Shown here one piece after another: positions 1-35,195 of a stretch of DNA of 35,195 nucleotides. Both the position numbers and the translations under genes were made by a program. The notes under the pieces were generated by a model, which worked only from the letters and a program-made list of their open reading frames with translations, was not told the origin of the DNA and did no database searches. Source of the stretch: Ignavibacteriota bacterium (GTDB taxonomy: Bacteria; Bacteroidota; Ignavibacteria; UBA10030); contig PMDB01000019.1 of NCBI GenBank assembly GCA_003155495.1, positions 16,655 through 51,849 of the forward strand, written 5' to 3'. Within the stretch, counting starts at the first letter, position 1; each line of letters starts with the position of its first letter.

Positions 1-183
1 GCAAGACCATGTAGATCCCGTTTCCGATTCGGCGAAAGCTAAGTCGGGATAGAGTTGCCCGCTCCAGTTCACGCAAGTGAAGACGGGATGGGTAGGTCGC
101 CAAGAGAAATGGCTGCCTCGTTTCGTCGGTTGCTTCGGCAATCAACGGAATTAGACAGAATTCGGCTTATCGACCAACCACTT
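1..183 (+). ncRNA. rnpB: RNase P RNA (M1 RNA), 3' portion, cut by the window start
   Basis: This is the catalytic RNA of RNase P, which matures tRNA 5' ends. The conserved 3' core word GACAGAATTCGGCTTATCG lies at 154-172 and matches the end of bacterial type A RNase P RNA (E. coli has GACAGAACCCGGCTTATCG). Upstream, GGGTAGGTCGC at about 100-110 matches the conserved GGGTAGGCTGC block, and the first bases, GCAAGACC, match the GCAAGGCC block in the middle of the RNA. A hairpin with a UUCG loop sits at 131-141. About half of the RNA (the 5' part) lies outside the window. The exact 3' end is estimated by analogy with E. coli, which ends roughly 20 nt after the CGGC word; an error of several bases is possible. 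Confidence 0.88.
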
Positions 184-192
184 CATGCTTCT

Positions 193-216
193 GGATGTAT
201 TGATAAGCATACATCC
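193..216 (+). other. perfect 8-bp hairpin between rnpB and recJ
   Basis: GGATGTAT at 193-200 pairs exactly with ATACATCC at 209-216 across an 8-nt loop. It begins about 10 nt after the estimated 3' end of the RNase P RNA. No T-run follows directly, so it is not a standard intrinsic terminator; it may protect or define the RNA 3' end. Role inferred only. Confidence 0.4.
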
Positions 217-240
217 GGCCATACGCATCCGCCTTCTTAC

Positions 241-246
241 TATAAT
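241..246 (+). promoter_or_regulatory. possible -10 box (TATAAT) ahead of recJ
   Basis: A perfect TATAAT lies 27 nt before the recJ GTG start. No good -35 hexamer is visible at the usual spacing (around 218-223), so this is only a candidate. If it is used, the recJ leader would be about 20 nt long. Confidence 0.25.
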
Positions 247-273
247 TTTCAATCATTGTACTGAAAGATACTG

Positions 274-2016
274 GTGACACCAAATCGGGAATATCGCTGG
301 ACGTTTCGCAAAGATTCAGATTTAACAGCAGAAGATGTTCAGATTGCACAATCCTTAGCACAGGAGCTTTCAATCTCCCCCATTCTGACAAAGATACTTG
401 TCAGTCGGCGCATTGATACATTCGAGAAAGCTCGGGCTTACTTCCGGCCAAGCATGGAAGACCTCCATGATCCATTTACAATGGAACAAATGGATGTAGC
501 AGTGGAACGAATCACGCGGGCAATATCGAGTAATGAGCACATAGTGATCTTTGGTGATTATGATGTTGATGGAACAGACAGCACTGCAATGTTGTGGAAA
601 TTTCTGAAAGATATAGGATCACACATTGACTATTTTATTCCCGATCGGATTAAAGATGGTTATGGTATTTCTCTTGCAGGCATCGACCATATACGCGATA
701 TGGGGGCAACTCTTCTCATTGCGGTAGATTGCGGCATCACTGCAGTACAACAAGTGGAGTATGCACGTTCGCAGGGAATCGATGTTGTGATAAGCGATCA
801 TCATGAACCCGGGAGCGAAATTCCAAATGCTTCGGCAGTTCTCGATACATTGAAGCCATCATGTACGTATCCATTTAAATTTCTCTGCGGATGCGGTGTT
901 GCATTTAAACTCATTCAAGCTTTAGCATTATCCGAACCGATACGAAGTCAACTGGGTGAAGATGGTCCAAAACGATTGCTCGATTATCTCCAATATGTCA
1001 CATTAGCAACCACAGCAGACATCGTCCCCCTTGTCAATGAAAACCGTATCATGGTGAAGTTGGGGTTGGAACTCATCAACTCTATTCCTGTTCCGGGAAT
1101 TCGTGCGCTTATTGAAACCTCCGGATTATCACCGGGCAAAATTTCTTCCGGACAGATCGTCTTTGTGCTTGCACCGCGCATCAATGCGGTTGGCCGCCTA
1201 GGCGATGCCAACCGGGCAGTTGAAATGCTCGCCAGCGATTCATTCGACCGCGCAGTTCAAATCGCCAAGGTTATGGAAGATGAAAACTTCCAACGACGGA
1301 AGATTGATGAGGAGACATTCATTCAAGCGCAAGAAATTGTGGAACGCTATTTAAATGCCGACAACGACAGCGCAATTGTCTTGCATCAAGAAACATGGCA
1401 TCCAGGAGTTATCGGCATCGTTGCTTCACGATTGGTGGAACGGTACTATCGTCCCACGATCATGATGACGACGGTGGATGGAGTTGCCAAAGGATCAGCA
1501 CGCAGCGTATCCGGCTTCAACATTCATGAGGCATTGAAGCGATGCGAAGATAAACTCATCCAATTTGGCGGACATAAGTACGCAGCAGGCCTCACAGTGG
1601 AGCTTGACAGGCTGGATGAATTCCGCGATGCGTTCAAACAGGTTGCCGCCGAACTTCTTACAGAAGAATTACTCACACCGGAAATCCATATCGATGCGGA
1701 AATACAACTTTCCGATCTGACGCCAAAATTCATTCAAATACTAAGCCAATTCGCTCCATTCGGCCCCGAGAATATGCGTCCCGTGTTCACAATACATGGC
1801 ATAGAGGTACTTGGTCAACCGCGTATCGTTGGGAAAAACCATCTTCGTTTCAAGGTACGGAGCAACACTCATGTTGTCGATGCTATTGGATTTAATTTGG
1901 GTCATTTGCTCAACCGTGTGCAGAGCAGCAAAAAAGTTGATGTTGCTTTTTCACTCGATGAAGGCGAATTTGCAGGAGAAACAGTCCCGCAATTGAAAAT
2001 TCGAGATATAAAGTAA
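274..2016 (+). CDS. recJ: single-stranded-DNA-specific exonuclease RecJ
   Basis: RecJ degrades single-stranded DNA 5' to 3' in recombination and mismatch/base-excision repair. The 580-residue product has the DHH phosphoesterase motifs in order: DYDVDG at 95-100, VDCGI at 151-155 and SDHHEPG at 174-180 (the DHH itself at 175-177). These are followed by the DHHA1 region with GGHKYAAGLTV near residue 430 and a C-terminal OB-like domain. The length is normal for short RecJ proteins of this lineage. The start is GTG; no upstream ATG in frame is credible and the Shine-Dalgarno sequence is weak. It heads a same-strand block with yebC and ruvCAB, which fits a recombination-repair neighbourhood, though the 93-nt gap to yebC leaves joint transcription open. 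Confidence 0.96.
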   Translation: MTPNREYRWTFRKDSDLTAEDVQIAQSLAQELSISPILTKILVSRRIDTFEKARAYFRPSMEDLHDPFTMEQMDVAVERITRAISSNEHIVIFGDYDVDGTDSTAMLWKFLKDIGSHIDYFIPDRIKDGYGISLAGIDHIRDMGATLLIAVDCGITAVQQVEYARSQGIDVVISDHHEPGSEIPNASAVLDTLKPSCTYPFKFLCGCGVAFKLIQALALSEPIRSQLGEDGPKRLLDYLQYVTLATTADIVPLVNENRIMVKLGLELINSIPVPGIRALIETSGLSPGKISSGQIVFVLAPRINAVGRLGDANRAVEMLASDSFDRAVQIAKVMEDENFQRRKIDEETFIQAQEIVERYLNADNDSAIVLHQETWHPGVIGIVASRLVERYYRPTIMMTTVDGVAKGSARSVSGFNIHEALKRCEDKLIQFGGHKYAAGLTVELDRLDEFRDAFKQVAAELLTEELLTPEIHIDAEIQLSDLTPKFIQILSQFAPFGPENMRPVFTIHGIEVLGQPRIVGKNHLRFKVRSNTHVVDAIGFNLGHLLNRVQSSKKVDVAFSLDEGEFAGETVPQLKIRDIK

Positions 2017-2109
2017 GTAACAGTGTATGATAGTCTCTCACTTATTGAGTCATGAAGCACACACGCAAGAACAGTCCACTCGACACTCCATAGTCTAAGG
2101 AGAGAAACA

Positions 2110-2865
2110 TTGTCAGGGCACAGCAAATGGTCCACGATCAAGAGAAAGAAAGCTGTCACTGATGCACGGCGCGGAAAAATTTTTACGCAAGTCATCAGAG
2201 AAATTACCGTCGCTGCAAAAATGGGCGGTAATAGTTCAGAAACCAATGCGCGTCTTCGCTTTGCCATCGATAAAGCAAAAGCATGCAATATGCCTGCAGA
2301 CAATATTAAGCGCGCCATTCAGAAAGGTACCGGCGAGCTTCCAGGGGTCAATTATGAAGATGCCGTGTACGAAGCATATGGTCCAGGTGGCGTTGCTATC
2401 ATTATTGAAACGGTGACAGATAATAAGAATCGAACAATCTCGGACATTCGACATATTCTTGAACGAAACAATAGCAAAATTGCCGTGTCCGGATCGGTGG
2501 TGTTCCAATTTCACAAGAAAGGTGTTATTCTTGTTCCAAAGTCCATTGTACCGGAAGACGACCTCCTCTCTATTATTCTCGATGCCGGCGCAGAAGACAT
2601 GAAAACCGAAGGCGATGAATACTACATCATGTGCACTCCAGAGAATTTTGAGACAGTAAAGCAAGCTATCGAAACAAAAAGCATCAAGGTTGAATCAGCG
2701 GAAATTCATCTTGTCGCTGACAACACTGTGAAAGTAGAAGGAAAAGATGCAGAAAATGTACTGAAGCTGATGGAAGCACTCGAAGAACACGACGACGTTC
2801 AGAAAGTGCATGCGAACTTTGATATTGACGATAAGGAATTAGTGCGCCTGGGAACCGGAAGTTAG
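2110..2865 (+). CDS. yebC: YebC/PmpR/TACO1 family protein
   Basis: The 251-residue protein starts with the family hallmark MSGHSKWSTIKRKK and continues with the conserved ARRGKIFTQVIREI segment and the GPGGVAIIIE motif near residue 90. Family members were long annotated as transcriptional regulators. Work on TACO1 and bacterial YebC supports a role in translation, easing ribosome stalling at proline-rich stretches, so I prefer the neutral family name. The start is TTG, fixed by the family N-terminus and by a strong AAGGAGAG Shine-Dalgarno sequence at 2098-2105. It lies 69 nt upstream of ruvC, and a yebC-ruvC-ruvA-ruvB order is common in bacteria. Confidence 0.95.
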   Translation: MSGHSKWSTIKRKKAVTDARRGKIFTQVIREITVAAKMGGNSSETNARLRFAIDKAKACNMPADNIKRAIQKGTGELPGVNYEDAVYEAYGPGGVAIIIETVTDNKNRTISDIRHILERNNSKIAVSGSVVFQFHKKGVILVPKSIVPEDDLLSIILDAGAEDMKTEGDEYYIMCTPENFETVKQAIETKSIKVESAEIHLVADNTVKVEGKDAENVLKLMEALEEHDDVQKVHANFDIDDKELVRLGTGS

Positions 2866-2934
2866 TCCATCGGTGAGTACAAAATTGCCAAACCCACAAC
2901 GCACAAATAAATCAATCACAAATTATAAATTGAT

Positions 2935-3510
2935 ATGATCATTCTCGGTGTGGATCCAGGAACTCTCATCACCGGCTTCGGCATTATCGAAGTAGAGCAT
3001 GGTACGTACTCTGTGCTCACGTATGATGTAGTCAAGAACGCCAGTGATCGTTCCATGCCCATCCGGTTGAAACAGATCTATGACAGAATCTGCAAGATTA
3101 TTAATCAGTACCATCCGGATGAATTTGCCATCGAGACCGCATTCTACGGTAAAAATGCTCAATCGGCACTGAAGCTAGGCCACGCACGCGGTGTGTCGAT
3201 TTTGGCCGCAGTGAATTTTCAAATTCCCACAACAGAGTATTCTCCGCGCGAAGTCAAGAAAGCAGTTACCGGAAACGGTGCAGCTTCCAAGCAACAGGTT
3301 CAATTTATGGTGAAATCACAATTGAAACTCCGCGAAGCACCAAAATTTTTCGATGCCTCGGATGCGTTGGCGATCGCCTTGTGTCACTCATTCCGGATAA
3401 TGGAAGGCAAAACAAAATCACTGCAAATACGAACGCCAGGGCTAAAATCGCATCGTGCCTGGTCGGACTTCATTCACGCACATCCAGAACGAGTAGTGAG
3501 GAACAAATGA
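2935..3510 (+). CDS. ruvC: Holliday junction resolvase RuvC
   Basis: RuvC is a dimeric endonuclease that cuts Holliday junctions delivered by RuvAB. The protein has 191 residues; the first 155 or so match the family in length, and a basic tail of about 35 residues follows. The four acidic catalytic residues are visible: D7 in GVDPGT, E67 in AIETAF, and D140 and D143 in FFDASDALA. The start is ATG. Its TGA stop overlaps the ruvA start in an ATGA arrangement, so the two are almost certainly co-translated. Confidence 0.97.
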   Translation: MIILGVDPGTLITGFGIIEVEHGTYSVLTYDVVKNASDRSMPIRLKQIYDRICKIINQYHPDEFAIETAFYGKNAQSALKLGHARGVSILAAVNFQIPTTEYSPREVKKAVTGNGAASKQQVQFMVKSQLKLREAPKFFDASDALAIALCHSFRIMEGKTKSLQIRTPGLKSHRAWSDFIHAHPERVVRNK

Positions 3511-4115
3511 TTGCTACTCTTACAGGTATCCTCAAATTTAAGAGTCCAACGGAAATTCTTGTTGAGGTACACGGCATTGGATACACTATCAGCATTCCGC
3601 TCTCGACATATGAAAAACTGGGCGACCTCGGCTCTTCCGTTTCCCTGTTAACGCATTTTCATGTGCGTGAAGATGCTATGCTGTTATTCGGATTCTCCAC
3701 AGAAGAGGAGCGGCGCCTTTTTAAGCTCCTGATTTCAGTATCTGGCATCGGTCCAAAGATCGCACAAAGCACGTTATCCGGAATGAATGTCGAGGAATTG
3801 AAATCGCACATCGTTGGTGGGAATGTGAATGCACTTATGGCTATTCCGGGAGTTGGCAGAAAAACCGCCGAACGTCTCATCGTGGAATTGCGTGACAAAG
3901 CCGGCAAAACCCTCACTGATTCCGAACCAATTTCTGTCATCGGAATGGCAACCGCCTCGATGCGAATCGAGGCGCTTCAGGCGCTTACATCGCTTGGTTA
4001 CAACCAACAAATTGCCGAGAAAGCCATCCGGCTTGTCGTGAAAGAAGCTGAAGGATCGACAATTTCTCTTGAAGAATTAATTAAACGGGCGCTCCGCCAC
4101 ACGAACGCCCGATAA
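3507..4115 (+). CDS. ruvA: Holliday junction branch-migration protein RuvA
   Basis: RuvA is the DNA-binding subunit that holds the four-way junction for the RuvB motor. From the ATG at 3507 the product is 202 residues, the usual family length, and begins [20 protein letters not shown] (OB-fold domain). Two helix-hairpin-helix motifs follow, around VSGIGPK and [10 protein letters not shown], and a C-terminal three-helix domain ([13 protein letters not shown]) that contacts RuvB. The open frame extends back to 3381, but that extension lies inside ruvC and lacks family similarity. The GAGGA sequence at 3498-3502 gives a Shine-Dalgarno site. It overlaps ruvC by 4 nt. Confidence 0.97.
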
Positions 4116-4206
4116 AGCATACACAACAAACAACGAACCATTTTCCTATGTTGTGTTGCTATTCTCTGCGGTTCTTGGTAATATTGTACTTGTGAGGCAG
4201 TCCAAT

Positions 4207-5244
4207 TTGACAAATCCGGAACGACAAGAGCAGGAAACTGACCTTGACCAAACGTTGCGTCCATCGGCGTTAACTGAATTTGTAGGTCAAGAAAAAATTG
4301 TCGGAAACCTCAAAGTATTCATATTGGCAGCACGCCAACGATGTGAACCGCTTGATCATGTCCTTCTGACCGGACCTCCGGGACTAGGAAAAACGACACT
4401 TGCCCACATTGTTGCAAATGAAATGGGCACAGGATTAAAAATGACATCTGGGCCTGCACTGGAAAAACCAGGCGATCTCGCGGGCATTTTGACTTCATTA
4501 GAAAAATCTGAAGTACTCTTCATCGATGAAATCCATCGTGTACCGGCAAGGATTGAGGAATACTTGTATTCGGCAATGGAGGATTTTCGTGTAGACATTA
4601 TTATCGATAGCGGGCCGGGAGCAAAAACCATCCAGCTTGGTCTTCAGCCGTTCACCCTGATCGGTGCCACAACACGGGCAGGGTTGTTGAGTTCGCCATT
4701 GCGCTCACGTTTCGGAATCACAAATCGTTTGGATTATTATTCCCATAGTCAGTTAGAGCGTATCATCCGACGCTCAGCAGAAATTCTATCAATTACATCA
4801 GAGCCGGATGCAATAATGGAAATTGCCAAACGTTCGCGTGGAACTCCACGCATCGCCAATCGTCTACTGAAACGATGCCGCGATTTTGCCGAGGCTGATA
4901 AACGCTTATCGCAATATGACGGTGTCATCGCAAAAGAAGTTGCTGAGTTTTCGCTTAAAGCGTTGGAAGTAGATGAACACGGATTTGATGAGATGGACAA
5001 ACGCATTCTGCATACGATCATCGATAAATATGATGGCGGTCCTGTCGGAGTCAGCACGCTTGCCGTTGCAGTTGGAGAAGAACCGGGAACATTGGAAGAA
5101 GTTTATGAACCGTATCTCATTCAAGAAGGATTTTTGAAACGGACTCCGCGTGGAAGAGAAGCAACAGAACTTGCTTATACCCACTTTGGAGGATCATTAA
5201 AACGACGATTCCCGAACAAAACACAACTTGAGTTGGGTAACTGA
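4207..5244 (+). CDS. ruvB: Holliday junction helicase RuvB
   Basis: RuvB is the hexameric AAA+ motor for branch migration. Motifs in order: Walker [10 protein letters not shown] near residues 56-64, Walker B LFIDEIHR, sensor 1 GATTRAG, the SPLRSRFG arginine-finger segment, then a C-terminal winged helix ending near [16 protein letters not shown]. The start is uncertain. TTG at 4207 has a GAGG Shine-Dalgarno site at 4194-4197 and gives 345 residues with a family-like N-terminus. GTG at 4192 (350 residues) and GTG at 4153 (363 residues) are in-frame alternatives without a convincing ribosome site. It follows ruvA after about 90 nt. Confidence 0.95.
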
Positions 5245-5253
5245 TACCGGAAC

Positions 5254-7161
5254 ATGAGAAAGAATACTTTGCAAAAACACAATTGGAAGATCATTTTGCT
5301 GCTGGTCGTCGTCTGTTCTGTGATCAGCATTGCCAGTTGGGAATTTCTTTTCTCCCAGAACGACCCCTCAGATGGAATTGTCTTTCGCGCAGTAGCGTTT
5401 GCTGATGCGAAAACAGTAATCGCCGTCGGGGATAGCGGAACCGTTGCACGTTCAACGGATCAAGGCGGTACATGGTCTATATCGCATAATATAAATCGCC
5501 TCACGACACCCTTGAACGGAATCTGTTTTACAGATCCGACACATGGATTTGTGGTTGGTGCAAATGGCACCCTCCTTATGACGACGAATGGCGGAATAAC
5601 TTGGATCAATAAACCTGTGGGCACGAGTGCAAATTTCCGATCCATCTTTTTCAGCGATGCAAAAACAGGTACGATCGTTGGCAACAATGGTTTTATTTTT
5701 CGAACTCTCGACGGTGGAAGTACATGGCTCACACAAGCAAGCAACATTCGCCTGAACCTTAACAACGTCTCTTTCGTAGACAATGAAACAGGCATCATCG
5801 TCGGCGATCGGGGAACTATCCTCCGCACAACAGACGGTGGAGAGAATTGGAGAAATTTTTCATCTTCATTTATTATGTATAATTTTTATTCAATTTCTTT
5901 TTCCGAATTGAATAATGCTATTATCGTAGGAGCGAATGGAACCATCATATATACAACCAACGGCGGTGAAAATTGGACATTAGAACCCAGCGGTACCACA
6001 GAAACACTTTTCTGTAACGTCTTCCCCTCTACAAATTTTTCCGCTGTAGTAGGCAATGCTGCCACGATTCTCGTTTCCTATACAAAAGGGACGAATTGGC
6101 TGCGGCAAAAGAGTAGTACTCGCAAAGCACTTCTTTCGGCAGCGTTCACTGATGCAAAAATCGGGGTTGCCGTCGGAGCAAATCAAACTATCATTCGGAC
6201 AACAGACGGCGCAATTTCTTGGGAAGCTTCTACACTTATTCTCGAAAAGTCTATCGAGCTTTCAATCGCTGAGTTACTTCCCCGGGACAGGTATCCCAAA
6301 AATAATATTGCAGTCGCCGTCGGAGCGAACGGCACTCTTTTTCAATCTAAAGATTTCGGTGCAAATTGGATAAAGATGACTGGCAAGAGTGAGAATACTC
6401 TGATGTCTGTTACATCCATAGATCAGACGAGTATGATTGCTGTAGGAAACGGTGGTGTCGTTCTCCGGTCGGACGATGCAGGAACGACATGGACCCCACA
6501 GATAAGCACTACCTCTCGCCCACTTTTCCGCGCTTGTTTTACCTATAACGATTCTGGCATTATTGTGGGTGATTATGGAATTATGTTAAAAACGACCAAC
6601 GGTGGAACAACATGGTCGAAAATTTCCTCAGGAACGATCAACCATCTACGTGATATAGTATTTACTGATAACCAAACCGGAATTGCAGTCGGAGCAATGG
6701 GAACCATATTGATTACAACAGATAGAGGAACGACCTGGACATCACAGGTAAGTGGAACGTCCAGTTGGCTTAATGCAGTCTCGCCAGTCGATAAATCTAC
6801 ATTTATCACTGTCGGTGCCGATGGCACCATCCTTCGGACAACCAATAAAGGTACAACGTGGACGGCACAACCCAGCGGAACAACGAAGGAATTGTTAAAT
6901 GTGTCCTTCTCCGACACAGCAAACGGATTTGTAGTGGGAATAGAAGGAACAATTTTACGCACGCAAAATGGAGGCACCAAGTGGACTGCTCTTGAAATCG
7001 AATCCACAAATGATTTGCGGGCGGTTCAGTTCTTTGATAAACAGCAAGGGATCATCGTTGGAACGAACGGCACGATCCTGAGAACAATAGACGGCGGAAC
7101 GAGTTGGCAAAAAGTAGAGACAGACTTTCCATTGACTCTCTTTGGTTTAGCAATAAATTGA
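5254..7161 (+). CDS. membrane-anchored or secreted YCF48-like (BNR-type) beta-propeller protein
   Basis: The 635-residue protein has a hydrophobic segment at about 13-30, a signal anchor or signal peptide. The rest is a chain of about 14 repeats of roughly 42 residues. Each has the core pattern (V/I)(A/V)VG..GT(I/L)(L/Y)RTT(D/N)GG.TW, typical of YCF48/HCF136-like and sialidase BNR repeats. Fourteen units would make two seven-bladed propellers. YCF48 in cyanobacteria assists photosystem II assembly, but in heterotrophs the same fold appears in many exported proteins of unknown role, so no photosynthetic function is implied. It starts 9 nt after ruvB and may simply be read through from the ruv genes. 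No sorting domain is seen at the C-terminus. Confidence 0.85.
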   Translation: MRKNTLQKHNWKIILLLVVVCSVISIASWEFLFSQNDPSDGIVFRAVAFADAKTVIAVGDSGTVARSTDQGGTWSISHNINRLTTPLNGICFTDPTHGFVVGANGTLLMTTNGGITWINKPVGTSANFRSIFFSDAKTGTIVGNNGFIFRTLDGGSTWLTQASNIRLNLNNVSFVDNETGIIVGDRGTILRTTDGGENWRNFSSSFIMYNFYSISFSELNNAIIVGANGTIIYTTNGGENWTLEPSGTTETLFCNVFPSTNFSAVVGNAATILVSYTKGTNWLRQKSSTRKALLSAAFTDAKIGVAVGANQTIIRTTDGAISWEASTLILEKSIELSIAELLPRDRYPKNNIAVAVGANGTLFQSKDFGANWIKMTGKSENTLMSVTSIDQTSMIAVGNGGVVLRSDDAGTTWTPQISTTSRPLFRACFTYNDSGIIVGDYGIMLKTTNGGTTWSKISSGTINHLRDIVFTDNQTGIAVGAMGTILITTDRGTTWTSQVSGTSSWLNAVSPVDKSTFITVGADGTILRTTNKGTTWTAQPSGTTKELLNVSFSDTANGFVVGIEGTILRTQNGGTKWTALEIESTNDLRAVQFFDKQQGIIVGTNGTILRTIDGGTSWQKVETDFPLTLFGLAIN

Positions 7162-7178
7162 GATCTGATCATTTTTTA

Positions 7179-7928
7179 TCATCGCGTTTTATACTTACGC
7201 AGAGCTTTAAGTACCGCTTCCATATCTTTCGGTAATGGCGCCTCTATCACGATATTCTCTCTTGTTACCGGATGACTGAATGAAAGAGAGAATGCATGAA
7301 GTGCTGTTCGCCTTAATAGTGGTTGTTCTTCCTCTTTCCCTTGATAGTTCCGTTTAATAGCTGATAGAAAGAATCCTCGCCCGTCACCATACAAAGAGTC
7401 TGCAAGAATCGGCAAACCGATGGCACTCAAGTGAACACGGATTTGATGTGTACGTCCGGTATGAGGCCGTGCCTCAACAAGTATATATCCATCAAACCTT
7501 TCCATCACCGCATAATCCGTGCGAGATTCCTTTCCCTTTTTCGTATCAATCTTCATCTTCCTGATACCATGCTCGTTTTCTATTATTGGCAAAATGATAG
7601 AGTCACTGTCTGTGTGCGAGGTTCCGGCAACAATTGCACGATATTTTTTCTCCACTTGCCGCTGTTCAAATGCAGTACTCAATTGAGCATGTGCTTCGGC
7701 GGTCTTAGCAAAGAGCACAACACCGCTCGTCTCTCTGTCAATCCGGTGTACCACAAAAATAGTTCCGAATATTTCTTTCAACAGATCATAGAGATTGAGT
7801 AAGGTATGATCATATCGGTCGGGTAAGACAAGCAAACCTGTCGGTTTGTTGATTGCAAGAACAGCGTCATCTTCTAACAGGATGCCGCCGCCGCCTTTCT
7901 TTAAAATATGTTCAAGTTTCCATCGCAT
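7179..7928 (-). CDS. RluA-family pseudouridine synthase
   Basis: The enzyme isomerises uridine to pseudouridine in rRNA or tRNA. The 249-residue form starting at the ATG at 7928 contains HRIDRETSG at 61-69, with the catalytic Asp at 64, and the conserved GRTHQIRVHL motif later. An INKPTGLLVLP segment near residue 26 is also typical. No N-terminal S4 domain is visible, so it resembles RluA-like short members more than RluC/RluD; the target base cannot be assigned. The frame is open to 8048, but the extra 40 residues lack family character and run into repeat sequence; a GGAAG stretch lies before the 7928 start. It converges with the YCF48-like gene, with 17 nt between them. Confidence 0.9.
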   Translation of the reverse strand: MRWKLEHILKKGGGGILLEDDAVLAINKPTGLLVLPDRYDHTLLNLYDLLKEIFGTIFVVHRIDRETSGVVLFAKTAEAHAQLSTAFEQRQVEKKYRAIVAGTSHTDSDSIILPIIENEHGIRKMKIDTKKGKESRTDYAVMERFDGYILVEARPHTGRTHQIRVHLSAIGLPILADSLYGDGRGFFLSAIKRNYQGKEEEQPLLRRTALHAFSLSFSHPVTRENIVIEAPLPKDMEAVLKALRKYKTR

Positions 7929-7964
7929 AGTAACCCGCTTCCAATGTAGAATCGCATTTGTTGA

Positions 7965-8264
7965 AAAACAAGAGTTAGATAGTGTTTCAACTTGACATAG
8001 TCGGTTAGTGGTGTCAGTCCCACAAAGCAGGATCCTTGACACGCACAAGGAATGTTGAACTCCCGATGGAGTTCCAAATATCTTTTTTTGTTTATTGGTA
8101 CAAACGTACGACTCCTATGGAGTCGTTTTGGGAATATTTATTATCATATTAATCCCGTAGAGATTAAACGTTTTTAATACTGACTAACCAAGATTATTGA
8201 GAACTCCAGAAGAGTTCCACTACCAAAAGATATCCGCTGAGTAGTTACAAAACAAGAGTTAGAT
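7965..8264. repeat. palindrome-rich segment between two 16-bp direct repeats
   Basis: The word AAAACAAGAGTTAGAT occurs at 7965-7980 and again at 8249-8264. Between them are four small hairpins: 8057-8074 (GAACTCC/GGAGTTC), 8109-8125 (CGACTCC/GGAGTCG), 8149-8167 (TTAATC/GATTAA) and 8201-8217 (GAACTC/GAGTTC). Three share the pattern CTCC-loop-GGAG or a close form. No gene is visible. It covers most of the gene-free stretch 7929-8343. Confidence 0.7.
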
Positions 8265-8343
8265 GAATTGATTGTCATAGAAAATCAATTTACATTCATC
8301 ATAGTATTTATCATTAAAAAATATTGAATAACAACGCTGATTA

Positions 8344-8952
8344 TTGAAACCACTTTCTCGTTCCTATTATCTCCGACCCACGCTTCAAATCGCACAAGAA
8401 CTTCTCGGCAAGTACTTCATTCGTCGGATTGGCAAGAATCTGCTGATCGGCAAAATAGTCGAAGTTGAAGCGTATCGCAGCAACGATCCGGCGTCTCACT
8501 CCTTTCGTGGAAAAACGAACCGAAACAGCGTGATGTTTTGCGAAGGCGGACATCTCTATGTCTATTTCACCTACGGTATGCATTTCTGTGTAAATATTGT
8601 CACTGGAAAGGAAGGAATTGGCGAAGCAGTGCTCATTCGTGCTGTCGAACCTTTGGTCGGTATTGAAATGATGAAAACAAATCGATATGGTTCTAACAAA
8701 TCACTAAATCTTCACTCTCTCAATCGCAAATCGCTTATCAATCTCACAAACGGTCCCGCAAAATTCTGTCAGGCATTCGGTATTGCACGTCAAGAGAATG
8801 GCCTGGATTTACTCGAAAGTGAAATCAGTATCACCGACGGCGACCACATTCCTCCAAAGCTTATAAAGCGTTCTTCGCGAATCGGAATCCAGCAGGGAGT
8901 AGAAAAGAAGTGGCGTTTTTTTATAAAAGGAAATCCATGGGTTTCAAAATAA
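8344..8952 (+). CDS. DNA-3-methyladenine glycosylase (AAG/MPG family)
   Basis: This monofunctional glycosylase removes alkylated purines (3-methyladenine, 7-methylguanine, hypoxanthine) to start base excision repair. The 202-residue protein shows the family blocks in order: ELLGKYFIRR, GKIVEVEAY (containing the catalytic Glu of the human VETEAY motif), DPASHSFRGKTNRNSVMF, GHLYVYFTYGMHFCVNIV, AVLIRAVEPL and LTNGPAKFCQAFGI. The length is normal. The start is TTG at 8344, chosen because the product then begins at the expected family position; the ribosome site is weak. It stands alone on the plus strand between two minus-strand genes. Confidence 0.94.
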   Translation: MKPLSRSYYLRPTLQIAQELLGKYFIRRIGKNLLIGKIVEVEAYRSNDPASHSFRGKTNRNSVMFCEGGHLYVYFTYGMHFCVNIVTGKEGIGEAVLIRAVEPLVGIEMMKTNRYGSNKSLNLHSLNRKSLINLTNGPAKFCQAFGIARQENGLDLLESEISITDGDHIPPKLIKRSSRIGIQQGVEKKWRFFIKGNPWVSK

Positions 8953-9002
8953 AGGAATCCGGCTTCATCCCTAAAAAGACAAAACCGGACTTCTCTATCA
9001 GA

Positions 9003-9050
9003 GACCTTTTCAAGGTTTCTAAGTTCAAACCGAGAGACCTTGAAAAGGTT
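9003..9050. terminator. stem-loop between convergent genes, possible bidirectional terminator
   Basis: ACCTTTTCAAGGT at 9004-9016 is the exact reverse complement of ACCTTGAAAAGGT at 9037-9049. Wobble and extra pairs extend the stem to about 17 bp around a 12-nt loop. It lies between the glycosylase stop and the stop of the opposing protease gene. Neither side has a clear T-run, so efficient intrinsic termination is unproven. Confidence 0.5.
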
Positions 9051-9056
9051 ACTCAG

Positions 9057-11552
9057 TTACTTTATCACCAGCATTTTCTTCACCTGTATCAATTTTCCGG
9101 CGGTAAGACGATAAAAATAAACACCGCTCGCTAGATTACTCGCATTCCATTGCCGTGTATACCTACCTGCTGATAACTCTTCAGATACAATTGTCGCCAC
9201 TTCTCTTCCCAACAAATCAAAAACTTTAAGCGATACAAATGATTTTGCCGGAATGTTAAATGTAAAATTTGTTAAAGGATTAAAAGGATTTGGATAATTC
9301 TGAAATAAAGCAAATGCTTCTGGAATATTTTTGCTTAGTATTTCTTTGACTGAAACTAAACCCTCTCCATTATAAACCGCTAAACCGCCTTTAGCAGTTC
9401 CGATCCACTTATTCCCTGAAACGTCTATCGCTATTGAATTGATATAGTTATCAGGCAAGCCTGAATTCGAAGTAGTATAAACGTTCCAATTTGTGCCGTC
9501 AAATTTAGCCAGTCCACTATAAGTCCCGATCCACTTATTCCCTGAACCATCTATCGCTATTGAAAAGACAGTGTTAATAGGCAAACCAGAATTTGAACTA
9601 GTGTAAATCGTCCAATTTGTGCTGTCAAATTTAATAAGACCAGCATAAGTCCCAATCCACTTACTCCCTGAATCGTCCATCGCTATTGAATAGACATAGT
9701 TAGCAGGCAAACTCGAATTTGAAGTAGTATAAACAGTCCAGTTTGTATCGTCAAATTTGGCAAGCCCACCACCAAGATTAGAATGTATGTCAGAAAAAGT
9801 TCCAATCCACTTGTCACCTGATTTATCTATAACTATTGACCCCACATAATTAGAAGGTAAGCCCGAATTTGAAGTTGTATAAACCTTCCAGTTTTTACCG
9901 TCAAATTTGACAAGCCCACCACCATAAGTCCCGATCCACACATCACCCTGTCTATCAACGGCCACCACATAAACGTTAAGCGATGGTAAACCATCGGATT
10001 TTTGGTAAAGCAACCAAGTTTGAGTTGCTTCCCCCCCAACGGAGAAGTTCGCGATATAGCTCGTTGTACTATCCGGGATAGTAATGTAATGCGATTGCGC
10101 TCCGCCATCACTCCATGAGAGCAAATCGTATCTTCTGCCATTGAGCGCTTGCGGTGTCACAACAGAAATTTCCACTTGCGATCCCCTGCCCCATGGAAAT
10201 TCTTGTGGAGACACACTCTGCACTTCTTGAACAGAGATCAGAAGTCCAGACGGGTTCGTCTCCATAATGTACCGAGGGACTTCAGTAATCCACCCAATGT
10301 GAGCAGGTGTGAAGGCACAGAGTGTATAGCTATTGTGTTTCATCATGCAGTCTACAGAATTCACATTTGATACTTCACAGTTGCCATTTGGAAACCCGCT
10401 TTTTGTACCAGTAGCTCCTTCGCCACAACCACTATAGCCAGATATATAGTACTCATCAGGAGCCCAAAAGATGTGACCACACTCATGCGCAACAGTCGCG
10501 TCACTAAACCATGTGAAGAGTATTTGTGTATAAGGTCCACCTAAATAGGCATATCCACCATAACCATCCTTGAAAGCATTTGAGCTAGGGGAAGGGTTGT
10601 AAGCAATGAAAATGGAGTATGCCCAATCGGTGCTGTATGTCGAGCGCAGCCAAGTATTATACGCTTCTACTCTTGAAAAATGATCGCCTGTCTGAAACCC
10701 TGACTTACTCATAATAGAATCTATCCATAAGTTATCTTCGAATGCGTAATGAAGAATTGGCTCATAAGGTTGTTGGCATGTAGAATCGGTATGATAATGT
10801 GGAATTATGTTAAATGAGACAGCCTTCCCATATTTCTCTGCCATGCTTGACCACCAACTTAAACCCTCCAAGGTAAGTTGATACATGTAATCTTCATCTG
10901 TTGAACTCCAAGTGTAGAGATTTGGGTCGATCGCTCCGTTGCTTTCTACAAAGAATACGGCAACAGCGACTGTTCCAACCATTACATCGCTGTTTCCAGC
11001 AAGCACTGATCCGTCTGCTTTGAACTCGAGCAACTGATTTTTCTTTTTCAGGCCTTGTGTGTTAAGTTTTTTCTGTTCCAGGTTCTTGAGGTAGTCATCA
11101 TAAGATATAGCGGGGTGTGGAAGATCGTCAAAGTAATCCAATTTTTTTACTGGTTTATCTTTTTCGTCAAGCAATCGTTTTTCCAAAGCACCTGAAGTGG
11201 CAGAATTGAAAAATGCTACAGTTTGAAGAGTTTGCCGATCGCTTGTTGTCAATGTGTTTAAATCTATTGGTTCATAGTGGATCGCTGTGATGCCATAGTG
11301 CCCAACGAGTTGGCTAGCTATTGATGGGTCAATCCATCCGAGCATCACGTTCTTCGAGCCGATTATTGCGACACTGCCACCCTGCTTCAGAATAAAATTA
11401 CGTGCAGCTGCAACCTCACAATAATCTTTGCACTCCGTGAGGATCATGGTGTAACCTCTCAGGTGCTCAATCCCGGTTTCCTTGCCGGTGAATGCCTGTC
11501 CACAGAAGACTAAATTGGAAAAGAGGATTGCGAAAAGAATCAAACGTTGCAT
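9057..11552 (-). CDS. secreted metalloprotease-like protein with two-component-type propeller repeats and a T9SS sorting domain
   Basis: From the ATG at 11552 (Shine-Dalgarno GGAGG, 7 nt upstream) the product is 831 residues. It has a signal peptide at about 1-20. A putative zinc protease region follows, with HECGH at 356-360 followed by APDEYY at 364-369. This HExGH plus DEY layout recalls M64/M6-like metallopeptidases, but the family is not certain. Five repeats of about 42 residues at roughly 514-725 carry the (V/K)WIGT.(S/G)GL.KFD...W..YT motif of ligand-binding propellers (Reg_prop type). The last 85 residues are a type IX secretion C-terminal domain (NYPNPFNP, then LLGREVA, then SGVYFYRL). 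Likely exported through T9SS and attached outside the cell. The substrate is unknown. Confidence 0.87.
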   Translation of the reverse strand: MQRLILFAILFSNLVFCGQAFTGKETGIEHLRGYTMILTECKDYCEVAAARNFILKQGGSVAIIGSKNVMLGWIDPSIASQLVGHYGITAIHYEPIDLNTLTTSDRQTLQTVAFFNSATSGALEKRLLDEKDKPVKKLDYFDDLPHPAISYDDYLKNLEQKKLNTQGLKKKNQLLEFKADGSVLAGNSDVMVGTVAVAVFFVESNGAIDPNLYTWSSTDEDYMYQLTLEGLSWWSSMAEKYGKAVSFNIIPHYHTDSTCQQPYEPILHYAFEDNLWIDSIMSKSGFQTGDHFSRVEAYNTWLRSTYSTDWAYSIFIAYNPSPSSNAFKDGYGGYAYLGGPYTQILFTWFSDATVAHECGHIFWAPDEYYISGYSGCGEGATGTKSGFPNGNCEVSNVNSVDCMMKHNSYTLCAFTPAHIGWITEVPRYIMETNPSGLLISVQEVQSVSPQEFPWGRGSQVEISVVTPQALNGRRYDLLSWSDGGAQSHYITIPDSTTSYIANFSVGGEATQTWLLYQKSDGLPSLNVYVVAVDRQGDVWIGTYGGGLVKFDGKNWKVYTTSNSGLPSNYVGSIVIDKSGDKWIGTFSDIHSNLGGGLAKFDDTNWTVYTTSNSSLPANYVYSIAMDDSGSKWIGTYAGLIKFDSTNWTIYTSSNSGLPINTVFSIAIDGSGNKWIGTYSGLAKFDGTNWNVYTTSNSGLPDNYINSIAIDVSGNKWIGTAKGGLAVYNGEGLVSVKEILSKNIPEAFALFQNYPNPFNPLTNFTFNIPAKSFVSLKVFDLLGREVATIVSEELSAGRYTRQWNASNLASGVYFYRLTAGKLIQVKKMLVIK
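9378..10013 (-). repeat. five tandem coding repeats of about 125-145 bp (propeller blades)
   Basis: This stretch of the preceding gene encodes five successive blades with high DNA similarity. The phrase for TSNSGLP or TSNSSLP recurs in four of them, and WIGT in all five. The similarity suggests recent duplication or homogenisation of blades. It lies entirely inside the open frame and is not a CRISPR array. Confidence 0.85.
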
Positions 11553-11669
11553 AACTACACCTCCTACAAAGCAGCATAACTGACTGTTGGGTTTCGTGGG
11601 GTCATTCCAAACTGATCTATAATACCAGGATATACATAGAAATGAGAGATAAAGCATGGATGCGGTTCT

Positions 11670-14576
11670 TCACGCAAATATTTTTTTGAGATATTCACCC
11701 GTGTACGACCGCTCATTCTTTGCGATTTGCTCCGGTGTCCCTTCGGCAACAATCTCTCCGCCTTCATCTCCTCCTTCAGGACCTAAATCTATTACCCAAT
11801 CTGCCGTTTTGATGACGTCGAGATTATGTTCGATCACAATAACGGTATTTCCTTTATCGACCAATCGATTGAGGACGAGCAGAAGCATCCGGATATCTTC
11901 AAAATGCAACCCTGTCGTCGGTTCATCCAGAATGTACAGTGTTTTTCCAGTACCGATTTTCGAAAGTTCAGTCGAAAGTTTTACACGCTGTGCTTCACCG
12001 CCGGATACTGTTGTCGCTTGCTGGCCGAGGCGGATATACCCCATTCCAACATCATGGAGCGTTTGTAAATGTCTCTGGATGCGCGGCAGCTCACTGAACA
12101 ATATCATCGCCTCATCGACGGTCATATTCAGCACATCGGCAATCGATTTTCCCTTGTAATGCACTTCAAGCGTTTCTCGATTATATCGTTTGCCCATACA
12201 AACATCGCAGAGAACATAGACATCCGGCAAAAAATTCATCTCGATTTTCCGAACCCCATCGCCTTCACAATTTTCGCATCTGCCGCCTTTCACGTTGAAA
12301 CTGAATCGTCCTGCTTTATAACCACGTATTTGCGCTTCCGGCAATTTTGTATATAGATCCCTTATCAGCGTGAACAGTCCGGTATAAGTTGCCGGATTTG
12401 AACGCGGCGTTCTGCCAATGGGCGATTGATCGATGTCGATGATCTTGTCGATGTGCTGCATTCCATCCACGGATTTATACGGAAGAGGAACAAGCTTAGA
12501 CTTGTAAAACTTTCTGGAAAGAATCGGAAAGAGAGTCTCATTGATGATCGTGGATTTACCGGATCCACTGACACCGGTGACACAGACGAACGTACCAAGT
12601 TGAATCTGCAGCGACAGATTTTTTAGGTTATTACCCGTTGCCCCCTTTAGTATGAGCGATTTGCCATTTCCCTGACGACGCGCAGGCGGAATTTCTATCT
12701 TATGTTCACCTCGAAGATATGCGGCGGTGAGAGATTGATGATTTGAGATTTCAGATTGGAAATTCGAGTCTCCATATCCAACTCTTCCATTTTCCTTTTT
12801 CCTTTTTCCTTTTTCCTTTTTTAATTGTTCCGGCGTTCCAGTGACTACAATCCTGCCGCCGTGTTCCCCGGCACGCGGTCCAAGATCAACCACATAATCC
12901 GCGCTTTCAATCATCTCCTTGTCATGCTCGACCACAATGACGGTATTGCCAAGATCGCGAAGCGACTTGAGTGATTCGATCAACTTAATATTGTCGCGCT
13001 GGTGCAAACCAATACTTGGCTCATCAAGAATGTAAAGAACACCGACCAGCTGTGTTCCAATCTGCGTTGCTAATCGAATACGCTGTCCTTCACCGCCGGA
13101 AAGAGTGCGGGCAGGACGATTCAACGTGAGATAATGTAATCCGACATTCAATAAAAAATCGAGACGCTGTCGGATTTCTTTTACTATCTGATGGGCTATG
13201 TCTATCTGACGAGGTGTTAATGAGATATCCTCAAACAATTGCTTCGCCTGTGTGATAGACAATTGCACAATATCATGAATATTTGTTTGCTTGCCGGTTT
13301 TCACATCTTCCAAACAAATGGCAAGACTTTCTTTGCGCAATCGTCCGCCATGGCATGCATCACAAGGACTCGTTGTCATAAACGACTCTACCCAATCATG
13401 CACTTGATTTGAAGAGCTGTCTTCATACCACCTTTCCAGCATTTTCAGAAGTCCTTCGAAACGATGCTTATAGATTTGCACTCGCCCGGTGCTGTGCTCG
13501 TATTCGATTTCCAATTTCTCCCCATGCGACCCATGAAATAAAACCTCACATGCATCTTGAGAAATCTTTTTCATAGGTGTATCAAAATCAAATCCATATT
13601 TTTTCGCGACTGCCTGAATCTGACTGAACATCCATGTCGAACGCGGTTTCCCCATCGGTGCAAGCCCTTGTTGATTGATGGAAAGGTTTTCATCCGGAAG
13701 AATCAATTTCATATCGAATGACCGCAGTTCACCGAGACCTTCACACTTCGGACAATAGCCGGCCGGTGTATTGAACGAGAATGAGCTTGGTGCCGGTTCC
13801 TCGTAGCTTATGCCGCACTCATGACAAGAAGATTTCTGGCTGAAGAGCTGGTCTTTCTCGCCGTCATTGACGATGAGAACGCCCGTCCCGAATCGAAGCG
13901 CAAGCTCAATCGAGTCTGCCACACGCGGACGCATTTCCTTCTTCAATACAATTCTATCGATAACAATTTCAATTGTATGGACCTTGTATCGGTCGACTTT
14001 CAATCCTTTTTCAATTTGCTTCACTTGCCCGTCGATACGAACGCGGAGAAATCCGTCTTTCAGAATGCTTTCAAATAATTCTCGATAATGCCCTTTGCGG
14101 CCTTTCACCACCGGAGCAAGGATTTGGAGCTTCGCACCCTTCGGATACTCCAGGATCGTCTCGATGATTTGATCGACCGATTGCCTTTGAACTTTACGTC
14201 CGCAGGAATAGCAGAACTGCGTGCCGATCCGCGCAAAGAGCAAGCGGAGATAGTCATATATTTCTGTTACTGTACCAACTGTGGAGCGCGGATTGGTGCT
14301 AATGGTTTTCTGTTCGATAGAAATTGATGGACTGAGCCCTTCGATGAGGTCAACATCCGGACGCTCCATGACATCAAGAAATTGACGTGCGTATGCTGAA
14401 AGACTTTCAACATAACGGCGTTGTCCTTCGGCATAGATCGTGTCAAAAGCCAAACTCGACTTGCCGGATCCGGAAAGTCCGGTAATAACGGTCAGGGAAT
14501 CACGCGGAATATCAACGTCGATATTCTTGAGATTGTGAACACGCGCACCGCGAACTATAATCTTATCTTCAGCCAA
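11670..14576 (-). CDS. uvrA: excinuclease ABC subunit A (UvrA)
   Basis: UvrA is the damage-sensing ABC ATPase of nucleotide excision repair, acting as a dimer with UvrB. The 968-residue protein has Walker [10 protein letters not shown] near 33-41, a zinc finger between C251 and C278 (CHECG and CPKCEG), the first ABC signature LSGGEGQR near 492, and a second Walker [10 protein letters not shown] near 668. A second zinc finger (CENCEGDG and CDVCMGKRY) and the second signature VSGGEAQR follow. It is about 25 residues longer than usual because residues 586-615 ([12 protein letters not shown] and following) are encoded by heptamer repeats. The start is TTG at 14576, by family N-terminus; no good Shine-Dalgarno site is visible because repeat sequence lies just upstream. 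Confidence 0.96.
12732..12821 (-). repeat. heptamer-repeat insertion inside uvrA
   Basis: On the plus strand 12732-12766 reads as successive 7-mers AGATTGA, TGATTTG, AGATTTC, AGATTGG, AAATTCG. A second heptamer run, with CC at 12794, 12801, 12808 and 12815 separated by T5, follows to about 12821. The frame of uvrA is kept. It maps to the linker after the first ATPase half, where E. coli UvrA has only a short loop before GQYMSGKRKIEVP. Confidence 0.85.
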
Positions 14577-14584
14577 GATATGAA

Positions 14585-14605
14585 AGATTGGAGATTAGAG
14601 ATTGG
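14585..14605. repeat. three heptamers directly upstream of uvrA
   Basis: The plus strand reads AGATTGG, AGATTAG, AGATTGG with exact 7-bp spacing. It is the same family and orientation as the first half of the insertion within uvrA. It occupies the position where the uvrA ribosome-binding site should be (8-29 nt before the TTG start). Confidence 0.8.
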
Positions 14606-14636
14606 AATTGATTAGTTAATTCTCAGACATCTATAG

Positions 14637-14680
14637 ATCTCAATAACTCAACTACTCAACGACTTAATAGTTTCACTCAA
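14637..14680 (-). repeat. degenerate octamer repeat after the DUF58 gene stop
   Basis: Read on the minus strand, TTGAGTGA (containing the TGA stop of the DUF58 gene) is followed by an octamer-spaced series TTGAGTAG, TTGAGTTA, TTGAGATC, preceded by TAAGTCG. Spacing is 8 bp within the series. A related series follows dnaK. Confidence 0.65.
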
Positions 14681-15573
14681 TTCATTCTCTTTCGTTTATT
14701 CAGATACTCGAACAGCGCTTTATCAAAGGGTGTGTTGGTATCCAACAATACATAATCAATATTGTTGTCTCTGCATTGCCGCTTATAAAAATCGAGAAAC
14801 TCATGCATGGATTGCTGATATGCTTTTTGAATATGCCATGGCTGTGTCATCAACTCTTCTTGTGTTTCTAAATCTTTGAAGATCGCATCACCGCCAAACG
14901 CAAAGGATCGTTCCAACGGATCCAGGACTTGCATAAGAACGACTTCATTTCCTTTATGGCGAAAATGCTTCAAAGCCGTCATCACCGATTCCGGTTTATC
15001 GAAACAATCACTTACAACAATGACCAGTCCGCGCCGCTTCATTTGCTCGGCAATGAGATGCAGTGCTGCTGCAGTTCCGGTTTTATTTGCAGGCCGGGCA
15101 GATTCCAATTCTTTTAATAATTCTTTTAAGTACGAACGTGTCGCCCTGGGAGGGAGTGACACACGTACTACTTCATCGAACAATGTCAATCCGACAGCAT
15201 CTCGCTGCTCGATCATTAAATATGATAACGCAGCAGCGATGTAGGAAGCATATTCGAATTTCTTAATATTTCCTTTTGACGCATAATCCATCGACCGGCT
15301 TGCATCAACGATGAGATACGATTTGAGATTGGTTTCTTCCTCAAATTGTTTAATGTAGAAGCGATCCGTCTTACCATACGCTTTCCAATCAATATGCTTG
15401 ATTTCATCTCCAGGCATATATTGGCGATGTTCGGTAAACTCAACACTGAAACCATGGTAAGGACTTTTATGCAGGCCCGTGATAAATCCCTCTACGACCA
15501 AACGCGCCCGCAATTCCATATTCGCAAGCTGTGCTACCACAGCAGGTTGAAGATATTTGAGAGATTCTTGCAT
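14677..15573 (-). CDS. DUF58 domain protein with a von Willebrand A-like fold
   Basis: The 298-residue protein has the DUF58 hallmarks: the segment F(S)VEFTEHRQYMPGDEIKHIDW at about 44-63, then KQFEEE, then a metal-site-like DASRSMDYAS at 90-99 as in vWA MIDAS motifs. Such proteins usually travel with MoxR AAA+ ATPases and have been linked to protein complex assembly or metal insertion, but no molecular role is established. No moxR gene lies in this window; the upstream neighbour is a TPR lipoprotein. The start is ATG at 15573 with a weak ribosome site. No membrane segment is visible. Confidence 0.88.
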   Translation of the reverse strand: MQESLKYLQPAVVAQLANMELRARLVVEGFITGLHKSPYHGFSVEFTEHRQYMPGDEIKHIDWKAYGKTDRFYIKQFEEETNLKSYLIVDASRSMDYASKGNIKKFEYASYIAAALSYLMIEQRDAVGLTLFDEVVRVSLPPRATRSYLKELLKELESARPANKTGTAAALHLIAEQMKRRGLVIVVSDCFDKPESVMTALKHFRHKGNEVVLMQVLDPLERSFAFGGDAIFKDLETQEELMTQPWHIQKAYQQSMHEFLDFYKRQCRDNNIDYVLLDTNTPFDKALFEYLNKRKRMN

Positions 15574-15644
15574 GAAAGCTATCAGTTCTAAACGGTTAAC
15601 AATAACAAATTAAAAATACATCCAATATTAGCTCAATGATTCAA

Positions 15645-16160
15645 CTACTTTTTTTTCTTCTTCGCCGGCTTCGTTTCTTCTTGCGCTACCTGTGCCTGTA
15701 CTTTTAGAATTTCAGCCGGATCTTTTCCGAGATTACTCAGCTCAAATTGCGCCGATGCAACGAGCTGGTTCGTAGGATACCGTTTGATAAAATCTTCGTA
15801 CGCAATGCGCGCCGAGTCGATATTCTTCAAATCATTATTGTAAATGAAGCCTATGAGAAACGATGCGCTGGGCGAAGTGGCATGGTCTGGATACTTATTA
15901 ACAAGCTGTCGAAATTTATGAATCGCCAGGTGATATGAGTGCTTATAATTCTGATAAATTGTTGCCATGGCATAATAAGCTTCCGGTGTGCGGGTACTGT
16001 CCGGATATGCCCTGATCAATTCTCGGTACGAATCAATGGCAGCATCGTACTGTTCGGCTTTCTGTGCCTCTACTCCTTTATTGAACATCTCCTCAGCGCT
16101 GGGTTTCGAGCAACCAATGAGAGCAAACATCAGTATCAAAGTGAACAAGATAAATTTCAT
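15645..16160 (-). CDS. TPR-containing lipoprotein, BamD/YbgF-like
   Basis: The 171-residue product starts with a lipoprotein signal peptide ending LIGC (Cys at 17), followed by SKPSAEEMFNKG. Three or so TPR units follow (AEQYDAAIDSYRELIRAYPD, HLAIHKFRQLVNKYPDH, SARIAYEDFIKRYP), the pattern of BamD and YbgF/CpoB proteins. It is shorter than BamD (about 245 residues) and ends in an unusual lysine tail, KPAKKKKK. A role in outer-membrane or envelope assembly is an inference from the family. ATG start with AAGGA upstream. The DUF58 gene follows 71 nt downstream. Confidence 0.8.
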   Translation of the reverse strand: MKFILFTLILMFALIGCSKPSAEEMFNKGVEAQKAEQYDAAIDSYRELIRAYPDSTRTPEAYYAMATIYQNYKHSYHLAIHKFRQLVNKYPDHATSPSASFLIGFIYNNDLKNIDSARIAYEDFIKRYPTNQLVASAQFELSNLGKDPAEILKVQAQVAQEETKPAKKKKK

Positions 16161-16266
16161 TGCACAATCCTTTCTTTTGTATTATCTAAATCATCAACCC
16201 TTATATCGAACAACTGAATATTGACGGCTGATAACTGCCGTATAGTATCAAAACATCTCTGGAGAA

Positions 16267-17604
16267 TCAACGAACCATCTGCTTCTTCAGAACCGCACAA
16301 AAGAATCCATCAGTTTTGTGACTATGCGGAAAAAGCTTAAAGAATAAATCTGTTGAAGTTCCTCCCACACTTTTCACCAGCGGTATATCTGCATTGAGCT
16401 TGACAATAGTGAATTCAGGATGCAGCATCAAGAATTCTTCAATCACCTCTTCGTTTTCTTGTCTCAGCAGTGTACACGTCGCATACACCAATCTTCCTTC
16501 CGGTTTCACAAGTGGTACGGATGAATGCAGAATGGCTTTCTGTTTTTCTGAAAGTTCCTTGACAGTCTGCTCCGTCACCATCCATTTCATTCCAGGATTG
16601 CGGCGAATCGTTCCCAATCCGGAGCATGGTGCATCCACAAACACGATATCGAAAAAATCCTTGTAACGATCCACAAGATCTTCTATTGTTTCAATTTCCT
16701 GCACACGGACATTCTGCACACCTGCGCGTTTGGTACGCTTACGAAGTTCTTCAAGACGGAATCCATTGATGTCCGTTGCGAATATTTCTCCGCGGTTTTT
16801 CATGAGTGCCGCTAGTTCCAAGGTCTTTCCCCCTGCCCCTGCACAAACATCCAATACTTTTGCATTCGGTTTCGGATCAAGAAGAATAGGCACGAGCTGG
16901 CTTCCTTCATCCTGGACTTCAAACCATCCATCTCGAAACACCGGAAGTGAAAATACATTTATCCGTTTTGTGAGATTGAGACCAACCGGCGACAGAGAAG
17001 TCCTCGTTGTCTCTACTCCTTGTTTCTGTAATTCTTCCTGACATTGTTCGACACTTGCCTTCAGTATGTTGACACGCAAAGTCAATGGAGCTTGCTCATT
17101 GAGACTTGAACAAATCTTTTCTGCTTCACTCTCTCCATATTGTTGAATAAATCTCTCCACCATCCAATCGGGGAATGAATACTCTATCCCAATCCTTTGA
17201 ATGACGGATTCCGAGGGAATTGTTGCCGGTTTCATCAGATTTGTTAAAAGAAGTGCAACATTCTCTTTCGTTTGCGTGCCTGTAAGTCTTGGTAAAAGTA
17301 TTTCAGGGATTATTTCTTGAATTTTTCCTTCAAAAGATAAATAAGCAACGATAAGGAGAACTATTTTATCATCATTCTGAAGATTGTCGCTGACTCCTGC
17401 AAGTGCAGTGGTAAGACGATACTCGCACTTCCGCATATGGCGTAATGTGCCATACGTCGTCTCCGCGATGAATCGCCGATCATGCGAACCAAGATACTTA
17501 CGCGATCTGAAGTACGTATCAATCAGACTATCGGCAGGCCGGTTCGACTTGAATATAATGCCAAGCAATTCTTGCGTATGTCCGAGCAAAGATGAGATGT
17601 GCAT
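16267..17604 (-). CDS. rsmB: 16S rRNA m5C967 methyltransferase RsmB
   Basis: RsmB methylates cytosine 967 of 16S rRNA using S-adenosylmethionine. The 445-residue protein has an N-terminal NusB-like helical domain (about 1-130; SHDRRFIAETTYGTLR), then a Rossmann methyltransferase domain. That domain has the SAM-binding LDVCAGAGGKT at 251-261 and two catalytic-site cysteines: C327 in DAPCSGLGTIRRNP and C377 in YATCTL. The ATG at 17604 gives the usual length. A perfect 10-bp hairpin with a T-run sits immediately upstream (17611-17655), so expression may depend on read-through or an internal promoter. Confidence 0.93.
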   Translation of the reverse strand: MHISSLLGHTQELLGIIFKSNRPADSLIDTYFRSRKYLGSHDRRFIAETTYGTLRHMRKCEYRLTTALAGVSDNLQNDDKIVLLIVAYLSFEGKIQEIIPEILLPRLTGTQTKENVALLLTNLMKPATIPSESVIQRIGIEYSFPDWMVERFIQQYGESEAEKICSSLNEQAPLTLRVNILKASVEQCQEELQKQGVETTRTSLSPVGLNLTKRINVFSLPVFRDGWFEVQDEGSQLVPILLDPKPNAKVLDVCAGAGGKTLELAALMKNRGEIFATDINGFRLEELRKRTKRAGVQNVRVQEIETIEDLVDRYKDFFDIVFVDAPCSGLGTIRRNPGMKWMVTEQTVKELSEKQKAILHSSVPLVKPEGRLVYATCTLLRQENEEVIEEFLMLHPEFTIVKLNADIPLVKSVGGTSTDLFFKLFPHSHKTDGFFCAVLKKQMVR

Positions 17605-17610
17605 ATGTCT

Positions 17611-17655
17611 AAAAAGAGAATCCTTCCTCTCCGGTTACTCGGCGTGGAAGGATTC
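17611..17655 (-). terminator. intrinsic terminator after the proline-rich protein gene
   Basis: GAATCCTTCC at 17618-17627 and GGAAGGATTC at 17646-17655 form a perfect 10-bp stem with an 18-nt loop. On the minus strand it is followed by TCTTTTTAG. It lies between the proline-rich gene and the rsmB start codon, ending about 7 nt before that ATG. Confidence 0.75.
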
Positions 17656-17709
17656 AGCATCAATGATTTTTAATATTTTCGAACGATTAATTATTAAGAT
17701 TTAGCCATA

Positions 17710-18111
17710 TCACTTCGCTTTTGTAGTATCTTCACTGTACTTTTTTTCCGGTTTCACATCCAGAGTAGGAGGCACTACCGGGTGTACGACTTCTGGTTGG
17801 TCTATTTGCGCTGGTGGAGATGGTGGTGCAGGTACCGTTGATTGTAATGGTTGAGTCGGCAGTGTCTGCGGTACAACAACCGGTTGTGCTGGTTGCGCCG
17901 GTGGAGACGGCGGCGCAGGTACCGTTGATTGTGATGGTTGAGTCGGCAGTGTCTGCGGCACAACAACCGATTGTATTGGCGGCGTAGGTGGTACTACCGG
18001 TGCAACGGCCTGTTGTGCCGGTTGTTCTGCCGTTGTTGAATCTTGCGTTTGAGCAAGCGCTAATCCAACAGCGAAACCAACTATTACAAATAACACAAAA
18101 ATTCGTTTCAT
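17710..18111 (-). CDS. small secreted proline-rich repeat protein
   Basis: The 133-residue product has a signal peptide (about 1-20, ending GLALAQ). The mature part is dominated by Pro, Gln, Val and Thr, with two near-identical 29-residue repeats containing VVVPQTLPTQP and STVPAPPSPPAQ. It ends in a charged tail (KPEKKYSEDTTKAK). No catalytic domain is visible; a cell-envelope spacer or TonB-like periplasmic stretch is possible but unsupported. ATG start with GGAG 9 nt upstream. It stands between clpB and rsmB, with its own terminator downstream. The function is not known. Confidence 0.75.
   Translation of the reverse strand: MKRIFVLFVIVGFAVGLALAQTQDSTTAEQPAQQAVAPVVPPTPPIQSVVVPQTLPTQPSQSTVPAPPSPPAQPAQPVVVPQTLPTQPLQSTVPAPPSPPAQIDQPEVVHPVVPPTLDVKPEKKYSEDTTKAK
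17813..17970 (-). repeat. 87-bp tandem coding repeat, about 1.8 copies
   Basis: The segment beginning GGTGGAGA at 17813 recurs at 17900, an 87-bp period (29 codons), with about 72 bp of the second copy closely matching. The few differences seen are mostly third-position changes. Confidence 0.85.
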
Positions 18112-18201
18112 AGTGTTTACTCCACAGAAGACGGATAAAAATTGGATCGTTTATAAAATATAAGACATTTTACGGTAAAAAACTTAGCCTGTCTTTAGTT
18201 A

Positions 18202-20835
18202 TTACTTTACTCTATTAGGCTTTACTTTCGTCACAAATTCAATCATTCCGCGATGATCGGTGCCAATTTTTACCGTCTCTCCTTCGCTGATCTCTCCGGC
18301 AAGTATTTTCTCAGACAGAATATTGATGACATACTTTTGGATAACCCTCTTGAGCGGACGTGCGCCATAACTGGGATCGTATCCAATGGTTGCCAACCGG
18401 GATTTTGCTTCCTCTGTGAATGTGAGTGTGATATTTTTATCTGTTAACAATTTCTGTACCTGTCGCAATTGTAATTCTACAATCTGCGCTAACTCCGACA
18501 TTGTCAGAGGTTTGAAAACGATGATCTCATCGATGCGGTTAAGAAATTCCGGGCGGATGGATTGTTTTAACATCTCGAATAATTTCACACGCAGCTCACC
18601 CATCAATTCATCGCGATTTTCTTCCGTCAGCGTTTCCATCTTTTCTTGAATCAGATGCGACCCGAGATTCGATGTCATAATAACGATGGTGTTTTTAAAG
18701 TTCACCGTTCGTCCTTTACTATCTGTGAGCCTGCCTTCATCGAGCAATTGCAACAGGATATTAAACACTTCCGGATGCGCTTTCTCGATTTCATCCAGCA
18801 GCACTATGGAATATGGTTTCCTTCGGATGGCCTCTGTGAGTTGCCCGCCTTCTTCATACCCGACATAACCCGGCGGCGCACCGATGAGACGCGATACCGA
18901 GAATTTTTCCATATACTCGCTCATATCAATACGGACAACTGCGTTTTCATCGTTGAAAAGAAACTCTGCTAATGCTTTCGCAAGCTCTGTTTTTCCAACA
19001 CCGGTGCTGCCAAGAAAAATAAATGAACCGATTGGTTTCCGCTCATCCTGCAATCCGGCACGACTTCGGCGTATAGCATCCGCAACGGCTTTTACTGCAT
19101 CTTCCTGATCGACAAGCCGTTCGTGAATTCTGTCTTCAAGATGCAACAATTTCGCACGCTCGCCTTCTAACATCCGCTGAACAGGAATGCCTGTCCACTT
19201 CGCCACTATTTCCGCAATATCCTCCGCATCAACTTCCTCTTTGAGCATTTTCTGATCTTTCTGAACATCGACCAGCTTCTTCGATGCTTCCTTCAGGTTC
19301 TTCTCCAATCCCACAATCACACCATAACGCAGTTCTGCTACGCGCTCAAGTTCACCTTGCCGTTCTTTCTGATCCGATTCGTTTTTTGCATTCTCAATTT
19401 CTTCCTTCATTTTACGGATGGATTGGATTAAATCTTTTTCAAGCATCCAGTGAGCTTTCAAACCGGAACGTGTTTGGTTCAACTCGGCAAGCTCCCGCTC
19501 GATTTCCCCCAAACGCGACTTGGATTCATCATCTTTTTCCCGTTTCACTGCTTCACGTTCGATCTCAAGCTGCTTGATGCGCCGCTCTATGCCATCTAAT
19601 TCTTCCGGCATCGAATCGATCTCGATACGAAGTTTTGACGCGGCTTCATCGACCAAATCGATCGCTTTATCCGGCAGAAAGCGGTCTGAGATATAACGAT
19701 GACTCAATTGCGCCGCCGCCACGATCGCCCCGTCAGTAATGCGAACACCATGATGAACTTCATATCGTTCCTTCAATCCACGCAAAATAGAAATCGTGTC
19801 TTCCACACTTGGCTCATCTACCATGACGGGTTGAAACCGCCGCTCTAATGCCGGATCTTTCTCGATATATTTCCGATACTCGTCTATCGTGGTTGCGCCA
19901 ATAGCACGCAAATCACCTCGTGCTAATGCAGGCTTCAACATATTCGCCGCATCGACGGAACCTTGTGCCGCACCGGCACCAACGAGTGTATGAAGTTCAT
20001 CGATGAATAAAATAATCTCACCGTTGGATTCGGTGACTTCTTTCAAAACTGCTTTGAGCCGTTCTTCAAACTGTCCACGGAAACTTGTTCCCGCAACAAG
20101 CGTGCCCATATCGAGAGCAACGATCCGCTTCGTTTTTAGACTCTCCGGTACATCGCCTGAGACAATGCGATGTGCAATCCCTTCCGCTATAGCGGTCTTG
20201 CCGACACCCGGATCACCGATAAGCACGGGATTATTTTTCGTGCGACGCGAGAGCACTTGTAACACGCGCCGGATTTCATCCTCACGCCCGATAACCGGAT
20301 CGAGTTTCCCTTTGCGAGCCAAATCGTTCAGATCGCGGCCAAAGCGCTGGAGGGATTGATATTTATCTTCCGGCGTCTGGTCGATCACCCGTTGACTGCC
20401 GCGAACTTCCTTGAGCGCTTTATAAATGCCATCTTTTGTCACCCCTTGATCGGCAAGAAGTTTTCCAGCCGTCGACTGAGCTTGGAGTACCGCTAAAAGT
20501 AAATGCTCTGTGCTGATGTATTCGTCTTTGAGCTGCTGCGCTTCTTGCTGTGCAGACTCAAAGAGTTTGCCGAGGGCTGGAGAAAGATTTTGATTACCAA
20601 GTCCGGAGCCCTGTACTTTGGGCAGCTTCTCAACTGCCTCATTAATTTTTATTTTTAGATAGTTGACATTGACACCAAGCTTCTGAAGAAGCGGTACCAC
20701 AACTCCTTCGCTATCCTGCACGAGCGCTGCGAGCAAATGTTCCGGTTCAATGATCTGATTACTGTAGCTCGATGCAATCTCCTGCGCATTTTGTACAGCT
20801 TCCTGCGATTTTATTGTGAATTTGTTGAAGTTCAT
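18202..20835 (-). CDS. clpB: ATP-dependent disaggregase ClpB
   Basis: ClpB is a hexameric AAA+ chaperone that pulls proteins out of aggregates with DnaK. The 877-residue form from the ATG at 20835 begins [15 protein letters not shown], as in the family. An N-terminal Clp repeat domain is followed by the first Walker [11 protein letters not shown] near residue 205, [16 protein letters not shown], a long charged middle coiled coil (about 400-530; [16 protein letters not shown]), the second Walker [13 protein letters not shown] near 607, and the C-terminal small domain. AAGGA precedes the ATG; the open frame extends 12 residues further but without family support. A hairpin at 20856-20881 lies in its leader. 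dnaK and hsp20 are nearby on the same strand. Confidence 0.97.
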
Positions 20836-20855
20836 ACGTTCCTTTGCAAAATCTA

Positions 20856-20905
20856 TGACAGCTATTAGCATTCAGCTGTCAGCACACAAACATTTATAAA
20901 TGTTT
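20856..20905 (-). promoter_or_regulatory. two inverted repeats ahead of clpB
   Basis: TGACAGCT at 20856-20863 pairs with AGCTGTCA at 20874-20881 (8-bp stem, 10-nt loop). An 18-bp perfect palindrome, AAACATTTATAAATGTTT, lies at 20888-20905 and overlaps the stop codon of the HNH gene. They could terminate the HNH transcript or act as operator sites for clpB; the sequence alone does not decide. Confidence 0.45.
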
Positions 20906-21616
20906 ATTCAATACAAGTGATTCTTCAAGACCATTAGAATAAGTGAATTTCTTATTTTCGTAATCGAATTCTGCTTTAGTTATTTCTATCATTCTATGAT
21001 GGTTAGGACAAACAACCACGATATTCTTTGGATCGTCCTCTTTGACTTGAGAAAATGGAATGATATGATGCGGTTCAGCATAACTGATTCCGAATTTTTC
21101 TTTGAAATCATTCCCGCAGATTTGACACTTGAAATTATAGAGCTTTTTCAACCCGTTTGTTATTCTGTGATCCCTAATTAACCTTTCAGCTAAATAAGTC
21201 TTTCCTGCTTTTTTCACTTTTTCTAGAAGATTCGAAAAATCCTCATCAGTATAACTTGGAACTGTATCTAGAATTATGCCAAGCTGTTTTGCTTCAATGT
21301 TGACGACCTGCAATTCTCTTTCAATCACAATAGTTGGTTTTAAAGGATTAGAATTATCCAATAATAAAATAATTATCTCGCCGGCACTAAATGGAGAGTT
21401 CTTACCAAAAAGATCTCCATTGCTAATTGAGATTCTCTTATTCTTTTCGCTAATCTTCGATTTCACAACCTTATTCTGATAGCGGAGCCAAATATTCTTG
21501 CCAATATACTGGCCAAATGCCTGCTTAAAACGAGTAATGTGCTCCTTATCCTGAAATATGAGCCCTTTATATGAGCGGACCTGAAATGGTTTTACATCAT
21601 ATTTAAATTCGACCAT
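20894..21616 (-). CDS. HNH endonuclease domain protein
   Basis: The 240-residue protein carries a C-terminal HNH nuclease module: CQIC at 164-167, EPHHIIPFS at 181-189 (His pair at 183-184), and VVCPNHHRMI at 201-210, the second Cys site and terminal His. This is the McrA-like zinc HNH layout. The N-terminal 150 residues are not recognised; they contain SAGEIIILLL near 77-86 and look globular. The gene is visibly richer in A and T than clpB and sits with a TPR gene between clpB and dnaK, which suggests acquired DNA. ATG start with GAGGGA upstream. A restriction or defence role is possible, but no methylase or specificity partner is seen. Confidence 0.82.
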   Translation of the reverse strand: MVEFKYDVKPFQVRSYKGLIFQDKEHITRFKQAFGQYIGKNIWLRYQNKVVKSKISEKNKRISISNGDLFGKNSPFSAGEIIILLLDNSNPLKPTIVIERELQVVNIEAKQLGIILDTVPSYTDEDFSNLLEKVKKAGKTYLAERLIRDHRITNGLKKLYNFKCQICGNDFKEKFGISYAEPHHIIPFSQVKEDDPKNIVVVCPNHHRMIEITKAEFDYENKKFTYSNGLEESLVLNKHL

Positions 21617-21715
21617 TTATTCCCTCGCAAAATAATGTAATTAATTAAATCAAAACATTTTATCGGTCTACTTCTTTCGAGATGCATCATAACTTCCACC
21701 GTGTCCTTCTTTTTC

Positions 21716-22537
21716 CTATTGAAGTTTTTCTATGGTAGATAGTATGTTCTTTGAATGTGTATCATCAGGATCATTTTCTAAGACTTTCTTGAAACAGAAA
21801 GCTGACTCTCTAAGATCACCCTTATCAACATAACATTCACCTCGGCGTCGATAAACATTCGATAAAAAGGTATCTGAATATTCTTCTCCTTCATGTATTG
21901 CTTTATGCAAGAGCAGAAGACAGAAATCCGTATGATGTTTTGGGAAATAATCATCATACAAAGAGAGATAAATATTTTGAATTAATTTATTCCCACCATA
22001 TTTCGACAAATCTCGATTTTCTTCACCGTTTTCAAAAGCGACCTCTCTTGCACGTGAAAGGTTGATTGCCGCATTTTCATATTCACCCAATTCAAGATAA
22101 AGAAGTCCAAGCGATTCTTTTATTCCCAAGTCATCCTCATTTGAGTCAAACAATCCTAATGCCTTTTCTAAATAGGATTTTGCTTTAACAAAGTCCTTTC
22201 GACGTAAATAAAAACTACCCAGATTACCATACCAAATATATGACGGATCATATATAAGATGAGTCTTGCGTGCCACCTCAGACATTTCGATCTTTCCAGC
22301 ATTTTCCAAGTCTATAGCGATTGAGTCCAATAGAAGAATATAATCTCCAAATTCATTATAAATTTTATCATGTTCTTCTGCTGATAGATTTTCTATAAAT
22401 GGAATGAGTTGGTTATAACACATAAGAGATTCAAGTGTCTTGCCACCATTGTATAGTTCCTTGGCTATTTTTACAGTAAAGCTAAAATAATCTTTACTTA
22501 GAACTTCATCCATAAATCCCACCAATAAGTTTTCCAC
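21716..22537 (-). CDS. tetratricopeptide-repeat protein
   Basis: The 273-residue protein has no signal peptide. TPR-like pairs include SYIWYGNLGSFYLRRKDFVK, ESLGLLYLELGEYENAAINL and, at the C-terminus, RRGECYVDKGDLRESAFCF followed by KKVLENDPDD. TPRs mediate protein-protein contacts; the partner is unknown. The annotated start is GTG at 22537. An ATG at 22513 (265 residues) with GGTGGGA just upstream is an equally reasonable choice. It lies 99 nt upstream of the HNH gene on the same strand and shares its high A+T content, so the two may be one acquired unit. Confidence 0.72.
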   Translation of the reverse strand: MENLLVGFMDEVLSKDYFSFTVKIAKELYNGGKTLESLMCYNQLIPFIENLSAEEHDKIYNEFGDYILLLDSIAIDLENAGKIEMSEVARKTHLIYDPSYIWYGNLGSFYLRRKDFVKAKSYLEKALGLFDSNEDDLGIKESLGLLYLELGEYENAAINLSRAREVAFENGEENRDLSKYGGNKLIQNIYLSLYDDYFPKHHTDFCLLLLHKAIHEGEEYSDTFLSNVYRRRGECYVDKGDLRESAFCFKKVLENDPDDTHSKNILSTIEKLQ

Positions 22538-22655
22538 TTATTCTGTAGCCATCAAGAGCATCTCTATCTATATATAAAAAGGTGTACTTTCTAGCGGGAA
22601 GCCCGAAATAAGTCGAAAAACTGCATATTCGCTTAAAATTTAGGTGTATGACATT

Positions 22656-22892
22656 TCAGTTATCTTTTCCTTTCCCGCTCTCCTGCTCTTCCCACTTCTT
22701 TTCTGCCTGCTGTTCAATGACAGTCTCGATGGCGTTTTGTTTTTCCTTCGACTGCATATCATGGAACGCTGCCATCGAAGCAAAACTTCCGGAACACTGA
22801 ACATTCTTTTGTCTTATTGCATAGATAATTCCCGCCAATAAAAAAACAATAATGCCGATAAATAGTAAAAGTGCAATTGTTGAGTTGGACAT
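22656..22892 (-). CDS. small single-pass membrane protein
   Basis: The 78-residue product has an N-terminal hydrophobic helix (about 5-26, IALLLFIGIIVFLLAGIIYA) followed by a charged, probably helical tail rich in Glu, Lys and Gln. The ATG has a GGAGAG site 7-12 nt upstream. No family is recognised. It is a plausible real gene because of the ribosome site and coherent membrane topology, but it is short. Any link to the neighbouring dnaK gene is unknown. Confidence 0.6.
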   Translation of the reverse strand: MSNSTIALLLFIGIIVFLLAGIIYAIRQKNVQCSGSFASMAAFHDMQSKEKQNAIETVIEQQAEKKWEEQESGKGKDN

Positions 22893-22918
22893 GAAAGGAC
22901 TCTCCTTCTCTTTTTAAT

Positions 22919-23092
22919 TGTCATTCCCAGCCGGAGGCGTAAAACTGAATCACACGAAGTGTGATACATTATCAGGCTTCCAGCTATCGGGAATCCAGAA
23001 TTGAGGAAACCGAGACCTGGATGCCCGTGTAGAAAATAAGACACAGGCATTGCCTGTGTCAGTTACAGGCCTCCGGCTGCGGGCATGACAGA
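22919..23092. repeat. composite intergenic palindromic repeat (REP-like)
   Basis: Nested inverted pairs fill this stretch: TCATTCCC (22921) with GGGAAT (22989), the perfect ATCACAC/GTGTGAT hairpin at 22949-22965, ATGCCCG (23021-23027) with CGGGCAT (23080-23086), and the perfect GACACAGGCA/TGCCTGTGTC hairpin at 23040-23060. The edges, like TGTCATTCCC and GGGCATGACA, are those of widespread bacterial intergenic repeats. No gene is seen in 22893-23237. Confidence 0.7.
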
Positions 23093-23106
23093 TGAAATTT
23101 AATATT

Positions 23107-23139
23107 CAAAACGAAAGGCGAGGGGTTGCCTCGCCTTTC
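23107..23139 (-). terminator. intrinsic terminator of dnaK
   Basis: GAAAGGCGAG at 23113-23122 and CTCGCCTTTC at 23130-23139 form a perfect 10-bp stem with a 7-nt loop. On the minus strand it is followed by GTTTTG. It lies about 100 nt beyond the dnaK stop. Confidence 0.8.
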
Positions 23140-23186
23140 ATCATCGCATCAGAACGGTGAGTGTTCACCATATCTTCTGTTATCTT

Positions 23187-23237
23187 TTACTCATTTACTC
23201 ATCTGCACATTTGCTCATCTGCTTTACGCTCATCGAC
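23187..23237 (-). repeat. degenerate octamer repeat after the dnaK stop
   Basis: On the minus strand the dnaK TAA is followed by GTCGATGAGCG and then a series built on ATGAG with mostly 8-bp spacing; the clearest part is TGAGTAAATGAGTAAA. The word TAAGTCG(A/T)TGAG is shared with the repeat that follows the DUF58 gene. Confidence 0.6.
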
Positions 23238-25208
23238 TTATTTATCGTCAACCACCTCAAAGTCCGCGTTCTCGACTTTTTTACCGCCCTGATCACCACC
23301 TGGTGGCTGCTGTTGCTGCTGTTCTCCGCCCGGCTGTCCTCCTGGGAACGGCCCTTGCTGCGGTCCACCAGCTCCCGGCGGTGGCTGCTGATTTTTTGCC
23401 GATTCGTACATTTTCGTCGAGGCTTCGTTCCATGTATTGTTCAAAGTTTCCATTTTCGCTTTGATCTCGGAAGCATTGTTACTCTTTATCGCTTCTTCAA
23501 GAGCGTTTGCGGCAGCTTCAACTTTAGACTTTGTATCGGCATCCATCTTATCGGCAAGGTCTTTCAACTGCTTGCGCGTTTGGAATACAAGATTATCTGC
23601 CTGGTTTTTTGTCTCTATTTCTTCTTTTCGTTTCTTATCTTCCGATGCGTGCGACTGCGCATCGTTCTTCATCTTTTCCACTTCTTCCTTGCTCAATCCG
23701 CTAGACGAAGTAATACGGATGGACTGTTCTTTATTTGTCGCCTTGTCTTTTGCGGAAACGTGCAGCATACCGTTCGCATCGATATCGAATGTCACTTCGA
23801 TCTGGGGAACGCCGCGTGGTGCAGGCGGAATACCGTCAAGATGGAATCGTCCGAGTGTGCGGTTATCCACTGCCAGCGGCCGTTCGCCTTGAAGAACATT
23901 AATCTCCACCGAAGGCTGGCTATCCGACGCTGTCGAATAGATTTCACTCTTCTTTGTCGGAATGGTTGTGTTCGCTTGAATCATTTGAGTCATCACACCG
24001 CCAAGTGTTTCAATACCGAGCGTTAACGGTGTAACATCCAGCAAGAGAACATCGGTCACATCGCCGGAGAGCACTCCGCCTTGAATCGCAGCGCCAACCG
24101 CGACAACTTCATCCGGGTTCACTCCTTTATGCCCTTCTTTACCAAAAATATCTTTCACAAGCTTCTGCACACGCGGCATACGTGTCATACCGCCAACGAG
24201 AATGATTTCATCAATTTGATTCGGCATGACGCCGGCATCTTTCAGTGCCTTCTCAACCGGTGGAACGCACCGCTGAACAAGATCTTCCACGAGCTGCTCG
24301 AACTTTGTGCGGGTGAGCGTCATGTTCAAGTGTTTCGGACCATCCGCCGTGGCGGTGATGAACGGCAGGTTGATTTCCGTTTGCATCAGTTGCGAAAGTT
24401 CCATTTTCGCCTTTTCAGCCGCTTCGCGCAACCGCTGGAGCGCCATTGGGTCTTTTCGTAAATCAATCCCTTCTGTTTTCTTGAACTCATCGGCTATGTA
24501 TTCCAATACACGCATATCGAAATTATCGCCGCCAAGATGTGTATCGCCATTCGTGGACTTCACTTCGAAAACACCGTCGCCAAGCTCAAGAACAGAAATA
24601 TCAAATGTACCGCCGCCAAGATCGAAGACGGCAACTTTTGAATCCTTGTGCTTCTTATCAAGGCCGTAGGCAAGCGCTGCTGCTGTTGGCTCGTTGATAA
24701 TACGGCGAACATTCAGTCCCGCAACCTCGCCTGCTTCTTTTGTTGCCTGACGCTGTGCATCGTTAAAATATGCCGGCACCGTAATGACCGCTTCTGTGAT
24801 CTTGGTTCCAAGATAATCTTCTGCCGTCTGTTTCATTTTTTGAAGAATCATTGCAGAAATTTCCGGGGGTGAATAGACACGGTCGCCAATCTGCACGCGC
24901 GCTGTGTTGTTGTCGCCTTGCACAACTTTATAAGGAACAAGCTTCATCTCTTCGTTCACTTCGTTGAAGAAACGGCCCATAAACCGCTTGATAGAAAACA
25001 CGGTGTTTTGCGAATTTGTCACTGCCTGCCGTTTTGCAGCCGCACCGATAAGCCGCTCTCCTGATTTCGGAAATCCGACAACCGACGGAGTTGTGCGCGC
25101 CCCTTCGATATTAGCGATCACAACCGGATCGTTTCCTTCCATCACTGCTACGACCGAATTGGTGGTTCCGAGGTCGATGCCGATGATTTTTCCTGAATTT
25201 GCTGACAT
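23238..25208 (-). CDS. dnaK: molecular chaperone DnaK (Hsp70)
   Basis: DnaK is the ATP-driven Hsp70 that binds unfolded peptides with DnaJ and GrpE and hands aggregates to ClpB. The 656-residue protein shows the three Hsp70 signatures: [10 protein letters not shown] near residue 9, [15 protein letters not shown] near 195, and [13 protein letters not shown] near 338. The substrate-binding domain follows ([17 protein letters not shown]). The C-terminal tail is rich in Gln, Gly and Pro ([20 protein letters not shown]), ending [11 protein letters not shown] start with a GAAAGGG site. The leader contains CGGC/GCCG at 25231-25242 with a GTAA loop. No CIRCE element is visible, and dnaJ and grpE are not in this window. 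Confidence 0.98.
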
Positions 25209-25317
25209 TGTTAATACCCTTTCTATAATGCGGCTTACGCCGTTGTTTGGTGGTTTTGTATTTTCCCTTTGTAACTACACTGTATGCTCTTCTATAATAC
25301 TATTCTTTGATTGGTTT

Positions 25318-25399
25318 CCTCCCCTCTTAGGGGAGGACTAAGGGGGGTCATTTCTTTTGGTCTTTGACCTCACCCTAACCCTCTCCTATGAGGAGAGGG
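25318..25399. repeat. REP-like hairpins in the dnaK upstream region
   Basis: CCTCCCCT/AGGGGAGG at 25318-25336 and CCCTCTCCT/AGGAGAGGG at 25379-25399 are perfect hairpins separated by AAGGGGGGTCA and CTCACCCTAAC, which themselves partly pair. This looks like a common mobile intergenic repeat. The rest of 25209-25510 shows no gene; the dnaK promoter should lie here, but I cannot pick it out. Confidence 0.65.
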
Positions 25400-25510
25400 A
25401 ATGATTTTTCTATATTCTAACTAGAATATTCTGAGCAGTTACTTCCTTTTTACTATTCTCAGTCTAACATTAAACAATTGTTCACTGCTTGACTCGGACC
25501 AGTAATTTTG

Positions 25511-25552
25511 AAAATCAGAAAAGGCCGGGTCATCCCACCAGACAACCCGACC
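25511..25552 (-). terminator. intrinsic terminator of the small heat-shock gene
   Basis: On the minus strand GGTCGGGTTGTC pairs with GATGACCCGGCC (12 bp, three wobble pairs) around a 6-nt loop, followed by TTTTCTGATTTTC. It begins about 40 nt after the hsp20 stop. Confidence 0.75.
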
Positions 25553-25592
25553 GATTATTGCAGGAGTAAATAATTATATACGCCTGCGAAGA

Positions 25593-26003
25593 TTATTTTA
25601 CTTTTACTTCGATCTGTTTCGGCTTTGCTTCTTCTGTTTTCGGCAAAGTTATTGTTAAGACACCATCACTCATTTCTGCGGAGATCTTGGCCGCATCGAT
25701 TTGATATCCGAACTTAACAGAGCGATCAAAACCCGAGTTACGGATTTCTTTCAACAGAACGGTATCCTTCTCCGAAACCTCGGAAGGTTTCTGTTCGCTG
25801 CTCAGAGTCAGAATATTATTTTCAAAAGTGATTTTAACATCTTCCTTCTTGACGCCCGGTAATTCTGCATTGACAACGATCTCGTTTTCTTTTTCAACGA
25901 TGTCCAAAGCCGGTACCGTGCAACGGTTTGGCAGCACATCAGATGAAAAGAAATTCTCGATCAGATTATCGTAAGTTCTTGGTGAATCGAATCGTACTAA
26001 CAT
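25593..26003 (-). CDS. Hsp20/alpha-crystallin family small heat-shock protein
   Basis: This ATP-independent holdase keeps unfolding proteins soluble for refolding by DnaK and ClpB. The 136-residue length is typical. The alpha-crystallin domain (about 30-125) contains IVVNAELPGVKKEDVKITFE, ILTLSSEQ, and the closing G-x-L motif as DGVLTITLPK. The usual C-terminal IxI anchor appears as IEVKV. ATG start with an AAGGAG site. Flanked by its own terminator and, 124 nt upstream, by a perfect inverted repeat that could be regulatory. Confidence 0.94.
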   Translation of the reverse strand: MLVRFDSPRTYDNLIENFFSSDVLPNRCTVPALDIVEKENEIVVNAELPGVKKEDVKITFENNILTLSSEQKPSEVSEKDTVLLKEIRNSGFDRSVKFGYQIDAAKISAEMSDGVLTITLPKTEEAKPKQIEVKVK

Positions 26004-26126
26004 TGTTGTATCTCCTTTTTATATTTTTATTTGTGATCTGCTATATCTACATCAAGCGACGTGCCAGGCAGAAAAGTGCTGATTATGGTTGATTTTAAGA
26101 GGTTGGGAAACATCGTTTTAGCATTC

Positions 26127-26143
26127 TGGCAGGTTGTCTGCCA
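26127..26143. promoter_or_regulatory. 17-bp palindrome, possible sigma-54 type promoter or operator for hsp20
   Basis: TGGCAG and CTGCCA form a perfect 6-bp inverted repeat around 5 nt. Either strand reads GG-N10-GC, the invariant spacing of sigma-54 promoters, with TGGCA matching the -24 box and CTGC close to TTGC at -12. The minus-strand reading points at hsp20. An operator for a dimeric repressor explains the symmetry equally well. Confidence 0.3.
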
Positions 26144-26289
26144 ATGTTTCGGATAAAGCAAGCTTGTTATGGCAGGATGATAGGAAAAAAAGGCATATAG
26201 TTCGTGGACAGGATTTAAGTTTATATGCCAGATAAATAAAGGGAAGTTAATCCAGAAACCAAAAAATGAAGTTCTAATCAGATAATGAT

Positions 26290-26442
26290 ACGCTGACTAT
26301 CGGATGGCATATCCGGCAATCCGCCCAGAATATGGCGGACGCGTAAACCGCGAAAGACGGTGGAAAAGTAGGTCCGTGGCGCTTTTTGCGGCACGCGATC
26401 GTGTTCCGTTTAAAAGTCGGAACGGACTGTTGCACTGAAAAC
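26290..26442 (-). repeat. imperfect repeat copy A, downstream of the aldo/keto reductase
   Basis: This 150-bp stretch contains internal hairpins GTCCGT/ACGGAC (26372-26427) and GTTCCG/CGGAAC (26403-26423), and shares its two edges and centre (ATCGGATGGC, GCACGCGATCG, GGACT, GAAAACT) with copy B at 27601-27719 in the same orientation. No gene is visible in 26004-26566 apart from this and the palindrome at 26127. Confidence 0.6.
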
Positions 26443-26566
26443 TTTCACATCTTAAATATGAACTCGGCATCTACTTCATTCGATGAAGCGAAAGTATTCT
26501 GTCTACTTGACTCTTTTCTTTTTCGAATGGTTAGGCCGCACGATTACATCTGATCAGCCAATATTC

Positions 26567-27481
26567 CTACATAGTCCAGGGTTCGGCATGGATATCGAGT
26601 TCATCCGACCACTTGTACTGAAGAGTTTTAATTTCCCTGATAATGTTCTCGGGAAGTGGTTCAATAGTATCTTTTACAGAAAGGAACTCATTCAGGTTTT
26701 CAATTTTACTCGTTGAACCCACAGTAGCCTTCACCTGAGGGAAGCTGTGTGCAAACCGAATGCAGAATTCCGTCCAGCTTTTTATTCCGGATTTTTCAAA
26801 TATCGGGGCTACTTCAACTGCACGTTTTTGTAGATACTCTTTCCAGGCGTAGCCCGGTACGTCACGCAGTCTGTGGACTGGCCCTCCAGAGACAGTCCGC
26901 ATGGCAATGATTGATTGCTTCCTTTCAACAATTTCATCCCAAAGCGCGTTAGAGGCAAATCGCTGCAGCGGATTGAGGTAAAAGATGAATCCATCAACAA
27001 TGCCCTCGGTATAACCAGCGCGAAGGGCTTTTAATGGCGGCTCTGATGTCCAGGGGAATGCTTCGACAACATAACCTTGCACAAGTCCTTCATCTTTCAA
27101 ATCCTGGAACACCCTGTAGCAGTGCCCACCATGAGCAAAATCATTTGCGAGTTCTCCGCCAAGGCATAGTTGTCCAAGCTGCATTCCGTCCCGCCCAAGA
27201 GGTTTAAGATTTTCTTCGATTACGCCCCTGAGTTGGTTAACATTGTCCCATCCAATTTTAATGATGAGCTTGGGTACTTTCATTGGCTCTTCTGCAAAAG
27301 CTTCGCCAAGTACTTCAAGGGCATCCCCATACATCCTGGATGTATGGAACCATACACCGGTATTCATTGCAGCACGGGCAACTTTCATCCTCTGCTCACG
27401 CGGGATAGCATCATCACCAAGCCGCGTTGTACCATATATGTAAGGTGTAATTTCGTTTAATGCCGATCTGCTATTTGACAT
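26567..27481 (-). CDS. aldo/keto reductase-like protein with altered catalytic residues
   Basis: The 304-residue protein fits an aldo/keto reductase TIM barrel: GTTRLGDD at the N-terminus, TGVWFHTSRMYGDALEVLG at 41-59, KLIIKIGW at 71-78, and the C-terminal cofactor region ATVGSTSKIENLNE. In typical members the first motif is FDTA..YG; here the catalytic Asp is His (H46) while Tyr (Y51) and Lys (K75) remain. The usual catalytic His after the fourth strand is not evident (QLCLGG). It may be a non-classical oxidoreductase or may have lost that activity. ATG start with GAAAGG upstream. It stands alone between two related repeats, as a transferred cassette might. Confidence 0.72.
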   Translation of the reverse strand: MSNSRSALNEITPYIYGTTRLGDDAIPREQRMKVARAAMNTGVWFHTSRMYGDALEVLGEAFAEEPMKVPKLIIKIGWDNVNQLRGVIEENLKPLGRDGMQLGQLCLGGELANDFAHGGHCYRVFQDLKDEGLVQGYVVEAFPWTSEPPLKALRAGYTEGIVDGFIFYLNPLQRFASNALWDEIVERKQSIIAMRTVSGGPVHRLRDVPGYAWKEYLQKRAVEVAPIFEKSGIKSWTEFCIRFAHSFPQVKATVGSTSKIENLNEFLSVKDTIEPLPENIIREIKTLQYKWSDELDIHAEPWTM

Positions 27482-27600
27482 GGCAAGAGCCTTTCAATAA
27501 TTATTTTTTATTCTCAAAATTCTATTCGTTAACATTACCATGCTGGTGTGAGCATCTATAAGCACCACGATATTGATTATCCTTGTAGATTTTCAACAAT

Positions 27601-27719
27601 GCCGGCTAACGGATGGCTACAAATTTGCAGTCTTCCAGATGATGTATAAGTCCACGGCGTATTTAGCGCCACGCGATCGCGATCCAGCAAAGTTGGAAAG
27701 GACTACGCCGTTGGAAACT
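27601..27719 (-). repeat. imperfect repeat copy B, upstream of the aldo/keto reductase
   Basis: The related 119-bp copy includes TCCACGGCGTA (27651-27661) pairing with TACGCCGTTGGA (27704-27715), one base bulged, around a GCGATCGC core. On the minus strand it runs from TTTCCAACGG to CCGTTAGCC, an AAC...GTT layout that loosely recalls integron attC sites. Matches to copy A are strongest over GCGCCACGCGATCG and the two ends. Confidence 0.6.
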
Positions 27720-27905
27720 ATCAAATTATACTAAACGAAACAAGTTCATTCTCATTATTTTCAAATCTGCAATACACCTCTGCTCTTTATGATTTATTAT
27801 AGTGCGCTTCTTGATAAATGCTATATCACACTCTTTATAATACATTTTCCCGAACAATCTATAGGGACGTTCTGCTCTGTTTCGCTTAGTAAACCTTGTT
27901 TTGCG

Positions 27906-27969
27906 GATTGCCCGCCTGACCGTCGGGCAGGCTTCATTCTCCCGACAAGTCGGGATCACTCGCAATGAC
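27906..27969. repeat. intergenic palindromic repeat (GATTGC...GCAATGAC type)
   Basis: The 64-bp element starts GATTGCCCG and ends CGCAATGAC, with the perfect CCCGAC/GTCGGG hairpin at 27941-27954 and a GC-rich palindromic block at 27910-27932. Its edges match a common class of bacterial intergenic repeats. The remainder of 27482-28063 contains repeat copy B and no convincing gene. Confidence 0.65.
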
Positions 27970-28063
27970 TGTCTCTTTGTTTTTTAGACGGCCTCTCGGT
28001 TCACCTTGCATTTCACACGCTTTTTAGCGTATCTTTTCTATCACCTTTTGTTAAGGAACCAAT

Positions 28064-29626
28064 ATGCGTCGGCTGTTTTTACTTCTGCCATTTTTCTCTG
28101 TACTAGTATACGCGCAAGCCATCGATCCGGCCTCGAAGACCGGTTATAAATCCATCAATGATGCCAACCTTAAAGTAAACCTTACCATTCTCGCTTCCGA
28201 TAGCCTTGAAGGACGCGAGACTTCCTTCCCAGGCCAGAAGAAAGCCGCACTATATATTGCCGGTATTTTTAAGAAACTCAATTTGGAACCTATCGGTGAT
28301 GATGGAACATATTTCCAACATTTTGATATCGAAATATCACGCGTTCATCCGGAGACAAAGATTGTTATAGAAATTGGCGGCAAGAAGAAAAGTTACCTCT
28401 GGGGTACAGATTTCATATCAGAAGGAGCAAGAGACACGACGGTAACAGGCCCCGCAGCATTTGTGGGATTCACCGATGCGGAATTAGATTCTGCGACTCA
28501 AGCGAAACTTGTCGGACGTGTCGTATTCGCCTTTATCGGCACGAAGGATTATGCCAATGATACAACAAAGGCGGCGACGTTGCGACGACTCTATGCGATT
28601 CGCCATGATGTTGGAGCGATTGCTACGCTGATGATTCCGGATGAAGAAGGGCCTGCCACATTCCAACATGCACAGCAAATGATGCGCGACTTTGGCACAG
28701 ATAAGGGAATCATGCGGATGAAGAACAATATGCCTCATGTACAACCGTCCGGTATTCATTTTCTTGTATCGCCGGCTTTGGCGGAGGAAGTGCTGAGATC
28801 ATCGGGCAAATCACTCAAACAGTTAAAAAATGAAGCGCTGCAAATCAAGGAATTCACGCCGATATTCATCGACAACGCAAACGTAACCATTGAGGCAAAG
28901 GTTATTCGAGAAACGAAACAAACAGAGAACGTCCTTGGCTTTCTACCAGGAGGTTATCCTGATCTCAAGACGCAGGTTGTTGCTTTTACTGCTCACTATG
29001 ACCATTTAGGAAAGAACCGAGATGGTGTTGTTTATCCTGGTGCGGATGATGATGGCAGTGGTACAACTGCTGTTTTGGAACTTGCGGAGGCATTCGCGAA
29101 AAATCCCATTAGACCAAAACGCAGTATGCTCTTCTTGACAGTAGCAGGTGAAGAGAAAGGATTGTTAGGTTCGCAATATTATGTGAATCATCCCATCATT
29201 CCTCTGAATCAGACAATTGCCGACCTGAATATGGATATGATTGGGCGTATTGATACTGTACACCAGGCATACAAAGACACCAATTATATATACGTTATTG
29301 GATCTGACAAGATAAGTCTTGAGCTTGACAGTCTGCTTCAAGCAGCGAACGCAGAATCGGAACAGTTGAAGCTTGATTATAAATATAATGACGAACAAGA
29401 TCCTGAACGATTCTATTACCGGAGCGATCATTATCAATTTGCAAAGAATGGAGTACCAATCGTTTTTTTCTTTGACGGTATCCATGCCGACTATCACAAA
29501 CCAACCGACACCGTCGATAAAATACTATTTCAACGAATGGGAAAGATATGTCGAATGATTTATGATCTTGGATGGAAACTCGGGAATTTTAACCGGCTGC
29601 TTATAAAAAAATCTACCAAAGAATAG
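28064..29626 (+). CDS. secreted M28-family zinc aminopeptidase-like protein
   Basis: The 520-residue product has a signal peptide (about 1-18, ending VYAQA) and is probably periplasmic or outer-surface. M28 metal ligands are visible: H311 in TAHYDHLG, D328 in GADDDGSG, E363/E364 in AGEEKG (general base and ligand), D391 in NMDMIGR, and H478 in HADYHKPTDT. Residues 120-300 resemble an inserted protease-associated region (LVGRVVFAFIG). Such enzymes remove N-terminal residues from peptides for nutrition. The ATG follows AAGGAACC. birA begins 12 nt later, so the two are probably co-transcribed. Confidence 0.9.
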   Translation: MRRLFLLLPFFSVLVYAQAIDPASKTGYKSINDANLKVNLTILASDSLEGRETSFPGQKKAALYIAGIFKKLNLEPIGDDGTYFQHFDIEISRVHPETKIVIEIGGKKKSYLWGTDFISEGARDTTVTGPAAFVGFTDAELDSATQAKLVGRVVFAFIGTKDYANDTTKAATLRRLYAIRHDVGAIATLMIPDEEGPATFQHAQQMMRDFGTDKGIMRMKNNMPHVQPSGIHFLVSPALAEEVLRSSGKSLKQLKNEALQIKEFTPIFIDNANVTIEAKVIRETKQTENVLGFLPGGYPDLKTQVVAFTAHYDHLGKNRDGVVYPGADDDGSGTTAVLELAEAFAKNPIRPKRSMLFLTVAGEEKGLLGSQYYVNHPIIPLNQTIADLNMDMIGRIDTVHQAYKDTNYIYVIGSDKISLELDSLLQAANAESEQLKLDYKYNDEQDPERFYYRSDHYQFAKNGVPIVFFFDGIHADYHKPTDTVDKILFQRMGKICRMIYDLGWKLGNFNRLLIKKSTKE

Positions 29627-29638
29627 GATATCGCGCGA

Positions 29639-30421
29639 ATGTATTCAAAGGAAGAGCTTCAAAGCGGACTGAACACACGCATCTTTGGAAAAAAGATATT
29701 CACGTATGATTCCATTGACTCAACGAATGCTTGCGCGAAAACGCTTGCAGGCACCGGTGCTGAGGAAGGAACTGTGGTCATAGCTGACCATCAAACAGCG
29801 GGACGCGGCCGGCTTGGAAGAACATGGCAAGCGGAATCTGGAAGCAACTTATTGTTCTCGGCAATCATCCGCCCGAAACTCGAAATCAACAGGATTGGGC
29901 TGCTTCCATTCTTTGCTGCCGCAGGAGTTGCACTTGCCCTTGAGAATATTACCGGTTCGCGCTGCGAATGCAAATGGCCGAACGATGTACTCTTGAATGG
30001 GAAGAAGTGCTGCGGTATTCTTATGGAAAGTTCATTCCAACATAATGTACTCGACTATGCGATCATCGGTATCGGAGTGAATGTGAATCAGAAACTCTTC
30101 AGCGAAGACCTCAAAGACCGGGCAACGTCACTCAGCCAAGAATACGGCATGGAATTTGACCGAAGGAAAATATTTCAGCAGATCATGAAATCATTAGAAT
30201 TACTTTATGGAGAAATAAAATCAGGCAAGTTCGAGGTAACGCTTCATGAATGGAAAGCTCGAACGAAAATGTTCGGAAAACAGGTTACGCTTACCCAGGC
30301 AGGCGAACACCTGCACGGGCGCGCAATGAGTCTTTCCGCTGATGGAGGACTGGTTCTTGCAACAACCGATGGCCAGCGAGTGTGTTATGCCGGTGATGTT
30401 ACTTTCACAATGCAAAGTTAA
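29639..30421 (+). CDS. birA: biotin--[acetyl-CoA-carboxylase] ligase
   Basis: The enzyme attaches biotin to the carrier subunit of acetyl-CoA carboxylase through biotinyl-5'-AMP. The 260-residue protein has GRGRLGRTW at 55-63 (the biotinyl-AMP loop), KWPNDVLLNGKKCCGIL at 112-128, and IIGIGVNVNQ at 142-151, followed by the small C-terminal SH3-like domain (DGGLVLATTDGQ). It lacks the N-terminal winged helix of E. coli BirA, so it should not be a biotin repressor. ATG start with AGGATA about 10 nt upstream. coaX follows after 32 nt. Confidence 0.94.
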   Translation: MYSKEELQSGLNTRIFGKKIFTYDSIDSTNACAKTLAGTGAEEGTVVIADHQTAGRGRLGRTWQAESGSNLLFSAIIRPKLEINRIGLLPFFAAAGVALALENITGSRCECKWPNDVLLNGKKCCGILMESSFQHNVLDYAIIGIGVNVNQKLFSEDLKDRATSLSQEYGMEFDRRKIFQQIMKSLELLYGEIKSGKFEVTLHEWKARTKMFGKQVTLTQAGEHLHGRAMSLSADGGLVLATTDGQRVCYAGDVTFTMQS

Positions 30422-30453
30422 GAAGTATATTTAAAGGAGAACGGGAAGACACA

Positions 30454-31251
30454 ATGTTCATCGCAATCGATATCGGGAATACACATACGGTCATCGGTGC
30501 ATACGAGGAAGAGACATTTAAAGCTGATTTGCGCATTCCGAGTACCATCCAACGAACAGATGATGAGATCCGTGCACAAGCACTAACCATGTTTACGAAA
30601 AAAGGGATCGACACGGAGAAAATCGACGGCGTCGGTATCTCGTCAGTCGTACCCCATCTCACTGATATATATGTCTCTCTGTCCAAAAAGTTTCTTCATC
30701 AGGAACCACTGATCGTGAATGCAAATGTAGATTTAGGAATAACTATTCATTATGATAATCCGAAATCGGTTGGCGCCGACAGGCTCTGCAACGCCATTGC
30801 CGGGTATGCAAAATATGGCGGACCACTCATCATTATTGATTTCGGAACAGCAACCACATACGACATTGTGGCTTCAAACGGCGATTATCTTGGTGGTGTC
30901 ATTGCTCCCGGCATTGAAACATCTGCTTCAGATTTACACAAACGAACGGCAAGATTGCCAAAGGTCGACCTGTATCTTCCAAATAGTATTATCGGTACTG
31001 ATACTGTGAGCAGTATGCAGACAGGAATTCTCTGGGGTACGGTCGATGCAATGACAGGTATGGTGCATCGTATTCAAAGCGAATTGCAACATGTTGAAGC
31101 GAAGAAAGCTTTGGTCATCGCTACAGGCGGTTTTTCGAAATTTGTTGCAGACCATTCACAGCTCATTCAGCACGTGGAAACATCTCTTGTACTGGATGGA
31201 ATTCGTTTAATATACGACCGAGTACATCGCAAAGGGAAAAAACCAGCATAA
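30454..31251 (+). CDS. coaX: type III pantothenate kinase
   Basis: This enzyme phosphorylates pantothenate, the first step of coenzyme A synthesis. Type III kinases need a monovalent cation and are not inhibited by CoA. The 265-residue protein shows the ASKHA-fold motifs: DIGNTHT at 6-12, GADRLCNA at 107-114, IIDFGTATTYD at 127-137 and GGVIAPGIETS at 147-157. ATG start with AAGGAG at 30434-30439. It is the last gene of the plus-strand group and ends 1 nt from the stop of the opposing response regulator. Confidence 0.96.
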   Translation: MFIAIDIGNTHTVIGAYEEETFKADLRIPSTIQRTDDEIRAQALTMFTKKGIDTEKIDGVGISSVVPHLTDIYVSLSKKFLHQEPLIVNANVDLGITIHYDNPKSVGADRLCNAIAGYAKYGGPLIIIDFGTATTYDIVASNGDYLGGVIAPGIETSASDLHKRTARLPKVDLYLPNSIIGTDTVSSMQTGILWGTVDAMTGMVHRIQSELQHVEAKKALVIATGGFSKFVADHSQLIQHVETSLVLDGIRLIYDRVHRKGKKPA

Positions 31252-31252
31252 A

Positions 31253-31996
31253 TCAGACCGACGCGACCTTCTCTTCAATTTCCCGTTTTAACCGATCGAG
31301 TTCCCGTGCTTCTGCATGGTGAGCGTACAGCATTCGATATAACCCAAGCAATCCACGTACGGAAGTCTCTAAGGTTACTGCTTCATGTTGAAGCCTTTTT
31401 AAAAAATCATGGAGCTGTTCGCGTTGCGGTGAAGGCAACTGCGTGCAAAGCTCTTCACCCTGCGTTTCGATATCTCCATTCATATTCGCAAGAGCCGAGT
31501 TGAGTGTAGGTGTTATAGCATTGAGGACATCGCGCACCTTATCTGTCGCCAGCTTGTTCAATTTGATTTCCCGCGCACGCTCTTCTTCAAAGGATTGTGT
31601 AACGCGGAATTGGTGGCGTTCAATCGTTGCATTGATGACAACGCCGAGGTGTGTAAGGTCGAGTTGTTCTTTCCGCACGTAATCGTATGCTCCAAGTTTC
31701 ATCGCATCAACAGCAACGAGATCCGATCCTACAGCCGTTAACATAACCACGGGTGTCTCAATATGATTATCGTACATCCATTGTAAAAGATCAAGCCCGT
31801 TCATCTCCGGCATATAGTAATCGGTGAGAATGATATCAAAATGGGAACTGCTGTTTTCAAGCAATTCCTTCGCCAGGCGGCCGCTTCGTGCAATAGTTAC
31901 GCGATGTTTTAACTCGTCCTGGAGTTGACCTGCGACAATATCTGCAAAGAATTCATCATCATCGACAAGAAGAATGTCTAAAGTTTGCTGGTCCAA
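31253..31996 (-). CDS. response regulator with receiver domain and a helical C-terminus
   Basis: The receiver domain (about 1-125) carries the acidic pair D12/D13, phosphoacceptor D59 in ILTDYYMPEMNG, T87 in MLTAVG and K109 in YVRKEQ. The last 120 residues look alpha-helical, rich in Glu, Arg and Leu (for example LKRLQHEAVTLETSVRGLL), and contain no helix-turn-helix. Output is probably through protein contact rather than DNA. No histidine kinase lies nearby. The start is TTG at 31996 with a good GGGAGGA site 4-5 nt upstream, which decides it. It is convergent with coaX, with a 1-nt gap. Confidence 0.9.
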   Translation of the reverse strand: MDQQTLDILLVDDDEFFADIVAGQLQDELKHRVTIARSGRLAKELLENSSSHFDIILTDYYMPEMNGLDLLQWMYDNHIETPVVMLTAVGSDLVAVDAMKLGAYDYVRKEQLDLTHLGVVINATIERHQFRVTQSFEEERAREIKLNKLATDKVRDVLNAITPTLNSALANMNGDIETQGEELCTQLPSPQREQLHDFLKRLQHEAVTLETSVRGLLGLYRMLYAHHAEARELDRLKREIEEKVASV

Positions 31997-32082
31997 TGAT
32001 TCCTCCCAACTGAAGATTTCAACGTTTTCAATCGTGGCTAATCTAATGAAATCTCAACACACAAACAAATATCCTGCGTCAC

Positions 32083-32117
32083 AAAACACAAACGCCTCTC
32101 AAGGACATTGAGAAGCG
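32083..32117 (-). terminator. intrinsic terminator of the nuoMN genes
   Basis: On the minus strand CGCTTCTCAA pairs with TTGAGAGGCG (10 bp, one wobble) around a 5-nt loop, then TTTGTGTTTTG. It starts about 25 nt after the nuoN stop. Confidence 0.8.
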
Positions 32118-32142
32118 TTCGCAATAGAAATATTACCGAAAT

Positions 32143-33648
32143 TCAACGAATACCGAACATTTGCACCGATGCATTTGCCAAGTCTACCAGCGGACCAAAG
32201 TATAACCCAAACAAGAGTGTCGGTATAACAAGAACCAGAAGAATAATCGCTTCTGAACGATCTAAGGTGATCGAACTCGTTTGTCCTTCCGGATCGCGAA
32301 GGAACATATAGCGAAGAACTCGGGCATAGTAATAGAGAGAAATGACACTGTTCACAGCGCCCACAACGGCAAGCCATATCCATCTTGTTTCCAGCAACGC
32401 AGCAAAGAGATACAATTTTCCAATGAAGCCGGCAGTAGGAGGCAAGCCTGTCAGTGAAACAAGGAATATTGCCATTGCCACGCCGATGAGCGGTGCTCGA
32501 TACCCAAGTCCTCTGTACGCACTAATGTCTTCGCTTCCTGTCTTGTTGGCAACCATCATGACCACAAAGAACGCTCCGAGATTCATAAAGAGGTACATCA
32601 TAAAATATATGAGAACTGCAGCAATACCCTGATTACTCAAAACAACAACACCCATCAGCATATAGCCGGCATGTGCGATACTGGAATATGCAAGAAGCCT
32701 CTTGAGATTATCCTGCCAAACGGCAACAAGATTGCCGAGTGTCATAGTCAAAACAGAAAGGATTGCCAGCAATTTATTCCATTCAAATCCATACAGCGAA
32801 GTCCACATACCGGCAGGGACAGCCAAGATTGTTGTATCGATGAAGATGACTTTAAAGAACCGAATCATCATTGCAAAACCGGCCGCCTTCGATGCAACGG
32901 ATAGAAAAGCAGTGATGGTAATCGGTGCGCCTTCGTATACATCCGGAGTCCAGAAGTGGAACGGCACAGCAGAAATCTTATATCCAAATCCAACAACAAT
33001 AAAGATTGTCGCTGTCAACAATGCAAAATAATTCGGTGCATGTAATATGAGCGAGTGATTGATACCGGCATAATCCATTGCTCCGGTTAATCCGAAGAGA
33101 ATGGAAATACCATACAACATAACACCGGAAGAGACTGCACCATAAATAATGTATTTTAATGACGCTTCACTCGAATCCGCTGCTTCCTTTGTATATCCTG
33201 CCAAAATATAGGATGAAAGACTCGTTAATTCCATAGCAAGCACCATCATCAAAACATTTGTAGCGCCGGCCATCAGGAACATACCGAGTGTCATAGCAAC
33301 AAGCAACGAATAGTATTCTGCCATTCGCTTGACTGTTGTTTGAACTTCAGATGAAAAGATGGAGAACAAGAAGATGGTCAGCGTGCAAATCGCTGCCAGA
33401 GATTTGAAGAATACGGCAAACGGGTCGACTGCTATCATACCGGAGAAAATTTGCTGCGAGATTCCACCCTGCATAATAGCAAAGAACAATGCCGTTCCAA
33501 CTCCGATGAATACAAGCCAAGCAACGACCTTAGGAGTTTTTCTGAAGATGAGTCCAGCCAGTATTGCCAGGCAGAAGGTTACAACCAATGCCGATTCCGG
33601 CAGGAAGCATGTCAAATTTTGTTGGACTTGTTGAACGAATATATTCAT
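32143..33648 (-). CDS. nuoN: NADH-quinone oxidoreductase subunit N
   Basis: NuoN is an antiporter-like membrane subunit of respiratory complex I and one of its proton channels. The 501-residue protein is almost entirely hydrophobic with about 14 predicted helices. It has the key Glu of the channel at 140 (VLAMELTSLSSYIL) and the Lys of the following half at 224 (GYKISAVPFHFWTPDVYEGAP). The family signature LLAYSSIAHAGYMLMG lies in the second half. It follows nuoM by 23 nt, the usual nuo order, and ends the operon with a clear terminator. Confidence 0.96.
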   Translation of the reverse strand: MNIFVQQVQQNLTCFLPESALVVTFCLAILAGLIFRKTPKVVAWLVFIGVGTALFFAIMQGGISQQIFSGMIAVDPFAVFFKSLAAICTLTIFLFSIFSSEVQTTVKRMAEYYSLLVAMTLGMFLMAGATNVLMMVLAMELTSLSSYILAGYTKEAADSSEASLKYIIYGAVSSGVMLYGISILFGLTGAMDYAGINHSLILHAPNYFALLTATIFIVVGFGYKISAVPFHFWTPDVYEGAPITITAFLSVASKAAGFAMMIRFFKVIFIDTTILAVPAGMWTSLYGFEWNKLLAILSVLTMTLGNLVAVWQDNLKRLLAYSSIAHAGYMLMGVVVLSNQGIAAVLIYFMMYLFMNLGAFFVVMMVANKTGSEDISAYRGLGYRAPLIGVAMAIFLVSLTGLPPTAGFIGKLYLFAALLETRWIWLAVVGAVNSVISLYYYARVLRYMFLRDPEGQTSSITLDRSEAIILLVLVIPTLLFGLYFGPLVDLANASVQMFGIR

Positions 33649-33671
33649 TATTAATTTCTATTCTGCAATTT

Positions 33672-35195
33672 CTAATATCGAAGCAATGCGGCAGCCGATC
33701 CATTCTGCGCGATAAGATTTACTAAATGATTCACCGATGATGTCATGACATTCAGCATAAATGATGGATAAATACCGAGTACAAGAATAATGATCGCTAA
33801 CGGCACAAGCATAAAAATCTCTCGTGCATCGACATCCGGTAATATGCCCCACTTTTCGTTCACCTTGCCGAGGAACACACGCTGGAGCGTCCACAGCATA
33901 TATGCGGCCGTCAGCACGATGCCAAGAGTCGATGCAATCGTGATGATACGAAGCTTATCGACCTGAAATGCTCCCAAGAACGAGAATGCTTCGGAAATAA
34001 ATCCGCTCAAGCCTGGCAATCCAAGTGCAGCAAAGAATGCAACCGTTACAATGCCTGTATATTTAGGCATCGTCAAAGCCAAACCACCGAAGGCGTCAAG
34101 GTCGCGTGTGTGTGTACGGTCGTAAATCACGCCGACGATTAAGAAGAGCATTGCTGTGATTGTGCCGTGATTGAACATTTGGAACACCGCACCCATCATT
34201 CCTTGCGTATTCAACGCTGTCATGCCGAGCAAAACAATTCCCATATGACTTATACTTGAGTAAGCAACGAGTTTCTTGAAATCCTTTTGCGCCATCGCAC
34301 ACAATGCGCCATAGACAATATTGATGAAAGCAAGAATTGCCAATGCGAATGCATATTTCTGCGCCATCTCCGGAAAGATCGGAAAGCTGATACGAATCAG
34401 TCCATACGTTCCCATCTTTAATAGAACTCCGGCAAGAATAACACTGATAGCAGTTGGAGCTTCAACGTGCGCATCGGGCAGCCATGTATGGAACGGGAAG
34501 ATCGGGACTTTAATAGCAAAGCCGATAAAGAGCGCTAAATAGGCAAATGCGCGCATTTGAGTTCCGAATCCAGCAAGCAGCGAATCCGGTTGAAAGTTTG
34601 CAGGATTCATCATTGCCAGCAAATTAAATGTGTGAATCTTCTCGCCCGTCGCCGGATCAGCAATCGTAACACTGAAATACAACGCAATCATCGCAAGCAG
34701 CATCAGTACACTGCCGGCAAGAGTATAGAGAAAGAACTTGATAGCGGCATACTCGCGACGTGGTCCACCCCAAATACCAATGAGAAAATACATCGGCAAC
34801 AACATCAGTTCCCAGAATACATAGAAGAGGAAGAAATCGAGCGACACAAATACACCCATCATACCTGTATCGAGTAACAGCAGCATCACCATATATCCTT
34901 TAAGCGCCTTATCAATCTTCCATGATGCGAAGACAGCGATAAAACTGATGAGTGCCGTCAGGATCACCATCGGCACACTTATGCCGTCAACACCGAGAAA
35001 ATATTCGATCCGCAGATGGCCAAACCACGAGACACCCTGAATGTCGATCCATTTTGCTTTCTCGACAAACTGCATCCCCTCTTGCGTGTTGATGCCGCTC
35101 AGATTGTAATTGAAGTTCAAGTAAATCAACACGGCAATCACGACTTGAAGAAATGTAATGCCGACCGCCGTCCATTTCATCGCGCTGCGTGCTTC
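33672..35195 (-). CDS. nuoM: NADH-quinone oxidoreductase subunit M, 5' end cut by the window edge
   Basis: NuoM is the second antiporter-like membrane subunit of complex I. The frame stays open to the window edge: five codons (EARSA) precede the first internal ATG at 35180. The visible N-terminus (MKWTAVGITFLQ) starts after the first helix normally present, so the true start lies outside. Counting from that ATG, the channel Glu is 124 (VFWELMLLPMYF), the Lys 224 (FAIKVPIFPFHTWLPDAH) and a further Lys 255 (LLKMGTYGLIR). The conserved LVAYSSISHMGIVLLG follows. It is transcribed toward nuoN. Confidence 0.95.
   Translation of the reverse strand, partial: EARSAMKWTAVGITFLQVVIAVLIYLNFNYNLSGINTQEGMQFVEKAKWIDIQGVSWFGHLRIEYFLGVDGISVPMVILTALISFIAVFASWKIDKALKGYMVMLLLLDTGMMGVFVSLDFFLFYVFWELMLLPMYFLIGIWGGPRREYAAIKFFLYTLAGSVLMLLAMIALYFSVTIADPATGEKIHTFNLLAMMNPANFQPDSLLAGFGTQMRAFAYLALFIGFAIKVPIFPFHTWLPDAHVEAPTAISVILAGVLLKMGTYGLIRISFPIFPEMAQKYAFALAILAFINIVYGALCAMAQKDFKKLVAYSSISHMGIVLLGMTALNTQGMMGAVFQMFNHGTITAMLFLIVGVIYDRTHTRDLDAFGGLALTMPKYTGIVTVAFFAALGLPGLSGFISEAFSFLGAFQVDKLRIITIASTLGIVLTAAYMLWTLQRVFLGKVNEKWGILPDVDAREIFMLVPLAIIILVLGIYPSFMLNVMTSSVNHLVNLIAQNGSAAALLRY

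Follow-up and report, generated by a model that had tools for sequence, protein, structure and literature searches.

Introduction

The closest known counterparts of the locus considered here are integron remnants that have no integrase of their own. The name CALIN is in use for clusters of attC sites that are not accompanied by an integron integrase, and integrons in Ignavibacteriae/Chlorobi are already in print (both in the accessible text of PMC9024848), so a relic of the kind described below is in itself of a known type. In the accessible parts of three papers, attC sites range from 57 to 141 bp (PMC3053210, PMC5371416, PMC4909258); the Treponema sites termed "long" measure 115–132 bp in the available text of PMC3607928, and, within the accessible portions of the open-licence PMC literature, no paper on attC sites above 200 bp was found.

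The block studied here, an aldo/keto reductase gene between two related repeats that we designate copy A and copy B, resembles a CALIN in that a pair of attC-derived sites encloses a gene and no integrase is close by, but it differs in that copies A and B fail defining features of attC sites, so that a strict detector might miss them; they were read with profiles built from sites of their own and related genomes. As in the chromosomal integrons published for Ignavibacteriae/Chlorobi, an integrase stands beside attC-type sites in congeners, whereas the sites here are mostly about 150–450 nt long as compared with the 57–141 bp just cited. The VCR-type attC sites of Vibrio, which have a large variable terminal structure (PMC2727003 and PMC5371416, in the parts available), are alike in their R and L boxes, long center, and high similarity within a genome, but they are mostly 120–129 bp, and the sites of the present genus differ by hairpins inserted in or next to the L boxes. 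Finally, two small modules within the copies resemble the dispersed palindromes of the REP and TnpA-REP/RAYT systems (available text of PMC8266576), and they occur in a genome with Y1-type transposases.

Our main conclusion, to which we assign a probability of roughly 0.8, is that the reductase block is a relic of one of the genus's own integron cassettes, or of a short array of them, at the locus between the hsp20 and M28 peptidase genes. Such a block shows an integron cassette becoming an ordinary chromosomal gene, with both sites readable but broken.

The Reductase Block

The window, meaning the whole stretch of 35,195 nt that was analyzed, is G000:C6:16655–51849, where G000 is a metagenome-assembled genome (MAG) of 3.59 Mb. 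It contains an intact open frame of 304 aa (26567..27481, minus strand) for an aldo/keto reductase (PF00248, E 3.3e-8, in a Pfam check that covered four genes of the window), the putative cassette cargo. The left neighbor is an Hsp20 gene (25593..26003, minus strand) and the right neighbor an M28 peptidase gene (28064..29626, plus strand, assigned by Pfam and by comparison with relatives). A sequence-only reading had described two related direct repeats around a single minus-strand reductase gene; the repeats, their orientation, and the gene stand, but the outer borders have moved, because both right-hand borders had been drawn too short. Copy A, downstream of the reductase, spans 240 nt (26297..26536, minus strand), and copy B, upstream, extends from 27604 to about 27859–27908 on the same strand. 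The likeness between the two copies appears modest: their longest common stretch is 39 nt at 77% identity (26369–26407 in A, 27647–27685 in B), and they have in common the minus-strand edge word GCCATCCG (at 26308 in A and at 27617 in B), an 8-mer that occurs twice more in the window. A search of the genome with copy A did not return B, nor did a search with B return A, at E 0.001, and Rfam yielded no relevant hit at either the gathering or a loose threshold.

The Resident attC Family

The edge word, allowing at most two mismatches, has 24 matches in G000 as against 4 for a reversed control, and several of them follow one another on one strand at spacings of about 0.5–2.4 kb. The main frames between these array sites are opposite in strand to the edge word, as judged from inspected frames in mechanical ORF lists of both strands. 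Written on the gene strand, the core site of the family runs from GCCTAACCAGGCGCT to GCGCC..ATCCGTTAGGC. The cassette bases that follow GTTAG repeat the complement of the bases that precede the cassette's own R'': over 7 variable positions the agreement is perfect in 17 of 42 consecutive site pairs versus 17 of 1722 mispaired ones, and the mean is 4.8/7 versus 3.1/7, the 42 pairs comprising 19 from the own genome and 23 from named MAGs, some of them wrongly paired because sites were missed.

Paired L boxes with covariation were also found. Of 58 sites, 23 have complete pairing of the boxes, with four box types, and 28 pair at 5 or 6 of 6 positions; the values of 4/6 or less in the other 30 are due in part to hairpins that interrupt the box. 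Since a single box type is dominant, the control separates the two classes only modestly (6/6 pairing in 40% of true sites versus 25% of mispaired ones). In the bottom-strand fold of the attC by the integrase of G003, in the terms of the accessible text of PMC2727003, the L boxes are paired with one base bulged out (z −2.1, a value equalled by 6 of 200 shuffles), and the R boxes pair just in part.

A sequence model of 60 positions, built from 26 sequences (12 of them from G000), was used to score 150 candidates in each of six genomes of the genus; at E 0.01 it gave 61 attC-type matches in G000, 76 in G004, 66 in G003, 41 in G001, 19 in G005, and 2 in G002. The further copies for which the sequence-only reading had proposed a search thus exist, as about 61 matches to the family in the own genome, many of them in same-strand arrays. 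A two-part interior pattern of the family was present in 10 stretches of a named genome collection that may leave out the own genome; these belong to three MAGs, all Ignavibacteriae. The integrase coordinates of two of the three are the same as those of G001 and G004, which makes the genus one of Ignavibacteriae type.

The lengths of these sites have a median of 248 nt in the own genome (range 75–447; 27 of the 51 sites measured) and of 166 nt in two named MAGs (79–284; the other 24), it being noted that N gaps within sites and wrong pairing of ends account for some of the short values. Of the 23 sites in the first training set, 20 measured 191–445 nt, and the remaining three are interrupted by N gaps. 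The resident array sites, mostly 190–447 nt, owe their size to hairpins inserted inside or beside the L boxes (L072, L074, L075, L076, and L083); by eye, the L072 site at 6301 has one hairpin nested in another. This size may be new. As a tentative proposal, to which we give somewhat less than even odds, the genus would run working integrons on extra-long modular attC sites (a core of about 157 nt, extended to about 450 nt by hairpins in or beside the L boxes), scattering over the chromosome cassettes and short arrays that decay and gain dispersed palindromes, the reductase block being one such fossil. Should recombination still take place at the long sites, attC would span a wider range of sizes than is now accepted, and detectors set to that range would overlook some of the cassette pool; the genus has dozens of attC-type sites per genome in four of six genomes, many of them above the sizes given in the accessible parts of the published work. 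A proposed association between loss of the integrase and swollen sites was dropped, since fen_1299, which agrees with G001 in its integrase coordinates, has integrases and sites of up to 288 nt.

Integron Integrases

An integron integrase scoring above the curated cut-off is present in 18 of 61 genomes, among them G001, G003, G004, and G005 of the genus. The integrase sought by the sequence-only reading was not found in G000 itself, where no TIGR02249 match exceeds the cut-off (best E 4.4e-24; an assembly of 119 contigs, 97% complete, could miss one), and draft assemblies can split integrons (accessible text of PMC9024848). In the congeners G001, G003, and G004, members of the attC family lie beside integron-integrase genes, and among five integrase loci of the genus that were fetched with longer flanks, the family adjoins the integrase at three (L119–L121) and not at L122 of G001 or L123 of G005. 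Among the matches listed for G003, a run of sites at C7:115–19944 comes to within about 2 kb of the integrase, which is at C7:21893. The own genome combines about 61 attC-type matches with 0 integrases over the curated cut-off, and G002, with just 2 such matches, looks as if its integron had been lost.

Copy B

Copy B (27604..27908, minus strand) was found by nhmmer at 27859–27600 with E 1.9e-17, using a profile of 23 sites of the own genome from which A and B were excluded, and at 27908–27604 with E 6.5e-14 using a second profile of 35 own and related sites, for which 0 of 1000 regional shuffles were as good. Model R1 matches it in two pieces parted by an insert (27741–27704 with E 8.4e-4, and E 0.61). 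The matches to resident attC sites extend over about 130 to 200 profile positions and securely place copy B among predicted descendants of attC sites. Its R'-type end, GTTAGCC (27604..27610, minus strand, recognized both by profile and as a sequence word), agrees with the R' core GTTRRRY at 6 of 7 positions and would mark the start of the reductase cassette. No R'' core (RYYYAAC, complementary to R') was recognized up to 27908, and the AACGG at about 27707, previously taken for the other arm of the site, aligns with the interior of attC sites and not with an R'' end.

The sequence-only reading had credited both copies with internal pairing; pairing beyond chance is the case for copy A (z −3.4 for minus-strand DNA, −3.5 for the whole site on the plus strand, and −1.9 for plus-strand RNA) but hardly for copy B, with its little excess stability (DNA z −0.28; RNA z −1.6). 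Just to the right of copy B, GC-rich inverted words (CTCCCGACAAGTCGGGA and neighbors) occupy positions 27900–27990 of the window.

Copy A

The evidence for copy A is of another kind. The lack of any attC score, named beforehand as grounds for giving up the cassette layout, does not apply to copy B, but copy A scores only E 0.44, through its interior at 26447–26421 with the 23-site profile, and in the same search an unrelated 31-nt stretch at 22942 ranks ahead of it (E 0.045) and the reversed window gives a best value of 0.31. With the 35-site profile, copy A reaches 2.6 bits in its region, which 2 of 1000 regional shuffles equal, and model R1 gives no match at E 10. Copy A is read as an attC relic from the order of three words, the end word GCCTAACCA, the interior word GAAAGTTTTCAGTGC, and the end GCCATCCGATAG. 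The first of these occurs once in the 35-kb window, 30 nt after the stop codon of the reductase, and includes an R''-type end with the RYYYAAC core (GCCTAAC, 26536–26530, minus strand); the second lies at the place expected from the attC family; and the third is a broken R'-type end (26297..26308, minus strand; CATCCGTTAG in the family), in which the core GTTRRRY is replaced by GATAGTC, with GATAG for GTTAG. The surroundings of GCCATCCGATAG match a site on contig C40 of the own genome (87% over 60 nt) that has the intact end GCCATCCGTTAGGC. The R'' of the C40 site itself was not recognized; a candidate partner of that site lies about 1.2 kb off with up to 3 of 14 mismatches and is not strong alone in a 4.5-kb search. 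The L'' and L' boxes of copy A form 1 of 6 possible pairs.

Copy A thus probably descends from an attC site, and it would then be the reductase cassette's own attC. Although an integron-cassette layout holds as to origin, copy B being a clear homologue of resident attC sites, the gene having the orientation of array genes, and the block being absent from relatives, intact recombination sites are not supported, as both copies fail defining features of attC. Judged from their sequences, copy B securely and copy A probably are descendants of attC sites and not working attC sites.

The Reductase as a Probable Cassette Gene

The order on the minus strand, attC (B), gene, attC (A), is that of the arrays in G000; the reductase is oriented as the genes of those arrays are, and the attC-type site at its 3' end is copy A. 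Between the cassette start and the R'' side of A, 4 of the 7 variable bases are complementary, a value reached by 39% of mispaired controls. The nearest homologue of the reductase, in G009 of another genus, is 83% identical, and DNA similarity to it covers only 26564–27502, that is, the gene and a few bases, ending 3 nt past the stop codon. The dN/dS between the two is 0.10, at a dS of about 1.0, indicating that the protein has been kept.

We infer the route of insertion and the loss of mobility as follows. The reductase would have been captured as an integron gene cassette, alone or within a short array of cassettes, and would have been placed at a secondary site by the IntI of the genus, which would recognize attC as a folded single strand. 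A second cassette, next to copy B, would have lost its gene; both sites would then have decayed, partly through gain of small palindromic elements, and the reductase would have ended as a fixed chromosomal gene. The cassette is probably now locked in the chromosome, as both sites are eroded and no integrase over the cut-off is present in G000.

It is also conceivable, but unlikely, that a piece of an array was moved by another route, such as homologous recombination between repeats or transposition, in which case A and B would still descend from attC sites and would not have been placed by IntI. The presence of two sites around a single gene points to a minimum of two cassettes, one of them now without its gene, and the junctions are not clean attC cuts; however, the Pfam check of four window genes gave no direct evidence for it.

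Dispersed Modules

Two small modules set parts of the copies apart from the attC family. Module 1 (CTTTCGCG...GCGTCCGCC; 26334..26356, minus strand, in copy A) is found in the own genome in copy A, at the C40 site, and at one place on C95 without a visible attC end. It is also present in G001, G002, G003, G011, and G030, and among the congeners it adjoins attC-like ends at two places in G001 and occupies unrelated settings in G002. Module 2, the center common to the two copies (26369..26407 in A and 27647..27685 in B), is a palindrome that occurs as well on contig C7 of the own genome and in G003, where no attC features were seen, and the edges and the center of A and B therefore differ in origin. 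The objection foreseen in the sequence-only reading, that scattered copies might be unrelated to gene boundaries, is accordingly true of the center palindrome and untrue of the attC-type ends in arrays.

Both modules occur outside attC sites, and all six genomes of the genus have transposase domains of the Y1 type (three in G000), which is associated with REP elements. These observations favor an explanation in which the flanking copies are REP-like or other dispersed palindromes, unconnected with integrons, that by chance surround a horizontally acquired gene. We regard this as improbable, since it leaves unexplained the rest of copy B with its long attC match, the unique GCCTAACCA after the stop codon, and the orientation of the gene.

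The placement of array-type words gave no support to the suggestion that modules 1 and 2 are also what makes up the hairpin inserts of the array sites. In 144 kb of own DNA, all 68 matches to six such words fell no more than 150 nt from an attC site defined by the profile, and 0 fell elsewhere, a count in which palindromic words were scored on both strands, the stretches had mostly been fetched around sites, and copy A and the C40 site were counted as outside because the profile does not define them. As separate observations, a Y1-type transposase fragment, a match with an internal stop, lies at L007:4387–4644 on the same contig that bears module 2, and on G002:C42 (L114:5–266) a copy of module 1 begins ~25 nt beyond the last part of an integron-integrase-like frame that scores below the cut-off and stands at the end of a contig.

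The Locus in Relatives

The M28 peptidase, which has matches in 21 of 21 genomes, served as anchor for comparison of the locus, and the stretches of eight relatives from several genera were fetched. Hsp20 is on seven of these (it is missing in G003), and the reductase is on none, so that these relatives lack the block, a point that the sequence-only reading had proposed to check, and the conserved synteny that was to count against a cassette is not seen. At this locus there is a plain gap of about 0.3 kb in five relatives (G001, G002, G007, G010, and G012); in G004 and G005 the space is taken by other sequence, about 4.9 and 2.9 kb long, respectively, and in G003 by other genes. In the comparison with G001, similarity to the window breaks off at 26195 and is picked up again at 28086, which places the block within an insertion relative to G001. 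The intervening stretch without alignable similarity (26196..28085) holds the whole block together with about 100 nt to its left and 180 nt to its right that align to nothing in G001; the junction of the insertion was not recovered because the short G001 gap has about 60 Ns. None of the eight stretches was matched by the attC profile at E 0.001.

That the reductase is ancestral at the locus and was lost in the relatives, the attC-type sequences having come later, is very improbable: homologues do occur in 6 of the 61 genomes, the own one included, but the gene is missing from all eight stretches, and its nearest homologue, that of G009, has different neighbors. The gap between hsp20 and the M28 peptidase gene varies between species, with what by eye are helicase-like and RarD-like frames in G004 (L105:5163–10064) and other sequence in G005 (L107:7219–10093).
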